A DNA stretch of 64,000 nt, taken from positions 4,410,469 to 4,474,468 of the forward strand of contig NZ_KI912613.1 in the NCBI RefSeq assembly GCF_000519325.1, read 5' to 3'. The position numbers and the translations under genes were made by a program. The notes under the pieces are model-generated. The model did no database searches. It saw nothing but the letters and a program-made list of their open reading frames with translations, and was not told where the DNA came from. Source of the DNA: Patulibacter minatonensis DSM 18081. GTDB lineage: Bacteria; Actinomycetota; Thermoleophilia; Solirubrobacterales; Solirubrobacteraceae. Positions 1 through 64,000 of the stretch are shown piece by piece (position 1 is the stretch's first letter; each line of letters starts with the position of its first letter).

Positions 1-1017
1 CGCGTGCTCCTCGCGGTTCTTCGCCGAGCGCATCAGGTGCTCGCCGAGGTGGGTCTCGACCGCAGGGTCGCTGCTGCGGCCCGTGGTGCCGGCCAGCGCC
101 AGCGTCGCGACGCGGTTGCCGGCCCGACGGACCAGGAGCTCGGGGGTCGCCGCGATGAAGGTGCGGTCGCCACGACCGACGGCGAGGACCACGCAGCCCT
201 CGTACGCCTCGTGGAGGACGCCGATGACCGCCGCGGGGTCCGGCGTGGCGCGTCCGGCGACCTGGACCTCGCGGGCGAGGACGATCTTCTCGAACGCCCC
301 CGCGCGGATCCGGTCCACGCCGCTCTGCACCGCGTGCTCGTAGTGGGCGGGCGGGAGTGCCGAGACGATCCGCGCGCGGGAGGCGGGGTCCGGGTCGAGC
401 AGCGGGGCTCGTGCCGGCTCGACCACGTCGACGCGGGCCAGGGCGCCGCCGACGAGCTCCTCGGGGTCGTCGGTCGCCCGCACCAGGACGGCGATCGTCG
501 CGCGGACGCGGCCGCTGCGCCCGGCGAGCGCGAGCGTCGGGACGACGAGCGACGCGGCCGCGAACCCGTCCCAGGCCAGGGTCGACGCGCCGTCGTCGGC
601 GAACGCGAAGCCGCCCACCGCCACGAGGCCCTCGGCCTCCTCCCCCGCGCCGGCGTCGGCGACGGCGTCCGCGGAGCGCGTGCTCCACGCCCGGGCGACG
701 AGCCTGAAGCGCTCGGGCCCCTCGGCCTCGAGCGCCTCGACGCAGCCGAGCGTCGCGAGCACCTGGCCGTCGCGGTCGCGCTGGCCGTACACCGACCAGG
801 CCTCGCCGGGGAGGCGGCCGGACGCCACCGTCGCCATCGCGTCGAGCGTCGGGGGCGCGTCGACGGTGATCGCGGCGAGCACCGGCCGGCCGGAGCGGGT
901 GGCGCGGCGACGGGCGGTGCGGGCGTGGGCCAGCAGGCGGTCGCGGTCCGCCGGGGTCAACGGGACCGCGGGCTCCCGGTCCGCGGTGCGGGACTCGGGG
1001 ACGACCGTCGAGGACAT
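1..1017 (-). CDS. menF: Isochorismate synthase (chorismate-binding family), 3' end cut by window edge
   Basis: The minus-strand frame stays open from an ATG at 1017 to the window edge, giving 339 codons. Isochorismate synthase converts chorismate to isochorismate for menaquinone or siderophore synthesis. The core chorismate-binding signature is visible: IRAGAFEKIVLAREV, with the expected catalytic lysine at about residue 244, followed by RTFIAATPELLVRR and the SAKNREEHA motif at the edge. About 100-130 C-terminal residues, including metal-binding glutamates, lie outside the window. The N-terminal ~190 residues are the less conserved family domain. MenF and EntC/DhbC cannot be separated here; the menaquinone role is preferred only because actinobacteria usually have it. 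No strong promoter was seen in the 130 bp upstream. Confidence 0.85.
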   Translation of the reverse strand, partial: MSSTVVPESRTADREPAVPLTPADRDRLLAHARTARRRATRSGRPVLAAITVDAPPTLDAMATVASGRLPGEAWSVYGQRDRDGQVLATLGCVEALEAEGPERFRLVARAWSTRSADAVADAGAGEEAEGLVAVGGFAFADDGASTLAWDGFAAASLVVPTLALAGRSGRVRATIAVLVRATDDPEELVGGALARVDVVEPARAPLLDPDPASRARIVSALPPAHYEHAVQSGVDRIRAGAFEKIVLAREVQVAGRATPDPAAVIGVLHEAYEGCVVLAVGRGDRTFIAATPELLVRRAGNRVATLALAGTTGRSSDPAVETHLGEHLMRSAKNREEHA

Positions 1018-1147
1018 GGATGGATGATCGCAGCGGGAGGGGAGCACCACAGCGCGACGGGTCACACCCGCACGCGCCGGGGACGGGCCCCGACGAGCGC
1101 CCGCCGGACGCGGAGCGCCCGGACCGCCGGGCACCCCGCCGCGGCGC

Positions 1148-1702
1148 TCAGGTCTCCTCGCGGCCCCGCGAGATCGCGACCTCGCCGGTGCGGATCATCT
1201 CGACGAGCCCGTACGGGCGCACGAGCTTCTCGAACGCCTCGATCTTGGACCGCTCGCCGGTGATCTCGGCGATGATCGACTTCTTCCCGATGTCGACGAT
1301 CTTGCCGCGGAAGACCTCGGCCAGCTCGCGGATCTCGGACCGCGTCTGCGGGTCGCAGGAGACCTTGAACAGCGCGAGCTCGCGGGCGACCGTCTCGGCC
1401 GGCTGGAGGTCCTTGATCTTCAGGACGTTGATCAGCTTGTGCAGCTGCTTCGTGACCTGGTCGATCGGCTGCGACGCGCCGTCGAGCGTGAGCGTGATGC
1501 GGGAGATCCGCTCGTCGTCGGTCGGGCCGACCGAGAGCGTGTCGATGTTGAATCCGCGGCGCGTGAAGAGGCCCGAGACGCGCGTGAGCACGCCGGGCTT
1601 GTTCTCGACCAGCACGGACAGGACGTGCTTGCGGCCGCTGCGGACCGAACCCGCCGCGTGCAGGTCGTCGAGGGAGAGGAGCTCGTTCGTGTCGACCATC
1701 AT
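1148..1702 (-). CDS. ilvN: Acetolactate synthase small (regulatory) subunit
   Basis: 184 residues. IlvN binds the catalytic IlvB subunit, stimulates it and confers valine feedback inhibition. An N-terminal ACT domain is clear at about residues 22-95 (LSVLVENKPGVLTRVSGLF, then RRGFNIDTLSVG and RITLTLDG). The C-terminal ALS_ss_C domain follows (RELALFKVSC, then VFRGKIVDIGKKSIIAEITG). The start ATG at 1702 shares one base with the ilvB stop (TGATG), so the two are translationally coupled. A second ATG lies at 1699. The first ~20 residues are a less conserved extension. No ilvC follows: the next gene downstream is the isochorismate synthase, which is unusual compared with the common ilvBNC order. 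Confidence 0.96.
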   Translation of the reverse strand: MMVDTNELLSLDDLHAAGSVRSGRKHVLSVLVENKPGVLTRVSGLFTRRGFNIDTLSVGPTDDERISRITLTLDGASQPIDQVTKQLHKLINVLKIKDLQPAETVARELALFKVSCDPQTRSEIRELAEVFRGKIVDIGKKSIIAEITGERSKIEAFEKLVRPYGLVEMIRTGEVAISRGREET

Positions 1703-3396
1703 CAACCCACCATGTTCCGTGCGGCCTCGCCGGGCGCGATCATCGGGTACACCTTCTCGTCGCGGGTGACGCGGACGTCGATGAACGCCGGGCCCTCCGC
1801 CTCGAACGCGGCGCGCAGATCGTCCTCGAGCGACGAGGACTCCGTCAGGCGGATCCCGCGGATGCCGTAGGCGTCGGCGAGCTTCACGAAGTCCGGGAAG
1901 GCCTCCTCGCCGCCGAACGTGTGCATGTCGACCTGCGAGTAGCGCTCCTGCCAGAAGAGCTCCTGCCACTGGCGGACCATGCCGAGGTAGCCGTTGTTCA
2001 GGATCACGACCTTGACCGGGATGTTCTCCTGGCGGATCGTCGCGAGCTCCTGGATGTTCATCTGGATGGACCCGTCGCCGGTGACGACGACGTTCAGGCG
2101 GTCCGGGACGCCCATCTGCGCGCCGATGGCGGCCGGCAGGCCGAAGCCCATCGTGCCGAGGCCGCCGGAGTTGATCCACCGGCGGGGCTCGGGGTAGTGG
2201 TAGTACTGCGCCGCCCACATCTGGTGCTGGCCGACGTCGGAGGAGATGATCGCCTCGCCGCCGGTGACCTCGTAGATCGCCTGGATGACCTGCTGGGGCT
2301 TGATCTCGCCGTTCTCGCCCGGCTCGTACGTCAGCGGGTGGCGCTCCTGCCACGTGTGGATCCGCTGCCACCAGGCGTCCATGCGGCTCTGGTCGGCGTC
2401 GAGCTCCCGGTACTCGTGCGCGAGCTTCGGGAGGATCTGCTTGGCGTCGCCGACGATCGGGATGTGCGCCGGGATGTTCTTCGAGATCTCGGCCGGGTCG
2501 ACGTCGATGTGGATGTACTTCGCGCGCGGCGCGAACTCGGAGAGCTTGCCGGTGACGCGGTCGTCGAAGCGGCAGCCGACGGCGATCAGGAGGTCGGCCT
2601 CGTCGACCGCGTAGTTCGCGGCGCGGGTGCCGTGCATCCCGAGCATGCCGATCCACTGCGGGTCCGGTGCGGGGAACGCGCCGAGGCCCATCAGCGTGGA
2701 CGTGATCGGAGCACCGGTCTCGCGCACGAGCTCGCGCAGGGCCTCCGACGCGTTGGCGGAGACGACGCCGCCGCCGGTGTAGAAGACCGGGCGGCGGGCC
2801 GCGGCGATCGCGCGGGCGGCCTGGCGGATCTGCTTCGCGTTGCCCGTGGTGCGGGGCTGGTAGCCCGGCAGGTTCACGTCGGTGACCGGCTCGTAGGCGA
2901 TGTCCGCCTTCGTGAGGTCCATCGGCAGGTCGACGACGACCGGGCCGGGTCGACCGGTGCCCGCGATGTGGAACGCCTCGTGGATCGTGCGCGGGATGTC
3001 GCGCGGGTCCGTGATCAGGAACGAGTGCTTGACCGCCGGCATCGTGATGCCGATCGTGTCGGCCTCCTGGAAGCCGTCGGTCCCGAGGAGCTCGGTGCGG
3101 ACCTGCCCGGTGAAGAACACCACCGGGACGGAGTCCATCATCGCGTCCATGATCGGGGTGACGAGGTTCGTCGCGCCGGGGCCGGACGTGCCGAACGCGA
3201 CACCGACCTTGCCGGTCGCCTTCGCGTAGCCCTCGGCCGCGTGCCCGGCGCCGGCCTCGTGGCGGACGAGCACGTGGTGGATGCCGGCGTCGTAGAACGC
3301 GTCGTACGTCGGGAGGTTGGCACCGCCCGGGTACCCGAATACGACGTCCACGCCCTCCGCCTTCAGGCACTCCATGATCGCGTCGACCGCACGCAT
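1702..3396 (-). CDS. ilvB: Acetolactate synthase large subunit (thiamine-diphosphate enzyme)
   Basis: 564 residues. It condenses two pyruvates to acetolactate, or pyruvate with 2-oxobutyrate, the first common step to valine, leucine and isoleucine. Three domains are recognisable. The N-terminal ThDP-binding domain has the catalytic Glu in VRHEAGAGHAAEGYAKATGK. The central domain carries the FAD-type region (CRFDDRVTGKLSEF). The C-terminal ThDP domain has the GDGS...NN cofactor motif (VVTGDGSIQMNIQELATI, then LNNGYLGMVRQW). Start ATG 3396 is preceded by a strong GGAGGAGGA ribosome site, unlike the many leaderless genes nearby. A TACCAT -10 element at 3487-3482 (minus) would give a leader of about 80 nt holding a hairpin. 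It overlaps ilvN by one base. Confidence 0.97.
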   Translation of the reverse strand: MRAVDAIMECLKAEGVDVVFGYPGGANLPTYDAFYDAGIHHVLVRHEAGAGHAAEGYAKATGKVGVAFGTSGPGATNLVTPIMDAMMDSVPVVFFTGQVRTELLGTDGFQEADTIGITMPAVKHSFLITDPRDIPRTIHEAFHIAGTGRPGPVVVDLPMDLTKADIAYEPVTDVNLPGYQPRTTGNAKQIRQAARAIAAARRPVFYTGGGVVSANASEALRELVRETGAPITSTLMGLGAFPAPDPQWIGMLGMHGTRAANYAVDEADLLIAVGCRFDDRVTGKLSEFAPRAKYIHIDVDPAEISKNIPAHIPIVGDAKQILPKLAHEYRELDADQSRMDAWWQRIHTWQERHPLTYEPGENGEIKPQQVIQAIYEVTGGEAIISSDVGQHQMWAAQYYHYPEPRRWINSGGLGTMGFGLPAAIGAQMGVPDRLNVVVTGDGSIQMNIQELATIRQENIPVKVVILNNGYLGMVRQWQELFWQERYSQVDMHTFGGEEAFPDFVKLADAYGIRGIRLTESSSLEDDLRAAFEAEGPAFIDVRVTRDEKVYPMIAPGEAARNMVG

Positions 3397-3447
3397 ACGC
3401 CCATCCTCCTCCCCGACTGAACCGCAGGGGACCCGTTGAAAGCACGA

Positions 3448-3468
3448 GGCCGCCCGGGTCGGACGGCC
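3448..3468 (-). promoter_or_regulatory. Hairpin in the putative ilvB leader
   Basis: An 8-bp stem (GGCCGTCC / GGGCGGCC, one G-U pair) with a 5-nt loop lies between a TACCAT -10 element and the ilvB ribosome site. Branched-chain operons are often attenuated, but I see no leader peptide rich in Ile/Leu/Val codons and no T-box signature. The regulatory role is therefore inference. Confidence 0.3.
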
Positions 3469-3566
3469 AGAAAGACCGATGGTAGCAGCGGATCCGTGCC
3501 CTTCGCCGCCCCGGACGCACCTGCACGAGGGACGCCCGCGGACGCGGACGACGGGCGGGCCCGCGG

Positions 3567-4013
3567 TCAGCGCGCGCCGGCGCCGGTGCTGGGCGTCGCC
3601 GCGCCCTCGTCGGCGGACTCGGCGGCGCGCTCGTACGGGTTCTCCGCCTCGCCGCCGTCGGCGTCGGGCGCGTCGTCGGCCGACGCGACGGCGCCCGCGG
3701 CGGCCTCGTGGTCGAGCGCCGCCTCGTTGACGGCCTCCGGCAGGTACCGGACCTCCGGGAACCCGAGGTCGGTGCCGCAGCTCATGCACATCGTGTCGGT
3801 GATCGGCAGCAGCCGGCCGCAGGTGTCGCACTGCCGGCGCTGCTCGTAGCGGTGCCCGGGATACACCACGGAGGCGATGTATCCGAACAGGGGCAGGCAC
3901 GCCGCGATGAAGAACCACAGCAGGAACGAGCTGCCCTTGGAGCGGCCCTGGAGCCCGCCACCGATCCCGAAGAGGACGCAGATCGCGAGGAAGAATGCGA
4001 ACGGTCCGTCCAC
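3567..4013 (-). CDS. Small membrane protein with C-terminal zinc ribbon
   Basis: 148 residues, GTG start. Two hydrophobic segments lie at about residues 3-20 and 30-50. A four-cysteine zinc-ribbon follows at about residues 61-79 (CDTCGRLLP then CMSCG, i.e. C-x2-C...C-x2-C). The C-terminal third is acidic and alanine-rich and probably disordered. Function unknown; it resembles general membrane-tethered zinc-ribbon proteins. A TAGGCT -10 element at 4025-4020 sits 6 nt before the GTG, so the mRNA should be leaderless. The start shares a short divergent region with the gene beginning near 4102. Confidence 0.75.
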   Translation of the reverse strand: MDGPFAFFLAICVLFGIGGGLQGRSKGSSFLLWFFIAACLPLFGYIASVVYPGHRYEQRRQCDTCGRLLPITDTMCMSCGTDLGFPEVRYLPEAVNEAALDHEAAAGAVASADDAPDADGGEAENPYERAAESADEGAATPSTGAGAR

Positions 4014-4034
4014 ACCACTAGCCTATCCTCTCCG

Positions 4035-4055
4035 ACCGGCTCACCAGGAGCCGGT
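4035..4055. promoter_or_regulatory. Perfect 8-bp inverted repeat in a divergent promoter region
   Basis: ACCGGCTC and GAGCCGGT are separated by 5 nt. The repeat overlies the expected -35 region of the leaderless minus-strand zinc-ribbon gene (its -10 is at 4025-4020). It also lies in the upstream or leader region of the plus-strand gene near 4102. It could be an operator or an RNA hairpin; nothing in view tells which. Confidence 0.3.
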
Positions 4056-4101
4056 CACCGGAGACGCACCGAAGGGCACGACCACGTTCCGCTGGGCCAG
4101 C

Positions 4102-4566
4102 TTGAGCACCCCGTCAGCCGCGCTGCTGGGCGAGCCGGTGCTCCTGGCGGCACCGGTGTCGCCGTTCGCGCGGCGTGCGCCGGGGCGCGGTGCGTGGGGT
4201 CACGAGCCCCTGACCGGCGCCCAGGTGCGGCTGCTCGTGGTCACTGCGACCCGGGTCGCGGTGCTGACGCTCGACCGCGACGTCGGCGGGCCGGTCTACT
4301 ACCGGCCCCTGCAGATCGAGATCGAGGTGCCGCGCGACGAGGTCCGCGGCGTCGAGCTCGGGACCTACCGCCCGTCGCGCCGCTTCACCGTCGTCCTGAC
4401 GGAGGGCCGGTCCTGGCACCTCGAGGTGACGACGTTCGGGCGACGCCTCTGGGGACCGATCATCACGGCGCTCGGACAGGTCCAGCGCGGACCGGCGACG
4501 GACGTCGTGCGGGGGCCCGAGGGCGGCCCGGAGAACCAGGTCGTCTCGCCGGACGCGCGCGCGTAA
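4102..4566 (+). CDS. Conserved hypothetical protein, PH-like beta fold suspected
   Basis: About 154 residues if the TTG at 4102 is used; GTG 4138 is the next candidate, and neither has a clear ribosome site. The coding signal is strong from about residue 20: alternating hydrophobic strands such as VRLLVVTATRVAVLTL, IEIEVPRDEVRGVELG and RFTVVLTEGRSWHLEV. This is the pattern of the small bacterial PH-like domain proteins that convert lipid- or membrane-linked cues. No catalytic motif is seen. It ends 3 nt before the DUF2079 membrane protein and is probably co-transcribed with it. The frame is open further upstream, but that part overlaps the divergent gene and looks non-coding. Confidence 0.55.
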   Translation: MSTPSAALLGEPVLLAAPVSPFARRAPGRGAWGHEPLTGAQVRLLVVTATRVAVLTLDRDVGGPVYYRPLQIEIEVPRDEVRGVELGTYRPSRRFTVVLTEGRSWHLEVTTFGRRLWGPIITALGQVQRGPATDVVRGPEGGPENQVVSPDARA

Positions 4567-4569
4567 CCC

Positions 4570-6564
4570 GTGCCCCTCCCCCGGATCCCGGCGCTCCGGC
4601 GGCCGCGCGACCCCGGGCTGACCGTGGTCGTGCTCGCGGCGCTCCTGCTGTCGGTCGCCTACGGCGTGTGGGCGTGGCAGCGGCACCGCTGGTACCTGAC
4701 CGCGGGGTACGACCTCGGCATCTTCGACGAGGCGACCCGCAACCTCGCCCACCTGCGCGCGCCGGGCTCGTCGTTGCGGGAGATCCCGAACCTCTGGGGC
4801 GACCACTTCCACCCGATCATCCTGCTGTGGGGGGCGCTCCGCGCGCTGTGGCCGTCGCCGGTCGCGCTGCTCGTGTCGCAGGCCGTCCTCGTGTCCGCGG
4901 CGATGGTGCCGCTCTACCTCCTGGCCCGGGACCGGGCGGGCACCGTCGCCGGCGTGCTCCTCGCGCTGGCGTACGGGACGTCGTGGGGCGTCCAGCGGGC
5001 GATCGACTTCGACGTCCACGAGCTGGCGTTCGCGCCGGCGCTCCTGGCCTGCGCTGTCCTCTTCGCCGACCGGCGGCGGTGGCGCTGGTTCTGGGTCTCC
5101 GTGGTGCTCCTCCTGTGCGTCAAGGAGGACGTCTCGCTGCTCGTGGTCGCGCTCGGGATCTGGCTCGTCCTGGAGGGCGAGCGGCGGCACGGGGCGGCGG
5201 CGGTCCTCGCGGGGATCGCCTGGTTCGTCCTGGCGACCCGCTGGTGGATCCCGTCGATCGGGGTCGAGAGCTTCACGTACTGGACGTACTCGCAGTTCGG
5301 CGACGACGCGCCGAGCGCCCTGGGCGCTGCGGCGACGCACCCGTGGCGCCTGGTCACGGTGGCCGTCGACCCGGCGGTCAAGCTCGGGACGATGGCGGCG
5401 CTCGTGGCCCCGTTCCTCGTCGTCACACCGTGGCTGACGCGGCTGGCGATCCTGCCGGTCCCGCTGTTCGCGGAGCGCTTCCTGTCCGACCAGCCGGTCT
5501 ACTGGGGCACGTCCTTCCACTACTCGCTGCTCCCGACGATGGCCCTGGCGATCGCCTCCGCGGGCGGGATCGCGACCGTGCAGCGCGCGCTCGCCCGGCG
5601 GTCGCTCCGCACCGGGGCGGCTCCGCGCTGGGCCGTCGCGGCGCGCCGCACGCCGGCCGTGCTGGCCGGTGCCGGGCTCGTGGCCGGGACGATCGCGTGG
5701 TTCGCGGTCTACGACCGCGGCCTGACCAGCCCCGAGGGACCGCCGCTCGCGGCCATGGCGACGCTGCACGGGCCGCCGAAGCTGGTCGACCGCGTCGCGC
5801 TGGACCGGCTGGTCGCCGCGGTGCCGCGCAGCGGGTCGGTGGCGGCGCCCCGGCGCATCCAGCCGCACCTGACGGGACGCGGGCAACCGGTCCACGTCCT
5901 GGAGAGCCGCCTGATCGGCGTCGGGCACCCGCTGCACGTCGCGACCGACGACAACGTGCTCGTCGACCTGACCGACCCCACGACCGACGTCGTCGCCGAG
6001 CGCGGCCGGTACGCCGAGGTCGTCGCCGCCACCGACGACCGCCTGGCCGCGGGCGGGCTCGTCGGCGTGTGGGGCGATCCCTCCGGGTGGGTCGTCCTGC
6101 GGTCGCCGCGCGCCCCGGGCGGGGCGCCCGTGAGCCCGTCGCTCGGCGTGCTGTCCGGCGCCCCGGCGCGGACGGCGCGCGACGCCGCCAACGCCTGGCG
6201 CCGGGCGCTCCTCTCGACGGCGCAGGACTGCGCGATCAGCTGCGACCCGAGGGCCAAGGCCCGGCTCGACGCCGCCGCCGCGACCCTCGACCGGGCGATG
6301 CAGGCCGCCGGCGCCGCGTCGCCGGGCGCGTGCGGTCCGATCCTGCGGGGCGTCGGGCCGTCGGCGGCGGACCTGCTGGCCCGACGCGCGGCGATCACCG
6401 CGGCCCCCGGCAGCGGGGCGGCCCAGACCAGCTACCGCGACGCGGTCGACGGCCGGCTCTCCGGTGCCGCCCGCCGGGCGCTCATGGTCTGCGCGCCCGC
6501 CGACCCGGCCGTGCCGGGCCGCGGGCTCCCGCTGCCGCCGCCCGGTCCGGGCGCGACCGCCTGA
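4570..6564 (+). CDS. DUF2079 polytopic membrane protein
   Basis: 664 residues, GTG start 3 nt after the preceding stop. Multiple transmembrane helices fill the first ~380 residues (for example LTVVVLAALLLSVAYGVW and VALLVSQAVLVSAAMVPLYL). The family hallmark GYDLGIFDEATRNLAH is present near residue 46, followed by GDHFHPIILL, and FDVHELAFAPALLACAVLFA further on. DUF2079 proteins resemble GT-C glycosyltransferases, and the Asp in the DLGIFDE loop fits that comparison, but the substrate is unknown. The C-terminal ~280 residues are soluble and probably extracytoplasmic. Pairing with a small PH-like protein suggests an envelope function, which is inference. Confidence 0.85.
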   Translation: MPLPRIPALRRPRDPGLTVVVLAALLLSVAYGVWAWQRHRWYLTAGYDLGIFDEATRNLAHLRAPGSSLREIPNLWGDHFHPIILLWGALRALWPSPVALLVSQAVLVSAAMVPLYLLARDRAGTVAGVLLALAYGTSWGVQRAIDFDVHELAFAPALLACAVLFADRRRWRWFWVSVVLLLCVKEDVSLLVVALGIWLVLEGERRHGAAAVLAGIAWFVLATRWWIPSIGVESFTYWTYSQFGDDAPSALGAAATHPWRLVTVAVDPAVKLGTMAALVAPFLVVTPWLTRLAILPVPLFAERFLSDQPVYWGTSFHYSLLPTMALAIASAGGIATVQRALARRSLRTGAAPRWAVAARRTPAVLAGAGLVAGTIAWFAVYDRGLTSPEGPPLAAMATLHGPPKLVDRVALDRLVAAVPRSGSVAAPRRIQPHLTGRGQPVHVLESRLIGVGHPLHVATDDNVLVDLTDPTTDVVAERGRYAEVVAATDDRLAAGGLVGVWGDPSGWVVLRSPRAPGGAPVSPSLGVLSGAPARTARDAANAWRRALLSTAQDCAISCDPRAKARLDAAAATLDRAMQAAGAASPGACGPILRGVGPSAADLLARRAAITAAPGSGAAQTSYRDAVDGRLSGAARRALMVCAPADPAVPGRGLPLPPPGPGATA

Positions 6565-6589
6565 GGGCCGCGCCGGACCTCCCCGGACC

Positions 6590-8059
6590 TCAGAGCCCGA
6601 GGATCTCGCGCGTCAGGCGGGTGACCTCGCCGCCGTCGGCGCGACCCTTGGTCTCCTTCATCACGGCGCCGACGATGGCGCCGATCGGCTTCATGTTGCC
6701 CGTCCTCAGCTTCTCGACGACGTCGGGGTTCGCGTCCAGCGCGGCCTGCACGACCGGCCGCAGCTCGTCCGCACCGCCGACGGCCGCGAGGCCCTTGTCC
6801 TCGACGATCGCGGCGGGCGAGCCGCCCTCGGCCACGAGGACGTCGAGGACCTGCTCGCCGGCCTTGCGGTTGATCGTCTTCGCGCCGACGAGGGCGACGA
6901 GCTCGGCCAGGGCCTGCGGCGTCACCTTCGACGCCGCCGGATCGGTGGAGGACTCGTCGTCGGAGGCGTCGTCGTCGCGGCGCAGGGCCTCGAGCCGGCG
7001 GACGAGGTCGTTGCCGATCCAGTTGGCGACCTGCTGCTTGTCCGCGTCATCGCCTGCCGCGGCCAGCGTCGCCTCGAAGTAGTCGCCCAGCGCGCGCCGG
7101 AAGGCGAGCAGGCGGGCGGACTCCTCGTGCAGGCCGAGCTCGGTGCGGAAGCGCTCGGCGCGCTCCAGCGGCAGCTCGGGGACGGACGCGAGCGCGGACT
7201 CCAGGAGCTCCTTGGGCACCGCGACCGGCGGCATGTCGGGCTCGGGGAAGTACCGGTAGTCGTGCGAGCCCTCCTTGGACCGCAGCGACGTGATCGAGCC
7301 CGTGCGCGGGTCGAAGTGCAGGGTCTCCTGCTGGACGCGCTCGCCGGCCCGCACGAGGGAGATCTGACGCGCGACCTCGGCGTTGATCCCCTGCTCGATG
7401 AACCGGAACGAGTTCATGTTCTTCAGCTCGGTCTTCGTGCCCAGGCCGGTGTCGCCGACGGGGCGGATGGAGATGTTGGCGTCGCAGCGCAGCGACCCCT
7501 CCTCCATGTTCACGTCGGAGACCCCGAGCTGACGCAGGGTCTCGCGCAGCAGTCGCAGCCAGCTGGAGGCCTGCTCGGCGGAGCGGATCTCCGGCAGCGT
7601 GACGATCTCGGCCAGCGGCGTGCCGCCGCGGTTGTAGTCGACGACCGAGCTCGTCGAACCGCCGATCCGGCCGCTCGCGCCGGCGTGCGTCAGCTTCGCG
7701 GCGTCCTCCTCGACGTGGACCCGCTCGAGGCCGACGTCGCCCAGGCGCCCACCGTCGACCAGCGGTTCGTCGAACTGGCTGATCTGGTAGCCCTTGGGCA
7801 GGTCGGGATAGAAGTACGACTTGCGGTGGAAGACCAGCCGCTCGGCGAGCTTCCCGCCGAACGCTGCGCCGATCATGAGGCCCAGGCGGATCGCCTCGGC
7901 GTTGACCACCGGCAGCGTGCCCGGCATGCCGAGGCAGACCTGGCAGGTGTGCGTGTTCGGCGGGTCGCCGAAGACCAGCTCGCACCCGCAGAACATCTTC
8001 GTCTTGGTCGCCAGCTGGACGTGGATCTCCAGCCCGATGACGGGCTCGTACTCGGTCAT
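6590..8059 (-). CDS. gatB: Asp-tRNA(Asn)/Glu-tRNA(Gln) amidotransferase subunit B
   Basis: 489 residues. GatB binds the mischarged tRNA and phosphorylates the Glu or Asp side chain before amidation. The N-terminal signature YEPVIGLEIHVQLATKTKMF, the zinc-site region CGCELVF...CQVCLGMPG, the HRKSYFYPDLPKGYQISQFD motif and HVEEDAAK are all present. The C-terminal YqeY-like tRNA-binding tail ends the protein. The ATG overlaps the gatA stop by four bases (ATGA), so translation is coupled. Order gatC-gatA-gatB is standard. With a single GluRS also in this window, it supports the indirect Gln-tRNA pathway. Confidence 0.97.
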   Translation of the reverse strand: MTEYEPVIGLEIHVQLATKTKMFCGCELVFGDPPNTHTCQVCLGMPGTLPVVNAEAIRLGLMIGAAFGGKLAERLVFHRKSYFYPDLPKGYQISQFDEPLVDGGRLGDVGLERVHVEEDAAKLTHAGASGRIGGSTSSVVDYNRGGTPLAEIVTLPEIRSAEQASSWLRLLRETLRQLGVSDVNMEEGSLRCDANISIRPVGDTGLGTKTELKNMNSFRFIEQGINAEVARQISLVRAGERVQQETLHFDPRTGSITSLRSKEGSHDYRYFPEPDMPPVAVPKELLESALASVPELPLERAERFRTELGLHEESARLLAFRRALGDYFEATLAAAGDDADKQQVANWIGNDLVRRLEALRRDDDASDDESSTDPAASKVTPQALAELVALVGAKTINRKAGEQVLDVLVAEGGSPAAIVEDKGLAAVGGADELRPVVQAALDANPDVVEKLRTGNMKPIGAIVGAVMKETKGRADGGEVTRLTREILGL

Positions 8060-9600
8060 GCCGCGTCCTTCCCGGTCGGGTCCGGCGCTCCGAGCTCGGC
8101 GACCCCCGAGGCGGTGGCGGACCCGTCCCGCACGCTCCCCGAGTCCGCGCCCCGTGCCGGCGAGCCGTCGAAGGCGAACGCCAGCTCGAGCGCGTGCGCC
8201 GCATCGAGGATCGCCTGCTCGGAGAACGCCGCACCGGAGAGCTGCAGGCCGACGGGCAGCCCGTCGGAGAGCCCGCACGGGATCGAGATCGCCGGGACGC
8301 CGGCCAGCGACTGCGGCAAGGTCGTGACGTCCGCCTGGTACATCGCGATCGGGTCGTCGGTGCGCTCGCCGAGGCCCCAGGCGACGGTCGGGCTGGTCGG
8401 CGTGGCGATCAGGTCGACCTCCTGATGGACGGCCGCGAAGTCCTCGACGATCTTCGTGCGGACCTGCTGCGCACGCCGGTAGTAGGCGTCGTAGAAGCCG
8501 CTGGAGAGCGCGTAGGTGCCGAGCATGATGCGGCGCTTGACCTCCGGGCCGAAGCCGTCGTGGCGGGTCTTCGTGTAGAGCTCGACGAGGCCGCCCTGCC
8601 CGATGTCGGCGCGGTTGCCGTAGCGGACGCCGTCGAAGCGGGCCAGGTTCGAGGAGGCCTCGGCCGGCGCCAGCAGGTAGTACGCCGAGAGCGCGTGGCG
8701 GGCGTGCGGCAGCGCGACCTCGACGATCGTGGCGCCGAGCGACTCGGCCGTCGCCAGCGCGGCGTCGAACGAGGCGCGGACGCCCGGCTCGATGCCCTCT
8801 CCGAGGAGCTCGGTCGGCACACCGATCCGGACGCCGTCGAGGCGCTCCGCGGTCGGGAGGTCGATCTCGGGGCTGTTCCCGGTCCACCCGATCGACGTCA
8901 TGTCGTTCGGGTCGGCGGGGCCGGTCATCGCCCGGAACAGCGCGGCGGCGTCCTCGACGTTGCGGGTGATCGGGCCGGCCTGGTCCAGCGACGAGGCGAA
9001 GGCGATCATCCCGTAGCGCGAGACCGAGCCGTACGTGGGCTTCAGGCCGACGACGCCGCAGAGCGCGGCGGGCTGGCGGACGGAGCCGCCGGTGTCGGTG
9101 CCGATCGCGGCGGGCGCCAGGCCGGCCGCGACGGCGGCCGCGGAGCCGCCGGACGAGCCGCCCGGGACCTTCGTGCGGTCCCACGGGTTCAGGACCGGGC
9201 CGAACGCGGAGTTCTCGTTCGACGAGCCCATCGCGAACTCGTCCTGGTTCGTCTTGCCGAGCACCGTGGCGCCGGCGTCCTGCAGCCGGGCGATCGCGGT
9301 GGCCGTGTAGGGCGGCAGGTACCCGCGGAGCAGGTTCGACGCCGACGCCGTGGGGACGCCGGTGACGCAGAAGAGGTCCTTGACGGCCAGCGGCACGCCC
9401 GCGAGCGGCCGGTCGGTGCCGGGGGCCGCGTCGCGGTCGCCGAGCCCGGCCTGCAGGTCGTCGGCCAGCCACGTGAAGCTGTTGGTGTCGTCGGCTGCCG
9501 CGCGTTCGCGGTAGGCGCCGAAGAGCTCGTCCTGCGAGAGGTCGCCGCGGCGCAGCGCCGAGGCGGCCTCGACGACGGAGAGGGAGGTCGGGTCGGTCAT
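8056..9600 (-). CDS. gatA: Asp-tRNA(Asn)/Glu-tRNA(Gln) amidotransferase subunit A
   Basis: 514 residues. GatA is the amidase-signature glutaminase that releases ammonia, channelled to GatB. The Ser-cisSer-Lys triad is visible: Lys74 in PLAVKDLFC, the GGSSGGS serines near 149-150, and the nucleophile Ser173 in TDTGGSVRQPA. ATG at 9600 lies 1 nt after the gatC stop, and the gene overlaps gatB by 4 nt. The C-terminal ~30 residues after HALELAFAF are a variable Gly/Ser/Asp-rich tail longer than in many homologues. Confidence 0.97.
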   Translation of the reverse strand: MTDPTSLSVVEAASALRRGDLSQDELFGAYRERAAADDTNSFTWLADDLQAGLGDRDAAPGTDRPLAGVPLAVKDLFCVTGVPTASASNLLRGYLPPYTATAIARLQDAGATVLGKTNQDEFAMGSSNENSAFGPVLNPWDRTKVPGGSSGGSAAAVAAGLAPAAIGTDTGGSVRQPAALCGVVGLKPTYGSVSRYGMIAFASSLDQAGPITRNVEDAAALFRAMTGPADPNDMTSIGWTGNSPEIDLPTAERLDGVRIGVPTELLGEGIEPGVRASFDAALATAESLGATIVEVALPHARHALSAYYLLAPAEASSNLARFDGVRYGNRADIGQGGLVELYTKTRHDGFGPEVKRRIMLGTYALSSGFYDAYYRRAQQVRTKIVEDFAAVHQEVDLIATPTSPTVAWGLGERTDDPIAMYQADVTTLPQSLAGVPAISIPCGLSDGLPVGLQLSGAAFSEQAILDAAHALELAFAFDGSPARGADSGSVRDGSATASGVAELGAPDPTGKDAA

Positions 9601-9601
9601 G

Positions 9602-9886
9602 TCAGGCCTGGGGGCTCGGGACGCGGAAGCCGTCGTCGGACGCGTCGGGCGCCTGGTCGAGCGCCTGCTCGCGGGGCAGCGACGGGCGGGGCTCGTCGGC
9701 CCGGAGCGCGCTGCGCTCGACGAGGACGTGAGCGGTCGGCTCGACGCCGTCGAGGTCGAGCTCGCCGATCGTCTCGAGGTGGCCGAGGACGGCGGAGAGC
9801 TCCCGCGCCATCGGCTCGATCTCGTCGTCCCGCAGCTCCAACCTGGAGAGCGTGGCGACGTGGAGGACGGTGTCGCGGTCGATCAT
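9602..9886 (-). CDS. gatC: Asp-tRNA(Asn)/Glu-tRNA(Gln) amidotransferase subunit C
   Basis: 94 residues, the small clamp subunit that stabilises GatA-GatB. It has the family pattern MIDRDTVLHVATLSRLELRD, then MARELSAVLGHLETIGELDL and DGVEPTAHV. It is first in the gatCAB operon and ends 1 nt before gatA. A TACCAT -10 element at 9901-9896 lies 9 nt before the ATG, predicting a leaderless transcript for the operon. Confidence 0.95.
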   Translation of the reverse strand: MIDRDTVLHVATLSRLELRDDEIEPMARELSAVLGHLETIGELDLDGVEPTAHVLVERSALRADEPRPSLPREQALDQAPDASDDGFRVPSPQA

Positions 9887-9993
9887 GCGGTCCCGATGGT
9901 AGAGGCGGGGCGCGGGGAGGGGTCAGCCGGGTCGAGTGCCGGTGCCACCGCGAACCGGGGCGACCCGCCCGGCGGCGTTCGACCGGCCCGGGA

Positions 9994-10632
9994 TCAGGTC
10001 GGGGACGTCGTCGGGACGGGCCGCGGCTCGGGGAGCTGGTCGTCGGCTCCGCGCCGGCGCGTCCGGTCGTCCGCGAGGGCGACCCAGGGTCCGGCGGCGA
10101 GCAGCAGCAGGCCGGCGAGCCCGACCCAGCCGCCCCAGCCGACCACCGCGTCGATCGGCGGGTTCTGGGACCGGACGTCGTCGGAGCCCTGATACATCGG
10201 GAGGACCTCGAAGACGTCCGCGGCACGGATCCCGGGGAGGAAGGCGAGCAGCCGGAGCCCCGTGGCCACGAGCGCGATCGCGGCGACCGGGAACGCGACG
10301 ACGAGACCCGTCACCGCGCCGTACGTCGGGCGCCCCGGACCGGCCCGCAGGGCGAGGACCAGCGCGGCGATCGCGGCGACCGGGGCGAGCAGGACGAGCT
10401 CGAGCCACGGGTGCCCGATCCCGCCGAGCCCGCGCGTCGCTGCCAGACCACGGACGTCCCCCGCGTACGCGGACGCCCCGTAGCCGCGCAGGACGTAGAC
10501 CGCCTCGTCCCCGCCGCCGTGGAGGTCCTCCCGGAGCCACGGCCCCAGCAGCCCGACCACGACGACCACCACGCCGAGGACGACGAGCCACTCGCCGCGC
10601 CGCCAGCGGTCCGTCGGGAGGAGGGTACGCAT
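9994..10632 (-). CDS. Membrane protein of a local GHPW/DDRT paralogue family (copy 1)
   Basis: 212 residues, no recognised family. About five hydrophobic segments: WLVVLGVVVVVVGLLGPWL near the start, LELVLLAPVAAIAALVLAL, a Val/Ala-rich helix after the PTYGAVTGL motif, and a last one ending in the loop VALADDRTRRRG. The first helix is preceded by RRGEW, as in the copy ending at 12715. The motifs GHPWLEL, PTYGAV and DDRT recur in the next two genes, so these are paralogues. ATG 10632 has TACAGT at 10646-10641, 8 nt upstream, implying a leaderless mRNA. Function unknown. Confidence 0.7.
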   Translation of the reverse strand: MRTLLPTDRWRRGEWLVVLGVVVVVVGLLGPWLREDLHGGGDEAVYVLRGYGASAYAGDVRGLAATRGLGGIGHPWLELVLLAPVAAIAALVLALRAGPGRPTYGAVTGLVVAFPVAAIALVATGLRLLAFLPGIRAADVFEVLPMYQGSDDVRSQNPPIDAVVGWGGWVGLAGLLLLAAGPWVALADDRTRRRGADDQLPEPRPVPTTSPT

Positions 10633-10727
10633 CGCCGGGCACTGTACGGGCGATGCGGGCGCACGAGGATCCCGTCCGGCGCCGGACGGACGCCGGGGCG
10701 GCCGCCCGACGGGTCCGACGACGGCGC

Positions 10728-11878
10728 TCAGGTGCCGGCGCGCGGCAGCGGGACCTCGCGCGGCGACGGTGCCGGGACGTCGCCGCTCCCGCGCGTCCGG
10801 TCGTCCGCGAGCGCCGCCCACAGCCCGGCGAGGATCAGCGCGAGGCCGGCCAGCAGGATCCACCCGCCGGTCGCCACGGCCAGCGAGGCGTCGCCCCCCG
10901 GCACGCCCTCCGTCGGCCCCGGGATCCGGACGCCGGGACGCACGACGAACAGCCGCACGACGGCGACGCCCAGCGCGAGCGCCGCGACCGGGACCGCGAC
11001 CACGAGCGCCGTCACCGGACCGTACGAGGAACGGCCCGGTCCGCCCCGCAGCGCGAGGGCCACCACGACGGCGACCGCGACCAGCACGAGCGCCACGAGC
11101 TCGACCCACGGGTGACCGAGCGCGTCCCAGTGCCGGTCCTCCAGGACGAGCGTGGCGCCTTCGACGGCGACCCCGCAGACCCCGCGGCCCTCGGCCGCGT
11201 CTCCGCCGACGGGGGCACCGAGCGACCCCGAGCACGACCGACCCTCGTCCGCCGTGAAGACGGCGAGGAACGCCGAACCGAGGAGGACGACGGCGCCCGC
11301 GGCGGCGAGCAGCTCGCCGCGGCCCGGGAGGCGACGGAGGCGGGTCCGGACGGCGGTCGGAGCGCTCTCCGGGGCGCTTCCGCCGCCGGGGAGCAGGATC
11401 CCGACGAGGAGGACGGCGAGCGCGGCCAGGCCCACGACGGCGCCGAGCCCCGGCCACGGGTGCGCGTCGGGCTGGGCGACGAGGAACGCGCCGAGCCGGT
11501 CGGTCGTCGCGAGCGTCGAGACGACCGACGTGCCGAACTCGCCGGTCGGGCGGAGCAGCAGGGCCCGGAGGGCGGTCGCGGCGAGCGCGACGCCGACGAC
11601 CGCCGCCGCCACGGTGCGCAGCGCGGGCGGGACGCCGCCCGTGCGCAGCCGGACCACGAGGACCGCGACCGCGGTGCCGCACGCGACGACCAGGAGCTCG
11701 ACCCACGGGTGCCCGAGGTACGACCAGCCGGCCGGGACCGCGACGTGGACGTCGAACCCCTCTCCGAGGGCGTCGACGCCGTAGGTCCCGGCGTGGCCCC
11801 AGCCGAGGAGCAGGGACGCCAGGAGGCCGACGAGCCCGAGTCCCGTGAGCGCCGGTCCGGTCCCCGCCCTCGGGGACA

Positions 11879-11879
<1 letters not shown>
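10728..11879 (-). CDS. Membrane protein of the GHPW/DDRT family with two tandem modules (copy 2)
   Basis: 383 residues, no recognised function. It carries the paralogue module twice. The first half has SYLGHPWVELLVV. The second starts again at RGELLAAAGAVVLLG and holds ALGHPWVELVALV, SSYGPVTALVVAV and the terminal AALADDRTRGSG. The second module is complete; the first lacks DDRT. The start ATG shares one base with the upstream gene's stop (TGATG), so it is coupled to the copy ending at 12715. Two cysteines in the second extracellular loop (SCSGS and GVCGV) could form a disulphide. Confidence 0.7.
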
Positions 11880-12715
<836 letters not shown>

Positions 12716-12746
12716 GACCGGCCCCCTGGTCGACGGCCCGACGGGC

Positions 12747-13631
12747 TCACGACGCGCCGGCCCCGGCCTGGATGCGCGCCGCCTGCACCGTGTTGGCCAA
12801 CAGCTCGGCGATCGTCATCGGGCCGACGCCGCCGGGCACCGGGGTGACAGCGGAGGCGACCTCGGCGGCCTCCCCGAAGTGGACGTCTCCGACCAGCGAC
12901 GAGCTGCCGTCGGTGGGCGCCGGGTCCCTGCGGTTGATGCCGACGTCGATCACCGTCGCGCCGGGCTTGATCCAGTCGCGGCGGACCATCTCGGGGCGGC
13001 CGACGGCGGCGATCAGCACGTCGGCGCGGGCGCAGACGCCGGCGAGGTCGGCGGTGCGCGAGTGGGCGACCGTGACCGTCGCGTTCGCCTGCAGCAGGAG
13101 CTGTGCCATCGGCTTGCCGAAGAGGTTCGAGCGGCCGATCACGACGGCCTCCGCGCCGGACAGCTCGACCCCCGCTTGCCGCAGCAGCCGGATGACGCCC
13201 GCCGGGGTGCACGACCGGAGCCCGGGGAGCCCGAGGGCGAGGCGGCCGGCGGAGGCGATGGTGAGCCCGTCGACGTCCTTCTCCGCGGCGATCAGGTTCG
13301 TCAGCTCGACGCCGTCGAGGTGGCCCGGGACCGGGAGCTGGCAGAGGATGCCGCTGACCTCGGGGTCCGCGTTGAGCCGGTCGATCAGGGCGACGAGGTC
13401 CTCACGCGTGGCGTCGGCCGGGAGCCGGTGGTCGAAGCCCTTGATGCCGACCTCGGCGCACGCGCGCTGCTTGCCGCCGACGTAGACGGCGCTGGCGGCG
13501 TCCTCGCCGACGAGGATCGTGGCCAGGCCGGGCGGCCGGCCGTGCTCGGCGACGAACGCGGCGACCTCGGTCGCGACCTCCGCGCGGACCTCGGCCGCGA
13601 CCTGCTTGCCGTCGATGATCGTGGCGCTCAC
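12747..13631 (-). CDS. folD: Bifunctional methylenetetrahydrofolate dehydrogenase / cyclohydrolase
   Basis: 294 residues. FolD interconverts 5,10-methylene-, methenyl- and 10-formyl-THF in cytosolic one-carbon metabolism. Signatures: [17 protein letters not shown] (the YVxxK catalytic Lys/Tyr motif), [13 protein letters not shown], and the NADP-binding [17 protein letters not shown]. The ending [18 protein letters not shown] is also typical. The GTG at 13631 is chosen because homologues begin at this point and a TAGCCT -10 element (13644-13639) sits exactly 7 nt upstream, predicting leaderless translation. The open frame further upstream is not supported. Confidence 0.96.
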
Positions 13632-13751
13632 GTCGGTCAGGCTAGCCGGTGGTCCGGCGCGGGCGGGGCCCGGACGCCGAACGGGTGCATCGTGCCCCGC
13701 CGCCGTGCCTCGCGGTGATGACCCGGGACGCACGGGGTGGGGCCCGTCCGC

Positions 13752-16226
<2,475 letters not shown>

Positions 16227-16359
16227 CTATCGAGCATAGGCCCCGATGAGGACAGGTCCCGACCCCGCGGCGGACGCCGGCCAGGACGTGCTCCGGGGGT
16301 CCGTCAGGTGCAGGAAGAACGCGCTCCGGGCGCTCGCCCGCCCGGTAGCGTGGCCCCCG

Positions 16360-17259
16360 ATGTCGTCCCCCGGACCGTCGACCATCCCCGAGCGCGTCCG
16401 CGCCCACGCCGCCGAGGTCGCCGGGTCCGCGCGGTTCGTCACGATCGACGAGGAGGCCCTCGGCGCGATGGACGCGACGGCGGCCACCGACCCGCCCGGA
16501 CGCGACGAGGTCCGGCACTTCCACGGCGACGACCGCGAGGCCCAGGCCGCGTACGTCCTGGCGCTCAATGCGGTGAACTTCGGCTCCGGCTGGTTCCCCA
16601 CGATCCGCAAGCGCCCGCACTCCAGCGGCTACTGGACCGTCGCGTGGGGCCTCGCCGACCGGTGGCGCGACCACGGTCCGTGGTCGGCCGCCGACCTCCG
16701 CGGGCTCACCGCCGCCGACGTCGCCGGGACGCTCGGACAGCCCGCCGGCCACCACCTGATGGCGCTCTACGCCCAGGCGCTGCGCGACCTCGGCGCGTGG
16801 CTCGGCAAGCGCCGGGCGGTCGACGTCCTGGACGCCCACGCGGACTCGGCGGCGCGGCTCGCCGACGCGCTCGTCGAGGGGATGCCGTTCTACCGCGACC
16901 ACGGCCTCTACAAGCGGGCGCAGATCCTCGGCGCGGACCTGGAGCACTTCGGCCTCGCGGAGCCGCGCGACCTCGACGACCTGACGATGTTCGCGGACAA
17001 CCTCGTCCCCCACGTCCTGCGGTGGTCCGGCGTCCTCGTCTACGACGAGGAGCTCGCCCGTTCGATCGACGCGGAGGAGCCCCTGCCGCTGCAGCGGGCC
17101 GAGCACGAGATCCGCTGCTGCGCCGTCCACGCCGTCGAGCTCCTGAGTCGCCGGACCGGCATCGCGCCCCGGCACCTCGACGGCTGGCTCTGGCACGCCG
17201 GACAACGACCCGAGGTGAAGGCCCACCCGCGGCACCGCTGCCGGACCGTCTTCTACTGA
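16360..17259 (+). CDS. Queuosine salvage protein (Q 5'-phosphate N-glycosylase, DUF2419)
   Basis: 299 residues. Family members (QNG1) hydrolyse queuosine 5'-monophosphate to free queuine for salvage into tRNA. Diagnostic segments are YVLALNAVNFGSGWFP near residue 65, DVAGTLGQ, AQILGADLEHFG and LTMFADNLVPHVLRWSGVL. Near the C-terminus, RAEHEIRCCAVHAVELL and the tryptophan-rich end HLDGWLWHAGQ fit the nucleotide-binding helical domain. The start at ATG 16360 is preferred over the longer frame because TAGCGT at 16346-16351 ends 8 nt before it. The gene stands alone, divergent from pcrA, with no tgt or que genes in view. Confidence 0.88.
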   Translation: MSSPGPSTIPERVRAHAAEVAGSARFVTIDEEALGAMDATAATDPPGRDEVRHFHGDDREAQAAYVLALNAVNFGSGWFPTIRKRPHSSGYWTVAWGLADRWRDHGPWSAADLRGLTAADVAGTLGQPAGHHLMALYAQALRDLGAWLGKRRAVDVLDAHADSAARLADALVEGMPFYRDHGLYKRAQILGADLEHFGLAEPRDLDDLTMFADNLVPHVLRWSGVLVYDEELARSIDAEEPLPLQRAEHEIRCCAVHAVELLSRRTGIAPRHLDGWLWHAGQRPEVKAHPRHRCRTVFY

Positions 17260-17329
17260 CGACGCCAAGCATCGCCCGGCGGACGTCCACGCCGCCGCCG
17301 ACGACCACCGATGACGGCTGCCGTCGGCG

Positions 17330-18403
17330 TCACTTCGTGGCGACCTGCCCGTCGTCGATCCCGACCTTCTTCGCGCCGGCGAGGCGGATCCTCCCGACGT
17401 CGCCCGGGGCGCCGGCCGCCAGGGTCCCCGCCTCGGCGGGCAGCTCGAGCTGCCCCTCCCGCGCGACCCGCGCCGCGACCCTGCGCGGGACCCGGAACGC
17501 CGCACCGAGCTTCACCGTCTTCCCGTCCCGGAGCGGGAAGGCCCGCGGGCGGTACGCGTCCAGGAAGATCGACGGCGCGCTCTCGGAGTCGTCGTCGCCG
17601 AAGCGCTCACCGCCGACGACGAGCTGCGGCTCGAACGGCACGTCGATGGGCTCGCCGCCGCTGTTGGTGAGGCGGTAGACGACGACCACGACGCGTCCCT
17701 TGGTGCGGTAGGTCCCGTAGCCCGGACCCCGCGACGGGATCTCGGACGTCTGGGCGACTCCCACGAGCTTCGCGCTGAGCCGCCCGGCGCGCAGGCGGGT
17801 CCCGGCGTCGACCACCGTGAGCCGCCGACCCTCCTCGGCGCACGAGCCCTCCTTCCCGCGGACCGGATCGATCCCGACCGCCGCGCAGGGCCGTGCGGTG
17901 TCGGGGGCCCGCTCCGGCGTCCCGGCGGCCACGGCCGCCATCACGCGGTCGAGCTCGGCGAACCGCGGGTCGGCGATCTCCGTTGCGTCGGCCCTGAGGA
18001 ACACGCCGCGCCCGTAGTCCTTCACGAACGACGTCGCCGTCTCCCCGTAGAAGCCGTCCTTGTCGCGGACGAGGCGTTCGCCCCGGTCGTTCTCGAGGAG
18101 CCGGTCCCGGGCCTCGGACGTCTGCGGAAGCTCGAGCGAGAACCGCGGGAATCGCCGTGATCCGGCGATCGCGTCCGCCAACCGCAGCTCGGGGGCGTTG
18201 CCACCCGTCGACACCTTCAGCGCCGCCCCGGTGGCCGTCTCGAAGTTCCGGGACACGACCGCCGCGTCCGTGCGCGGTGGCGGCGTCGGGGCGTCGTCAT
18301 TCCCACCGCAGCCGGCGACACCGGCGGCGAGGGACGTGACGACCGCGACGAGGAGGAGCGTGCCGCGCGGAGGAGCGGCACCGCGGGCGGGACGAACGAG
18401 CAT
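17330..18403 (-). CDS. Putative lipoprotein with DUF4352-like domain
   Basis: 357 residues from ATG 18403. The signal peptide runs through LLLVAVVTSLAAG to a lipobox ending at Cys32 (GVAGC), followed by a GGNDD linker, so it should be lipid-anchored outside the membrane. The middle has conserved-looking DKDGFYGETATSFVKDYG. The C-terminal half (AKLVGVAQTSEI, then VVVVVYRLTNSGGEPIDVPF and PRAFPLRDGKTVKLGAAFRV) resembles the DUF4352/telomeric-repeat-factor-like immunoglobulin fold of secreted actinobacterial proteins. Function unknown. A longer frame up to 18439 is possible but would bury the signal peptide. Confidence 0.7.
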   Translation of the reverse strand: MLVRPARGAAPPRGTLLLVAVVTSLAAGVAGCGGNDDAPTPPPRTDAAVVSRNFETATGAALKVSTGGNAPELRLADAIAGSRRFPRFSLELPQTSEARDRLLENDRGERLVRDKDGFYGETATSFVKDYGRGVFLRADATEIADPRFAELDRVMAAVAAGTPERAPDTARPCAAVGIDPVRGKEGSCAEEGRRLTVVDAGTRLRAGRLSAKLVGVAQTSEIPSRGPGYGTYRTKGRVVVVVYRLTNSGGEPIDVPFEPQLVVGGERFGDDDSESAPSIFLDAYRPRAFPLRDGKTVKLGAAFRVPRRVAARVAREGQLELPAEAGTLAAGAPGDVGRIRLAGAKKVGIDDGQVATK

Positions 18404-18470
18404 GGACGGCAGGATGGCCGTCGACGACCGTCCGCACAACGCCGATCGGCGGTTCTCTGCGGGCCGGGCC

Positions 18471-19232
18471 TCAGCCGCCGGCGGGGCTCCGGCCCTGCTT
18501 GGGCCGCAGCTCGTGCACCTGCGCGCCGTCCGGCTCGCGGACCGTCGCGTCCGCGCCGGGCGTCCCGCCGAGCGCCCGGACCTGGGCCTCGAGTTCCGCG
18601 ACCCGCCGCCCGAGCGCGCTCATCGCGTCGGCGATCGGATCGGGCAGGTGGATCCAGTCGGCGTCGGGGCCCTCGACCTTGCGGCCGTCGATCTTCACCG
18701 GGTGCCCGGGGTTGCCGACCACGGTGCTGTTGCGGGGCACGTCGGTGATGACGACGCTGTTGGCGCCGACCTTCGCGTCGTCGCCGACGGTGATCGGGCC
18801 CAGGAGCTTCGCGCCGGAGCCGATCGTCACGCGGTCGCCGACCGTCGGATGGCGCTTGCCGACCTGGAACCCGGTGCCGCCGAGGGTGACGCCCTGGTAC
18901 AGCGTCACGTCGTCCCCGATGCGGGCGGTCTCGCCGATCACGACGCCGGCGCCGTGGTCGATGAAGCAGCCGCGGCCGATGACGGCTGCGGGATGGATCT
19001 CGATGCCCGTCAGCGTGCGCGAGGTGTGCGCCAGGACCCGCGGCACGATCGGCACGCCGCGCTGCTGGAGCCCGTGGCTGACGCGGTGGACCAGGAGGGC
19101 CTGGACGCCGGGCCACGTGGCGAGGATCTCGAACGTGCCGACGCCGCGGGCGGCGGGATCGCGCTCGTGCGCGGCCCGCACGTCACGGCGGAGCTCGGCG
19201 CTGACGCGCGCGATGGAACGGAGGCCGAACAC
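18471..19232 (-). CDS. cysE: Serine O-acetyltransferase
   Basis: 253 residues. It makes O-acetylserine, the acceptor used by CysK. A left-handed beta-helix acyltransferase is clear: HPAAVIGRGCFIDHGAGVVI, GETARIGDDVTLYQGVTLGG, GKRHPTVGDRVTIGSGAKLL and GANSVVITDVPRNSTVVG. The His-Asp active-site motif is present (IDHGAG, GKRHP). The C-terminal ~60 residues form a short helical region (ADAMSALGRRVAELEAQVRAL), a likely coiled coil not found in the minimal enzyme. GTG start with TAGCCT at 19247-19242, 9 nt upstream, so it is transcribed on its own although it follows cysK by 116 nt. Confidence 0.95.
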   Translation of the reverse strand: MFGLRSIARVSAELRRDVRAAHERDPAARGVGTFEILATWPGVQALLVHRVSHGLQQRGVPIVPRVLAHTSRTLTGIEIHPAAVIGRGCFIDHGAGVVIGETARIGDDVTLYQGVTLGGTGFQVGKRHPTVGDRVTIGSGAKLLGPITVGDDAKVGANSVVITDVPRNSTVVGNPGHPVKIDGRKVEGPDADWIHLPDPIADAMSALGRRVAELEAQVRALGGTPGADATVREPDGAQVHELRPKQGRSPAGG

Positions 19233-19348
19233 GGTCGACGAAGGCTAGCGCGCGCCCCAGCGCGGGCCGTCGCACAGGAGGCTCGCGGCCGGCCCCGCCG
19301 TCGGTGCTGCGCCGGACGGGCCGGGACGACGGCCCGGGGTCGCGGCGA

Positions 19349-20281
19349 TCACCGGGGCTGGAAGAACGGCATGCTGGCGTAGCGCTCGCCGCTGTCGGGC
19401 AGGATCACGGCGATCCGCTTGCCCTTGTTCTCGGGGCGGGAGGCGACCTGGATCGCGCCCTGCATCGCGGCGCCGCACGACAGTCCGGCGAGCACGCCGC
19501 ACCGCTTGGACAGCGCCCAGGCGGTGTCGATGGCGTCCTCGTCCGTGATCTTCACGATCTCGTCGACGACCCGGCGGTCGAGGACCGGCGGCACGAATCC
19601 CGCGCCGATGCCCTGGATCCGGTGCGGGCCGGGGTTCTCGCCCGACAGGACGGCGGACGACGCGGGCTCGACCCCGACGACGAGCGTGTTCTCGTCGTGC
19701 TGCTTCAGCACGTGGCCGACGCCGGAGATCGTGCCGCCGGTGCCGATGCCGGCGACGAGCACGTCGATCCGGCGATCGAGCTGCTCGAGGAGCTCAGGGC
19801 CCGTGGTCTTGCGGTGGATCGCCGGGTTGGCCGGGTTGGCGAACTGGTCGGGCATCCACGCGTCGTCGCCGTCGGCGAGGCGGCGGGCCTGGTCGACGGC
19901 CTCGGTCATCCCGCCCATCGACTCGACGACCTCGACGCGCGCGCCGAACAGGCGCAGCAGCGTCTCGCGCTCGCGGCTCATCCCCTGCGGCAGGCAGATC
20001 GTCAGCTCGTAGCCGCGAGCGGCGGCGACGAAGGCCAGGCCGATGCCCGTGTTGCCGCTGGTGGCCTCGATGATGGTCGTCCGCCCCGGGGCGATCCGAC
20101 CCTCCTTCTCGGCCGCCAGCACCATCGCGAGGGCGATGCGGTCCTTGACCGAGCCGCCCGGGTTGTACGTCTCGAGCTTGCCGTAGATCTCGACGTCGGT
20201 GCCCGCGGGCTCGAGGGGCTTCAGCCGCACGACGGGCGTGCGCCCGATGAGGCCGGTGATGTCCGTGATCTCTTCGGGCAC
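19349..20281 (-). CDS. cysK: Cysteine synthase A (O-acetylserine sulfhydrylase)
   Basis: 310 residues. PLP enzyme that makes cysteine from O-acetylserine and sulfide. PLP lysine is Lys46 in NPGGSVKDR. The substrate loop TSGNTGIGLAF and the phosphate-binding GTGGTISG are intact, and the end ILPDSGERYASMPFF is typical of CysK. GTG start 20281 lies 2 nt after the stop of the Rrf2 regulator, so the two are an operon. In firmicutes CysK is also the partner that lets the Rrf2 protein CymR bind DNA. The gene order here makes the same arrangement plausible. Confidence 0.96.
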   Translation of the reverse strand: MPEEITDITGLIGRTPVVRLKPLEPAGTDVEIYGKLETYNPGGSVKDRIALAMVLAAEKEGRIAPGRTTIIEATSGNTGIGLAFVAAARGYELTICLPQGMSRERETLLRLFGARVEVVESMGGMTEAVDQARRLADGDDAWMPDQFANPANPAIHRKTTGPELLEQLDRRIDVLVAGIGTGGTISGVGHVLKQHDENTLVVGVEPASSAVLSGENPGPHRIQGIGAGFVPPVLDRRVVDEIVKITDEDAIDTAWALSKRCGVLAGLSCGAAMQGAIQVASRPENKGKRIAVILPDSGERYASMPFFQPR

Positions 20282-20283
20282 GA

Positions 20284-20679
20284 TCAGATCCAGTACATCG
20301 TCTGGCCCTGCTCCCGGGCCTCGCGATCGATGACGTCCTGGATGGTCGTCCCCGCGAGGACGGCGCGCGCGGCCTCCGCGACCTCGGCGAAGACGCCCGT
20401 GGAGTCCTGGCCGAGCGGCCCGTCCAGCATCTCGACGACCTCGAGGACCGTGATCTCCCGCGCGTCGCGCGTCAGGACGTACCCGCCGTGCACGCCGCGC
20501 TGCGACCGCAGCAGACCCGCCCGCCTGAGCGTCGCGAAGAGCTGCTCGAGGAACTGCCCCGGGATGTCCCGCCGGCGCGCGAGCTCCGCGACGGGGACCG
20601 GCGTCGTGACGCCGCCCGCCCGACCGAGCTCGGTCAGCGCCTGCACGGCGTAGGGAGATTTTGCGGTGATGGAGATCAT
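20284..20679 (-). CDS. Rrf2-family transcriptional regulator, CymR-like (no Fe-S cysteines)
   Basis: 131 residues. The N-terminal winged helix is typical (ISITAKSPYAVQALTELG, then VAELARRRDIPGQFLEQLF and LRSQRGVHGGYVL). The region that carries three cluster-binding cysteines in IscR/NsrR contains none, and the whole protein has no cysteine. It therefore fits the CymR subgroup, which senses cysteine status through CysK rather than an Fe-S cluster. It is co-transcribed with cysK, 2 nt apart. A TAGGAT element at 20738-20733 may be its -10. A perfect palindrome at 20775-20798 lies further upstream. Confidence 0.88.
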   Translation of the reverse strand: MISITAKSPYAVQALTELGRAGGVTTPVPVAELARRRDIPGQFLEQLFATLRRAGLLRSQRGVHGGYVLTRDAREITVLEVVEMLDGPLGQDSTGVFAEVAEAARAVLAGTTIQDVIDREAREQGQTMYWI

Positions 20680-20736
20680 CGAGCGGTGTCGCGGCCCACG
20701 GGACGACAGGAGCGGGCCTCCGTACAGTTCGATCCT

Positions 20737-21258
20737 ATGGGAGGAACCGGACCGCACGCCACGCGGATCCAGGAATTCCCGGTCGAGAGACCGGGAATCC
20801 GTACGGCGGCGGACGACCCGCGACCCGCGCGGCCCGGAGCGCTGCGCACGATGGGGCTCCTGGGCCCGCCGCTGGCGCTGATGGGGCTCGTCTGGTTCCT
20901 CAGCGCGCAGCCCGACCTCAACTCGGGCCTCAAGGAGGACTTCCTCCTGCGCAAGTGCGCGCACGTGACCGAGTACGCCCTCCTGACGGGCCTCTGGGCG
21001 CGGGCCGTCGCGGGGCTCGCGCCGCACCTCCGGCGCGCGCGGTCGACGCCCCTGTGCCCGGCCGTGGCCACGGGTGCCGCGGCGACGGTCGCGCTGCTCT
21101 GGGCCGCGAGCGACGAGTGGCACCAGACCTTCGTCCGCGGACGCGTCGGAGCGGTCCACGACGTCGGGATCGACGCGATCGGGATCACGATCGCGACGGT
21201 GCTGCTCCTCGGGACGCGGGTCGGCGTCCTCGCGGGCGTGCGGGCGCGGCGCCCTTGA
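20737..21258 (+). CDS. VanZ-family membrane protein
   Basis: 173 residues, divergent from the Rrf2-cysK operon. VanZ signatures: LMGLVWFLSAQPDL, LRKCAHVTEYALLTGLWARA, the acidic ASDEWHQTFVRGRVGAVHDV loop and a last helix (GIDAIGITIATVLLLG). Four transmembrane helices. VanZ proteins give low-level teicoplanin tolerance in some species, but the biochemical role is unknown. ATG 20737 is supported by TACAGT at 20723-20728, 8 nt upstream. An alternative ATG at 20851 would begin right before the first helix and leave the palindrome at 20775-20798 in untranslated DNA. Confidence 0.88.
   Translation: MGGTGPHATRIQEFPVERPGIRTAADDPRPARPGALRTMGLLGPPLALMGLVWFLSAQPDLNSGLKEDFLLRKCAHVTEYALLTGLWARAVAGLAPHLRRARSTPLCPAVATGAAATVALLWAASDEWHQTFVRGRVGAVHDVGIDAIGITIATVLLLGTRVGVLAGVRARRP
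20775..20798. promoter_or_regulatory. Perfect 24-bp palindrome (10-bp arms, 4-nt spacer)
   Basis: ATTCCCGGTC-GAGA-GACCGGGAAT. It is the most AT-containing perfect palindrome seen near a promoter here. It lies 96 bp upstream of the Rrf2 start, inside the assumed N-terminus of the divergent vanZ gene. Rrf2 proteins bind dyad operators of about this size, so it is a candidate operator for the adjacent regulator. Confidence 0.4.
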
Positions 21259-21302
21259 GCCGCCGCGGCGCGGCACAGGCGGTGCCGGACCCCGGGACGA
21301 CG

Positions 21303-21327
21303 ACCGGCCGGGGAGACCCCGGCCGGT
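21303..21327. terminator. Bidirectional hairpin between convergent vanZ and HDOD-LuxR genes
   Basis: Perfect 11-bp stem (ACCGGCCGGGG / CCCCGGCCGGT) with a 3-nt loop, followed by a second 8-bp hairpin at 21337-21355. There is no T tract, as is usual for GC-rich actinobacterial terminators. The convergent position supports a two-way terminator. Confidence 0.7.
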
Positions 21328-21381
21328 GCGTTCGGACGGTCCGCCGTGCGGACCGCGGAGGGTGCCTGGACGGCGCGGCGG

Positions 21382-22527
21382 CTAGAGCCAGCCGCGCTCC
21401 ACGGCGATGAGGACGGCCTGGGCGCGGTCGACGGCGCCGAGCTTGCCGTAGATGTTGTGCAGGTGCGTGCGGACGGTGCTCGTGGAGAGCCCGAGCTCGC
21501 TGGCGATCTGCTTGTAGACGCGGCCGGCGGCGAGACGACGGAGGACCTCCATCTCGCGACCGGACAGCGGGCACGGCGCGGCGCTGCGGGCACGGCGCTG
21601 CGACGGGACGGCCTGGTCGTAGAGGAGCGAGCGGAGCTGGCTCGCGTCGATGCCCATCGAGCGGGCGACGCGCATCAGCGCCTGCGGCGAGACCTCGTCG
21701 CCGTGACCGTGGTGCGCGATCAGGTCGGCGAGGCGCAGGGTGGCGACGTCGCGGTCGACGTCGTCGGCGTGGTGGCGCTCGACCAGGCGGGCGAGCTCGC
21801 GCGGGAGGCCCCAGCGGCGGACGAGGACGCCACCGACGAGCGCGTGGTCGACGCCGAGCTCGCGGCGCTCGGCGACGATCCGCTCCTCGGGGGTCGCGTC
21901 GCGCGGGAGGACCTTGTCCGGGTAGCCGGCGTGGGCGTGCAACAGGACGAGCTTGCCGACGTCGTGGAGCAGCGCGGCGGACGAGAGCGTCTCGACGTCG
22001 ACGTCGCCGAGGATCGCACCGATGCGGTGGATCGCGGTCTGCACGGCCGCGACGTGGCGACGGTGGGCGTCGGCCTCGCGGCCCCAGCTGCCGGCGCGGT
22101 CGAAGTAGTCGACCGTGCGGGTGCGCTCGGCCAGGACGCGCAGCGACGGCGGCGTCACGACCTCGATCGCAGCGGCGATCGAGGAGATGCGGCCGGCGGA
22201 CGCGGTGTCCAGGCGGTTGGCCACGCGCAGGACGCCGAGGCCGAGACCGAGATCGGTCTCCAGCGCGGCGACGATCGCGGACGGGTCGACCGGGTCGGCG
22301 TCGAGCGCGGCGACGAGGCGCGTCTGCGACTCGGCGAGCGCCGGGAAGCCCTCGAGGGCCTCGAACGCGGCGGTCAGCCGGCGGCCGTGCTGCTCGTTGG
22401 GCCGGGTCGGGACGGACCCGGAGGTCGTCGAGCGGGGGCTCGTCGACGAGGTCTTGTCCGTGGTGGGCGGGAAGGTCGGGGCGGCGGAGTGGTTCACGGG
22501 AGTTGGGCGAGGAGTCCAGGGCCTCAC
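21382..22527 (-). CDS. HDOD domain protein fused to a LuxR-type helix-turn-helix
   Basis: About 381 residues. The HDOD domain at about residues 55-270 includes HDVGKLVLLHAHAGYP and LGVDHALVGGVLVRRWGLP, then RHHADDVDRDVATLRLADL. HDOD domains are catalytically degenerate HD relatives used in signalling, though HDVGK is retained here. The C-terminal LuxR HTH is clear (LSGREMEVLRRLAAGRVYKQ, then LSTSTVRTHLHNIYGKL). The usual receiver domain is missing. GTG 22527 is chosen because the sigma-28-like -10 GCCGAT at 22540-22535 ends 7 nt before it. An ATG at 22536 would overlap that -10, and GTG 22497 is a third option. Function: probably a transcription factor in a motility or development circuit (inference). 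Confidence 0.85.
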   Translation of the reverse strand: MRPWTPRPTPVNHSAAPTFPPTTDKTSSTSPRSTTSGSVPTRPNEQHGRRLTAAFEALEGFPALAESQTRLVAALDADPVDPSAIVAALETDLGLGLGVLRVANRLDTASAGRISSIAAAIEVVTPPSLRVLAERTRTVDYFDRAGSWGREADAHRRHVAAVQTAIHRIGAILGDVDVETLSSAALLHDVGKLVLLHAHAGYPDKVLPRDATPEERIVAERRELGVDHALVGGVLVRRWGLPRELARLVERHHADDVDRDVATLRLADLIAHHGHGDEVSPQALMRVARSMGIDASQLRSLLYDQAVPSQRRARSAAPCPLSGREMEVLRRLAAGRVYKQIASELGLSTSTVRTHLHNIYGKLGAVDRAQAVLIAVERGWL

Positions 22528-22534
22528 TGGACAC

Positions 22535-22561
22535 ATCGGCGATCCCGCCGTCCAACTTGAG
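22535..22561 (-). promoter_or_regulatory. Sigma-28 (FliA/WhiG-like) promoter of the HDOD-LuxR gene
   Basis: CTCAAG (22561-22556), 15-nt spacer, GCCGAT (22540-22535) on the minus strand. The same two boxes at the same spacing occur twice before the giant surface protein at 41670. GCCGAT is the classical -10 core of FliA, SigD and WhiG promoters, and TCAA is a known variant of the TAAA box. Confidence 0.6.
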
Positions 22562-22705
22562 TCCTCTTCGGTATCGGTTTCGCGTCAGTTCGGTAGACGC
22601 GCTCTGGACGCTGGTTTCCGGGGTCGCTGGACACCCCGTGAGGGTTGGCCCCGAACCGCGACCACGACGGGCGGAACGCGCGGTCCGACCGACGCCCCGC
22701 GACGC

Positions 22706-24082
22706 TCAGCCGGCGAGTGCGGCGTCCACCCGGCGCAGGGTCTCGTCGCGGCCGAGCGCCGCGGCGGACTCGAACACGCCGGGGGAGACGGCCGTCCCGG
22801 CCAGCGCGACACGCAGCGGCTGGAAGACGTCCTTCGCCTTCACGCCGCGCTCGCCGACGAGCGCGCGGAGCGCCTGGTCGACCACGTCGGTCGAGAACGG
22901 GTCCAGGGCGGCGAGCGTCTCGCGGACCGCCGCGAGGTGCTCGAGGTGCCCGGCGTCCAGCCACTTGTCGCGGGCCTTCCGATCGTCCACCGGTCCGGCG
23001 AAGAGGAAGCCGGCGAGCGTCCAGAAGTCGTCGACCGTCGAGATCTTCTCCTGGCTGATCTCGACGGCGGTCCGCAGCAGGTCGTCCCGGCCGGCGATCT
23101 CGTCGGCGTGCCCGGTGGCCTCGAGGTGGCCCCTGATGGTGGCCGCGAGGCCGTCGACGCCCTGACCGCGGAGGTACTTGCCGTTCAGCCACTTGAGCTT
23201 CTGCTCGTCGAACCGCGCGGGGTTCTTCGAGACGCGGTCGATCGCGAAGCGCTTGACGAGCTCGTCGCGCGGGATCTCGGTCTCGTCGTCGGCGTCGCCC
23301 CAGCCGAGCAGCGCCAGGTAGTTGACGACGGCGTCGGGCAGGTAGCCGGCGTCGCGGAGCTCCTGCACCGACGCCGCCCCGTGACGCTTCGACAGCTTCT
23401 TGCCGTCGGGGCCGTGGAGCAGCGGGAGGTGTGCGTAGACGGGCTCGTCCGCACCGAGCGCCTGGAGGACGAGGAGCTGCTTCGGGGTGTTCGAGAGGTG
23501 GTCCTCGCCGCGGATCACGTGCGTGATGCCCGCGTCGAGGTCGTCGATCGCGACCGCGAGGTTGTAGAGCGGGCTGCCGTCGGCGCGCGCGATCACCGGA
23601 TCGTCGAGATGGACGTTCTGGAACGTCGTGTCGCCGCGGATCAGGTCGCGGACGACGGTCGCGCCCTCCGGGACCCGCAGACGGACGGCGCCGACCTCGG
23701 GGTCCGTGCTGCGCGTGGGGTGGTCGGCGCCTCTGAATCCGCGGTCCGCGCCGTGCTCGGCCTTGTAGGCCTTGACGTCGTCGGCGGTCGCCGTCGAACG
23801 GTACGCCTTGTCCTCGTCGAGCAGCTGCCGCACGACGTCGCGGTGCCGGTCCTCGTGGGTGGTCTGGAGGACGGGCTCGCCGTCCCAGTCCAGGCCGAGC
23901 CAGCGCAGGGCGTCGAGGATCTGCTCGATGTTCTCCGGCGTCGAGCGCTCCTTGTCGGTGTCCTCGATGCGCAGCAGGAACTCGCCGCCCGAGCCGCGGG
24001 CGACGAGCCAGTTGTAGAGCGCGGCACGGGCGCCTCCGACGTGGAGGGCACCGGTCGGTGAGGGGGCGAAGCGGACGCGCAT
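22706..24082 (-). CDS. gltX: Glutamyl-tRNA synthetase
   Basis: 458 residues. Class I synthetase charging tRNA(Glu). The HIGH-type signature VRFAPSPTGALHVGGAR is at the N-terminus, LLRIEDTDKERS follows, and the KMSKS-type KKLSKRHGAASV is near residue 245. The C-terminal anticodon-binding helices are complete but short, so the protein is at the lower end of family length. With GatCAB in the same window it is probably a non-discriminating enzyme that also charges tRNA(Gln), an inference that needs proof that glnS is absent. ATG 24082 carries TAGGGT at 24096-24091, 8 nt upstream (leaderless). Confidence 0.97.
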   Translation of the reverse strand: MRVRFAPSPTGALHVGGARAALYNWLVARGSGGEFLLRIEDTDKERSTPENIEQILDALRWLGLDWDGEPVLQTTHEDRHRDVVRQLLDEDKAYRSTATADDVKAYKAEHGADRGFRGADHPTRSTDPEVGAVRLRVPEGATVVRDLIRGDTTFQNVHLDDPVIARADGSPLYNLAVAIDDLDAGITHVIRGEDHLSNTPKQLLVLQALGADEPVYAHLPLLHGPDGKKLSKRHGAASVQELRDAGYLPDAVVNYLALLGWGDADDETEIPRDELVKRFAIDRVSKNPARFDEQKLKWLNGKYLRGQGVDGLAATIRGHLEATGHADEIAGRDDLLRTAVEISQEKISTVDDFWTLAGFLFAGPVDDRKARDKWLDAGHLEHLAAVRETLAALDPFSTDVVDQALRALVGERGVKAKDVFQPLRVALAGTAVSPGVFESAAALGRDETLRRVDAALAG

Positions 24083-24123
24083 GGCCGCGAACCCTAGGGC
24101 AGCGCGGGTGCGCGCCGCGCGCA

Positions 24124-24153
24124 CCTCGGCCCGCGGCGCACCGCGGGCCGAGG
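24124..24153 (-). terminator. Strong hairpin after the secreted protein gene at 24163
   Basis: Perfect 13-bp stem (CCTCGGCCCGCGG and its complement) with a 4-nt loop, 10 nt after the stop codon of the minus-strand secreted protein. No T tract. It also insulates the leaderless gltX promoter that starts just beyond it. Confidence 0.75.
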
Positions 24154-24162
24154 CGGTCGGGA

Positions 24163-25251
24163 TCAGCCGGCCGGGACGGCGACCGTGCGCGTGACCGCAC
24201 CGGCCGTGGCGCCGGTGGTGAGGACCTTCACGACGAGCCTGCCGCCGGACTTGCGGACCTTCTTGGCGATCGACGCCGGGACCGCGGCGGACACCGTCTG
24301 GGTGGTGCCCCGCGCGACCGTGATGCTGCGCGAAAGCTTGGCGGCCGATCCGGCGAGCTTCACCGACGGCCGGACGACGCAGCCGGACGCCGGAGCCGAG
24401 GCCGGGCAGACGACCTTGACGCTGACGCTCCGGCGGCTCTTGCCGACGGCGACCGACGAGATCCGCGCCCGGGCGATCTTCACGACGGCGGCCGGCGCGG
24501 CGGCCGCGGCTGAACCGAGGCCCGCGATGCCGAGCGACGCGAGCGTGGCCGGGTCGATGCCGGCGGTCTTCGCCGCCGCGGACAGCGCCCGGACGGCGGC
24601 GGCCTTCGTGGCCGGGTCCGTGACCTTGCCTGCCAGGTCGATGAGCTTCTGGATCAGGGGGCCGATGGCCGGGAGCTGCAGGACGCTCGGCAGGCCGAAC
24701 TGCGTCGTCAGCTGGTCGAGGATGCCGGTGAGCGACTTGAGCGCGTCGGCGGCGGTCGGGATGCCGCCCTCGAGGATGGCGGTGAAGCGGGAGAGGACGT
24801 CCCCGACGAGCGGCAGCTGCGCCGTGCCGGCGATCAGCGTCGTCGTGAGCTTCGTGACCGTGCCGAGCACGCCCTGCAGGAGCTGGGTGGTCGCGGCGAC
24901 CGGTCCCTCCTTGACGAGCTGGAGGATCTGGGACGGCGACAGGAGGTCGACGATCTCGGTGACGGCCGTGAGCGGCGCGGCGACGAGGGTGTTGATCAGC
25001 GAGCTGATCGCGTTCGCCGGGAGGATCCCGGGGAGCGTGCCGGCGAGCAGCTGGTCGGCGATCGAGCCGGTCAGGCCGGTGATCGACCCGACGAGGCCGT
25101 TGATCAGCCCACCCAGGTCTTGGTGCTGCACCACGGCGGGTGCGGGCTTGGTGGTCGCGGCCATGGCGGCCGTCGGCGCGATCGTCGCGGTGCCGAGGGC
25201 GGCGGCGACACCGACGACGAGGGCGGGGTGGCGCAGGACGTACGGGGGCAT
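24163..25251 (-). CDS. Secreted protein, tandem paralogue B
   Basis: 362 residues from ATG 25251, with a GGAGAGAGG ribosome site. The signal peptide has the core LVVGVAAALGTATIAPTAAMA. The mature part is a low-complexity, Leu/Ile/Thr-rich helical region of ~230 residues (for example GLINGLVGSITGLTGSIADQ and AITSLLDQ-like repeats). A basic beta-rich C-terminal domain (~100 residues) follows, with a cysteine pair (VVCPASAPASGC) and KKVRKSGGRLVVKVLT. The tandem neighbour at 25495 has the same architecture. Function unknown; the C-terminal domain resembles those ending many Solirubrobacterales exported proteins. No anchor motif, so it is released or wall-bound. Confidence 0.75.
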   Translation of the reverse strand: MPPYVLRHPALVVGVAAALGTATIAPTAAMAATTKPAPAVVQHQDLGGLINGLVGSITGLTGSIADQLLAGTLPGILPANAISSLINTLVAAPLTAVTEIVDLLSPSQILQLVKEGPVAATTQLLQGVLGTVTKLTTTLIAGTAQLPLVGDVLSRFTAILEGGIPTAADALKSLTGILDQLTTQFGLPSVLQLPAIGPLIQKLIDLAGKVTDPATKAAAVRALSAAAKTAGIDPATLASLGIAGLGSAAAAAPAAVVKIARARISSVAVGKSRRSVSVKVVCPASAPASGCVVRPSVKLAGSAAKLSRSITVARGTTQTVSAAVPASIAKKVRKSGGRLVVKVLTTGATAGAVTRTVAVPAG

Positions 25252-25353
25252 GCTGGGACCTCTCTCCGAAGGGACGATGCGGCCGGGTGCCGCGTTCCCC
25301 CGTCTCCTCGGCGACCCCCCGTCCGAGCTGTGAGCGAAAGCACAGGAACTCGG

Positions 25354-25366
25354 CGGATGTCCGACC
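25354..25366 (-). promoter_or_regulatory. Conserved upstream element 1 of the secreted pair
   Basis: GGTCGGACATCCG on the minus strand, 103 nt before the start codon at 25251. An identical 13-mer sits 97 nt before the paralogue start at 26619. A second shared block (ACGGGGGAACG) is at 25303-25293. The semi-palindromic CGGA-CA-TCCG core suggests a protein-binding or promoter site. Confidence 0.4.
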
Positions 25367-25441
25367 GAGCACACGATCGTTCACCCAAGCGGCCCGGGAT
25401 GTGCATACGCCGTCCCGTCCGGTCGCTGCGGACGGACGAGC

Positions 25442-25469
25442 GGACGCCCCGGCGGTGGCCGGGGCGTCC
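25442..25469 (-). terminator. Hairpin after the secreted protein gene at 25495
   Basis: Perfect 12-bp stem (GGACGCCCCGGC and its complement) around a 4-nt loop, starting about 25 nt past the stop codon. No T tract. It separates the two tandem secreted paralogues, which therefore have their own promoters. Confidence 0.75.
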
Positions 25470-25494
25470 GGTGGACCGATCTCGTGCGGCGGGG

Positions 25495-26619
25495 TCAGGC
25501 GGCCCTGCGGACCTTGACCGTCTTCGAGACGGCACCCGCCGTGCTGCCGACGGTCGTGACCTTGGCGACGACGCGACCGCCCGACTTCTTCACGCTCTTG
25601 ACCGCGGCGGCCGGGACCGTGGCGGAGAACGTCTTCGTCTTCCCGCGCTTGATCACGGCCGACTTCGTGGTCTTCGCGGTGCGGCTCCCGATCTTCACCG
25701 ACGGCTTCACCGTGCACCCGGCGGCGCCGGCCGTGGCGGGGCACGAGACGCGGACGCTGATCTTCTTGCGGTTCTTGCTGACCTTGACCGACACGATCTT
25801 CGCGCGGACCGTCCTCGCGACGCCGGTCGCGGGGGTCGCCGGGGTCGTGGCGGGCGTCTTGGCGACGACGCGGCCGAGGCCGAGGAGGTCGAGCGCGGAC
25901 TGGATCTGCGCGGGCGTCAGGCCGAGGCTCGTCCCGGCGGTGGTGAGCGCCCCGACGGCGGCGGTCTTCGCCGGACCGTCGGGGACGGCCTTGCCGGTCT
26001 GCGCGATGACGCCGAGCAGCGGGCCCACGACGGGGAGCGACGCGACGCTCGGGTAGCCGAGCAGGCTCGTCACCTGGTCCAGCAGGCTCGTCAGGGTCGC
26101 GAGGCCCGAGGCGGTGCTGGGGACGCCGCCGCCGAGCACGGACGTCAGCTGCGAGAGCGCGGACGTGACGGCGCTCGAGGACAGGGTCGAGCCGCCGGCG
26201 AGGCTCGTCAGCGTCGGGAGCAGGCCCTCGAGGAGCGGCGCGACCGCCGCGGGGTTCGTCGCGATCTGCTGCACCTGGGCCGGGGTCAGGACGCTCAGCA
26301 GGCTCGTCACGTCCTTGGGGACGAGGGCGTCGACGGTGCCGGTCACACCGGTCAGCGCGTCGGTGAGCGCCGTGATCGTCGCGGGCGGGAGCACCGCCGG
26401 GAGCACGCCGGTCGAGCCGTTCACCAGCGGCGTGACGAGCTCGACGACGGGCTGCGTGACGGCGCCCAGCAGGCCGCCGAGGAGTCCCTGGGTCGTGACC
26501 GTCGCGGCCGCGGGCTTCGGGGTCGACGCCGCGGCGGCGACCGGGGCGATCGTCGCCGCGCCCAGGGCGGTGGCGACCCCGACGACGAGCGCGGGATGAC
26601 GAAGGGCGGAGCGGGACAT
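25495..26619 (-). CDS. Secreted protein, tandem paralogue A
   Basis: 374 residues. The signal peptide is nearly the same as in the paralogue at 24163 (LRHPALVVGVATALGAATIA), with cleavage expected near VAAAAS. The middle ~230 residues are Leu/Thr/Val-rich helical sequence (GLLGGLLGAVTQPVVELVTP, LTPAQVQQIATNPAAVAPLL). The C-terminal domain starts after a TPATTPATPAT linker, with VSCPATAGAAGC and KSVKKSGGRVVAKVTTVG. Sequence identity to its neighbour is high at both ends and lower in the middle. Function unknown. The duplicated leader elements argue for a recent gene-plus-promoter duplication. Confidence 0.75.
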   Translation of the reverse strand: MSRSALRHPALVVGVATALGAATIAPVAAAASTPKPAAATVTTQGLLGGLLGAVTQPVVELVTPLVNGSTGVLPAVLPPATITALTDALTGVTGTVDALVPKDVTSLLSVLTPAQVQQIATNPAAVAPLLEGLLPTLTSLAGGSTLSSSAVTSALSQLTSVLGGGVPSTASGLATLTSLLDQVTSLLGYPSVASLPVVGPLLGVIAQTGKAVPDGPAKTAAVGALTTAGTSLGLTPAQIQSALDLLGLGRVVAKTPATTPATPATGVARTVRAKIVSVKVSKNRKKISVRVSCPATAGAAGCTVKPSVKIGSRTAKTTKSAVIKRGKTKTFSATVPAAAVKSVKKSGGRVVAKVTTVGSTAGAVSKTVKVRRAA

Positions 26620-26715
26620 GAGGACCTCGGGGAGACGGTGGGGGCGGCGAGTTGCCGTTCCCCCGTGTCGTCGGCCCGGACCGCGGTCCGCGACGCCGAA
26701 CGTCCACGAAGTCGA

Positions 26716-26728
26716 CGGATGTCCGACC
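26716..26728 (-). promoter_or_regulatory. Conserved upstream element 2 of the secreted pair
   Basis: GGTCGGACATCCG on the minus strand, 97 nt before the start at 26619, identical to the element at 25366-25354. The second shared block ACGGGGGAACG is at 26666-26656, about 40 nt before the start codon in both leaders. Confidence 0.4.
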
Positions 26729-26820
26729 GGCGAGCCGGCGGCCCGTGCGGCGATCCGCGGCGCGACGGGCCCCTCCGCCGCCGGTCGGGCCGGCCGCCGA
26801 CCGACGGGCCGGCGAGCGCC

Positions 26821-29800
26821 CTACGCCGCGACGGGCTCGGCGGTGCCGACCGGCGCCGCGGCGGTCGCCGGCGGGGCGCCGAGGGTCAGGGCGCCCTCGC
26901 CGAACAGGCGCTCGAGCTCCATCTGCAGCGTCGCGTTCGGCGCCACGCGGTACTCCGGCCCGAGGCGCAGGGTCCGCGGACCGCCGGAGGTCGAGACCGT
27001 CAGGACGACCACGGTCTCGCCGCGGTGGTCGGTCAACAGGTGCTTGAGCCGCGAGAGCGCGGACTCGCGGATCGCGGTCCCGTCGGCGCGCACGAAGAGC
27101 TCCGTCGGCGCCGCGGCGGCCACCCGCTCGGCGCGGCGCTCGTCCGCGGCGCCCGCTGCGGCGGCCATCTCCTTCTCCGTGGGCTCGAAGACCTTGGCGC
27201 TGTTGACGAGGACGGTCGCGCGCTCGTCGTCCTTGAGGTCGACGCGGCCGCGGATCAGCACGACGGCGTCGGGCTGGAGGATCGGCTCGAGCTCCGGGGT
27301 GCCCTTCGGGAAGACGACGATGTCGACCGACCCGTCCGTGTCCTCCAGCACGCCGCGGAGCATGACGTCGCCCTTGCGGGTGTTGATCCGTCGGATGCCG
27401 GCGACGATGCCGCCGACCTGGATCCACGAGTCGTGCGGGCGCGAGCGGAGGTCCGAGAGCCCGCACTCCGTCTTCTTCGCCAGCGCGTCGCGGACGTCCT
27501 TGAGCGGGTGCGCGGAGAGGAACAGGCCGATGACCTCCTTCTCCATCGCCAGGAGCTCGCGCTGGTCGAACTCGACCGTCGGGATCGGCGGGTGGGTCGA
27601 CGTCTTCCCCGCTCCCCCGGTGTCGGCGGCCCCGCCGTCGTCGCCGAAGTCGAAGATCGAGCCCTGGCCGGCGGCGGCGTCCTGCTGGACCTTCTTGCCG
27701 ACCTGCTGGGCGTCGTCGACGATCGCGAGCATGCCCTTGCGGGGCGCCCCGGTGGACGTGAACGCGCCGCAGCGGATCAGGGAGTCCAGGGCCTTGCCGT
27801 TGACCGCCTTGTGGTCGACGCGCTCGCAGAAGTCCCACAGCGACGTGAACGCGCCGTCCTCGCGGGCGGCCTTGATGGCCTCCACCGCGGAGTGCCCGAC
27901 GCCCTTGACGGCGTCGAGGCCGAAGCGGATCTCGCCGTCGTGGACCGTGAACTCGTGGTCGGACTCGTTGACGTCGGGCGGCAGCACCGCGATGCCCATG
28001 TCGTCGCACGTGTTGAGGAAGAACGGGACCTTGTCCTTCGTCGACATCACCGACGAGAGCAGCGCGGCCATGTACTCGGCCGGGTAGTTCGCCTTCAGCC
28101 ACGCGGTCCGGTACGAGACGAGGCCGTAGCAGGCGGCGTGCGACTTGTTGAACGAGTAGTTCGCGGCGTTGAGGTTGGTCTGCCAGAGCCAGTCGACGAC
28201 GCCCGCGTTGGTGCCCGACTGCAGGCAGCCCTCGCGGAACGCGGGCTCCAGCTCGGCCATCTTGTCGAGCTTCTTCTTGCCGATCGCCTTGCGGAGGTCG
28301 TCCGCCTGACCTGGCGTGAACCCCGCCAGGTCGCGGGCGATCCGCATCGACTGCTCCTGGTACAGGATGACGCCCTTGGTCGGCCCGATGATCGGGGCCA
28401 GACGGGGGTCCGGGATGTTGATCGTGTTGGGGTCGTGCTTGCCCGACGCGTACGTCGGGATCTGGTCCATGGCGCCCGGGCGGTAGAGCGCCACCAGCGC
28501 GATCAGGTCGTCGAACTCCGTCGGGTTGACCTGGCGCATGGCCTTGCGCATGCCCTCGGACTCGAACTGGAAGACCCCGACCGAGTCGCCCCGCGCGAGC
28601 ATCTCGTACGTCGGCCGGTCGTCGAGCGGGATCTCCGAGATGTCGATCCGCTCGCCCGAGGACCCCTCGATGATCTTCAGGGCGTCCTGGATGACGTCGA
28701 GGTTCCGCAGGCCCAGGAAATCCATCTTCAGCAGGCCGAGCTCCTCGACCGGCCCCATCGGGAACTGGGTGACCCGCTTGTAGATCTTCTCGCCGCGCTC
28801 GTCGACGGTCTTGGAGTCCGTGATCTGGATCGGCACCACGGACGAGAGGTCGCGGTCCGAGATCACGACCGCGGCCGCGTGGATGCCGGCGTTGCGGACG
28901 GTGCCCTCGAGGCCCATCGCGACGTCGAGGACCTGCTTGGCGATCGGGTCGGAGTCGTAGACGCCGCGGAGCTCGGTGCCCTCCGCCAGGCACTTCTCCA
29001 GCGGCGGCGTCTTGCCCATGATGGGGTCCGGGATCAGCTTCGCCAAGCGGTCGCCCGTGGCGTAGTCGAAGCCCTGCACCCGCGCGGAGTCCTTCGTCGC
29101 GTTGCGCGGCAGCATCCGGCCGAACGTGACGATCTGCGCGACGCGTTCCTTGCCGTACTTGTCGGTCACGTACTTCATGACCTCCTCCCGACCACGAACG
29201 GAGAAGTCGATGTCGATATCCGGCATCGACACGCGGTCCGGGTTCAGGAAGCGCTCGAACAGCAGGTCGTACTTCAACGGATCGAGATCCGTGATCCCCA
29301 GGCTGTACGCGATGATCGACCCCGCCGCCGACCCACGGCCCGGACCGACCGAGATGTCGTGGTCCTTCGACCACTTCACGAAGTCGTGCACGATCAGGAA
29401 ATAGGCGTCGTAGCCCATCTTGTTGATCACCGCGAGCTCCATGTCCGCCCGCTCACGCGCCGCACCCGGGATCGGATCGCCGTACCGCGCGATCAACCCC
29501 TGCCGCACCAGCTCCCCCAGGTACGCCTGCTCGTCCTCGCCCTCCGGCAGGAAGCGCGGCAGCAGCGACCCCTCGTTCAGCGGGATGTGGACGTCGCACC
29601 GCTCAGCGATCTCCAACGTCGTCGGGATCGCGTCGGGCCACTCCGCGAACTGGTCCTGCATCTCCTGCGTGCTCTTGACGTAGAACTCGTTCGTCGAGAA
29701 CGACATCTTCGGGTTCGCCAGCGTCGACTGCGTCTGCACGCAGAGCAGCGCCTCGTGCGTGTCGTAGTCCTCGCGGTGCAGGTAGTGCACGTCCGTCGTC

Positions 29801-30405
29801 CCGACCAACGGACGACCCGTCTCGCGCGCGATCCGCACGATCCCCTCGTTGCACTTGTCCTGCAGATCGATGCCGTTCTTCTGCACCTCGAAGTACACGT
29901 TGTCGCGCCCGACCACGTTGAACAGATCGTCCACGTGCGCCCGCGCACCGTCGACGTCGTCGTCCGCCAACGTCGTGCACATCCGCGACGCCAGGCACCC
30001 CGTCAGCACGATCAGCCCCGACGAGTTCTGACTCATCTGCGCCAGATCGACGCACGGCTTGCCGCGCCGCACCCCGTCGGTGAACCCCAGCGACGACAGC
30101 CGCATCAGGTTCTTGTAGCCCTCCGTCGACTGCGCGATCACCGTCAGGTGGTTCGGCTTGACCTTGTCCTTCGACGCATGGTCGTCGACGAGGTACAGCT
30201 CGCACCCGATGACGGGCTTGATCCCTTCCTTCTTCGCCGCCTTGTACAGCTCGACGACGCCGTTCATCACGCCGTGATCGGTCAACCCGATCGCCGGCTG
30301 ATCCAACTCCGCCGCCCGCTTGACGAGCTTGCCGATGTTCGGCTGACCATCCAGCAACGAGTACTCGGAATGGACGTGGAGATGAACGCAGGAACCGGAA
30401 CGCAC
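26821..30405 (-). CDS. dnaE: DNA polymerase III alpha subunit (replicative polymerase)
   Basis: 1194 residues. The N-terminal PHP domain is complete (HLHVHSEYSLLDG, IGLTDHGVMNGVVELY, VIGCELYLV), consistent with the metal-dependent proofreading known for actinobacterial DnaE1. The polymerase core has GPGRGSAAGSIIAYSLGITD and PDIDIDFSVRGREEVM with the catalytic aspartates. A helix-hairpin-helix region follows (DVNESDHEFTV). An OB fold is near the C-terminus (GGIVAGIRRINTRKGDVM), and the end is PVAA. GTG 30405 has TACTCT at 30418-30413, 7 nt upstream (leaderless). The 5' third (about 29190-30405) prefers G-ending codons, while the rest prefers C-ending ones. Confidence 0.97.
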   Translation of the reverse strand: MRSGSCVHLHVHSEYSLLDGQPNIGKLVKRAAELDQPAIGLTDHGVMNGVVELYKAAKKEGIKPVIGCELYLVDDHASKDKVKPNHLTVIAQSTEGYKNLMRLSSLGFTDGVRRGKPCVDLAQMSQNSSGLIVLTGCLASRMCTTLADDDVDGARAHVDDLFNVVGRDNVYFEVQKNGIDLQDKCNEGIVRIARETGRPLVGTTDVHYLHREDYDTHEALLCVQTQSTLANPKMSFSTNEFYVKSTQEMQDQFAEWPDAIPTTLEIAERCDVHIPLNEGSLLPRFLPEGEDEQAYLGELVRQGLIARYGDPIPGAARERADMELAVINKMGYDAYFLIVHDFVKWSKDHDISVGPGRGSAAGSIIAYSLGITDLDPLKYDLLFERFLNPDRVSMPDIDIDFSVRGREEVMKYVTDKYGKERVAQIVTFGRMLPRNATKDSARVQGFDYATGDRLAKLIPDPIMGKTPPLEKCLAEGTELRGVYDSDPIAKQVLDVAMGLEGTVRNAGIHAAAVVISDRDLSSVVPIQITDSKTVDERGEKIYKRVTQFPMGPVEELGLLKMDFLGLRNLDVIQDALKIIEGSSGERIDISEIPLDDRPTYEMLARGDSVGVFQFESEGMRKAMRQVNPTEFDDLIALVALYRPGAMDQIPTYASGKHDPNTINIPDPRLAPIIGPTKGVILYQEQSMRIARDLAGFTPGQADDLRKAIGKKKLDKMAELEPAFREGCLQSGTNAGVVDWLWQTNLNAANYSFNKSHAACYGLVSYRTAWLKANYPAEYMAALLSSVMSTKDKVPFFLNTCDDMGIAVLPPDVNESDHEFTVHDGEIRFGLDAVKGVGHSAVEAIKAAREDGAFTSLWDFCERVDHKAVNGKALDSLIRCGAFTSTGAPRKGMLAIVDDAQQVGKKVQQDAAAGQGSIFDFGDDGGAADTGGAGKTSTHPPIPTVEFDQRELLAMEKEVIGLFLSAHPLKDVRDALAKKTECGLSDLRSRPHDSWIQVGGIVAGIRRINTRKGDVMLRGVLEDTDGSVDIVVFPKGTPELEPILQPDAVVLIRGRVDLKDDERATVLVNSAKVFEPTEKEMAAAAGAADERRAERVAAAAPTELFVRADGTAIRESALSRLKHLLTDHRGETVVVLTVSTSGGPRTLRLGPEYRVAPNATLQMELERLFGEGALTLGAPPATAAAPVGTAEPVAA

Positions 30406-30520
30406 GCCGCCAAGAGTAGGCGCCGGACCGGACGTCGCGGGGGTCGGCGGGCGGGGTCGCGGGGTGGTCCTCGAAGACCCCCTGCTCAGCGCGGTGACGG
30501 GGCCCGCGGCCGGCCGGTGG

Positions 30521-31066
30521 TCAGGCGCCCTCGGGGGCGGGCGGTGCCTGCGCCCGGAGCCGTTCCGCAGCGTCCTCGAGGCCCCGGATGACCTCGTCCG
30601 CGGCCTCCAGGCGGCCGCCGGCCAGGAGCTCGCGCGCACCGCGCGCGAGCTCGCCCATCCGGATCGACGGGTCCAGCGCGCTGCGGGAGCGGACCGCGAC
30701 GGCGTCGATCCGGGGCGCCTCGGCGGCGGTCGCCCGTTGCCGGTCGTGCCGCACGGCGACGGCACGCACCGCGTCCAGCTCGCCGCCGAGCTCGTGCAGG
30801 CCGCGCCGGAGCGTGGCGATCATCGCGTCACGCTCGCGGACGTCGGCGGCGCGGGCCCCGGCGGTCGCGGCGGCACGGGCCTCGAGCAGCGCGACGCGCG
30901 CGGACGCGACCTCGGCCATGGCCTCGGCGTTCTGGGCGCGCGCCTCGGCGCGCTCGCGGCGGAGCGCCTCCTCGCGCAGCCGGAGCTCGAGCTCCGCGGC
31001 CCGGGCGAGCGGTCCGACCGCGGACAGGCCGTCCGCGGGGTCGCGGACCTGGTGGACGGGCGTCAC
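30521..31066 (-). CDS. Hypothetical coiled-coil protein
   Basis: About 181 residues from GTG 31066. A long charged helix at about residues 22-100 (ELELRLREEALRRERAEARA, AEAMAEVASARVALLEARAA) strongly predicts a coiled coil. A second helical region near the end holds ARGARELLAGGRLEAADEVI. No membrane segment and no known domain. It begins 11 nt after the small membrane protein at 31077 and is probably co-transcribed with it. The start is uncertain because the frame continues upstream and overlaps that gene. Confidence 0.55.
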   Translation of the reverse strand: MTPVHQVRDPADGLSAVGPLARAAELELRLREEALRRERAEARAQNAEAMAEVASARVALLEARAAATAGARAADVRERDAMIATLRRGLHELGGELDAVRAVAVRHDRQRATAAEAPRIDAVAVRSRSALDPSIRMGELARGARELLAGGRLEAADEVIRGLEDAAERLRAQAPPAPEGA

Positions 31067-31076
31067 CGGCGGGGCG

Positions 31077-31271
31077 TCAGGAGCCGGGGGTCTGCTGCGA
31101 CTGCGACCGCGCGTACGCGAACGCCCCGCCACCGGCGGCGACGAGCGCGAGGACGACGGCGCCCTTCTTCGCCTTGGACCGGAGGCCCAGCCGCTTGGCG
31201 ACGTACCACTTGGCCGCCTTCCAGGTGACCCAGCCGAGCAGCGTGTAGAAGCCTCGTTCGGAACGGCGCAT
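31077..31271 (-). CDS. Small single-span membrane protein
   Basis: 64 residues, too short to stand out but well supported. ATG 31271 has TAGTCT at 31284-31279, 7 nt upstream. The sequence has an amphipathic basic N-terminus (RRSERGFYTLLGWVTWKAAK), RLGLRSKAKKG, then a hydrophobic segment (AVVLALVAAGGGAFAYA) and a short polar tail. It resembles small actinobacterial proteins of unknown function near argG. It is followed closely by the coiled-coil gene. Confidence 0.65.
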   Translation of the reverse strand: MRRSERGFYTLLGWVTWKAAKWYVAKRLGLRSKAKKGAVVLALVAAGGGAFAYARSQSQQTPGS

Positions 31272-31297
31272 CGACCGCAGACTAGCGACCGCCGTGC

Positions 31298-31329
31298 GGC
31301 GTTCCCGCACGACGTCGTGCGGGAGCGCC
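31298..31329 (-). terminator. Terminator hairpin after argG
   Basis: 15-bp stem with one G-U pair (core TCCCGCACGA / TCGTGCGGGA) around a 2-nt centre, beginning 13 nt after the argG stop. It sits just upstream of the promoter of the small membrane protein, so it insulates the two units. Confidence 0.7.
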
Positions 31330-31342
31330 GCCCCTCGACCGG

Positions 31343-32686
31343 CTACTCGGTGCCGGTGCCGGTGTCGACCTTGCCGTTGGCCAGCTGCCACGCGAGGCGC
31401 GACTGGAGGGACCACAGCTCGATGAAGCCCGGGGAGGCGTCCTGGGCGAACAGGCCGCCGGAGGCCGAGAACGATGCGAGCTGCGCGTCGTAGACGGCGT
31501 TCGGCGACTCGCGCGTGACCACGCGGGCGGAGCCCTTGTAGAGCTTCATGCCGATCGTGCCCGTGACGCGGAGGTTCACGTGCTCGATGTAGGCCTGGAT
31601 GTCGGTGCGCAGCGGCTCCCACCAGAGGCCGGCGTACACGAGGTAGGCCCACTTCTGGTCGAGGCCCGGCTTGAACTGGTTCTGGTGGATCGTGCCGACG
31701 AGCCGCTCGAGCTCCTTGTGCGCCGGCAGGATGATCGCCGCGGCGGGGATCTCGTAGATGTCGCGGACCTTCAGCCCGACGATGCGGTCCTCGATGTGGT
31801 CGAGGATGCCGACGCCGTGCTTGCAGCCGAGCTCCGCGACGCGCTCCAGCAGCGGCACGATCTCGAGGCGCTCCCCGTCCAGTGCGACGGGCACGCCGGC
31901 CTCGAACGTGATCGCGACGGTCTCGGACTCGTCGGGCGCCTCCTCCGGGCGCGTCACGAGCTGGAAGACGTCGTCCTCCGGCGCGTGGCCGAGGTCCTCG
32001 ATCCAGCGGCCCTCGGACGAGCGGCCCCAGAGGTTGTCGTCGATCGAGTACGGGGCGGGCTGGCCGGCCGGCGCGTTCTTGACCGGGATGCCGTGCTCGC
32101 GGGCGTAGGCGAGCTCCTCGTCGCGGCCCATCGCCCAGGAGCGGACCGGCGCGATGACCTTCAGCTCCGGCGCGAGCGTGGCGATCGTCGCCTCGATGCG
32201 GACCTGGTCGTTGCCCTTGCCGGTGCAGCCGTGCGCGATCGTGTCGCAGCCGTGCTCGCGGGCGTACTCGCAGGCGAGCTTCGCGATCAGCGGCCGGCCG
32301 AGCGACGTGAAGGCCGGGTAGCCGTCGCCGTAGTTGACGTTCGCCTTGATCGCGGGGATCAGGTACTCGTCGGCGAACTCCTGGCGGGCGTCGTGCACGA
32401 TCGCCTCGACGGCGCCGAGGGTGCGGGCCTTGCCGGTGACCTCGTCGTAGTCCTCGCCGGGCTGTCCGAGCTCGATCGTCAGCGCGACGACCTGGGCCTG
32501 ATACTCGTCCTGGATCCACTTGAGCATGACGCTCGTGTCGAGGCCGCCCGAGTACAGCAGGAGGACCTTGCGGACCTCGTCCTTGTCGGCGAGGTAGGAC
32601 GCGACCCGCGTACGGCCCGGATCCGCCACGCGTCGTACTTCCGTGTGCTCGGCGGAGGTTTCGGGCGGCGTGGGCTGATCGGTCAT
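31343..32686 (-). CDS. argG: Argininosuccinate synthase
   Basis: 447 residues. Ligates citrulline and aspartate using ATP, the penultimate step to arginine. The P-loop-like LLYSGGLDTSVMLKW is at about residue 42, with GCTGKGNDQVRIEA, EDLGHAPEDDVFQLV and GTIGMKLYKGSARVV further on. An N-terminal extension of ~38 residues (rich in Glu, Thr, Pro, Arg) precedes the catalytic fold; many homologues start near the KVLLLYSGG strand. ATG 32686 has TACCCT at 32702-32697, 10 nt upstream. argH, usually next to argG, is not adjacent here, and the other arg genes lie at 37.9-55.5 kb. Confidence 0.97.
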   Translation of the reverse strand: MTDQPTPPETSAEHTEVRRVADPGRTRVASYLADKDEVRKVLLLYSGGLDTSVMLKWIQDEYQAQVVALTIELGQPGEDYDEVTGKARTLGAVEAIVHDARQEFADEYLIPAIKANVNYGDGYPAFTSLGRPLIAKLACEYAREHGCDTIAHGCTGKGNDQVRIEATIATLAPELKVIAPVRSWAMGRDEELAYAREHGIPVKNAPAGQPAPYSIDDNLWGRSSEGRWIEDLGHAPEDDVFQLVTRPEEAPDESETVAITFEAGVPVALDGERLEIVPLLERVAELGCKHGVGILDHIEDRIVGLKVRDIYEIPAAAIILPAHKELERLVGTIHQNQFKPGLDQKWAYLVYAGLWWEPLRTDIQAYIEHVNLRVTGTIGMKLYKGSARVVTRESPNAVYDAQLASFSASGGLFAQDASPGFIELWSLQSRLAWQLANGKVDTGTGTE

Positions 32687-32806
32687 ACGACGGCGTAGGG
32701 TACCGGCGCGGCTCGCGCGCCGGACTGCGCCCCGCGGACGGTGTCCGGGGTGCTCCCGCGGCCCGCCCGGACCGACGGGCTCGAGCCTTCGGAGGGGGCG
32801 GTGCGA

Positions 32807-34066
32807 TCAGCGCCGCGCGGCGCCGGAGGACGGAGTCCCGGGGGCCGTCGCGTCCCACAGCAGCCGGCGTCCGGACATCACCCCGGACCCGTCGGCGCCC
32901 TCGGCCTCGAGCGTCGCCCGGAGCGCCTCGCAGCGGTGGCGCAGGTCCGGATCCGGGTCCAGGACCTGCCGGCACGCGCCGCGCACCACGCGGTCGCTGA
33001 CCCACCACCAGGCGCCGCCGGACACCACGGTGAAGGTGACCGCGGCGCCCACGCCCCACGCCGCCGGGCTGCCGTCCGCCGCCGACGCGGCCGCGAGCCC
33101 GAGGCCGAACGTCACCGCCGCGGCGAGCAGGTTGCCGACGAGGAACACCGCGCGGGCGCCGCGCCCGTGCGCCGGGGCGACGGCGAACCACAGCGCCCAG
33201 CGGTCGTCGGTCTCCAGACGTCCCGACGCCCCCGTCGTCTGGAGCACGACGAGTCGGCGCCACCCGGTGACGCCGCCGGGTGGGGCGACGAGCAGCCGCT
33301 CCCGGCCGTCGTCGTCCCGGACCCCGAGGACGCCCGGCGCGTAGACCGCGTCGCCCACCTGGTTCGTCGCCCACAGGCCGGCGTCGCCCGGCTCCCGGAC
33401 GCGCCACGGCTCGTCGGCCGCGGGCCCGCGCGTCGGTCCGGAGGGGTCCGTCGCGGCCTCCGGGGTGCCCGGGGCCGCCGCGCGGGGCGGGTCCGGGTCG
33501 ACGGGCCCGGTCCACCACAGGCCCCGCAGCTCCTCGAGCCGGGCGAGTGCGGCGTCGTCCCCCGCGAGCGCCGCCCGCGCGACGTCGAGGATCGGACCGT
33601 CGACGACCCGCACGGCCCCGTCGACCGCCACGCCCGCCAGGCCGAGGCGCCCGATGACCGTCACCCCGGCCGCGATCAGCGCCAGCGCCGCGGCGACCGC
33701 GACGAGCGGCCCGAGCGGGACCGGTCTGCCCGCGAGCAGGTCGAGGAGCACGAGGACCGCGAGGAGCGCGGCCATCGACCGCGACGCGGTCAGGAGCACC
33801 GGCGGCATCGCGTGCGCCTGCCCGGGGCCCGCCCAGCGCCGCGCGACGGCGAGGGTCACGTCGTCGGCCAGCGCCGGCCGCGAGACCACCCGGGCCGCGG
33901 CGAGCCGCTCGTCCGCGTCGGGCGCGCCGGGGCGCTCGACGAGCAGGACGTCGTGCCCCTCGTCGGTGGTGGCGCCCAGCACGCCCGGGACGAGCTCCCG
34001 GACGCCCCCGGGGACGCCGAGGCGCGGGCGTCCGCGCACCGCCTCCGGCAGGCGCCCGCCGCTCAC
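32807..34066 (-). CDS. Hypothetical membrane protein, partner of the CBS-domain protein
   Basis: 419 residues. Two pairs of transmembrane helices: MAALLAVLVLLDLLAG with LVAVAAALALIAAGVTVIG, and FLVGNLLAAAVTFGLGLAAA with VGAAVTFTVVSGGAWWWV. The N-terminal ~80 residues and the central ~130 residues are soluble and Pro/Asp-rich. No known family. GTG 34066 overlaps the stop of the upstream CNNM-type gene by 4 nt (GTGA), so the two are translated together and may act together. Confidence 0.6.
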   Translation of the reverse strand: MSGGRLPEAVRGRPRLGVPGGVRELVPGVLGATTDEGHDVLLVERPGAPDADERLAAARVVSRPALADDVTLAVARRWAGPGQAHAMPPVLLTASRSMAALLAVLVLLDLLAGRPVPLGPLVAVAAALALIAAGVTVIGRLGLAGVAVDGAVRVVDGPILDVARAALAGDDAALARLEELRGLWWTGPVDPDPPRAAAPGTPEAATDPSGPTRGPAADEPWRVREPGDAGLWATNQVGDAVYAPGVLGVRDDDGRERLLVAPPGGVTGWRRLVVLQTTGASGRLETDDRWALWFAVAPAHGRGARAVFLVGNLLAAAVTFGLGLAAASAADGSPAAWGVGAAVTFTVVSGGAWWWVSDRVVRGACRQVLDPDPDLRHRCEALRATLEAEGADGSGVMSGRRLLWDATAPGTPSSGAARR

Positions 34067-35406
34067 CCGTCGTCCCCGCGCGCCGCGCCGAGCAGCCGCA
34101 GCCGGCGGATCCGGCCGTCGCCCGTCTCCTCGACCCGCAGCGTCCGCCCGAACAGCTCGAGCTCGTCGCCGACCTCCGGCAGGCGCCCGAGGGTCTCGAG
34201 CAGGTGGCCGCCGACGGTCGCTTCGTGGAAGTCGTGGTCGGTGGTCGGGTCGTGCTCGGCGCCCTCCACGCGGACGAGGAGGTCGTGCATGCCGGCCTCG
34301 CCGTCGACCACCAGGTCGTCACCGTCGGGCCGGACCAGGCGCTCCTCGTCGTGGTCGAACTCGTCCTCGATCTCCCCCACGAGCTCCTCGATCACGTCCT
34401 CCATCGTGATCAGCCCGACGGCGGTGCCGTGCTCGTCGACGGCGATCGCCAGGTGCTGGCGGGCGCGGCGCATCTCGCGCAGCGCGACGCCGACGAAGGT
34501 GGCGTCGCCGACGCGGACGACGGGCCGGGCGAGGCCGACGAGCGCGGAGCCGTCGTCGCGCAGGAGCGCCGCGAGGAGGTCCTTGGCGTGGACGACGCCC
34601 TCGACCTCGTCGAGCCCGGCGCCCTCGGGGCACAGCGGCAGGCGGGTGACCCCGGTCTCGACCGCGACCTCCGCGGCCTCGGCGACGGTCAGCGCGTCGC
34701 TGGCGACGATCGCCTTCCGGCGCGGGACCATGACCTCGCGGACGCGGCGGTCGTCGAACTCGAAGACGTTCTCGGTCAGGCGGCGCTCGATTGGGTTGAT
34801 CTCGCCGCCCTCGTCGGACTCGCGCAGGATCTGGAGCAGCTCCCGCTCGCTGAACGGCGACGACCCGGCCTCGCTCGCGGGCGGGATCCCGAACGGCTTG
34901 AGCAGCAGGTTCCCCAGGCCGTTGAAGAGCTGGACGAGCGGCCGGGTGAGGAGGAAGAAGATCCGCAGCGGCGGGACGACGGCCAGGACGACGCGGTCGG
35001 TGCGAGCGATCGCGGCGCTCTTCGGCGCCAGCTCGCCGACGATCACGTGGAGCATCGTGATCAGGGCGAACGCGAGCACGCCCGCGATCCCGACGCTGCC
35101 GATCCTGGCGCCCTCCCCGAGCACCGGTTCGAGGAGCTCGTGGAGCGCGGACTCGCCGAACGCGCCGAGGCCCAGCGACGCGAGCGTGATCCCGAGCTGA
35201 CAGGCCGCCAGGTACGAGTCGATGTGGGTGACGGCGTGCCGGACCGACTGGGCGCCGGGGCGCTTCCCCTCGACCCAGTCCTCGATCTGGCTCTCGCGCA
35301 CGCGGGCGATCGCGAACTCCCCCGCGACGAAGAAGGCGTTGGCGAGGACGAGGAGGAGGGTGCCCGCCAGCTCGAGCGCGACGGTCCCTCCGGAGGCGAG
35401 CGGCAT
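34063..35406 (-). CDS. CNNM/CBS/CorC-domain membrane protein (hemolysin C / TlyC family)
   Basis: 447 residues from ATG 35406. The N-terminal CNNM (DUF21) domain has ~4 helices (LLLVLANAFFVAGEFAIARV, LGITLASLGLGAFGESALHE, LITMLHVIVGELAPKSAAI). Two CBS motifs follow, including VREVMVPRRKAIVAS and MEDVIEELVGEIEDEFD, then a CorC_HlyC C-terminal domain (ATVGGHLLETLGRLPEVGDE). Family members are linked to Mg2+/Co2+ efflux or homeostasis. TACCGT at 35421-35416 ends 9 nt before the ATG, supporting this start over the longer frame. It is first gene of a coupled pair. Confidence 0.9.
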   Translation of the reverse strand: MPLASGGTVALELAGTLLLVLANAFFVAGEFAIARVRESQIEDWVEGKRPGAQSVRHAVTHIDSYLAACQLGITLASLGLGAFGESALHELLEPVLGEGARIGSVGIAGVLAFALITMLHVIVGELAPKSAAIARTDRVVLAVVPPLRIFFLLTRPLVQLFNGLGNLLLKPFGIPPASEAGSSPFSERELLQILRESDEGGEINPIERRLTENVFEFDDRRVREVMVPRRKAIVASDALTVAEAAEVAVETGVTRLPLCPEGAGLDEVEGVVHAKDLLAALLRDDGSALVGLARPVVRVGDATFVGVALREMRRARQHLAIAVDEHGTAVGLITMEDVIEELVGEIEDEFDHDEERLVRPDGDDLVVDGEAGMHDLLVRVEGAEHDPTTDHDFHEATVGGHLLETLGRLPEVGDELELFGRTLRVEETGDGRIRRLRLLGAARGDDG

Positions 35407-35464
35407 GAGCCCCTGACGGTAGCGGGCGGCGTCTTCCGAGCACCGCGGCGGCCGACCCGCGAAG

Positions 35465-36370
35465 ATGCCGCCGATGCCGACGCCCGGGTCCACGACGCCG
35501 CGGGGACGGGCGGTGCGCCGCGCCGTCCTCGCCCTCGTCGCCGTCTTCCTCGTCGCGACGGCGGCGGCGCTCGTCGTCCGCTCCGGGTCGGGGTCGGACC
35601 TGCCGCCCGTCCGGGTCGACCGGGCCTCGACGGCGGGGACCCGGGTCGACCGCTACGACCTCGACAGCGTCGCGGCCGACCGGTCCCTCGTGCAGACCGT
35701 GGTGCGGCCGACGGGCGACGTCCGCGGACGTCCGCTCCTCGTCCTGCTCCACGGGAAGTCGCAGGACCCGGCGGTCCTCGCCGGCGGACCGCTGCGCGCC
35801 GCCCTGGCCGCGCTGGGCGACCGCGCGCCCGTCGTCCTGCTGCCGGCCGACGACGGCGGGTCCTACTGGCACGACCGCCGGAGCGGGGCGTGGGCGCGGT
35901 ACGTCCTCTACGAGGCGATCCCCGCGGTCCGCCGGCGGTACGGACTGGACGCCCGCCGGCAGGCGATCGGCGGGTTCTCGATGGGCGGCGCGGGCGCGTT
36001 CGCGCTGGCCCGCGACGCGCCGGGCCGGTTCTGCGCCGTCGGCGGCCACTCGGCGGCCCTGTGGACCGATCCGGACGCGACCGCACCTGGGGCCTACGAC
36101 GACGCGGAGGACTTCGCGGCGAACGACCCGGTCGGACCGGTCGTGCGCCGGGAGACGCAGCGCTACGGCGTGCCGCTGATGCTCGACGCGGGGACCGACG
36201 ACCCGTTCCTGGCGGCGGACCGCGCGTTCGCGACGGCGCTGCGCCGACGGGGCGAGGACGTCCGGTCCACGACGGGCCCGGGTGGGCACGAGCTGCGCTA
36301 CTGGGAGCGCGGCATGGCGTCGTACCTGCGGTTCTACGCGCGGGCGCTGGCCCGCTGCGGCCGGCGGTAG
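35465..36370 (+). CDS. Secreted or membrane-anchored esterase (alpha/beta hydrolase, esterase D/antigen 85 superfamily)
   Basis: 301 residues. An N-terminal signal or anchor helix (AVLALVAVFLVATAAALVV) is followed by an esterase fold: LLVLLHGKSQD, then the nucleophile elbow GGFSMGGAGAFALA. The acid is probably Asp in LDAGTDDPFL, and the His in GPGGHELRYW completes the triad. It resembles the PF00756 esterases; the substrate is unknown. It is divergent from the CBS protein gene. Two ATGs 9 nt apart (35465 and 35474) are possible starts. Confidence 0.85.
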   Translation: MPPMPTPGSTTPRGRAVRRAVLALVAVFLVATAAALVVRSGSGSDLPPVRVDRASTAGTRVDRYDLDSVAADRSLVQTVVRPTGDVRGRPLLVLLHGKSQDPAVLAGGPLRAALAALGDRAPVVLLPADDGGSYWHDRRSGAWARYVLYEAIPAVRRRYGLDARRQAIGGFSMGGAGAFALARDAPGRFCAVGGHSAALWTDPDATAPGAYDDAEDFAANDPVGPVVRRETQRYGVPLMLDAGTDDPFLAADRAFATALRRRGEDVRSTTGPGGHELRYWERGMASYLRFYARALARCGRR

Positions 36371-36398
36371 CCGGACGCGACGGGCGGGGACCCGAGGC

Positions 36399-37022
36399 TC
36401 AGAAGCCGGCGACGCCGGTGGTCGGCGTCGTCGGCGCCTGGTCGGCCGGCTCGTTGGCGAAGCCCGGGAAGGCCTCCGTGAGCAGGAGGAAGTAGCAGGC
36501 GGCGCGCATGATGTAGCCGAGGCAGAACGACATCGCGCCGTGGACCCCGTCGGGCAGCTTGCCCGTGAAGAGGACCGCGAACCACGCGACGACCGCGAGC
36601 AGGTACAGGAAGATCGCGATGAAGAACCCGATGAAGTACACGGCGATCAGCGGGATGATGCGGAAGAAGACCAGCGCGCGGCTGTAGGACGCCTTCGGCG
36701 GGCCGATCTGGAAGACGACCGGGTACTCCGGGTGCTCGCCGCCGTCGAACGGCGGGTACTGCGAGACCGCGACGAGGCTGTACGCCTGGTACCGGGCGAG
36801 GAACCGCACGAAGCCGGCGTTGAAGTCGTAGAGCCCCTGCGGGTACCTGCCCGTGAAGAGCAGCGCGAACCACGCGATGATCGTCGCGAAGTACGCGGCG
36901 AAGCCCCAGAGTGCCCCGACGACGGCGTGCGGGATCGAGCAGAAGTAGCGGAAGAACGTGGTCAGGCGGCTGGCGCTCGCCTCGTTGGTCGCCGAGTAGG
37001 CGGTCTCGCCGGGTAGTGGCAT
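36399..37022 (-). CDS. DUF4389 membrane protein
   Basis: 207 residues. Contains the duplicated DUF4389 pattern: a Phe-rich helix then AWFALLFTGRYPQGLYDF, and again VVAWFAVLFTGKLPDGVHGA. There are about four transmembrane helices (VGALWGFAAYFATIIAWFAL, FFRIIPLIAVYFIGFFIAIF). The TGRYP/TGKLP repeats suggest two-fold internal symmetry. Function unknown. The ATG is preceded by GGAGTCCTCC, giving a modest ribosome site; it does not fit the leaderless pattern. Confidence 0.85.
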   Translation of the reverse strand: MPLPGETAYSATNEASASRLTTFFRYFCSIPHAVVGALWGFAAYFATIIAWFALLFTGRYPQGLYDFNAGFVRFLARYQAYSLVAVSQYPPFDGGEHPEYPVVFQIGPPKASYSRALVFFRIIPLIAVYFIGFFIAIFLYLLAVVAWFAVLFTGKLPDGVHGAMSFCLGYIMRAACYFLLLTEAFPGFANEPADQAPTTPTTGVAGF

Positions 37023-37168
37023 GGAGGACTCCGGGTGGTTGTGACGCAGCTCTGGCGCGTACGTCGTTTTCGGGGCGGTTGTACCAGTCGCGACGGACGG
37101 CCGGTCGGAATATCCGGGTGGTCCCCGACCATCCGTCCGGCGCCGCCCCGACCGCTACCGTCACCGCC

Positions 37169-37813
37169 GTGGAGCCGATCCCGATCCAGCAGGCGCGTGC
37201 CCGCTACGCCGAGCTCGTCCGTGCCCCGCGCGACCTGCTGGAGCTCGCCGATCCGCGGGACGACCGCGCCCGGCTGATCCCCGCGTCGACGCTCGTGTTC
37301 GCCCTCGGCGCGTGGGAGGCGTTCTGCGAGGAGCTGCTGCGTGCCGCGGCCGTCGGCGTCGTCGGCGCGGCCCGCCGACCGGAGGACCTCCCCCGCGCGG
37401 TCCGGGAGACCCTGGTCGAGATCGTCGGCGAGCCCGGGGAGCCGTGGGAGCACGTGCTGCGGCGGCTCGGCGGCGGCTGGCACCGGGCGGCCGTGCGGCA
37501 CCTCGGCCGGGCGCTCGAGCACCGCTTCCGGCACTGGAACACGCCGAGCGCGGCCGGTGTCGACCGGCTGGCCGAGCAGGTCGCCGGCATGCCGCCGATC
37601 TCGCCGCGCTGGCCGACGGTGGACGGTCATCCGGGCGCCGACGTCCTCGACGACGCGATCCGGCGACGGGGCGAGGCGGTGCACCTGGCGCGCATCGACT
37701 TCGGCGCCGACGTCGTCGTCCCCGTGCTCGACCTGCTCGACGGCGTCGTCGACGTCACAGCGAGCACCGTGGCCCGGCGGATCGGGCATCTGCCGCCGGT
37801 GTCGTCGGGCTGA
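37169..37813 (+). CDS. HEPN-like protein (putative RNase), solitary
   Basis: 214 residues from GTG 37169, supported by TACCGT at 37156-37161, 7 nt upstream. The helix STLVFALGAWEAFCEELLRA matches the first HEPN helix of the RiboL-PSP/MAE_28990-type families. An R-x4-H motif (RRRGEAVHLAR, about residue 175-185) fits the HEPN active-site pattern. HEPN proteins are often RNases in toxin-antitoxin or antiphage systems, but no MNT or other antitoxin partner is next to it here. It is convergent with argD. The assignment is by motif memory and moderate. Confidence 0.5.
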   Translation: MEPIPIQQARARYAELVRAPRDLLELADPRDDRARLIPASTLVFALGAWEAFCEELLRAAAVGVVGAARRPEDLPRAVRETLVEIVGEPGEPWEHVLRRLGGGWHRAAVRHLGRALEHRFRHWNTPSAAGVDRLAEQVAGMPPISPRWPTVDGHPGADVLDDAIRRRGEAVHLARIDFGADVVVPVLDLLDGVVDVTASTVARRIGHLPPVSSG

Positions 37814-37821
37814 CGGGCGGT

Positions 37822-37856
37822 CGCCCCTCGTCGCTTCGGAAGCGACTCGCGGGGCG
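37822..37856. terminator. Hairpin between convergent HEPN-like gene and argD
   Basis: Inner 7-bp stem GTCGCTT/AAGCGAC with a 3-nt loop and an outer CGCCCC/GGGGCG stem separated by small bulges. The convergent position makes a two-way terminator likely. Confidence 0.55.
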
Positions 37857-37868
37857 GCGCCGCGCGGG

Positions 37869-39062
37869 TCAGCGGGCGGCGAGGCCCGCCGCGATCCGGG
37901 CGACGCCGTCGTCGATCTGCTCGTCGGTGATCGTCAGCGGCGGCAGCAGGCGCAGGGCGCTCGGCGTCGGGCCGTTGACCCAGACGTCGTGGTCGGTCAC
38001 CAGGCGGAGCGCGAGCTCCCCCGCGCTGCCGTGGCGGGCGACGGCCTCGGGCGTCAGCTCCGCGGCGAGCATCAGGCCGCTGCCCCGGACGTGCTGGACG
38101 TCGGGATGCGCCTCGAGGCCGGAGCGGAAGCGGTCGCCGGCCTCGACGACGCGGGCGAGGAAGCGGTCGTCCTCGATCACGTCGAAGACGGCCAGCGCCG
38201 CGGCGCACGAGAGCGGGTTGCCGGCGAACGTCGAGCCGTGGTCCCCGGGCTGGAGGACGTCGTAGAGGTGCGGGGCGGTCACCAGCGCGCCGATCGGCAG
38301 GCCGTTGGCGAGCGCCTTGGCGACCGTGATCGCGTCGGGCACCACGCCGGAGGCCTCGTAGCTCCACATGGTGCCCGTCCGGCCCATCCCGGACTGGACC
38401 TCGTCGACGATCAGGAGCGCGCCGTGGGCGTCGCACGCCTCGCGCGCCGCACGGAGCACGTCGTGGTCGATCGGCAGCACGCCGCTCTCGCCCTGGATCG
38501 TCTCGAGCAGGACCGCGGCGGTCCCGTCGCCGACGGCGTCCTGCACCGCCTCGACGGTCGGCGGCACGGCGCGGAAGCCGGCGACGAGCGGCGCGAACGG
38601 CTCCTGCTTGGCCTCCTGCGGCGTGGCGGACAACGCGCCGTAGGTGCGGCCGTGGAAGCCCTTGAAGAGCGACACGATCTCGCCGCCGCGCTTGTTCCGG
38701 CGCGCGAGCTTGATCGCGGCCTCGTTGGCCTCGGCGCCGGAGTTCTGGAAGAGGACGCCACCCCCGAGCGAGCTCGTCGAGAGCCGCTCGGAGAGCCGCG
38801 TCGGGCCCTGGAGGTGGACGAGGTTGCTCGTGTGCAGGAGCTTCCCGGCCTGCTCCTGGATCGCCATCGTGACCGCGGGGTGCGCGTGCCCGAGGGACGT
38901 CACGCCCAGGCCGCACAGGAGGTCGAGGATGCGCCGGCCGTCGACGGTGTGCAGCCAGACGTCGGCCCCGGACTCGACCGCCACGGGCAGGCGGGCGTAG
39001 TTGCGCAGGACGTGGCGGGACTCGAGGTCCTCGAGCTGGGCGAGGGTCAGCGGGGCGCTCAT
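37869..39062 (-). CDS. argD: Acetylornithine aminotransferase
   Basis: 397 residues. PLP-dependent class III aminotransferase converting N-acetylglutamate semialdehyde to acetylornithine. The PLP Lys is in AITVAKALANGLPIGA. Also visible are VLFQNSGAEANEAAIKLAR, FHGRTYGALSATP and LLIVDEVQSGMGRTG. ATG 39062 is preceded by a GGAGG ribosome site and follows the argB stop by 28 nt, so it is expressed from the argJ/argB promoters. The longer frame upstream runs into argB and is rejected. Confidence 0.96.
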   Translation of the reverse strand: MSAPLTLAQLEDLESRHVLRNYARLPVAVESGADVWLHTVDGRRILDLLCGLGVTSLGHAHPAVTMAIQEQAGKLLHTSNLVHLQGPTRLSERLSTSSLGGGVLFQNSGAEANEAAIKLARRNKRGGEIVSLFKGFHGRTYGALSATPQEAKQEPFAPLVAGFRAVPPTVEAVQDAVGDGTAAVLLETIQGESGVLPIDHDVLRAAREACDAHGALLIVDEVQSGMGRTGTMWSYEASGVVPDAITVAKALANGLPIGALVTAPHLYDVLQPGDHGSTFAGNPLSCAAALAVFDVIEDDRFLARVVEAGDRFRSGLEAHPDVQHVRGSGLMLAAELTPEAVARHGSAGELALRLVTDHDVWVNGPTPSALRLLPPLTITDEQIDDGVARIAAGLAAR

Positions 39063-39090
39063 GCGTGGGGTCCTCCGTCGGGGACGCGGG

Positions 39091-39987
39091 TCACCGCGCG
39101 GGCCGGATCTGGGTGCCGCAGCCCTCGTCGGTGAAGAGCTCCAGCAGCACCGAGTGCGGCTTGCGGCCGTCGACGATCGACGCGGCGCCGACGCCGGAGT
39201 GGACCGCGTCGACACAGGCCTGGAGCTTCGGGCGCATGCCCCCGGCGATCCGGGGCAGGGCCTCCTCGACCTCGTCGGTGCTCGCCTGGACGACGAGCGA
39301 GTCGGGGTCGTCGACGTCGCCCAGCCAGCCGGCGATGTCCGTCAGGAAGATCAGGCGCGTGGCCCCGAGCGCCCGCGCGACGGCGGCGGCGGCCTCGTCG
39401 GCGTTGACGTTGTGGGCCTGGCCCGACTCGTCCGAGCCGACCGACGCGATGACGGGGACGAAGTCCTCCGCGACGTGGTCGATGACGCCGGTGTCGACGC
39501 GGGTGACGCGGCCGACGAAGCCGACGTCCTCGCCGCTCGGGCCAGTCGTGGTCTCGACCTTGAAGAGGTTGCCGTCGTCGCCGGAGAGCCCGACCGCGGG
39601 CTGGCCGTGGCGGTTGATGCGGACGACGATGTCCTTGTTGACCTTGCCGACGAGGACCATCTTCGCGACCTCGACGGTCGCCTCGTCGGAGACCCGCAGG
39701 CCGCCGCGGAACTCGACCGGCAGGCCGAGCCGGCCCATGAACTCGGTGATCGCGGGACCGCCGCCGTGGACGACGACGACGTTGACGCCGACGTACTTCA
39801 GGAGCGCGATGTCGCGGGCGAAGTCCTCGCGCAGCTCCGGGTCCGTCATCGCGGCGCCGCCGTACTTGATGACGACGGTGCGCTCGCGGAACTGCCGGAT
39901 GTAGGGCAGGGCCTCGAGCAGGGTGCCGACGTCGCGGACGCCGAGCCCCGTGGAGGCGTCGGGCGTCGGGGCGTCGGGGTCGTTCAC
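39091..39987 (-). CDS. argB: Acetylglutamate kinase
   Basis: 298 residues. Phosphorylates N-acetylglutamate, the usual feedback point of arginine synthesis. Family motifs: VVIKYGGAAMTD, VVVVHGGGPAITEFMGRLGL, NVNADEAAAAVARALGA, GGMRPKLQACVDAV and HSVLLELFTDEGCGTQI. The N-terminal ~20 residues form the helix found in arginine-sensitive enzymes only in part, so feedback sensitivity is uncertain. GTG 39987 has TAGGGT at 40000-39995, 7 nt upstream, giving it its own leaderless promoter inside the arg operon. Confidence 0.97.
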   Translation of the reverse strand: MNDPDAPTPDASTGLGVRDVGTLLEALPYIRQFRERTVVIKYGGAAMTDPELREDFARDIALLKYVGVNVVVVHGGGPAITEFMGRLGLPVEFRGGLRVSDEATVEVAKMVLVGKVNKDIVVRINRHGQPAVGLSGDDGNLFKVETTTGPSGEDVGFVGRVTRVDTGVIDHVAEDFVPVIASVGSDESGQAHNVNADEAAAAVARALGATRLIFLTDIAGWLGDVDDPDSLVVQASTDEVEEALPRIAGGMRPKLQACVDAVHSGVGAASIVDGRKPHSVLLELFTDEGCGTQIRPAR

Positions 39988-40056
39988 GTGGGCAACCCTA
40001 ATGGCCGGGCCGGTTCCGGGGGCGTGTGACGGTCGTCCGGTGCGGGTTCGAACCGG

Positions 40057-41352
40057 TCAGGTCGTGTACTCGGCGTTCAGCGTCACGTACTCGTGGCCGA
40101 GATCGCTGAAGTAGACCTCGGTCTCGTTCGCGAAGTCCTGGCCGGCCGACGCCGCCCCGAGCGTGATGTCGTACTCGACCTCGACGCCCCGGACGAGCGC
40201 CTCGAGCGCCGGGCGGTCGAAGACGACCTCCTGGCCGTCGCGGCAGACCTCGATCCCGGCGATCCGGACCCCGACGGGGTTCAGCGCCGGACCGGGCAGC
40301 ACGGCGCCGACGGCCTGGACGATGCGGCCCCAGTTCGGGTCGCCGCCGTAGAGCGCGGTCTTCACCAGCGGGCTGTTGGCGACCTGGCGGGCGACGCGCT
40401 CGCACGCCGGGCCGTCGGCACCGCGGACCGTCACGCGGCCGACGCGCCGGGCGCCCTCGCCGTCGGCGGTGATGAACAGGGCGAGCTGCCGCAGGAGCGC
40501 GTCGAGCGCGAGGCCGAAGCGCTGCTCGTCCGGCGTCCCGGGCTCGACGGCGACGCCGCTGGCGCCCGAGGCGATGAGGACCGCGGTGTCGGACGTCGAG
40601 AGCTGCCCGTCGACCGAGATCCGGTCGAACGAGCGCTTGACGCAGACGCCGAGGAGCAGGTCGGCGGTCTCCGCGGAGAGCTTCGCGTCCGTCGTGACGA
40701 AGCAGAGCATCGTCGCGAAGCTCGGCTGGATCATCCCCGCGCCCTTGCAGACGGCGTGGAGCGTGACCTCGCCGCCCTCCAGGGCGACGGTCAGGGTCGC
40801 CGTCTTCGGGAAGAGGTCGGTGGTCTCGATGCCGCGGCGGAAGTCGGCGTCGCCGTCCTCCGCCAGGGCCTCGCCCGCCGCCGCGACGCCCTGGGGCACG
40901 ACGTCCATCGGCAGCGGCACCCCGATCACGCCGGTGGCGCAGACGGCGACCCGGTCCTCGGCGACCCCGGAGGCCGCGGCGGCGGCCGCGCGCACCTGGC
41001 GGGCGGTCGTGAACCCGTCGCGGCCGGTCCCGGCGTTCGCGTTGCCGCTCGTGATCACGACGGCGCGCAGGGCGTCCAGGCGCGACTCGTCCTTCGTCAC
41101 GAGCACGGGCGGCGCCGCGGTCCCCGACCGGGTGAACCGCGCGGCCGACACGGCGTCGGGCGCGTCGCAGACCAGCAGCGCCACGTCGGTCCCGCCGGAC
41201 GGCTTGATCCCCGCGGCCACCCCCGCGGCGCGGAACCCCTTCGGCAGCCCGCGGTCGGCGACGCCGACGACCGAGTCCGGCACCTCGACCCATCGGGAGC
41301 GGAAGAACGGGGCGTCGGCGGGCGGGTTGGAGGAGGTCGCGGGCACGGACAT
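40057..41352 (-). CDS. argJ: Bifunctional glutamate N-acetyltransferase / ornithine acetyltransferase
   Basis: 431 residues. Transfers the acetyl group from acetylornithine to glutamate, giving the recycling arginine pathway. The autoproteolysis site is in KGAGMIQPSFATMLCFV, where the Thr becomes the new N-terminal nucleophile; alpha and beta chains follow. Other family motifs are FTRSGTAAPPVLVTKDE and ALYGGDPNWGRIVQAVG. ATG 41352 has TAGACT at 41367-41362, 9 nt upstream, so it has its own promoter after separation from argC by 13 kb. Confidence 0.97.
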   Translation of the reverse strand: MSVPATSSNPPADAPFFRSRWVEVPDSVVGVADRGLPKGFRAAGVAAGIKPSGGTDVALLVCDAPDAVSAARFTRSGTAAPPVLVTKDESRLDALRAVVITSGNANAGTGRDGFTTARQVRAAAAAASGVAEDRVAVCATGVIGVPLPMDVVPQGVAAAGEALAEDGDADFRRGIETTDLFPKTATLTVALEGGEVTLHAVCKGAGMIQPSFATMLCFVTTDAKLSAETADLLLGVCVKRSFDRISVDGQLSTSDTAVLIASGASGVAVEPGTPDEQRFGLALDALLRQLALFITADGEGARRVGRVTVRGADGPACERVARQVANSPLVKTALYGGDPNWGRIVQAVGAVLPGPALNPVGVRIAGIEVCRDGQEVVFDRPALEALVRGVEVEYDITLGAASAGQDFANETEVYFSDLGHEYVTLNAEYTT

Positions 41353-41419
41353 CGGGGGGCGAGTCTAGGCGGGCGGCCGCCGCGCGGCGGCCGGGTCCGA
41401 CGAACGGATCGCCCCGAAG

Positions 41420-41446
41420 CTCAAGGTTCGAGCCCGACCTGCCGAT
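41420..41446 (+). promoter_or_regulatory. Sigma-28-like promoter P1 of giant surface protein 1
   Basis: CTCAAG at 41420-41425, 15-nt spacer, GCCGAT at 41441-41446. Identical in both boxes and spacing to the elements at 41593 and 22561. It would give a leader of about 215 nt that includes the GAAA-loop hairpin at 41620-41633. Confidence 0.6.
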
Positions 41447-41592
41447 CGATGAGCACCCGTGCGCCCGTGCGCGCGACCGTCCCCCGGAGCAGCCGCGTCC
41501 CGCCGTCGCGTCTCGCCGTGGCGGTCCGCGGTCCGGGATCCGGCGCGACGGTCGGGATCCGACCGCTCGGTGCACGACGTCGCCACGAAGGG

Positions 41593-41619
41593 CTCAAGGT
41601 CCGGGCCGTCCGTGCCGAT
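41593..41619 (+). promoter_or_regulatory. Sigma-28-like promoter P2 of giant surface protein 1
   Basis: CTCAAG at 41593-41598, 15-nt spacer, GCCGAT at 41614-41619, 51 nt before the GTG start. P1 and P2 also share nearby sequence (AAG-GCTCAAGGT-CG-GCC), so they look like a local duplication. The expected start point lies in the GGGACGAAAGTCCC dyad. Confidence 0.65.
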
Positions 41620-41669
41620 GGGACGAAAGTCCCCTCGGGCGCGCGTGCGCCCGGACCCAGGAGCCCGCC

Positions 41670-44600
41670 GTGCCGTCCCGTCCCGCCCGTCGCCCAGCCG
41701 CCGTCGCGCTCGCCGCGGGCCTCGCCGCCGCCGGGGCGTTCGCGCCGTCCGCGCACGCCGGGGTCGTCGGTCCGGACGTCGTCCCCACCGTCGAGGGCCG
41801 GGGCACCGCCACGGGCGGCGGAGCGGCGCAGTTCGTCGTCCGGACCCGGAACGTCGGGACCGCCGCCACCTCCGGTCCCGTGGTGCTCGCGCTGTCCGGC
41901 CGTGCCGTCGCGTCGGCGGAGACCCCGGGGTGGACCTGCTCGGCGGACGACGCGTCGTCGGACTCCCGGACGTGCACGCTCGGCCGGGCGCTCGGTGCGG
42001 GCGAGTCCGCGCCGGACCTGACCGTACGGACGACGGCGGACGGCGACACGTCCTCGCGGGCCGAGCTGTCCGCCCGGGTGACCGCCGGGGGCGGCACCTC
42101 CTACCGCCCGAGCCTCGCGACGGTGCCGGTGCTCCCGGCCTCGCCCGTCGACGTCGGCCTGACCGCGACCGCGGCGCCGGCCCACCGCACCGGGGAGCGA
42201 CGTTACGCGCTCGTGGTGCAGAACGGTCCGGACGCCGCCACCTCGGCCCCGCTGGTCGTCACTGTCCCGCACAGAACGGGCGACCTGCCGCTCACGGCGC
42301 TGTCGGGCACGGGCTGGACCTGCGACCGGGCCGCGGCGCGATGCACGTACGCCGCGACGCTCGCCGCCGGTGCCGCCGCGCCGCCGATCGAAGCCCGGAC
42401 CACGCGCGCCAAGGTGCCCGAGGCCTGGGAGGAGCCCGCCGACGACGGGATCGCCGCGGTGCTCTCCGGCGGCGGGGACCCGGCGACGGACCGGGCCGAC
42501 GTCACCACCGCGACCGGGCCGTCGTCGTACGTCGACCTGACGCCCGTCGTCGACGATGCGGGCGCCGCCACGGGCGGCGCTCGACGCTTCTCGGTCCGCG
42601 TCCACGGGATCGGCCCGGCCGACAGCACCGGCGTGATCCGCGTCGCGTTCACGCGCGGGCCCACGGACGCGCTCGACACCGGCCTGCGCGCGAGCGGCGC
42701 CGGCTGGATCTGCGACCAGGGCACCTCGTCGTGCACCTACGCCGGGGTCGTGCCGTCCGACGGCGACTCCCCGCCCATCGAGGTGGTGACGCCGGCCGGT
42801 GGCGGAACGGCAGGGCCGAGCCTCATCGCCCGGGTCACGGGCGGGGGCGACGCCGGGAACGAGGGCGTCGGCCCGACGGGCAACAACAGCGGCACGGCCT
42901 CCGTGCCCCCGGTCGTCGGCGGTCTGGAGCTGCAGATGCGGGACCGGACGCCCGCGCTCCGCCCGCGCACCACCAGCGCGACCCTGCTGGCCCGCAACGT
43001 CGGGGCGGACGACACCACGCCGGTCGAGCTGCGGCTCTTCCTCGGCGACGCGCGCGGGGACGGCTGGACGTGCACGGGATACCGGCTCTGCCGGCACGCG
43101 CCGCTGCGGGCCGGTGAGTCCGCCGCACCCCTGCGGCTCACCGACGAGGTCCCCCTCGCCTCGCACACGTTTCCGTACGACGCCGGCTCGTTCGGCGCCT
43201 CGCTCTACGCGACGGCGCAGTCCCACGGGGACGTCGGGGTCGGGACCAGCACCGGGGTCGGTTCGACCGCCGCCGACCTGGCCGTCGAGGTCGCACCCGG
43301 CGCCGCGCCGACCGCCGGGGGCCCCGGCCGGTTCACCGTCGTCGCCCGCAACCGCTCCCCGAAGCCGCTCACGGAGCCCGTCACGGTCGCGATCGACCAC
43401 CGCGACGCCCCCGCCGCACGGATCACCGGCGACGCCTGGGTCTGCACCGAGCGCGACGAGTCCCGCACGAACTGCACGCACGCCGCACCGCTCGCCGCCG
43501 GATCGGCGCTGCCCGCCCTCGCGGTGGACTACGTCGCGCCGACGGCGGGCCGCGACGACCGCGTCGCCGTGACCGCGCACGCCTACGCGAAGGACGGCGC
43601 GCTGCAGGACCTCGACGCCGCGACGCGCGGAGCGACGGCGTCCGTGCCCGTCGTCGGGACGCCCGTGGACGCCGTCGTCACCGTGGAGGACCCGCGCCCG
43701 CAGGTCGGCCCCGCCCCCGGGACCGCGTCGCTCGTCGTGCGGAACGCCGGATCCCGCGCGGCGACCGGCCCGGTCCGACTGGAGCTCTCCGGCGGGCGCG
43801 GCGTCAGCGGCGACGGGTGGTCGTGCACGCGTCGCTGCGTGCACCCCGGCCCGTTGCCCGCGGGCGGCGCGCTGCCGCCGGTCGGCGTCCGCGTGACGCC
43901 GGACACCGACGACCCGACGACCACGAAGCTGTTCGCGCAGGTGGTCGCGCCGGGCGAGTCCCGCACCGGCAACGACGAGTCGATCCTCGCCATGCCGGCC
44001 GCGACCGACGCCCGCGGCCGCCGACTGGCCGTGTCCCTGCCGGCGGGCCCGATCGAGTCCGAGCGCGGCGACGCGATCACCGTCTCCGCCCGGGTCTCCG
44101 CGTCGGCGCCCGCCACCGAGCCCCTGTCGCTGGGCGCGACCGCCACGCCGGGACTCGTCGTCGAGGGCCTCGCCGCCCCCGGTCTCGTCTGCACCGACCC
44201 CACGACCTGCCGGTGGGAGAGCGGCCCCGCGGCGGGCGAGACCCGCGAGGTCGTGGTCCGCGCGCGGATCGCCGACGACGCGACGGGACCGCTCGCCCTC
44301 GGTCTGCGGGCGACGTCCGACGCGCCCGACGTCTCCCCCGGCACCGCGTCGCTGCGGGTGCTGCCGCGCGGGGCGGGCGCCGACCTCGCCGTCACGGCCG
44401 GGGACGCGCCGCCGGTCGCCCTCGGCGGGCGCTACGCGATGCCGCTCGTCGTCCGCAACGGCGGCACCGCCGACAGCCCCGGGCCGATCACGGTCTCCTA
44501 CGGCGCACCCGCCACCCCCGGCGCGGCGTTCCAGGCGTCCGGTCCCGGCTGGGACTGCGCCGAGCTGCGGCAGTGCGTCTGGGCCGGCGGCCTCGCGGCG

Positions 44601-47600
44601 GGCGGGACGCTCCCCGAGATCGTCGTCCGCAGGCGCCCGTTCGCGACGACGGTCAACGGCGGCGTCGAGCAGATCACCGCCACCGTGTCGGACGACGCCG
44701 ACACCGTCACGACCAACGACGCGGCCGAGGGCGCGGCCCGCGGGACCGGCGCCTCGGCGGCGGACCTCGCGATCAGCGCCACGCCTGCCGCCCCGTCCGT
44801 CAGCGACGCGCGCGGCACCTTCGACGTCCGGGTCCGCAACGTCGGCGGCCGGCCCACGACCGACCAGGTCGAGGTCGACGTCGACACCGGGACCCTCTAC
44901 GGCTCCCTCGACGAGCTGTCCGGGTCGATCGTGGCCGCGACCGGTGACGACTGGCGCTGCTCCGGACGCAGCGCGCGCTGCGTCCTGCTCCGGCCGCTGG
45001 CGGCCGGCGAGGAGGCACCGCCGCTGCGCACGTCGGTCCTCGCCCCCGGCTTCCCCGACGCGTCGCAGGCCACGGGCCGCGACCGCCTGACCTCGATCCG
45101 TGCGCAGGTCGCGGGCGGCGACCCCGACGGCTCGCGTTCCGACGACCGCGCCGTCGCCGGCAGCGGCGTGCGACTCGCCCCCGGACCCGATCTGGTCCCC
45201 TCGGTGGGCGCCGCCGACGTCGCGGACGCGAGCGGCACCGCGACGTTCGAGGTCCGCATCACGAACGCCGGCACGGCACCGACCACGAACGGCGTCCAGG
45301 TCGACTACGGCGACAACGGCCTGGGCGCGCGGCCGCACGACGCCGCCGGTGACGGCTGGTACTGCCCGGGCGTCCTCGGCGGCCGCGGCAACGAGGGGCA
45401 CTGCACCCTCGACCACGAGCTCGCGCCCGGCGAGACCGCGCCGGTCCTCCACGTCTCGTCCGACCACGACGCCCGCGACGACGCCGACCGGATCCGGCAG
45501 GACGTCCGGGTCACCGGCGACGACGGCGGCTGGACGGCCAACGACGCGGTGACGGCCTACGCCCCGGTCCGTCCCACCGGCGCCGGCCCGCAGCTCGTCG
45601 CGAGCGTCGACCAACTGGCGCCCGGCCGGGTCGGGACGCCTGTCGCCGGTCGCGTGCGCGTCCGCAACGTCGGTGACCTGCCGGCGGTGGCCGCGGTCCG
45701 CGTCGACGTCGAGACCGGTACGGGCGGCGACGTCACCGGGCCGGGATGGACCTGCACGGCGCTCCAGGCCGGGGTCTCCCGCTGCGCCCGGCCCGGCCCG
45801 CTGCTCCCGGGTGCCGAGGCTCCCGCCCTCCGGGCCACGGCGGCGACGCCCCCGAAGGGCCGCACGACCGACGTCGCCCTCCGCGCCGGGGTCGTCGCGC
45901 CGATCGGCGACGTCGGTGCGTTCTCCGGCGGCTTCGTCGCTGCGTCGGCCACGAAGCCCGGCGGGGTCCCCGCCGCGCTCGGCGTGCTGCTGACCGGAGG
46001 ACACCCGCTGCGTCCGGGCGGCTCGACCACCGCCACCGCCGTCGTCCACAACACCGGGGGTGCCGCGTTCCCCGGCGACGTCACCGTGACGCTCGGCGCC
46101 ACGCACGGCACCGTCGACGCCTCCGACCCCGGAGACGGCTGGACGTGCGGGACCGACCGTCGCTGCGTGCACGGCGGACCCGTCGCGCCGGGGGCGGACC
46201 TGCCACCGATCGGCCTGACGGTCACCGCGCCCCGCGGGCCCGCGTCGGCCGGGACGACCGAGGTCACCGCATCGCTGCCGCCCGCGGGCTCTCCGGCCGC
46301 CGCGGACGACTGGTCGACCCACGACGACGAGGCCGTGGTCCAGGTGGGCGTCGGCGACGGTCCGACGGACCTCGTCGCCCGGATCGTCCCGGAGGCCCCG
46401 CCGGTCCGCGGGGCGACCGCCTCGGTCCTCGTGCACGTCCAGAACACCGGACCGGTCCCGGCGGCCGCGGACACCGTCCTGACGCTGACCTCGTCGGTGC
46501 CGGGCGCACGTGCCGAGGGCGACGGCTGGTCCTGCGACGGGCTGCGCTGCACGCATCCCGGCCCCGTCGCCGGCGGCGCGTTCCTGAAGACCGTCCGCCT
46601 GACCGCCCCGGTCCCGGGCGACGCACCCCGTGACGCGATGTCCGTCACCGCGTCGGTCGTGAACGCGGACGACGACGCGACCGGCAACGACGCGTCCCGC
46701 TGGAGCACCGGCATCACCGGCGCCCCGTCCGACGGCGGCGTCGCGGCGTCGCCCTACTACGCCGTCGCGTCGGCACGTGCACGGGTGCTCGCCGGCGAGA
46801 CCGGGCCGTTCCAGCTCGCCCTGAGCGGCATCGCCCCGATCGCCGGCGAGGAGGGGACCGTCGTCGCGATCCTGCCCGAGGGCCTGACCTACGCGGGCGG
46901 CCCGAGCGGCGCCCCGGCCCCCCAGGTCGACGGCCGGCGGCTCACCTGGCGGGTCCGGTTCCCGGACGAGGGGGCCGACGCGGTGGTCCCGTTCGACGTC
47001 GCGATCGACCGGACGGTGCGACCCGGGTCCCTGCCGATCGAGACCACGATGACGTCCGACGCGCTCGCGTCGCGCCAGCGCCGCACGGGCGCGGTGGAGG
47101 TCACGGACGCGCCGGCCCAGGTGACCGGGGTCGCCCCGAGAGCGTTCGACGACGCCGCGCCCACGACGGTCGCGTTCTCGGGCGACCTGCTCCGCGACCG
47201 CGACGTCTTCGAGCTCGTCTCCGGGAGCACCGTGCTCCGGGCCTCCGCCCAGACGGGCGACGACCACGTGGTCACGGGGACCGTCGACCCGCGTGGTGTC
47301 GCCCCGGGTGTCTACGACGTCGTGGTCCGCCGCGCGGTCGGCGGCACCCTCACGCTGCCCGGCGCGGTCACGATCAGCGCGGCGCCGAAGCAGCCGGACC
47401 CGCCCGCCGACCCGGGCAGCGGCGGGGGCGGCACGCCCGCTCCGGGCGGCGGGACGACGGGGCCCGACACCGGAGGCGGTTCGACGACGACCCCGACGAC
47501 CGACCCGGCGGCGGCCCTGGCAGCGCTGCTCGCCGGCCTGGGCGCGCAGACCCCGAAGCCGGCGCCCGCGCCCGCCGCACCGGGCGCCGCCCCCGTCGCC

Positions 47601-47945
47601 GCGAGGGTCGCGTTCTCGGGCACCCCGCGCGCGCCCCGGACCGCGGCGCTGGCCCGCTCCGGCTGGCTCGTCTCCGTGCGCACCACCACCGCCACCGCGA
47701 TCCGCGCCGACCTGACCGCGGACGCCACCACCGCCAAGCGCCTCCGACTCCGCCGCGGAACCGTCCTCGCGACCACCACCACCGGCCCCCACCTCGCAGG
47801 CACCGTCCGCCTCCGACTCCGCGTACCCACCGCCCTGCGCACGAAGGTCCGCCGAGCCAACCGCATCACCGGCACACTGCAGGTCCGATCGATCTCCTCG
47901 ACCGGCCCCGCGAGCACGAAGCGCCGGGTGACGATCCGCCGCTGA
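41670..47945 (+). CDS. Giant secreted repeat protein 1 (13 cysteine-paired Ig-like modules)
   Basis: 2091 residues, GTG with AGGAG ribosome site. Signal peptide AAVALAAGLAAAGAFA ending AHAG. The body is 13 modules of ~125 residues with the motif G-x-G-W-x-C-x(4-15)-C-x-(H/Y/L)-x-x-x-L-x-x-G-x-x-x-P-x-L, as in GWTCDRAAARCTYAATLAAG and GWSCTRRCVHPGPLPAGG. This pattern resembles CARDB/DUF11-like adhesin folds. Module 7 has lost the Trp. A cysteine-free module, an IPT/TIG-like domain (~1815-1904), a Pro/Gly/Thr linker and a basic C-terminal domain ending RRVTIRR follow. No LPXTG or C-terminal anchor. Probably a filamentous surface or matrix protein (inference). It lies between argC and argJ on the opposite strand. 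Confidence 0.85.
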   Translation: MPSRPARRPAAVALAAGLAAAGAFAPSAHAGVVGPDVVPTVEGRGTATGGGAAQFVVRTRNVGTAATSGPVVLALSGRAVASAETPGWTCSADDASSDSRTCTLGRALGAGESAPDLTVRTTADGDTSSRAELSARVTAGGGTSYRPSLATVPVLPASPVDVGLTATAAPAHRTGERRYALVVQNGPDAATSAPLVVTVPHRTGDLPLTALSGTGWTCDRAAARCTYAATLAAGAAAPPIEARTTRAKVPEAWEEPADDGIAAVLSGGGDPATDRADVTTATGPSSYVDLTPVVDDAGAATGGARRFSVRVHGIGPADSTGVIRVAFTRGPTDALDTGLRASGAGWICDQGTSSCTYAGVVPSDGDSPPIEVVTPAGGGTAGPSLIARVTGGGDAGNEGVGPTGNNSGTASVPPVVGGLELQMRDRTPALRPRTTSATLLARNVGADDTTPVELRLFLGDARGDGWTCTGYRLCRHAPLRAGESAAPLRLTDEVPLASHTFPYDAGSFGASLYATAQSHGDVGVGTSTGVGSTAADLAVEVAPGAAPTAGGPGRFTVVARNRSPKPLTEPVTVAIDHRDAPAARITGDAWVCTERDESRTNCTHAAPLAAGSALPALAVDYVAPTAGRDDRVAVTAHAYAKDGALQDLDAATRGATASVPVVGTPVDAVVTVEDPRPQVGPAPGTASLVVRNAGSRAATGPVRLELSGGRGVSGDGWSCTRRCVHPGPLPAGGALPPVGVRVTPDTDDPTTTKLFAQVVAPGESRTGNDESILAMPAATDARGRRLAVSLPAGPIESERGDAITVSARVSASAPATEPLSLGATATPGLVVEGLAAPGLVCTDPTTCRWESGPAAGETREVVVRARIADDATGPLALGLRATSDAPDVSPGTASLRVLPRGAGADLAVTAGDAPPVALGGRYAMPLVVRNGGTADSPGPITVSYGAPATPGAAFQASGPGWDCAELRQCVWAGGLAAGGTLPEIVVRRRPFATTVNGGVEQITATVSDDADTVTTNDAAEGAARGTGASAADLAISATPAAPSVSDARGTFDVRVRNVGGRPTTDQVEVDVDTGTLYGSLDELSGSIVAATGDDWRCSGRSARCVLLRPLAAGEEAPPLRTSVLAPGFPDASQATGRDRLTSIRAQVAGGDPDGSRSDDRAVAGSGVRLAPGPDLVPSVGAADVADASGTATFEVRITNAGTAPTTNGVQVDYGDNGLGARPHDAAGDGWYCPGVLGGRGNEGHCTLDHELAPGETAPVLHVSSDHDARDDADRIRQDVRVTGDDGGWTANDAVTAYAPVRPTGAGPQLVASVDQLAPGRVGTPVAGRVRVRNVGDLPAVAAVRVDVETGTGGDVTGPGWTCTALQAGVSRCARPGPLLPGAEAPALRATAATPPKGRTTDVALRAGVVAPIGDVGAFSGGFVAASATKPGGVPAALGVLLTGGHPLRPGGSTTATAVVHNTGGAAFPGDVTVTLGATHGTVDASDPGDGWTCGTDRRCVHGGPVAPGADLPPIGLTVTAPRGPASAGTTEVTASLPPAGSPAAADDWSTHDDEAVVQVGVGDGPTDLVARIVPEAPPVRGATASVLVHVQNTGPVPAAADTVLTLTSSVPGARAEGDGWSCDGLRCTHPGPVAGGAFLKTVRLTAPVPGDAPRDAMSVTASVVNADDDATGNDASRWSTGITGAPSDGGVAASPYYAVASARARVLAGETGPFQLALSGIAPIAGEEGTVVAILPEGLTYAGGPSGAPAPQVDGRRLTWRVRFPDEGADAVVPFDVAIDRTVRPGSLPIETTMTSDALASRQRRTGAVEVTDAPAQVTGVAPRAFDDAAPTTVAFSGDLLRDRDVFELVSGSTVLRASAQTGDDHVVTGTVDPRGVAPGVYDVVVRRAVGGTLTLPGAVTISAAPKQPDPPADPGSGGGGTPAPGGGTTGPDTGGGSTTTPTTDPAAALAALLAGLGAQTPKPAPAPAAPGAAPVAARVAFSGTPRAPRTAALARSGWLVSVRTTTATAIRADLTADATTAKRLRLRRGTVLATTTTGPHLAGTVRLRLRVPTALRTKVRRANRITGTLQVRSISSTGPASTKRRVTIRR

Positions 47946-48060
47946 GGCCGACGACCTCCCGACCGTCGGATTGAGCGTCTGGGCGCCACGGCCTGTGGGA
48001 GGATGCCCGCAACCTCGCCGGTGTGCGCCGCTCGAGGAGCCGCATCGTCCCAGGAGTCCC

Positions 48061-51000
48061 GTGCGCCCGCCAACGATCCGTCCGTTCCGGTCAGCCCACA
48101 CCAGGGCGCTGCTCGTCGGCTTCCTGCTCGTCCCGATCGGGGCGCAATCAACAGCCGACGGCGCGGTCGTCGGGCCGGACGTCGTCGTGTCGGTGGCGCC
48201 TGACGGGCCGGTGGAGCGCGGAGCGATCGCCACGTTCCGGATCGCGGTGCGCAACGTCGGGACGGGCCGCACGACCAGTCCCCCGGTCGTCGAGATCGAC
48301 GCCCAGACCCCGGAGCAACCCACGACCGCCGACGGTGACTCGTGGTCGTGCACCGGCGTCGCAGGGGCGCCGACCAGGTGCACCTACGCTCGAACCCTGG
48401 GAGCGGGAGAGTCCGCGTCGATCCTGCAGGTCCGCAGGCGCGACGCCCGGCGTTCCGACGCAGGCGTCGGGCACGTGTCGGTCGCCGCGAAGGTCGTCGC
48501 GGGCGACGACGGTCCCGTCTACGTCGGCGGAAGCACGGCACAGTCGCCCCGTGTCTCCTCGTCACTCGTCGACCTCGGGATGACCGTCTCGGCGACACCC
48601 GCAGGCCGGACCGGACCACGTCGATTCCGCGTCCGCGTCCGCAACGGGGACGGAGCTGCCACGACGGCCCCCTTCGCCGTCGAGTTCCCGCGGGGCTCGG
48701 ACGCTCCGCCGCTGGAGGCCGCGGGTTCGGGATGGCGATGTGACGATGCCAGGGCGACCTGCACGCACGACGGGATCCTCGCCGCCGGGGAGAGCGCGTC
48801 GCCGCTCGACGTCACCGTCACGCTGGCGACACCCCTGCTGGACGCGTCACGGGACGGCCTGACGGCGACCCTCACCGGCGGCGGCGACGACGGCAGCGAG
48901 CGGGGGTTCGCGTCGGCCGCCGAGGACCGCGCCTCGACGCCGCGGTTGCCACGGTCCTTCACCGATCTCGTCACGACGATCTCCGCCGCGGACACGAACC
49001 CGGGCGCCGACCCGCGCTACGTGGTGCGTGTCCACGCCGTCGGTCCCGCGCCGAGCACGGGACCTATCAGCGTGCGGCTCGGCCGGGGCTGGGGGTCGAT
49101 GATCGATCCGACGGTCCGAGCGGCAGGCGCGGGCTGGATCTGCACCGCGGCGGACGGCACCTGCACGACCGTCGCAAGGATCGACGCCGGGGCGACCGCT
49201 CCGCCCCTCGTGGTGACCGTCCCCGCCGGCGCGGGTCCGCCCGGTCCTGCCCTGACCGCGAGCGTCGCCGGAGGGGGTGACGACGCTCCGGACTCAACGT
49301 CCGACCTCGACAACGACCGCAGCAGCATCACGACGGCGGCACCCGAGGCACGCTCGGCAGGTCATCTCGACCTCTCGATCCCAGAACCCGTCCCGCTGAC
49401 CGTCGGAGGGCGGCCGACGTGGCAGATCTCCGTGCGCAATCCGACCACCGGGTCGGGGGATCCCCCGGTCGTCCGGGTCGACGCTCCGTTCTCGGCGACG
49501 GCGAGGGGAGACGGATGGACGTGCACGCGAGCGCTCGTCTGCCGACGTGCGAACGCCGTCGCTCCGGGCGACGACGTCCCACCGATCAGCGTCTCCATGG
49601 AGGTTCCGGTCAGTACGGCGATCGGGGCCGCGACGGTGAACGCGATCGCCGATTCCGCGCCAGGGGTCGCGACGTCGACCACCACGGGCATCGGCTCGTC
49701 GGTCGGCGCACTGGACATCAAGCTCACGTCGGACGGGCCGCTGCTCCGCGGCGAGCGTGCCCGGCTGGCCGCCCGGGTCGTCAACCCAGCGCCGGTCGAC
49801 GTCGCGGGGCCGGTCACGGTCGCCCTCAGGCGTCTCGGGTCCGCATCGACGTTCACCGGCGACGGCTGGGCGTGCACGGACGGCGAGTCCGGGACGACGT
49901 ACTGCACCCACGAGGGCCCCGTGCCCGCCGGCGGGACACTTCCGACGGTCGACGTCGCGTTCACGGCTCCCCCCGCCGACACTGTCGCGGTCGCCACGTC
50001 GGCGTCGGTCCACGCGGTCCCGGGCGCGGTACGGGGCGGAGGTGCGACCGCCTCCCTGTCCTTGCCGGTGATCGGCTCGCCGGCGGACCTGACGATCACG
50101 GCCGAAGGTCCTGAGCCGCAGGTCGGACCGGATCTCGGCACGGCGCTGCTCGTGGTCCGCAACCGGGGGGTCCGTGCCGCCCGCGGGCCGGTGTCCGTCA
50201 CCGCGACCGAAGGTCGGCTCCTCGGTGGCGACGGGTGGCAGTGCGGGCGGAGATGCGTCCATCCGGGCCCCGTGCCCGTGGACGGCGCCCTTCCTCCGCT
50301 TCGCGCGGAAGCGTCGAACCCGGCGTCGACCGGCTTCACGTCCGTCGGCATCTCCGCGACCGTCTCCGGTCCCGACGACGCCACGACCGTCAACTCCACC
50401 GCCCGAGCCACGTTCCCGGCAGCGACGGACGCTCGCGGTCGGCAGATCTTCGCCTCGCTCCCGCGTTCGGCCCAGGGCGATCGCGACACGACCCTCGAGC
50501 TCCCTCTCCGGGTCGACGCCCCGACCCTCACCTCCGAGTCGGTCGATCTCGCGGTGACCGCACCACCAGGCATCGTCGTCGAGGACATCACGGGACCCGA
50601 TGTCTCCTGCTCCTCGAGCCTGCGCTGCAGGTGGGCACGAAGTGCGACAGCCGTCCGGACCCTCGACGCGACGGTCCGCGTCCGGCTCCTCTCCGACGCC
50701 GTCGGCCCCCTGGACCTCGATGTCCGCGCGTCGACCGGCACGGCGGACGTGACGCCCGGAAGGGCGACGACCCGCGTCGTGCCCCGGGGATCCGGGGCCG
50801 ATCTCGCGATCGCCGTCGGTGACGCGATCCGACGGCCTACGGGGGCGACCCCGACACCCGTCGTCGTCCGCAACGGAGGATCGGCCGACCACAACGGGCC
50901 CGTCGCGGTCTCGTTCGGGTCGACGTCGTCGAGTTCGAACGGGCTCTCCCCATCGGGTGCCGGCTGGGTCTGCGAGACCAACGGTACGAGTTGCACCCAC

Positions 51001-54000
51001 CCGGGTCCTGTCCGCGCCGGATCCGTCCTGCCCGAGATCACCGTCCGCGCCGACTACATTGGGTTCGCCGTCGGTGGCATCGTGCCGCTCACCCCGACGG
51101 TCGAAGGTGCCGAGGACACCGTCTCCACGAACGACCGGGCCGAGGCCGCCGTGCGCGTGACCGGCGCGGCCGAGGCCGATCTCGCCGCGTCCGCGGAACC
51201 GACCGGCCGGATCCTGAACGGGCGCGACGCCGAGTTCGTGTTCCGCGTCCGCAACGTCGGCGGTCGGCCGACGACCGAGCAGGTCGATGTCGATGTCGAC
51301 GCCGGTCTCACGTTCGACCCCGCGACCACCACCACGACGATCGTCGCCCGGGGCGAGGAGTGGCGCTGCTCCGGCCGGGACATGCGGTGCGCGCTTCTTC
51401 GGCCGCTCGCACCGGGAGAGGAGGCACCCGCGCTGCGTGCCGTCGTTAGCGTCCCGGCGTTCCCGGACGCCGCACGGTCCGTCTCCCGTCCGCGCGCCGG
51501 CGCCACGCTGACCATTCGCCACGGAGAGCCGGCCGGGATGACGTCGAACAACGTGGCCGCGGCCGAGTCGGGAGCCGCACCGACCACCGCTTCGGACGTC
51601 GTGACGGCCGTCAACGCCGACGGTCCTGTGCCTCCGGACGGACCGGCGTCGTTCTCGGTCCGGGTCGGGAACGTCGGCACCGAGACGACGACCGCCCCCG
51701 TGGAGATGGACCTCAGCACGTTCAGCGACGAAGCCCGCACCGTGACCGCCCGGGGTGACGGATGGTTCTGCCCCAGGGGCTCGCTCGTCTGCCGTCTCGA
51801 TGGCGCCCTGGAGGCCGGTGCGACGGCGCCCGACGTCCACGTCCTGGTGATCGACGACGTGGGTCGGCGGAGCGGCGAGGTCGAACTCCGTGCGCGGGCG
51901 ACCGGGGACGACGGCGGTTGGACCGGCAACAACGCCGGCTCGGCGACGTCGGTCGTCCGCAAGTCGGGGGCCGGCCCCCGCACCGTGACCTGGATCCAGG
52001 ATCTGCGGCCCGGAACCGTAGAGACCCGGCCGACCGCATCGGTGCGGGTGCTCAACGCCGGCGACGCGATCGATCCCGGACCCATCAGGGTAGACGTCGA
52101 CGCGCGGCTCAGCGACGGCGGGACGGTACTGGCGCCCGGCTGGACCTGCGCCGGCAACCGCTTCGGAGGGCGGGTCTGCACCCACGACGGCCCGCTCGGC
52201 CCCGGATCCGAACTGCCCGCGATCGTCCTCACCGGCCCTCGGCCTGAGCAGGGCGTCTCGTCCCCTACGACGTTCCTCGCCGGCGTCACCCGCCCGGGGG
52301 ACATCCCCCTCACCGACGGTGCCGTCAGCGCCGCAACGACGAGCCCCGGCCGCGCGCCGGCGTCCCTCGGGGTCTCCCTCGCCGGAGCCCGCCCGTCCCT
52401 TCCGGGAGAGACGGTCCGTTCCGTCGCGACGGTCCGGAACGCGGGTGCCACCGCATTCGGCGGCCAGGTCGTCCTGAACCTGAGCCACCCCTCCGCAGCA
52501 GCGATCTCCTCGGGAGACGGCTGGACGTGCACCGAGGCTGCGGATCGGTGCACCCGTCCCGGCCCGGTCCTGCCCGGCGAGGAATTGCCGCCGGTCCACA
52601 TCGACGTCACGACCCCCCGCCTGAACGGCCGGAGCTCGGGCACTGTCGGTGTCGCCCTCCCGCAGCGAACGGAACCGGGTGCTGCCGACGACTGGTCGAT
52701 GCACGACAACGTCGCGGTGGTGACGTCGGGCAGGGGCGGCGGCCTGACCGATCTCGTGGCCCGTGTCGCGTCCGAGACGCCCCCGGCAGCCGGAGGGACC
52801 GCTTCGACGCTCATCCGGGTGACGAACGCCGGAACCGAGACCGCGAACGCGCCGACGAGCGTGACACTCACCTCGTCTCTCCCGGGCTCACAGGTGTCCG
52901 GCGCCGGGTGGACCTGCGAGCAGCTCCGTTGTTCCCGCAACGGCCCCGTGGAGCCGGGGCAGACCCTCGACGTCCTCCGACTGCTCACGCCCGTGCCCAC
53001 CGACGCAGGACGGGTCCCCCTCGTCATCGGCAGCACGATCGCCAACGGCGAGGACGACGCGAAGGCGAACGACACGGCGCGGTGGAGCACCGGGATCACA
53101 GGGGCGCCTGCCGACCTCGGAGTCCTCGCGTCGCCGTACCTGTCGGTGGCACCGGTGCCGGGGCGGGTGGCACCGGGCGAGACTGCACCGGTCCGGCTCG
53201 CGGTACGGGGCATCGGGCCGCTGTCCGGCGCCGATACCGTCGTGGAGACGGTTCTCCCGGAGGACGTCGAATACGCGGGCGCATCGTCAGGCGACGCGGC
53301 ACCCGAGGTCGACGGCCGGCGTCTGACCTGGACGCTCCGCGCTCCTGCGGAGGGGACCACCACAGTCGTGGAGTTCGATGCGCGAGTCTCACCGGGTGCC
53401 CCTGCCGGGACCCGCTCGATCACCTCGACGCTGCGCTCGGACGCCCTCGCCTCGACTCAGCGGCGCACCGATGCGCTGACGATCGCGCGACCGGCGTTGT
53501 CCGACGTCACGCCGGCGACGTTCAAGAACGACGCTCCGGCCGAGATCGCCTTCCACGGTTCGGTCCTGCGTGCCGCCGACGACCTCGTGCTCGAGCGCGG
53601 TGGGCTCCGGCTCACCGGCACCGGAGCTTCGGGAGATGATCGGGAGGTCACGGCCACGTTCGACCCGAGGGGCGCACCCGCGGGGGACTACGACGCGGTC
53701 GTCCTACGCCGGGACGGCTCGACGTTGAGGCTGTCGCGGGCCGTCGCGATCACCGGTGACCCGGGGCCGACGACCCATGAGCCCCCGAGCACGACGACGG
53801 CCACCGGCCCGACGTCGACTGCCACGCCAGGGGGCGGAACGTCCGGCCCGACGGTTCCGCCGGCCGACGTCGCTGGACTGCTGGAGACCCTCGGTTTCCG
53901 GCCACCGGCACCCGTGCTCCCCGTGACTGCCCCTCCCCACACCACCGGGACGCTGCGATTCGTGGGCACCCCCCGTCCGCCACGGGCGGCGGCCCTCGTC

Positions 54001-54291
54001 CGCTCCGGCTGGTCGGTCCGGGTTCGTGTCCCCGCGGTGACCGGGATCCGGGCCGCGATGCTCGCCGACGCTGTTTCCGCCCGCCGCCTCAAGGTCCGCA
54101 CCGGGACGATCCTGGCGACCTCGGCTGTCGGGCCGCGACGGGCCGGCGAGCACCGCCTGCGCCTTCGGGTCCCCGCCGCGCTCCGAGCGAAGGTCAGACG
54201 CTCGCCGCGGACGGCCGGAACGCTCCGGATCCTGACGACGGCCGAGGACGGTACGGCGTTCGTCTCGAGGCGGGTGATCGTCCGGCGCTGA
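48061..54291 (+). CDS. Giant secreted repeat protein 2 (paralogue of the gene at 41670)
   Basis: 2076 residues from GTG 48061, with an AGGAG site 5 nt upstream. The signal peptide is LLVGFLLVPIGAQSTADG, and the mature start AVVGPDVVVSV matches its neighbour (GVVGPDVVPTV). Thirteen cysteine-paired modules align one-to-one with protein 1: module 6 GWQCGRRCVHPGPVPVDG, module 9 EWRCSGRDMRCALLRPLAPG, and module 7 degenerate again. A TIG-like domain, Pro/Thr/Gly linker and basic tail (SRRVIVRR) complete it. Codon choice looks less strictly GC-ending than in protein 1. Only 115 nt separates the genes and no sigma-28-like box was found there, so it may depend on read-through. Confidence 0.85.
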   Translation: MRPPTIRPFRSAHTRALLVGFLLVPIGAQSTADGAVVGPDVVVSVAPDGPVERGAIATFRIAVRNVGTGRTTSPPVVEIDAQTPEQPTTADGDSWSCTGVAGAPTRCTYARTLGAGESASILQVRRRDARRSDAGVGHVSVAAKVVAGDDGPVYVGGSTAQSPRVSSSLVDLGMTVSATPAGRTGPRRFRVRVRNGDGAATTAPFAVEFPRGSDAPPLEAAGSGWRCDDARATCTHDGILAAGESASPLDVTVTLATPLLDASRDGLTATLTGGGDDGSERGFASAAEDRASTPRLPRSFTDLVTTISAADTNPGADPRYVVRVHAVGPAPSTGPISVRLGRGWGSMIDPTVRAAGAGWICTAADGTCTTVARIDAGATAPPLVVTVPAGAGPPGPALTASVAGGGDDAPDSTSDLDNDRSSITTAAPEARSAGHLDLSIPEPVPLTVGGRPTWQISVRNPTTGSGDPPVVRVDAPFSATARGDGWTCTRALVCRRANAVAPGDDVPPISVSMEVPVSTAIGAATVNAIADSAPGVATSTTTGIGSSVGALDIKLTSDGPLLRGERARLAARVVNPAPVDVAGPVTVALRRLGSASTFTGDGWACTDGESGTTYCTHEGPVPAGGTLPTVDVAFTAPPADTVAVATSASVHAVPGAVRGGGATASLSLPVIGSPADLTITAEGPEPQVGPDLGTALLVVRNRGVRAARGPVSVTATEGRLLGGDGWQCGRRCVHPGPVPVDGALPPLRAEASNPASTGFTSVGISATVSGPDDATTVNSTARATFPAATDARGRQIFASLPRSAQGDRDTTLELPLRVDAPTLTSESVDLAVTAPPGIVVEDITGPDVSCSSSLRCRWARSATAVRTLDATVRVRLLSDAVGPLDLDVRASTGTADVTPGRATTRVVPRGSGADLAIAVGDAIRRPTGATPTPVVVRNGGSADHNGPVAVSFGSTSSSSNGLSPSGAGWVCETNGTSCTHPGPVRAGSVLPEITVRADYIGFAVGGIVPLTPTVEGAEDTVSTNDRAEAAVRVTGAAEADLAASAEPTGRILNGRDAEFVFRVRNVGGRPTTEQVDVDVDAGLTFDPATTTTTIVARGEEWRCSGRDMRCALLRPLAPGEEAPALRAVVSVPAFPDAARSVSRPRAGATLTIRHGEPAGMTSNNVAAAESGAAPTTASDVVTAVNADGPVPPDGPASFSVRVGNVGTETTTAPVEMDLSTFSDEARTVTARGDGWFCPRGSLVCRLDGALEAGATAPDVHVLVIDDVGRRSGEVELRARATGDDGGWTGNNAGSATSVVRKSGAGPRTVTWIQDLRPGTVETRPTASVRVLNAGDAIDPGPIRVDVDARLSDGGTVLAPGWTCAGNRFGGRVCTHDGPLGPGSELPAIVLTGPRPEQGVSSPTTFLAGVTRPGDIPLTDGAVSAATTSPGRAPASLGVSLAGARPSLPGETVRSVATVRNAGATAFGGQVVLNLSHPSAAAISSGDGWTCTEAADRCTRPGPVLPGEELPPVHIDVTTPRLNGRSSGTVGVALPQRTEPGAADDWSMHDNVAVVTSGRGGGLTDLVARVASETPPAAGGTASTLIRVTNAGTETANAPTSVTLTSSLPGSQVSGAGWTCEQLRCSRNGPVEPGQTLDVLRLLTPVPTDAGRVPLVIGSTIANGEDDAKANDTARWSTGITGAPADLGVLASPYLSVAPVPGRVAPGETAPVRLAVRGIGPLSGADTVVETVLPEDVEYAGASSGDAAPEVDGRRLTWTLRAPAEGTTTVVEFDARVSPGAPAGTRSITSTLRSDALASTQRRTDALTIARPALSDVTPATFKNDAPAEIAFHGSVLRAADDLVLERGGLRLTGTGASGDDREVTATFDPRGAPAGDYDAVVLRRDGSTLRLSRAVAITGDPGPTTHEPPSTTTATGPTSTATPGGGTSGPTVPPADVAGLLETLGFRPPAPVLPVTAPPHTTGTLRFVGTPRPPRAAALVRSGWSVRVRVPAVTGIRAAMLADAVSARRLKVRTGTILATSAVGPRRAGEHRLRLRVPAALRAKVRRSPRTAGTLRILTTAEDGTAFVSRRVIVRR

Positions 54292-54301
54292 GTTCCGACG
54301 G

Positions 54302-54356
54302 GCACCGGAGGCGGCGAGCGACGGGCGACACCGTCCGGTGCGGCCCGCGGCTCGCC
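54302..54356. terminator. Competing hairpins between giant protein 2 and argC
   Basis: GCACCGGA/TCCGGTGC (54302-54309 with 54334-54341) and GGCGAGC/GCTCGCC (54313-54319 with 54350-54356) overlap between two convergent genes. Either could end transcription; assignment is from position and pairing only. Confidence 0.4.
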
Positions 54357-54386
54357 GTGTCGACGTGGCGCGGACAGCGCACCCCC

Positions 54387-55472
54387 TCAGCCCGTGAGCC
54401 CCTCGTCCTCCGGCCGTCCGAACGCCGCGTTCAGCGCCTGGACGGCCTGGCTCGAGGTGCCCTTCCAGAGGTTGTCGATCGTCGCGAAGACCAGGACGTG
54501 GCCCGAGCGGGGATCGACGGTGGTGCGGATGCGGGCGACGTTGGACGCCTGGACGTCGCGCATGCCGGGCTCGGCGGTCGTCAGCTCGACGAACGGCTCG
54601 CCCTCGTAGGCCTCGCGGAAGAGGTCGGCGACCTCGTCGGCCGTGACGGGGCGGGTCGCCCGCACGTAGGCGGAGATCAGCTCGCCCTGGTCGACCGGCA
54701 CGAGGTGCGGGACGAACACGGGCTGCACCGACTCCCCCATGCCCAATGCGCCGAGCTCCTGGCGGATCTCCGGCTGGTGCCGGTGGCCTGCGACGCCGTA
54801 GGCGTGCACGTTCTCGGACACGTCGACGTAGTGCGTCGTCCGCGCGAGCTTACGGCCGGCGCCGGAGACGCCGGTCTTCGCGTCGACGATCACGTCCTGG
54901 AGCAGTCCGGCGCGGGCCAACGGCGCGAGGCCGAGGATCGTCGCGGTCGGGAAGCAGCCGGGCATCGCGATGATCCGCCCGCCCTCGCGGACGCCGGCGA
55001 GCGCCTCGCGGTGGAGCTCGGGCAGGCCGTAGACCGCGGTCCCGAAGAGCTCGGGTGCGACGTGGACGTCGCCGTACCACTCGCGGTACGTCGCGGGATC
55101 GCGCAGCCGGAAATCGGCCGACAGGTCGACGACGACGAGGCCCTGCGCGTGCATGGCGGCGACGGCCTCCGACGACGCGCCGTGCGGGTAGCCGACGATC
55201 GCGACGTCGTGGGTCGACCCGATCCGGTCGAGGTCGGGCTCCGTCAGCGCGATCGGCACGCGGTGGTGCGGGTAGAGCTCGTCCAGCCGCATCCCGGCCT
55301 CGGCCCGGGCGGTGATCTCCCCGAGCGCGAAGTACGGGTGGCGGTGCACGAGCCGCGCCGCGAGCGCGCCGGCGAACCCGGACGCGCCGAGCACGGCGAC
55401 GCGCGGGCGCGCCGCTCCGCGGGCGGGCGGCGTCCCGTCGTAGGCGACCCCGAAGGCCACGTTGTCAGCCAC
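54387..55472 (-). CDS. argC: N-acetyl-gamma-glutamyl-phosphate reductase
   Basis: 361 residues. NADPH-dependent reduction in arginine synthesis. NADP-binding VAVLGASGFAGALAARLV lies at about 24-41, the active-site Cys is in IIAMPGCFPTATILGL, and the family motif GVSGAGRKLARTTHYVDVSE follows. A ~22-residue N-terminal extension precedes the Rossmann fold. GTG 55472 follows the pheT stop by 56 nt. argC is separated from argJ by the two giant plus-strand genes, so the ancestral argCJBD operon is broken here. Confidence 0.96.
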   Translation of the reverse strand: MADNVAFGVAYDGTPPARGAARPRVAVLGASGFAGALAARLVHRHPYFALGEITARAEAGMRLDELYPHHRVPIALTEPDLDRIGSTHDVAIVGYPHGASSEAVAAMHAQGLVVVDLSADFRLRDPATYREWYGDVHVAPELFGTAVYGLPELHREALAGVREGGRIIAMPGCFPTATILGLAPLARAGLLQDVIVDAKTGVSGAGRKLARTTHYVDVSENVHAYGVAGHRHQPEIRQELGALGMGESVQPVFVPHLVPVDQGELISAYVRATRPVTADEVADLFREAYEGEPFVELTTAEPGMRDVQASNVARIRTTVDPRSGHVLVFATIDNLWKGTSSQAVQALNAAFGRPEDEGLTG

Positions 55473-55528
55473 GGTCCGTCCCCGTGACCGTCACGGGCGG
55501 CGACGCCGCGACCCGGGTCCCGACGCGC

Positions 55529-58021
55529 TCAGCCACGGAGCACCCCGCCGACCTGCTCCGCCAGCGCGGCCACGATCTGCTCGCGGGCGCCACCGATCTC
55601 CTCGTCCGTCAGCGTCCGGTCGGCCGCCCGCAGGCGGACGTGCAGCGCCAGCGACACCTGACCCTCGGGGACGCCCTTGCCGCGGTAGCTGTCGAAGACG
55701 CGGACGTCCTCGAGCAGCGCGCCGCCGGCCTTGCGGGCGACGGCGACGACCTTCGCGGCCGTGACGTCGTCGGCCACCAGCACGGCGAGGTCGAAGCGGG
55801 CGTCCGGGAACGCACCCACGGGACGGAAGGTCCGGGCGTCGGGCACGAGCGGCAGGAGCCGGTCGAGGTCGATCAGGAACGTCGCGACGCGCGGGAGGTC
55901 CCAGCGGTCCGCCACGCGCGGGTGGACCTCGCCCAGCAAGCCGATCGTCGGGGCGTCGTCGCCGGCGCCGACGGTGATCCGGGCGGCGCGGCCGGGGTGC
56001 AGGAACTGGACCTCGTCGGTGGCGTGCAGCGCCCAGTCGTCGATGCGCAGGGCACCGAGCAGGGCCTCGAGCAGGCCCTTGGCCGCGAAGACGTCGTCCT
56101 GCACCAGCGCGGCGACCGCGAGGTGCTCGTACGGCATGTCGGCGCGCACCGGGTCCGGCGCGTCGCGGAAGACGGTGCCGGTCTCGAAGATGCGCAGGTC
56201 GTCGACGCCGCGCGTGCGGTTGTGCCGGGCGATGTCGAGCAGCGACACGAGCATCGACGGCCGCAGCACGGCCTGGTCCTCGCTCAGCGGGTTGTCGAGC
56301 ACGACGGCCGCGGCGCGCGGGTCGCCCTCGGGCAGCTCGAGGCGCCCGGCGGCGCCGGCGTCGGTGAACGACCAGCCGACGACCTCCTGCAGCCCGCGGC
56401 CGACGAGGACGTCCTCGACCCGGCGGCGCGCGCGCTGGGCGGGCGTCAGGCGGGCCGCGGCCGCACGACGACGGGTCGGCAGGGTGGGCTCGAGGTCGGC
56501 GACGACGCCCAATCGGGCGATCTCCTCGATCAGGTCGACCTCGCGCGTGACGTCGGCGCGGCGCTCGGCCGGGACGACGACCTGCAGCGTGCCGGTGCCG
56601 GCGGGCGCATCGGGCTCGGCGTCGGTGACCCCGAAGCCGAGGGCGTCGAGGAGCTCGGTCTGGCGCGGACGCGACACGGCGGTGCCGAGCAGCCGCTCGA
56701 CGCGCGACTCGCGCACGGCCAGCGGCGGCTGGACGACCGCGGAGTTCCAGGTGCCGGCCGACAGCGTGCCGCCGACGCGCGTGGCGCCGACGGTCTCGCG
56801 CAGCAGACGGGAGGCCAGGGCCTGCGCCCAGTCGACCTGCTCGGGCGCGAGGCCCTTGGCGTTCCGCGACGCTGCCTCGCTGAAGAGGTCCAGCCGGTGG
56901 GCCGTCCTGTGGATCGTCGGGCCGTCCCAGGAGGCGACCTCGAGCAGCACGCGCGTGGTGCCCTCGTGGACCTCCGAGCGCGCGCCGCCCATCACGGCCG
57001 CCAGCGACGTCGGGCCGTCGGCGTCGTCGATCACGAGCTCGCCGGCCTTCAGGGTCCGCGTGGTGCCGTCGAGCGTCTCGAGCTGCTCCCCGTCGACGGC
57101 CTCGCGGATCGTCAGCGACCCGCCGGCGACGCGGTCGGCGTCGAAGGCGTGCAGCGGCTGGCCGGTCACGAGCATCACGTAGTTCGTGATGTCGACGACG
57201 TTGTTGATCGGCCGCTGGCCCGCGGCCGACAGGCGCGCCTGGATCCACAGCGGCGACGGTCCGACGACGACGTCCTGGAAGAGCCGGAGCGTGAAGCGCG
57301 GGCACCGGGTGGTCGTGACCTCGAGCGAGAAGCCGTCGATGGCCTCGCCGCGCGGGTCGACCGCCGCGGCGTCCTCGCCCTCCTCCGCCGTCGAGCCCTG
57401 CTCGGCGGCACCGGCGGCCGTCCACGGGGCCGGCCGCAGCGAGGCGCCGGTGGCTGCGGCGACCTCGCGGGCGATGCCGTAGAGCCCGAGGCAGTCGGGG
57501 CGGTTCGGCGTGATCTCGAGGTCGAGCACGTCGTCGGCGTGCGCGAGGACGTCGGTCAGCGGCGTGCCGGGCGCGACGTCGGCGGCGCCGGGCAGGACGG
57601 TCTCCAGCGCGAGGATGCCGTCGTGCTCCTCCCCGATCCCGAGCTCGCGGGCGGAGCAGATCATCCCGACGGACGCCTGGCCGCGGAGCTTCGCCTTCTT
57701 GATCTTCATGCCGCCCGGCATGACGGCGCCGACGGTCGCGACGCCCACCGTCTGGCCCGCGGCGACGTTCGGCGCGCCGCAGACGATCTGCGACGGCTCC
57801 TCGGCGCCGATGTCGACCGTCGTCACGCGGAGGCGGTCGGCGTCGGGGTGCGGCTCGCAGGTCAGGACGCGGCCGACGACGATCTTCTCGGGCGTCTCGA
57901 CGCCGTGGTGGACCAGCCGGTCGAGCTCCGTGCCGGTGACGTTCAGGCGCGCCGCGACCTCCGTCGCGTCGCGGCCGTCGAGCGCGACGTACTCGCCGAG
58001 CCACCTGATTGGAACCCTCAT
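55529..58021 (-). CDS. pheT: Phenylalanyl-tRNA synthetase beta subunit
   Basis: 830 residues from ATG 58021. The alpha2-beta2 enzyme charges tRNA(Phe). It starts MRVPIRWLGEYVAL, followed by the tRNA-binding EMAP-like domain (VVGRVLTCEPHPDADRLRVT, QIVCGAPNVAAGQTVGVATV). The B3/B4 editing domain comes next (VVDITNYVMLVTGQPLHAFD, then AVMGGARSEV). B5 and the anticodon-binding FDX-ACB domain (FPDARFDLAVLVADDV) end the protein. 16 nt after pheS. The longer upstream frame overlaps pheS and is rejected. Confidence 0.97.
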   Translation of the reverse strand: MRVPIRWLGEYVALDGRDATEVAARLNVTGTELDRLVHHGVETPEKIVVGRVLTCEPHPDADRLRVTTVDIGAEEPSQIVCGAPNVAAGQTVGVATVGAVMPGGMKIKKAKLRGQASVGMICSARELGIGEEHDGILALETVLPGAADVAPGTPLTDVLAHADDVLDLEITPNRPDCLGLYGIAREVAAATGASLRPAPWTAAGAAEQGSTAEEGEDAAAVDPRGEAIDGFSLEVTTTRCPRFTLRLFQDVVVGPSPLWIQARLSAAGQRPINNVVDITNYVMLVTGQPLHAFDADRVAGGSLTIREAVDGEQLETLDGTTRTLKAGELVIDDADGPTSLAAVMGGARSEVHEGTTRVLLEVASWDGPTIHRTAHRLDLFSEAASRNAKGLAPEQVDWAQALASRLLRETVGATRVGGTLSAGTWNSAVVQPPLAVRESRVERLLGTAVSRPRQTELLDALGFGVTDAEPDAPAGTGTLQVVVPAERRADVTREVDLIEEIARLGVVADLEPTLPTRRRAAAARLTPAQRARRRVEDVLVGRGLQEVVGWSFTDAGAAGRLELPEGDPRAAAVVLDNPLSEDQAVLRPSMLVSLLDIARHNRTRGVDDLRIFETGTVFRDAPDPVRADMPYEHLAVAALVQDDVFAAKGLLEALLGALRIDDWALHATDEVQFLHPGRAARITVGAGDDAPTIGLLGEVHPRVADRWDLPRVATFLIDLDRLLPLVPDARTFRPVGAFPDARFDLAVLVADDVTAAKVVAVARKAGGALLEDVRVFDSYRGKGVPEGQVSLALHVRLRAADRTLTDEEIGGAREQIVAALAEQVGGVLRG

Positions 58022-58037
58022 GCCCACCCCTTCGCCT

Positions 58038-59111
58038 TCATGCGTACTGCTCCAGCAGTCGGACGTCGTTCTCGTACAGCGGGCGCAGGTCGGAGAGGCC
58101 GTAGCGCAGCATCGCGATGCGCTCGATCCCCATGCCGAACGCGAAGCCCTGGACCTTCTCCGGGTCGAACTCCGGGCGGCCGACCGCGGCAAGGACGTTC
58201 GGGTCGACCATCCCGGAGCCCAGGATCTCGATCCAGCCCGTGCCCTTGCAGAGCGGGCAGCGCGAGCGGTCCTTCAGCGTGCCGGTGCCGCCGCAGAGGT
58301 GGCAGGAGACGTCGATCTCGACGCTCGGCTCGGTGAACGGGAAGAAGTGCGGGCGCAGGCGGATCTCGCGGTCCGGACCGAAGATCGCCCGCGCGAAGCT
58401 CAGCAGCACGCCCTTGAGGTCGGCCAGCGTGGTGTCGGTGTCGATCCAGAGACCCTCGACCTGGTGGAACTGCGGCGTGTGCGTCGCGTCGCTGTCGGGG
58501 CGGTAGACGCGGCCGGGGACGACGATCGCCACCGGCGGCTCGGCCCGCTCCATGTGCCGGACCTGCATCGGCGAGGTGTGCGTCCGCAGGAGGCGCTGGA
58601 CGTCGCCGTCGAGATGCGGCGACGGCGCGAGGTAGAACGTGTCGGCGCGGTCGCGCGCCGGGTGGTTCTCGGCGTGGTTCAGGGCGTCGAAGTTGTAGTG
58701 GACCGTCTCGGTCTCCGGGCCCTCGACGATGTCGAACCCGAGCCCCAGGAAGATGTCCTCGATGTCGCGCCGGACGCGCGTCAGGAGGTGCAGCCCGCCG
58801 ACGGGCTCGGCCTTCCCGGGGAGCGTGATGTCGACGCGGTCGGCGATCAGCTGCGCGTCGAGCTCCGACGCCTTCAGCTCGGCCACCCGCGCGTCGATCG
58901 CGGCCTGCAGCGCCTGACGCGCCTGGTTGGCCGCCTTGCCGACGATCCCGCGCTCCGCGGGCTCCAGCTTCGAGACGTCGCGCAGCAGGTTCGGGAGCTC
59001 CGCCTTGCGGCCGAGGTGCGCCACGCGGAGCTCCTCGAGCTCGTCCGTCGTGGTGGCCGCGGCGACGGCGGCTTCCCCCGCAGCGCGGAGCTCGGCGATC
59101 CGTTCTTGCAT
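58038..59111 (-). CDS. pheS: Phenylalanyl-tRNA synthetase alpha subunit
   Basis: 357 residues. Catalytic subunit, class II fold. The N-terminal coiled coil (RIAELRAAGEAAVAAATTTD) is followed by motif 1, motif 2 (RPDSDATHTPQFHQVEGLWI) and motif 3 (GFAFGMGIERIAMLRYG). Before motif 3 there is a four-cysteine knuckle (SCHLCGGTGTLKDRSRCPLC then KGTGW), a longer version of the loop common in bacterial PheS. ATG 59111 has TACGCT at 59125-59120, 8 nt upstream. It starts the pheST unit after a secreted-protein gene on the other strand. Confidence 0.97.
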   Translation of the reverse strand: MQERIAELRAAGEAAVAAATTTDELEELRVAHLGRKAELPNLLRDVSKLEPAERGIVGKAANQARQALQAAIDARVAELKASELDAQLIADRVDITLPGKAEPVGGLHLLTRVRRDIEDIFLGLGFDIVEGPETETVHYNFDALNHAENHPARDRADTFYLAPSPHLDGDVQRLLRTHTSPMQVRHMERAEPPVAIVVPGRVYRPDSDATHTPQFHQVEGLWIDTDTTLADLKGVLLSFARAIFGPDREIRLRPHFFPFTEPSVEIDVSCHLCGGTGTLKDRSRCPLCKGTGWIEILGSGMVDPNVLAAVGRPEFDPEKVQGFAFGMGIERIAMLRYGLSDLRPLYENDVRLLEQYA

Positions 59112-59359
59112 CGCGGGCAAGCGTATCGATGCGTTCCCGGAATCCCGGGCTCCCCCGGGAGCGTCGGGACGGTGGGGTTCGAACCGCGGAGGTCCCGACC
59201 CGGTCCCGCGTCCGGGCGACGATCCCCCTCCACCGCTGGCGATCGCGCCCGCGCCCGTCGTGGCGCACCGAATATCGGTGCTGGCCCCGACGCGGCCGAC
59301 GCCGTACACGGGTTGACTTGGGGACACCACCTCCTCCCCGACCCGCGCTAGGAACCCCG

Positions 59360-60823
59360 ATGTCCCGTTCATCGCTCGCCGCACCGCTCGCCGCCACCGT
59401 CGTCTGTCTCGCCGCCGCCCCCGCTGTCGCGGGCGCGTCGGTGCCCGTCGGACCCGGCCTGAACGCCGGAGGCGCGACCGTCGACGTGCTCGTCGACCCC
59501 TCCGGCACCGCCGCCGACGTCGCGTGGCGCGCACCGGACACGACCGGGGCGGCCGACCGGTACGCCTTCAACGCCTGTCGCGTGACGCTCACCCGCACGC
59601 CACTGCGCTGCGACAGGACGCCCCAGCGCCTCGGATCGATCCTCGACGCCAACGGGGCGGCGAAGAGCCTCGGCCCCGTCCGCCTCCTGCGCCAGGCCGA
59701 CGGCCGCACCTACGTCGTGACCGACCAGGCGGGCAAGTGGCTGTGGGAGCGGCCCACCGGCGCCACGAGCTTCGGCCCCGTGCGGCAGCTCTCCGCCCAG
59801 GGCGGGACGACCGAGCGCACGACGCCCGTCCTCACCCGCGACGGCGCGTCGATCCTCTTCCCGGCCTGGGGCTCGTTCGGCGCGTCCGTGTCGTCCGCGC
59901 CGATCGCCGGCGACGCGGCCCTGACCTCGAACACGATCCTCGACCGCACCGCGGCGAACGGGGCCGCCAACCCGGCGAGCAACGACGTCGCCCCGCTCGC
60001 CGACGGCTCCACGATCGCGGTGGTCTCGGGCGCCGGCGGCAACCCCCACCTCTACCGGCTCCCCGCGGGCGGCGACCCGAACCTGACGACGGCGTGGGGC
60101 ACCGCGGCGCGGGTCCCGGGTGTGACCGGGCGCTCGGCCCTCGGCGCGAACGCCGGCACGGCCTTCCTCGCCACCCGGACGTCCGGTGGGCTCGAGGTGC
60201 GGAAGACGACGGGCGCCACGTTCGGCCCCCCGGTCACGACCGCGACGGGGGCGACCCCGAACCTGCAGGTCGACGTCTCCCCGGGCGCCCGCGCGCTCGT
60301 CGTCGGCACCCTGGGCAGCAGCAGCCTGCGCGCCGTGGTGTCGAGGACCGCCGGCGCATCGTTCTCGACCTCGCAGGTCGCGGCGGACGAGCCGATCGGG
60401 CAGCCCGCCCTGTCGGTCGGCGACGACGGCCGCGGCCTGGCGGTCTGGACCGGCCGGGGCGGCGAGGTCCGGATGGCGCCGATCGCCCCGGGCCCGCAGC
60501 TGGTCCGTCGCGGCGGCTTCGGACTCGAGGTCCCCGCCGGCTGCCTCAGCGGCGCCGCGCTGACGCAGCTGCGCCTGAGCACCGTCCGGCGCCTGCGGAG
60601 CGGTTCGCGGATCAGGAGCGTCGAGTTCCTCGTCGACGGCCGGCGCGTCGGGACCGACCGGCGCGCCCCCTACTCGCTGTCGTTCAAGCTGCCCGCGTCC
60701 GCGAAGGCCAAGGCGAAGGCGAAGATCACCGCGCGCATCACGGTCGTGCGCAGGGACCGCACGACCAGCCGGACGACGGTGCTCGCGAACGTCGCGCCGT
60801 GCGGAGCGCCGTCGGGCTCGTAG
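59360..60823 (+). CDS. Secreted protein with C-terminal Ig-like domain
   Basis: 487 residues from ATG 59360. Signal peptide MSRSSLAAPLAATVVCLAAA with cleavage near VAGAS. The body looks like a beta-propeller or repeat of ~45-60 residues (for example GPVRLLRQADGRTYVVTDQA, TPVLTRDGASILFPAWGSFG, NDVAPLADGSTIAVVSGAGG). The C-terminal ~80 residues resemble a bacterial Ig domain (IRSVEFLVDGRRVGTDRRAP) with two cysteines. Function unknown. It lies on the plus strand between pheS and the methyltransferase, an insertion in an otherwise conserved cluster. Confidence 0.75.
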   Translation: MSRSSLAAPLAATVVCLAAAPAVAGASVPVGPGLNAGGATVDVLVDPSGTAADVAWRAPDTTGAADRYAFNACRVTLTRTPLRCDRTPQRLGSILDANGAAKSLGPVRLLRQADGRTYVVTDQAGKWLWERPTGATSFGPVRQLSAQGGTTERTTPVLTRDGASILFPAWGSFGASVSSAPIAGDAALTSNTILDRTAANGAANPASNDVAPLADGSTIAVVSGAGGNPHLYRLPAGGDPNLTTAWGTAARVPGVTGRSALGANAGTAFLATRTSGGLEVRKTTGATFGPPVTTATGATPNLQVDVSPGARALVVGTLGSSSLRAVVSRTAGASFSTSQVAADEPIGQPALSVGDDGRGLAVWTGRGGEVRMAPIAPGPQLVRRGGFGLEVPAGCLSGAALTQLRLSTVRRLRSGSRIRSVEFLVDGRRVGTDRRAPYSLSFKLPASAKAKAKAKITARITVVRRDRTTSRTTVLANVAPCGAPSGS

Positions 60824-60830
60824 CCCGCCG

Positions 60831-60856
60831 CGGTGCCGCACCACGGTGCGGGACCG
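60831..60856. terminator. Hairpin between convergent secreted protein and methyltransferase genes
   Basis: 12-bp stem with one mismatch (CGGTGCCGCACC / GGTGCGGGACCG) and a 2-nt centre, 7 nt after the plus-strand stop and before the end of the minus-strand methyltransferase. Confidence 0.6.
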
Positions 60857-60910
60857 TGTCCGGCCGACGCGGCCGCGCCGACGCCCGACCGGCGCCGGCG
60901 CGCGGCCGCG

Positions 60911-61639
60911 CTACCCGCGCGCCGTGCGCGCCAGCTCGTAGAGCGCGACCGTGGCGGCCATCGCCGCGTTCAGCGACTCCGCCCCGGCGATCGGCACGTG
61001 CGCCGTCCGGTCGCACGCGGCGACCACGTCGTCGGGGAGCCCCTCGCGCTCGGCGCCCACGAGCAGGCTCAGGCCGTCGGCGTCCGCGCCGTCGACGAGG
61101 TCGGGCCGCAGCACCTCGCCGGCGCGGAGCACCAGCGCGACGGTCGTGCCGGGCAGCTCGGCCGGTCCGTCCGCGCGCGCCAGCGGCACGGCGAAGACCG
61201 AGCCCATGCTCGCGCGCACGGCCTTCGGGGCGTACGGGTCGGCCGTGTCGGGACCGATCGACACGCAGGACGCGCCGAGGGCGTGGGCGGCCCGGATCGC
61301 GGTGCCGACGTTGCCCGGGTCCTTCAGGCCGTGCAGGTGCAGGCAGCGCGGCCCGACGGCCGTCCCGAGCCACCGCTGCCGGTAGATCCCGATCGCGCGG
61401 GTGCCCGACCCGAGCGACGACGCACCGTCCAGGAGCGCGGGGTCCACCTCGGTGCCCTCCAGCCCCGATCCGGCGTGGACGAGGAGGTCCTCGGCGTCCC
61501 AGCCCGCCGCGGCGGCGGCACCCACGAGGTCCTCGCCCTCGGCGACGAACAGGCCCGTCCTCGCCCGCTCGCGCTTGCGGTTCAGGAGGACGCGCACCTG
61601 CTTGAGGCGCGCGTTCTGGTGCGAGTTGATGACGGACAT
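60911..61639 (-). CDS. TrmH/SpoU-family RNA 2'-O-methyltransferase
   Basis: 242 residues. The N-terminal substrate-binding part (NSHQNARLKQVRVLLNRKRE, RTGLFVAEGEDLV) is followed by the SPOUT domain: LHGLKDPGNVGTAIRAAHAL (motif 1), LLVGAEREGLPDDVV (motif 2) and VPIAGAESLNAAMAATVALY (motif 3). Position between rplT and pheS matches the actinobacterial tsnR-like gene. The target (23S rRNA or tRNA) cannot be told from sequence. Confidence 0.93.
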   Translation of the reverse strand: MSVINSHQNARLKQVRVLLNRKRERARTGLFVAEGEDLVGAAAAAGWDAEDLLVHAGSGLEGTEVDPALLDGASSLGSGTRAIGIYRQRWLGTAVGPRCLHLHGLKDPGNVGTAIRAAHALGASCVSIGPDTADPYAPKAVRASMGSVFAVPLARADGPAELPGTTVALVLRAGEVLRPDLVDGADADGLSLLVGAEREGLPDDVVAACDRTAHVPIAGAESLNAAMAATVALYELARTARG

Positions 61640-61713
61640 GGCCTGTGGGTGCGGTGGTCGGGTACGAGCCGCGCTCGGCGGACCGGCGGGCCTGTCCGCC
61701 GACCCGGGACGCA

Positions 61714-61741
61714 GAACGGGCGCCCCGTGGGACGCCCGTTC
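61714..61741 (-). terminator. Hairpin after rplT
   Basis: Perfect 9-bp stem GAACGGGCG/CGCCCGTTC with a 10-nt loop, about 40 nt past the rplT stop. A second perfect 8-bp hairpin (CGGCGGAC/GTCCGCCG) at 61676-61701 follows. Likely end of the infC-rpmI-rplT transcript. Confidence 0.6.
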
Positions 61742-61780
61742 AGGAAGCTCGGAGCCGACCCGTGGGACCGGCGGTGATCG

Positions 61781-62152
61781 CTAGGCCGCGGCCTTGGCGG
61801 CCAGCGCGTCCTTCGCGACGGCGGTGAAGGCCGAGAAGGCCTCCGGGTCGCGCACCGCGAGGTCGGCCAGGTTCTTGCGGTCGACCTCGACGCCGGCCAG
61901 GATCAGGCCGTGGACGAGGTTGCCATACGTCAGGTCGTTCAGACGCGCGGCGGCGTTGATGCGCGTGATCCACAGGCGACGGAAGTCGCGCTTGCGGTTG
62001 CGGCGGTCGCGGTACGCGTAGACGCCGGCCTTGAGCCCGGCCTCCTTGGACTCGCGGTACGTGTTGTTCGCGCGGCCGACGTAGCCCTTCGACCGCTCGA
62101 GGCTCGCGCGACGCTTCTTCTTCGCGTTGACAGAACGCTTGACGCGGGTCAT
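61781..62152 (-). CDS. rplT: 50S ribosomal protein L20
   Basis: 123 residues. Typical L20: basic N-terminal arm ([20 protein letters not shown]), then [20 protein letters not shown] and [19 protein letters not shown]-type end. L20 binds 23S rRNA early in 50S assembly and in some bacteria represses its own operon. The ATG shares one base with the rpmI stop (TGATG). Confidence 0.98.
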
Positions 62153-62349
62153 CAGCCGTCTCCGAGGAGCCGCTTGACGCGAGACGTATCAGCCTCGGAC
62201 AGGATGGCGGCGTTGGCGAACTTGCGCTTGCGCTTCTGCGACTTCTTTCCCAGGATGTGGGACTGCATCGCGTGACGGGCGGAGATCTTGCCGGTCCCGG
62301 TCCGCTTGAAGCGCTTCTTGGCGCCCGAGTGGGTCTTCTGCTTGGGCAT
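62152..62349 (-). CDS. rpmI: 50S ribosomal protein L35
   Basis: 65 residues, [20 protein letters not shown] followed by [16 protein letters not shown], the standard L35 pattern. It is coupled to rplT by TGATG. No clear ribosome site precedes the ATG; CACAAT 11 nt upstream on the minus strand could be a -10, giving a very short leader. Confidence 0.97.
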
Positions 62350-62652
62350 GCGAATCGGTGATTGTGCCAGATGGCGGTGGGCCGTGCGTGGCGGTCAGGC
62401 GCACGTCCGGCAGGGCATCGCCCGGGGGCACCGGGCGGGACGGCGTGCGTCCCGCGACCCGGAGTCCGCGGCGTACGTGCCGACCGCGACCGAGGTCGCG
62501 GCGAGCACGGGTGGCGCTCGCGCGCCGCTGCGTCCATCTTGAACGACCTGCAATTCCCGTGCGTCGCGGCCCCCTCATCGGGGACCGCGGTCGGGCGCGG
62601 ACGGCGTGCAGGACGCCGCTCCGGGGTCCGCCGGCGAGCGGCGGACCGACGC
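62350..62652 (-). other. 303-nt spacer between infC and rpmI
   Basis: No gene is supported. It contains the infC terminator hairpin (62625-62647), a GCGGCCCC-rich imperfect dyad near 62570-62592, and a perfect 6-bp hairpin CGGGAC/GTCCCG at 62436-62454. A possible rpmI -10 (CACAAT) is near 62361. In other bacteria this space holds the L20/L35 autoregulatory leader; no known motif was recognised here. Confidence 0.4.
62625..62647 (-). terminator. Hairpin directly after infC
   Basis: Perfect 8-bp stem GGTCCGCC/GGCGGACC with a 7-nt loop, 5 nt past the infC stop. No T tract. It may terminate or attenuate read-through into rpmI-rplT. Confidence 0.6.
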
Positions 62653-63441
62653 TCAGGACGCGGGAGCGTCCTCCGTCTGGGCGACGTCGGACGTCGCCTC
62701 GGCGTCGTCCGCCGGGCTCTCGGAATCCGCCTCCGCCTCGGCGGGGGCGTCCTCGGCCTCGGTGGCCGGGGCGTCGTCGGGATCGGCCGGGGCCTCGCCA
62801 CCGACCACGATGCCGACGTTGTCGTCGGCCTCGGCCTCGGCGTCGAGCTCCTCCTGCGTCGGCGGCACCTTCGGCGTCCACGTGCCGTTGATGACCTCCT
62901 TCGACGGGCTGAGCATCATGGTCATGTTGCGGCCCTCGAGCGAAGGGCGCTGGTCGACCTGGCAGATGTCGTCGAGGTCGATGACCAGGCGCTCCAGGAG
63001 GTCGCGCCCGCGCTCGGGGTGCGTGACCTCACGGCCGCGGAACATGATCGTGACCTTGACCTTGTCCTTGCCCTTGAGGAACCGGATCACGTGCCCCTTC
63101 TTGGTGGCGTAGTCGTGATCGGCGATCTTGGGCCGGAACTTGATCTCCCGGGTGACGACCTGCGTCTGGTGCTTCTTGGCGACCTTCTTCTTCTGCGCCT
63201 GCTCGTACTTGTACTTCGAGTAGTCGAGCACGCGGCAGACCGGGGGTCGCGCGTTGGCGGCGACCTCGACCAGGTCGAGATCGCGCTGCTGGGCGTAGCG
63301 GAGGGCGTCCTCCGTCCGCATGACGCCGGCCTGGTTGCCGTTCTCGTCGATCACGCGGACTTCAGGGACCCTGATCCGGTCGTTGACACGAGTCGTGTCA
63401 CGCTCCGGCGGTCGGCGGTCGAACCTGCGCGGAACCGGCAC
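62653..63441 (-). CDS. infC: Translation initiation factor IF-3 with long acidic C-terminal tail
   Basis: 262 residues. IF3-N domain ([19 protein letters not shown], then [20 protein letters not shown]) and IF3-C ([40 protein letters not shown]) are complete by about residue 190. Beyond them is a ~65-residue Glu/Asp/Ala tail ([28 protein letters not shown]) absent from typical IF3. GTG 63441 lacks a clear ribosome site, in keeping with the rare or weak starts typical of infC. First gene of the conserved cluster. Confidence 0.96.
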
Positions 63442-63560
63442 TAGGAGGAAATGGCCGCGAGGCGCAAGGGCTGCGCAAGCGGGGTATCGCGAGTAAACAA
63501 GAGCCCAACCATAGCGCAGAAGCGCCCGTGGGACAGGGTGGTTTGCCTAGGCTCTCCCCC

Positions 63561-64000
63561 GTGCGCCTCGTCTTCGTCTGTCTGGGGAACATCTGCCGGT
63601 CGCCGACCGCGGAGGGCGTGATGGCCGACCTGCTGGCCCGCGAGGGCCTCGCGGACCGCGTCGCGGTCGACTCCGCGGGCACCGGCGACTGGCACGTCGG
63701 GTCCCCGCCCGACGACCGCGCGACCGCCGCCGCGGCCGGCCGCGGCATCGCCCTGACCAGCCGCGGGCGGCAGGTGACGGTCGACGACTTCCGCACCGCG
63801 GACCTCCTCCTGGCCATGGACTCCCGGAACGCGCGCGACCTCCGGGCCCTCGCCCCAGACGACGCGGCGCGGGAGAAGGTCCGGCTGCTGCGGTCGTTCG
63901 ACCCTGCGTCCGTCGGGACCGGCGACCTCGACGTCCCCGATCCGTACACGGGCGACGCCGACGGGTTCCAGCTGGTGCTCGACCAGGTCGAGGCCGCCTG
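63561..64000 (+). CDS. Low-molecular-weight protein-tyrosine phosphatase, 3' end cut by window edge
   Basis: 146 codons to the edge. The N-terminal P-loop CLGNICRS (C-x5-R-S) at residues 7-14 is the phosphatase signature, followed by SPTAEGVMADLLA. VDSAGTGDWHVGSPPDDRA is typical of the family. The general-acid Asp is expected in DVPDPYTGDADGF, which is present. GTG 63561 has TAGGCT at 63548-63553, 7 nt upstream, so it is predicted leaderless. Divergent from infC; the substrate is unknown. Confidence 0.93.
   Translation, partial: MRLVFVCLGNICRSPTAEGVMADLLAREGLADRVAVDSAGTGDWHVGSPPDDRATAAAAGRGIALTSRGRQVTVDDFRTADLLLAMDSRNARDLRALAPDDAAREKVRLLRSFDPASVGTGDLDVPDPYTGDADGFQLVLDQVEAA

Follow-up and report, generated by a model that had tools for sequence, protein, structure and literature searches.

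We consider it likely that two neighbouring genes of Patulibacter minatonensis DSM 18081, here called A and B, derive as tandem paralogues from a single genus-level surface-protein gene that was copied on the lineage of this species, and that their products are rods of the CLIPPER type. The genes form a head-to-tail pair on the + strand of the window, the whole stretch of 64,000 nucleotides that was analysed, which has a GC content of 71-79% (Table 1); the host is a high-GC, flagellated bacterium whose genome forms one contig of 5.52 Mb. GC3 is 0.95 in A and 0.86 in B, and the GC content by codon position supports the + frames as coding. The initial annotation had described a colinear tandem duplication, in agreement with the single colinear BLASTP alignment that spans the two proteins (2078 columns, 42% identity, 4% gaps). 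Protein A contains exactly 26 cysteines, all within 13 pairs. The full open reading frame of B encodes 28, two of them (residues 12 and 18) ahead of the GTG codon at 48061. This codon is most likely the true start of B, since it has an AGGAG ahead of it and a signal-peptide-like stretch directly behind it, and the longer frame would add only the two cysteines that break the pattern; the 26 cysteines that are left are all paired.

Table 1. Genes, protein domains and putative promoter boxes in and around the A/B pair (positions within the window)
Feature	Positions	Strand	Remarks
argJ (flank)	40057..41352	-	opposite strand to A and B
CTCAAG-N15-GCCGAT box 1, upstream of A	41420..41446	+	sigma-28/WhiG-like, unproven
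CTCAAG-N15-GCCGAT box 2, upstream of A	41593..41619	+	ends 50 nt before the A start; sigma-28/WhiG-like, unproven
Gene A, secreted modular protein, 2091 aa	41670..47945	+	GTG start; AGGAG at 41659-41663
A, signal-peptide-like N-terminus, ending AHA	41670..41759	+	recognised by eye, no predictor
A, modules 1-13	41769..46736	+	one cysteine pair each
A, module 7	44013..44375	+	W of WxC lost, both cysteines kept
A, cysteine-free module 14	46737..47111	+	DUF11-like via alignment with B
A, TIG/IPT-like domain	47112..47384	+	approximate limits
A, linker	47385..47597	+	P/G/T-rich, low pLDDT
A, basic C-terminal domain	47598..47942	+
Gene B, full open reading frame, 2106 aa	47971..54291	+
Gene B from likely start	48061..54291	+	GTG at 48061; AGGAG at 48052-48056, four bases before
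B, modules 1-13	48172..53118	+	one cysteine pair each
B, module 7	50434..50793	+	W lost, both cysteines kept
B, cysteine-free module 14	53119..53487	+	matches Pfam DUF11
B, TIG/IPT-like domain	53488..53750	+	from alignment with A; end approximate
B, basic C-terminal domain	53941..54288	+
argC (flank)	54387..55472	-	opposite strand to A and B

A module profile finds 13 cysteine-paired modules in each protein, as had been proposed, and the WxC motifs of matching A and B modules lie no more than 20 residues apart. The module said to be degenerate does stand at position 7 in both proteins, and its degeneration is confined to the tryptophan. The segment that follows the array, module 14, is free of cysteine in A and B alike, again as initially described. 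When both proteins were cut into their 13 modules and these were compared all against all, modules at the same position shared a mean identity of 41.1% (range 31-52%), against 24.5% for A-B pairs at different positions, 25.4% within A and 22.9% within B. For 24 of the 26 modules the best counterpart in the other protein has the same number, which bears out the claimed resemblance of module i to module i, and chance does not give this positional likeness. In a maximum-likelihood tree A and B modules pair at 12 of the 13 positions, module 1 being the sole exception, and the A/B labels require 13 changes on the tree, the maximum; clustering of modules by protein, named beforehand as the contrary outcome, is absent. 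Because the modules pair by position, the array predates the gene duplication, the order of events that the initial annotation had put forward.

Profile comparison and predicted fold show the module to be a divergent Ig-like beta-sandwich of the DUF11/CLIPPER type. DUF11 (Pfam PF01345), recently renamed CLIPPER, is a domain found in tandem in the stalks of surface proteins, and its members often, although not universally, carry a Lys-Asn isopeptide bond with a nearby Asp (PMC12617251). Module 14 of B is recognised by Pfam as DUF11 (E 8e-10, 39.5 bits against a cut-off of 24.6), and modules 1-13 fall below that cut-off; the 26 modules taken together align by hhalign with the DUF11 modules of the same genome at a probability of 95.9 (E 5.8e-9). 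A sequence search of solved structures gave no match. Module 2 of B was predicted as an Ig-like sandwich with a pLDDT of 83, in a model limited to a single module since a two-module alignment was poor in its second half. The first Foldseek match of this model is the CLIPPER structure 9IFR, with modest TM-scores of about 0.5, and 9IFR also ranks first by VIA-align (Z 10.4, rmsd 2.9, 115 aligned), but Ig-like chains of integrin and adaptin are no more than 1 Z away. The modules share with DUF11/CLIPPER a CnaA-like Ig sandwich, an arrangement in tandem arrays within long secreted proteins, a DL start and an RN-G motif. They differ from the canonical domain in having a hydrophobic residue at the isopeptide-Lys position (V, A, I, L or M in 26/26 modules) and one cysteine pair in every one of modules 1-13, kept in 26/26. 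The aligned Asp column is likewise non-acidic in 26/26, a count that depends on the alignment, as modules 9, 10 and 11 have an Asp one residue earlier. In the module model the cysteines lie on the neighbouring strands 58-61 and 66-69, a placement that would suit a hairpin disulfide.

The sole other match in the same genome is a canonical DUF11 protein. The DUF11 protein of this genome whose gene lies between rplL and rpoB, as it does in this genus (L008, 5785-10710), resembles A and B in its domain type, in the cysteine pairs of its modules and in its basic C-terminus. It differs in having about 5-7 readily called DUF11 modules, with Lys and Asp kept in 3/5, in being encoded by a single gene within a ribosomal/RNA polymerase cluster and in its N-terminal part.

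Orthologues of the A/B gene are present at the same place in two congeners, G007 and G003, adjoining argC in both and also argJ in G007. The G007 orthologue has 11 modules and is divided between two contigs, with the break in the linker; that of G003 has nine modules (5-13 by position) before the contig ends on the 5' side. Neither draft yielded a second copy elsewhere, and each of them likely contains one copy of the gene. Searches of the remaining genomes of the genus returned nothing that matched the A/B gene, G005 yielding only the other DUF11 protein; outside the genus, 29 sampled genomes of the family had no match across the array, and two short partial matches were obtained. Peptide-seed scans of the genome contigs found no relative, the seeds being too specific for a gene that has diverged so far. 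In the window the A/B pair lies between argC and argJ and runs in the opposite direction to them. The argC and argJ genes are 143 nt apart in G005, and other inserts occupy the space between them in G001, G002, G004 and G006 (over two contigs in the last), so the junction is a variable site within the arginine cluster. In comparison with G007, ArgJ is 94% and ArgC 89% identical, while the array proteins are only about 35-38% identical to that of G007 (34-38% between congeners); the array, far less alike than its flanks, therefore evolves fast.

In a tree of the 46 modules of A, B, G007 and G003, positions 2, 3, 7, 12 and 13 form cross-species groups (position 3 weakly) in which A and B are sisters, and this shows, from the sequences compared, that the array with its odd module 7 was already in place in the common ancestor with the two congeners. 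At module 4, B pairs with G007. Concatenated modules separate A+B from G007+G003 with a support of 100/100, and the part made up of module 14, the TIG-like domain and the linker does so with 94/96. As A and B are sisters with respect to the congeners, these trees place the whole-gene duplication on the lineage of this species, after its split from G007 and G003. The duplication is nonetheless old, for the four-fold sites are nearly saturated (43.5% identical between A and B against 39.7% expected at saturation). The longest identical run of DNA is no more than 18 nt, the two genes are evenly alike over their length at the nucleotide level, and the pair bears no sign of recent gene conversion. 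The alignment shows that the copies have diverged in sequence with no gain, loss or reordering of modules since the duplication.

Other histories of the pair were weighed against this one. Tandem-repeat surface genes often expand or homogenise their repeats independently (PMC8201768), and such independent growth or homogenisation in each gene is scarcely credible for A and B, whose modules group by position and not by protein; the identity matrix and the module tree together rule out independent expansion. It is rather unlikely that B (or A) is a diverged allele from another lineage that recombined beside a resident copy. The difference in GC3 and the closeness of B to G007 at module 4 and at the C-terminus speak for such an introgression (the G007 C-terminus is 72% identical to B, against 56% between A and B, in a domain whose tree is without resolution), but the sister relationship of A and B to both congeners in the modules and in the 14+TIG part does not fit it, and no donor-like gene was found outside the genus among 31 family genomes. 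A duplication that predates the G007/G003 split, with one copy lost there or missed in the drafts and with partial gene conversion keeping A and B sister-like, is improbable. It would account for the conflicting signal of modules 1, 3 and 4 and of the C-terminus, and both congener genes touch contig ends; strong support for A+B in the modules and the 14+TIG part, the even nucleotide identity without a long identical run, and the failure to find a second copy elsewhere in G007 or G003 all argue for the later duplication.

How the proteins function is suggested by their layout. The TIG-like domain reported in the initial annotation is upheld by its fold, although it has no Pfam TIG match: residues 126-214 of the model align with the IPT/TIG domain of plexin A4 (Z 11.0, rmsd 2.0, 85 residues aligned) and the model also with that of EBF1 (Z 10.8), so that on the modelled fold an IPT-type Ig domain is supported. 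Searches of Pfam and NCBIfam recognised no adhesive domain in A or B, nor was a sortase-type anchor recognised, and the termini (RRVTIRR and RRVIVRR) are not LPXTG-like. The C-terminal domain is conserved and recurs at the end of an otherwise different protein of 508 aa. In the preferred reading, A and B would be secreted by the Sec route and their 14 Ig-like domains would stack into a long rod, with a disulfide instead of the canonical CLIPPER isopeptide bond as the staple in 13 of the 14; the TIG-like domain, together with the flexible linker and the basic C-terminal domain, may hold this rod at the cell surface, where it could face the environment as a stalk or coat. The shape of the rod, its retention at the surface and any role in adhesion are all presumptive. 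In being long and secreted, with a tandem Ig-like stalk of 13+1 modules after a signal-peptide-like start, A and B resemble fibrillar adhesins, from which they differ in having no recognised adhesive domain or anchor. This lack, and the presence of the same C-terminal domain on the 508 aa protein, lend some weight to a different role, as binding proteins released to the medium or as structural proteins of the cell wall. We find that role doubtful, as stalks typically contain tandem arrays of DUF11/CLIPPER (PMC12617251) and retention in the envelope would be in keeping with a conserved C-terminal domain that follows a disordered linker.

The initial annotation held that no shuffling of repeats had followed the duplication and regarded such stability as unusual. 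Module order is indeed unchanged between A and B, but module gain or loss does occur in the family, as seen in the 11 modules of the G007 orthologue. The stability itself is to be expected: modules within a protein are only about 25% identical and offer little substrate for repeat recombination, changes of repeat number in surface proteins go with high repeat identity, neighbouring domains of large multidomain proteins are usually less than 50% identical (PMC8201768), and conservation of unit number and order over long times is the commoner mode among human protein repeats (PMC3995336). Neighbouring modules would thus be too unlike to recombine, and their order would stay. Like periscope proteins (PMC8201768), A and B have tandem folded domains in what would be a surface rod; unlike those proteins, which have near-identical repeats in varying copy number, their modules are 23-25% identical and number 13 in both copies, and nothing in the pair points to rapid variation in length.

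The region upstream of A contains two putative promoter boxes (Table 1). The genome contains four instances of the pattern TCAAG-N15-GCCGATNG, and a reversed control contains none: two sites lie upstream of A, one is at the start of a secreted-protein gene, and the fourth is about 94 nt before a prepilin-peptidase-like gene (named from its sequence, with no NCBIfam match) that is followed by pilus-like genes. The box pattern also has two matches in a viral collection. The flagellar box of this genome is CTCAAG-N14-GCCGATCA, and seven of its eight N14 matches fall within the flagellar cluster, all eight reading GCCGATCA. Flagellar sigma-28 promoters upstream of A were rejected, as the boxes there have N15 and GCCGATCG or GCCGATGG and so differ in both spacing and end. 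The genome has two strong genes for sigma factors of the FliA/WhiG type. In Rubrobacter, type IV pilus genes are reportedly driven by a WhiG-type sigma factor that is itself controlled by c-di-GMP, and Thermoleophilia such as Patulibacter possess the same regulator pair (PMC8325347). A separate class of WhiG-type promoter upstream of A is possible on the basis of these motifs and this analogy, and is noted as a lead; since the region upstream of the G007 orthologue yielded no good box, WhiG-type regulation of A is offered as a hypothesis. A strong hairpin (z -3.0) is also predicted upstream of A and, because it spans the putative promoter, was set aside as evidence. Rfam at curated scores found no RNA family within the window, the leader of A giving only chance-level matches. 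We regard as unlikely a more elaborate account in which A and B are twin CLIPPER-type rods of equal length and different faces, with a disulfide for the isopeptide bond in every module, transcription from tandem WhiG-type promoters along with pilus genes and hence possible c-di-GMP control.

In conclusion, the A/B pair is tidy but largely ordinary, a known surface domain in divergent form. It provides a clean natural record of how a multi-domain rod evolves in bacteria, with fast change in protein sequence, while the number of modules, their cysteine pairs and the position of the odd one have been kept through a whole-gene duplication. The A and B modules could also serve to examine whether, in CLIPPER-type stalks, disulfides can take over the stapling role of isopeptide bonds.

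Within the genus, the argC-argJ junction is an insertion site whose content varies. The array gene, the modular surface-protein gene represented here by the tandem paralogues A and B, lies at this junction in the genome studied and in congeners G003 and G007, while the junction is empty in G005. Different inserts are seen in other congeners: a PadR-like regulator with other genes (G001), a small antitoxin-like gene (G004), and other secreted-protein genes (G006). GC3 is unequal between the paralogues (0.95 in A vs 0.86 in B), and lysine is nearly missing from their modules, with 7 and 4 residues, respectively, per about 1650.

The TCAAG-N15-GCCGATNG box class occurs four times in the whole genome: twice upstream of gene A, once upstream of a gene encoding a secreted protein, and once upstream of a pilus-like operon. 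These boxes differ from the flagellar boxes of the genome, CTCAAG-N14-GCCGATCA, by one base in spacing and in their last bases. All eight genome-wide N14 matches end in GCCGATCA, and seven are inside the flagellar cluster. Two FliA/WhiG-type sigma genes are present, one within this cluster and the other elsewhere, adjoining a recombinase-like gene.

A further surface-protein gene lies within the ribosomal/RNA polymerase cluster. The rplL-rpoB interval holds this long DUF11 gene (protein of about 1500-1650 aa) in the genome studied, G005, and G003; in G007 it adjoins rplL.

Locations of the features discussed
Feature	Location	Strand
argC-argJ junction	window 41353-54386; compared loci L064-L069	
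N15 boxes upstream of A	window 41420-41446, 41593-41619	
Remaining N15 boxes	L009 4009; L010 4178	
Basic C-terminal domain, A	window 47598-47942	
Basic C-terminal domain, B	window 53941-54288	
508 aa protein with the same domain	L052 1498-3021	
DUF11 surface-protein gene	L008 5785-10710	-
DUF11 gene, further copies	L026 2354-7306; L027 1332-6128; L028 1-4482	
Flagellar cluster	L043-L047 (genome 3.50-3.58 Mb)	
FliA/WhiG-type sigma genes	genome 4594717-4595397; 3582969-3583628	both -

All copies of the array gene possess the basic C-terminal domain. In another genus, a 508 aa protein that differs from them in its other parts terminates in this domain as well (E 2e-7). This domain may be a general surface-retention domain.
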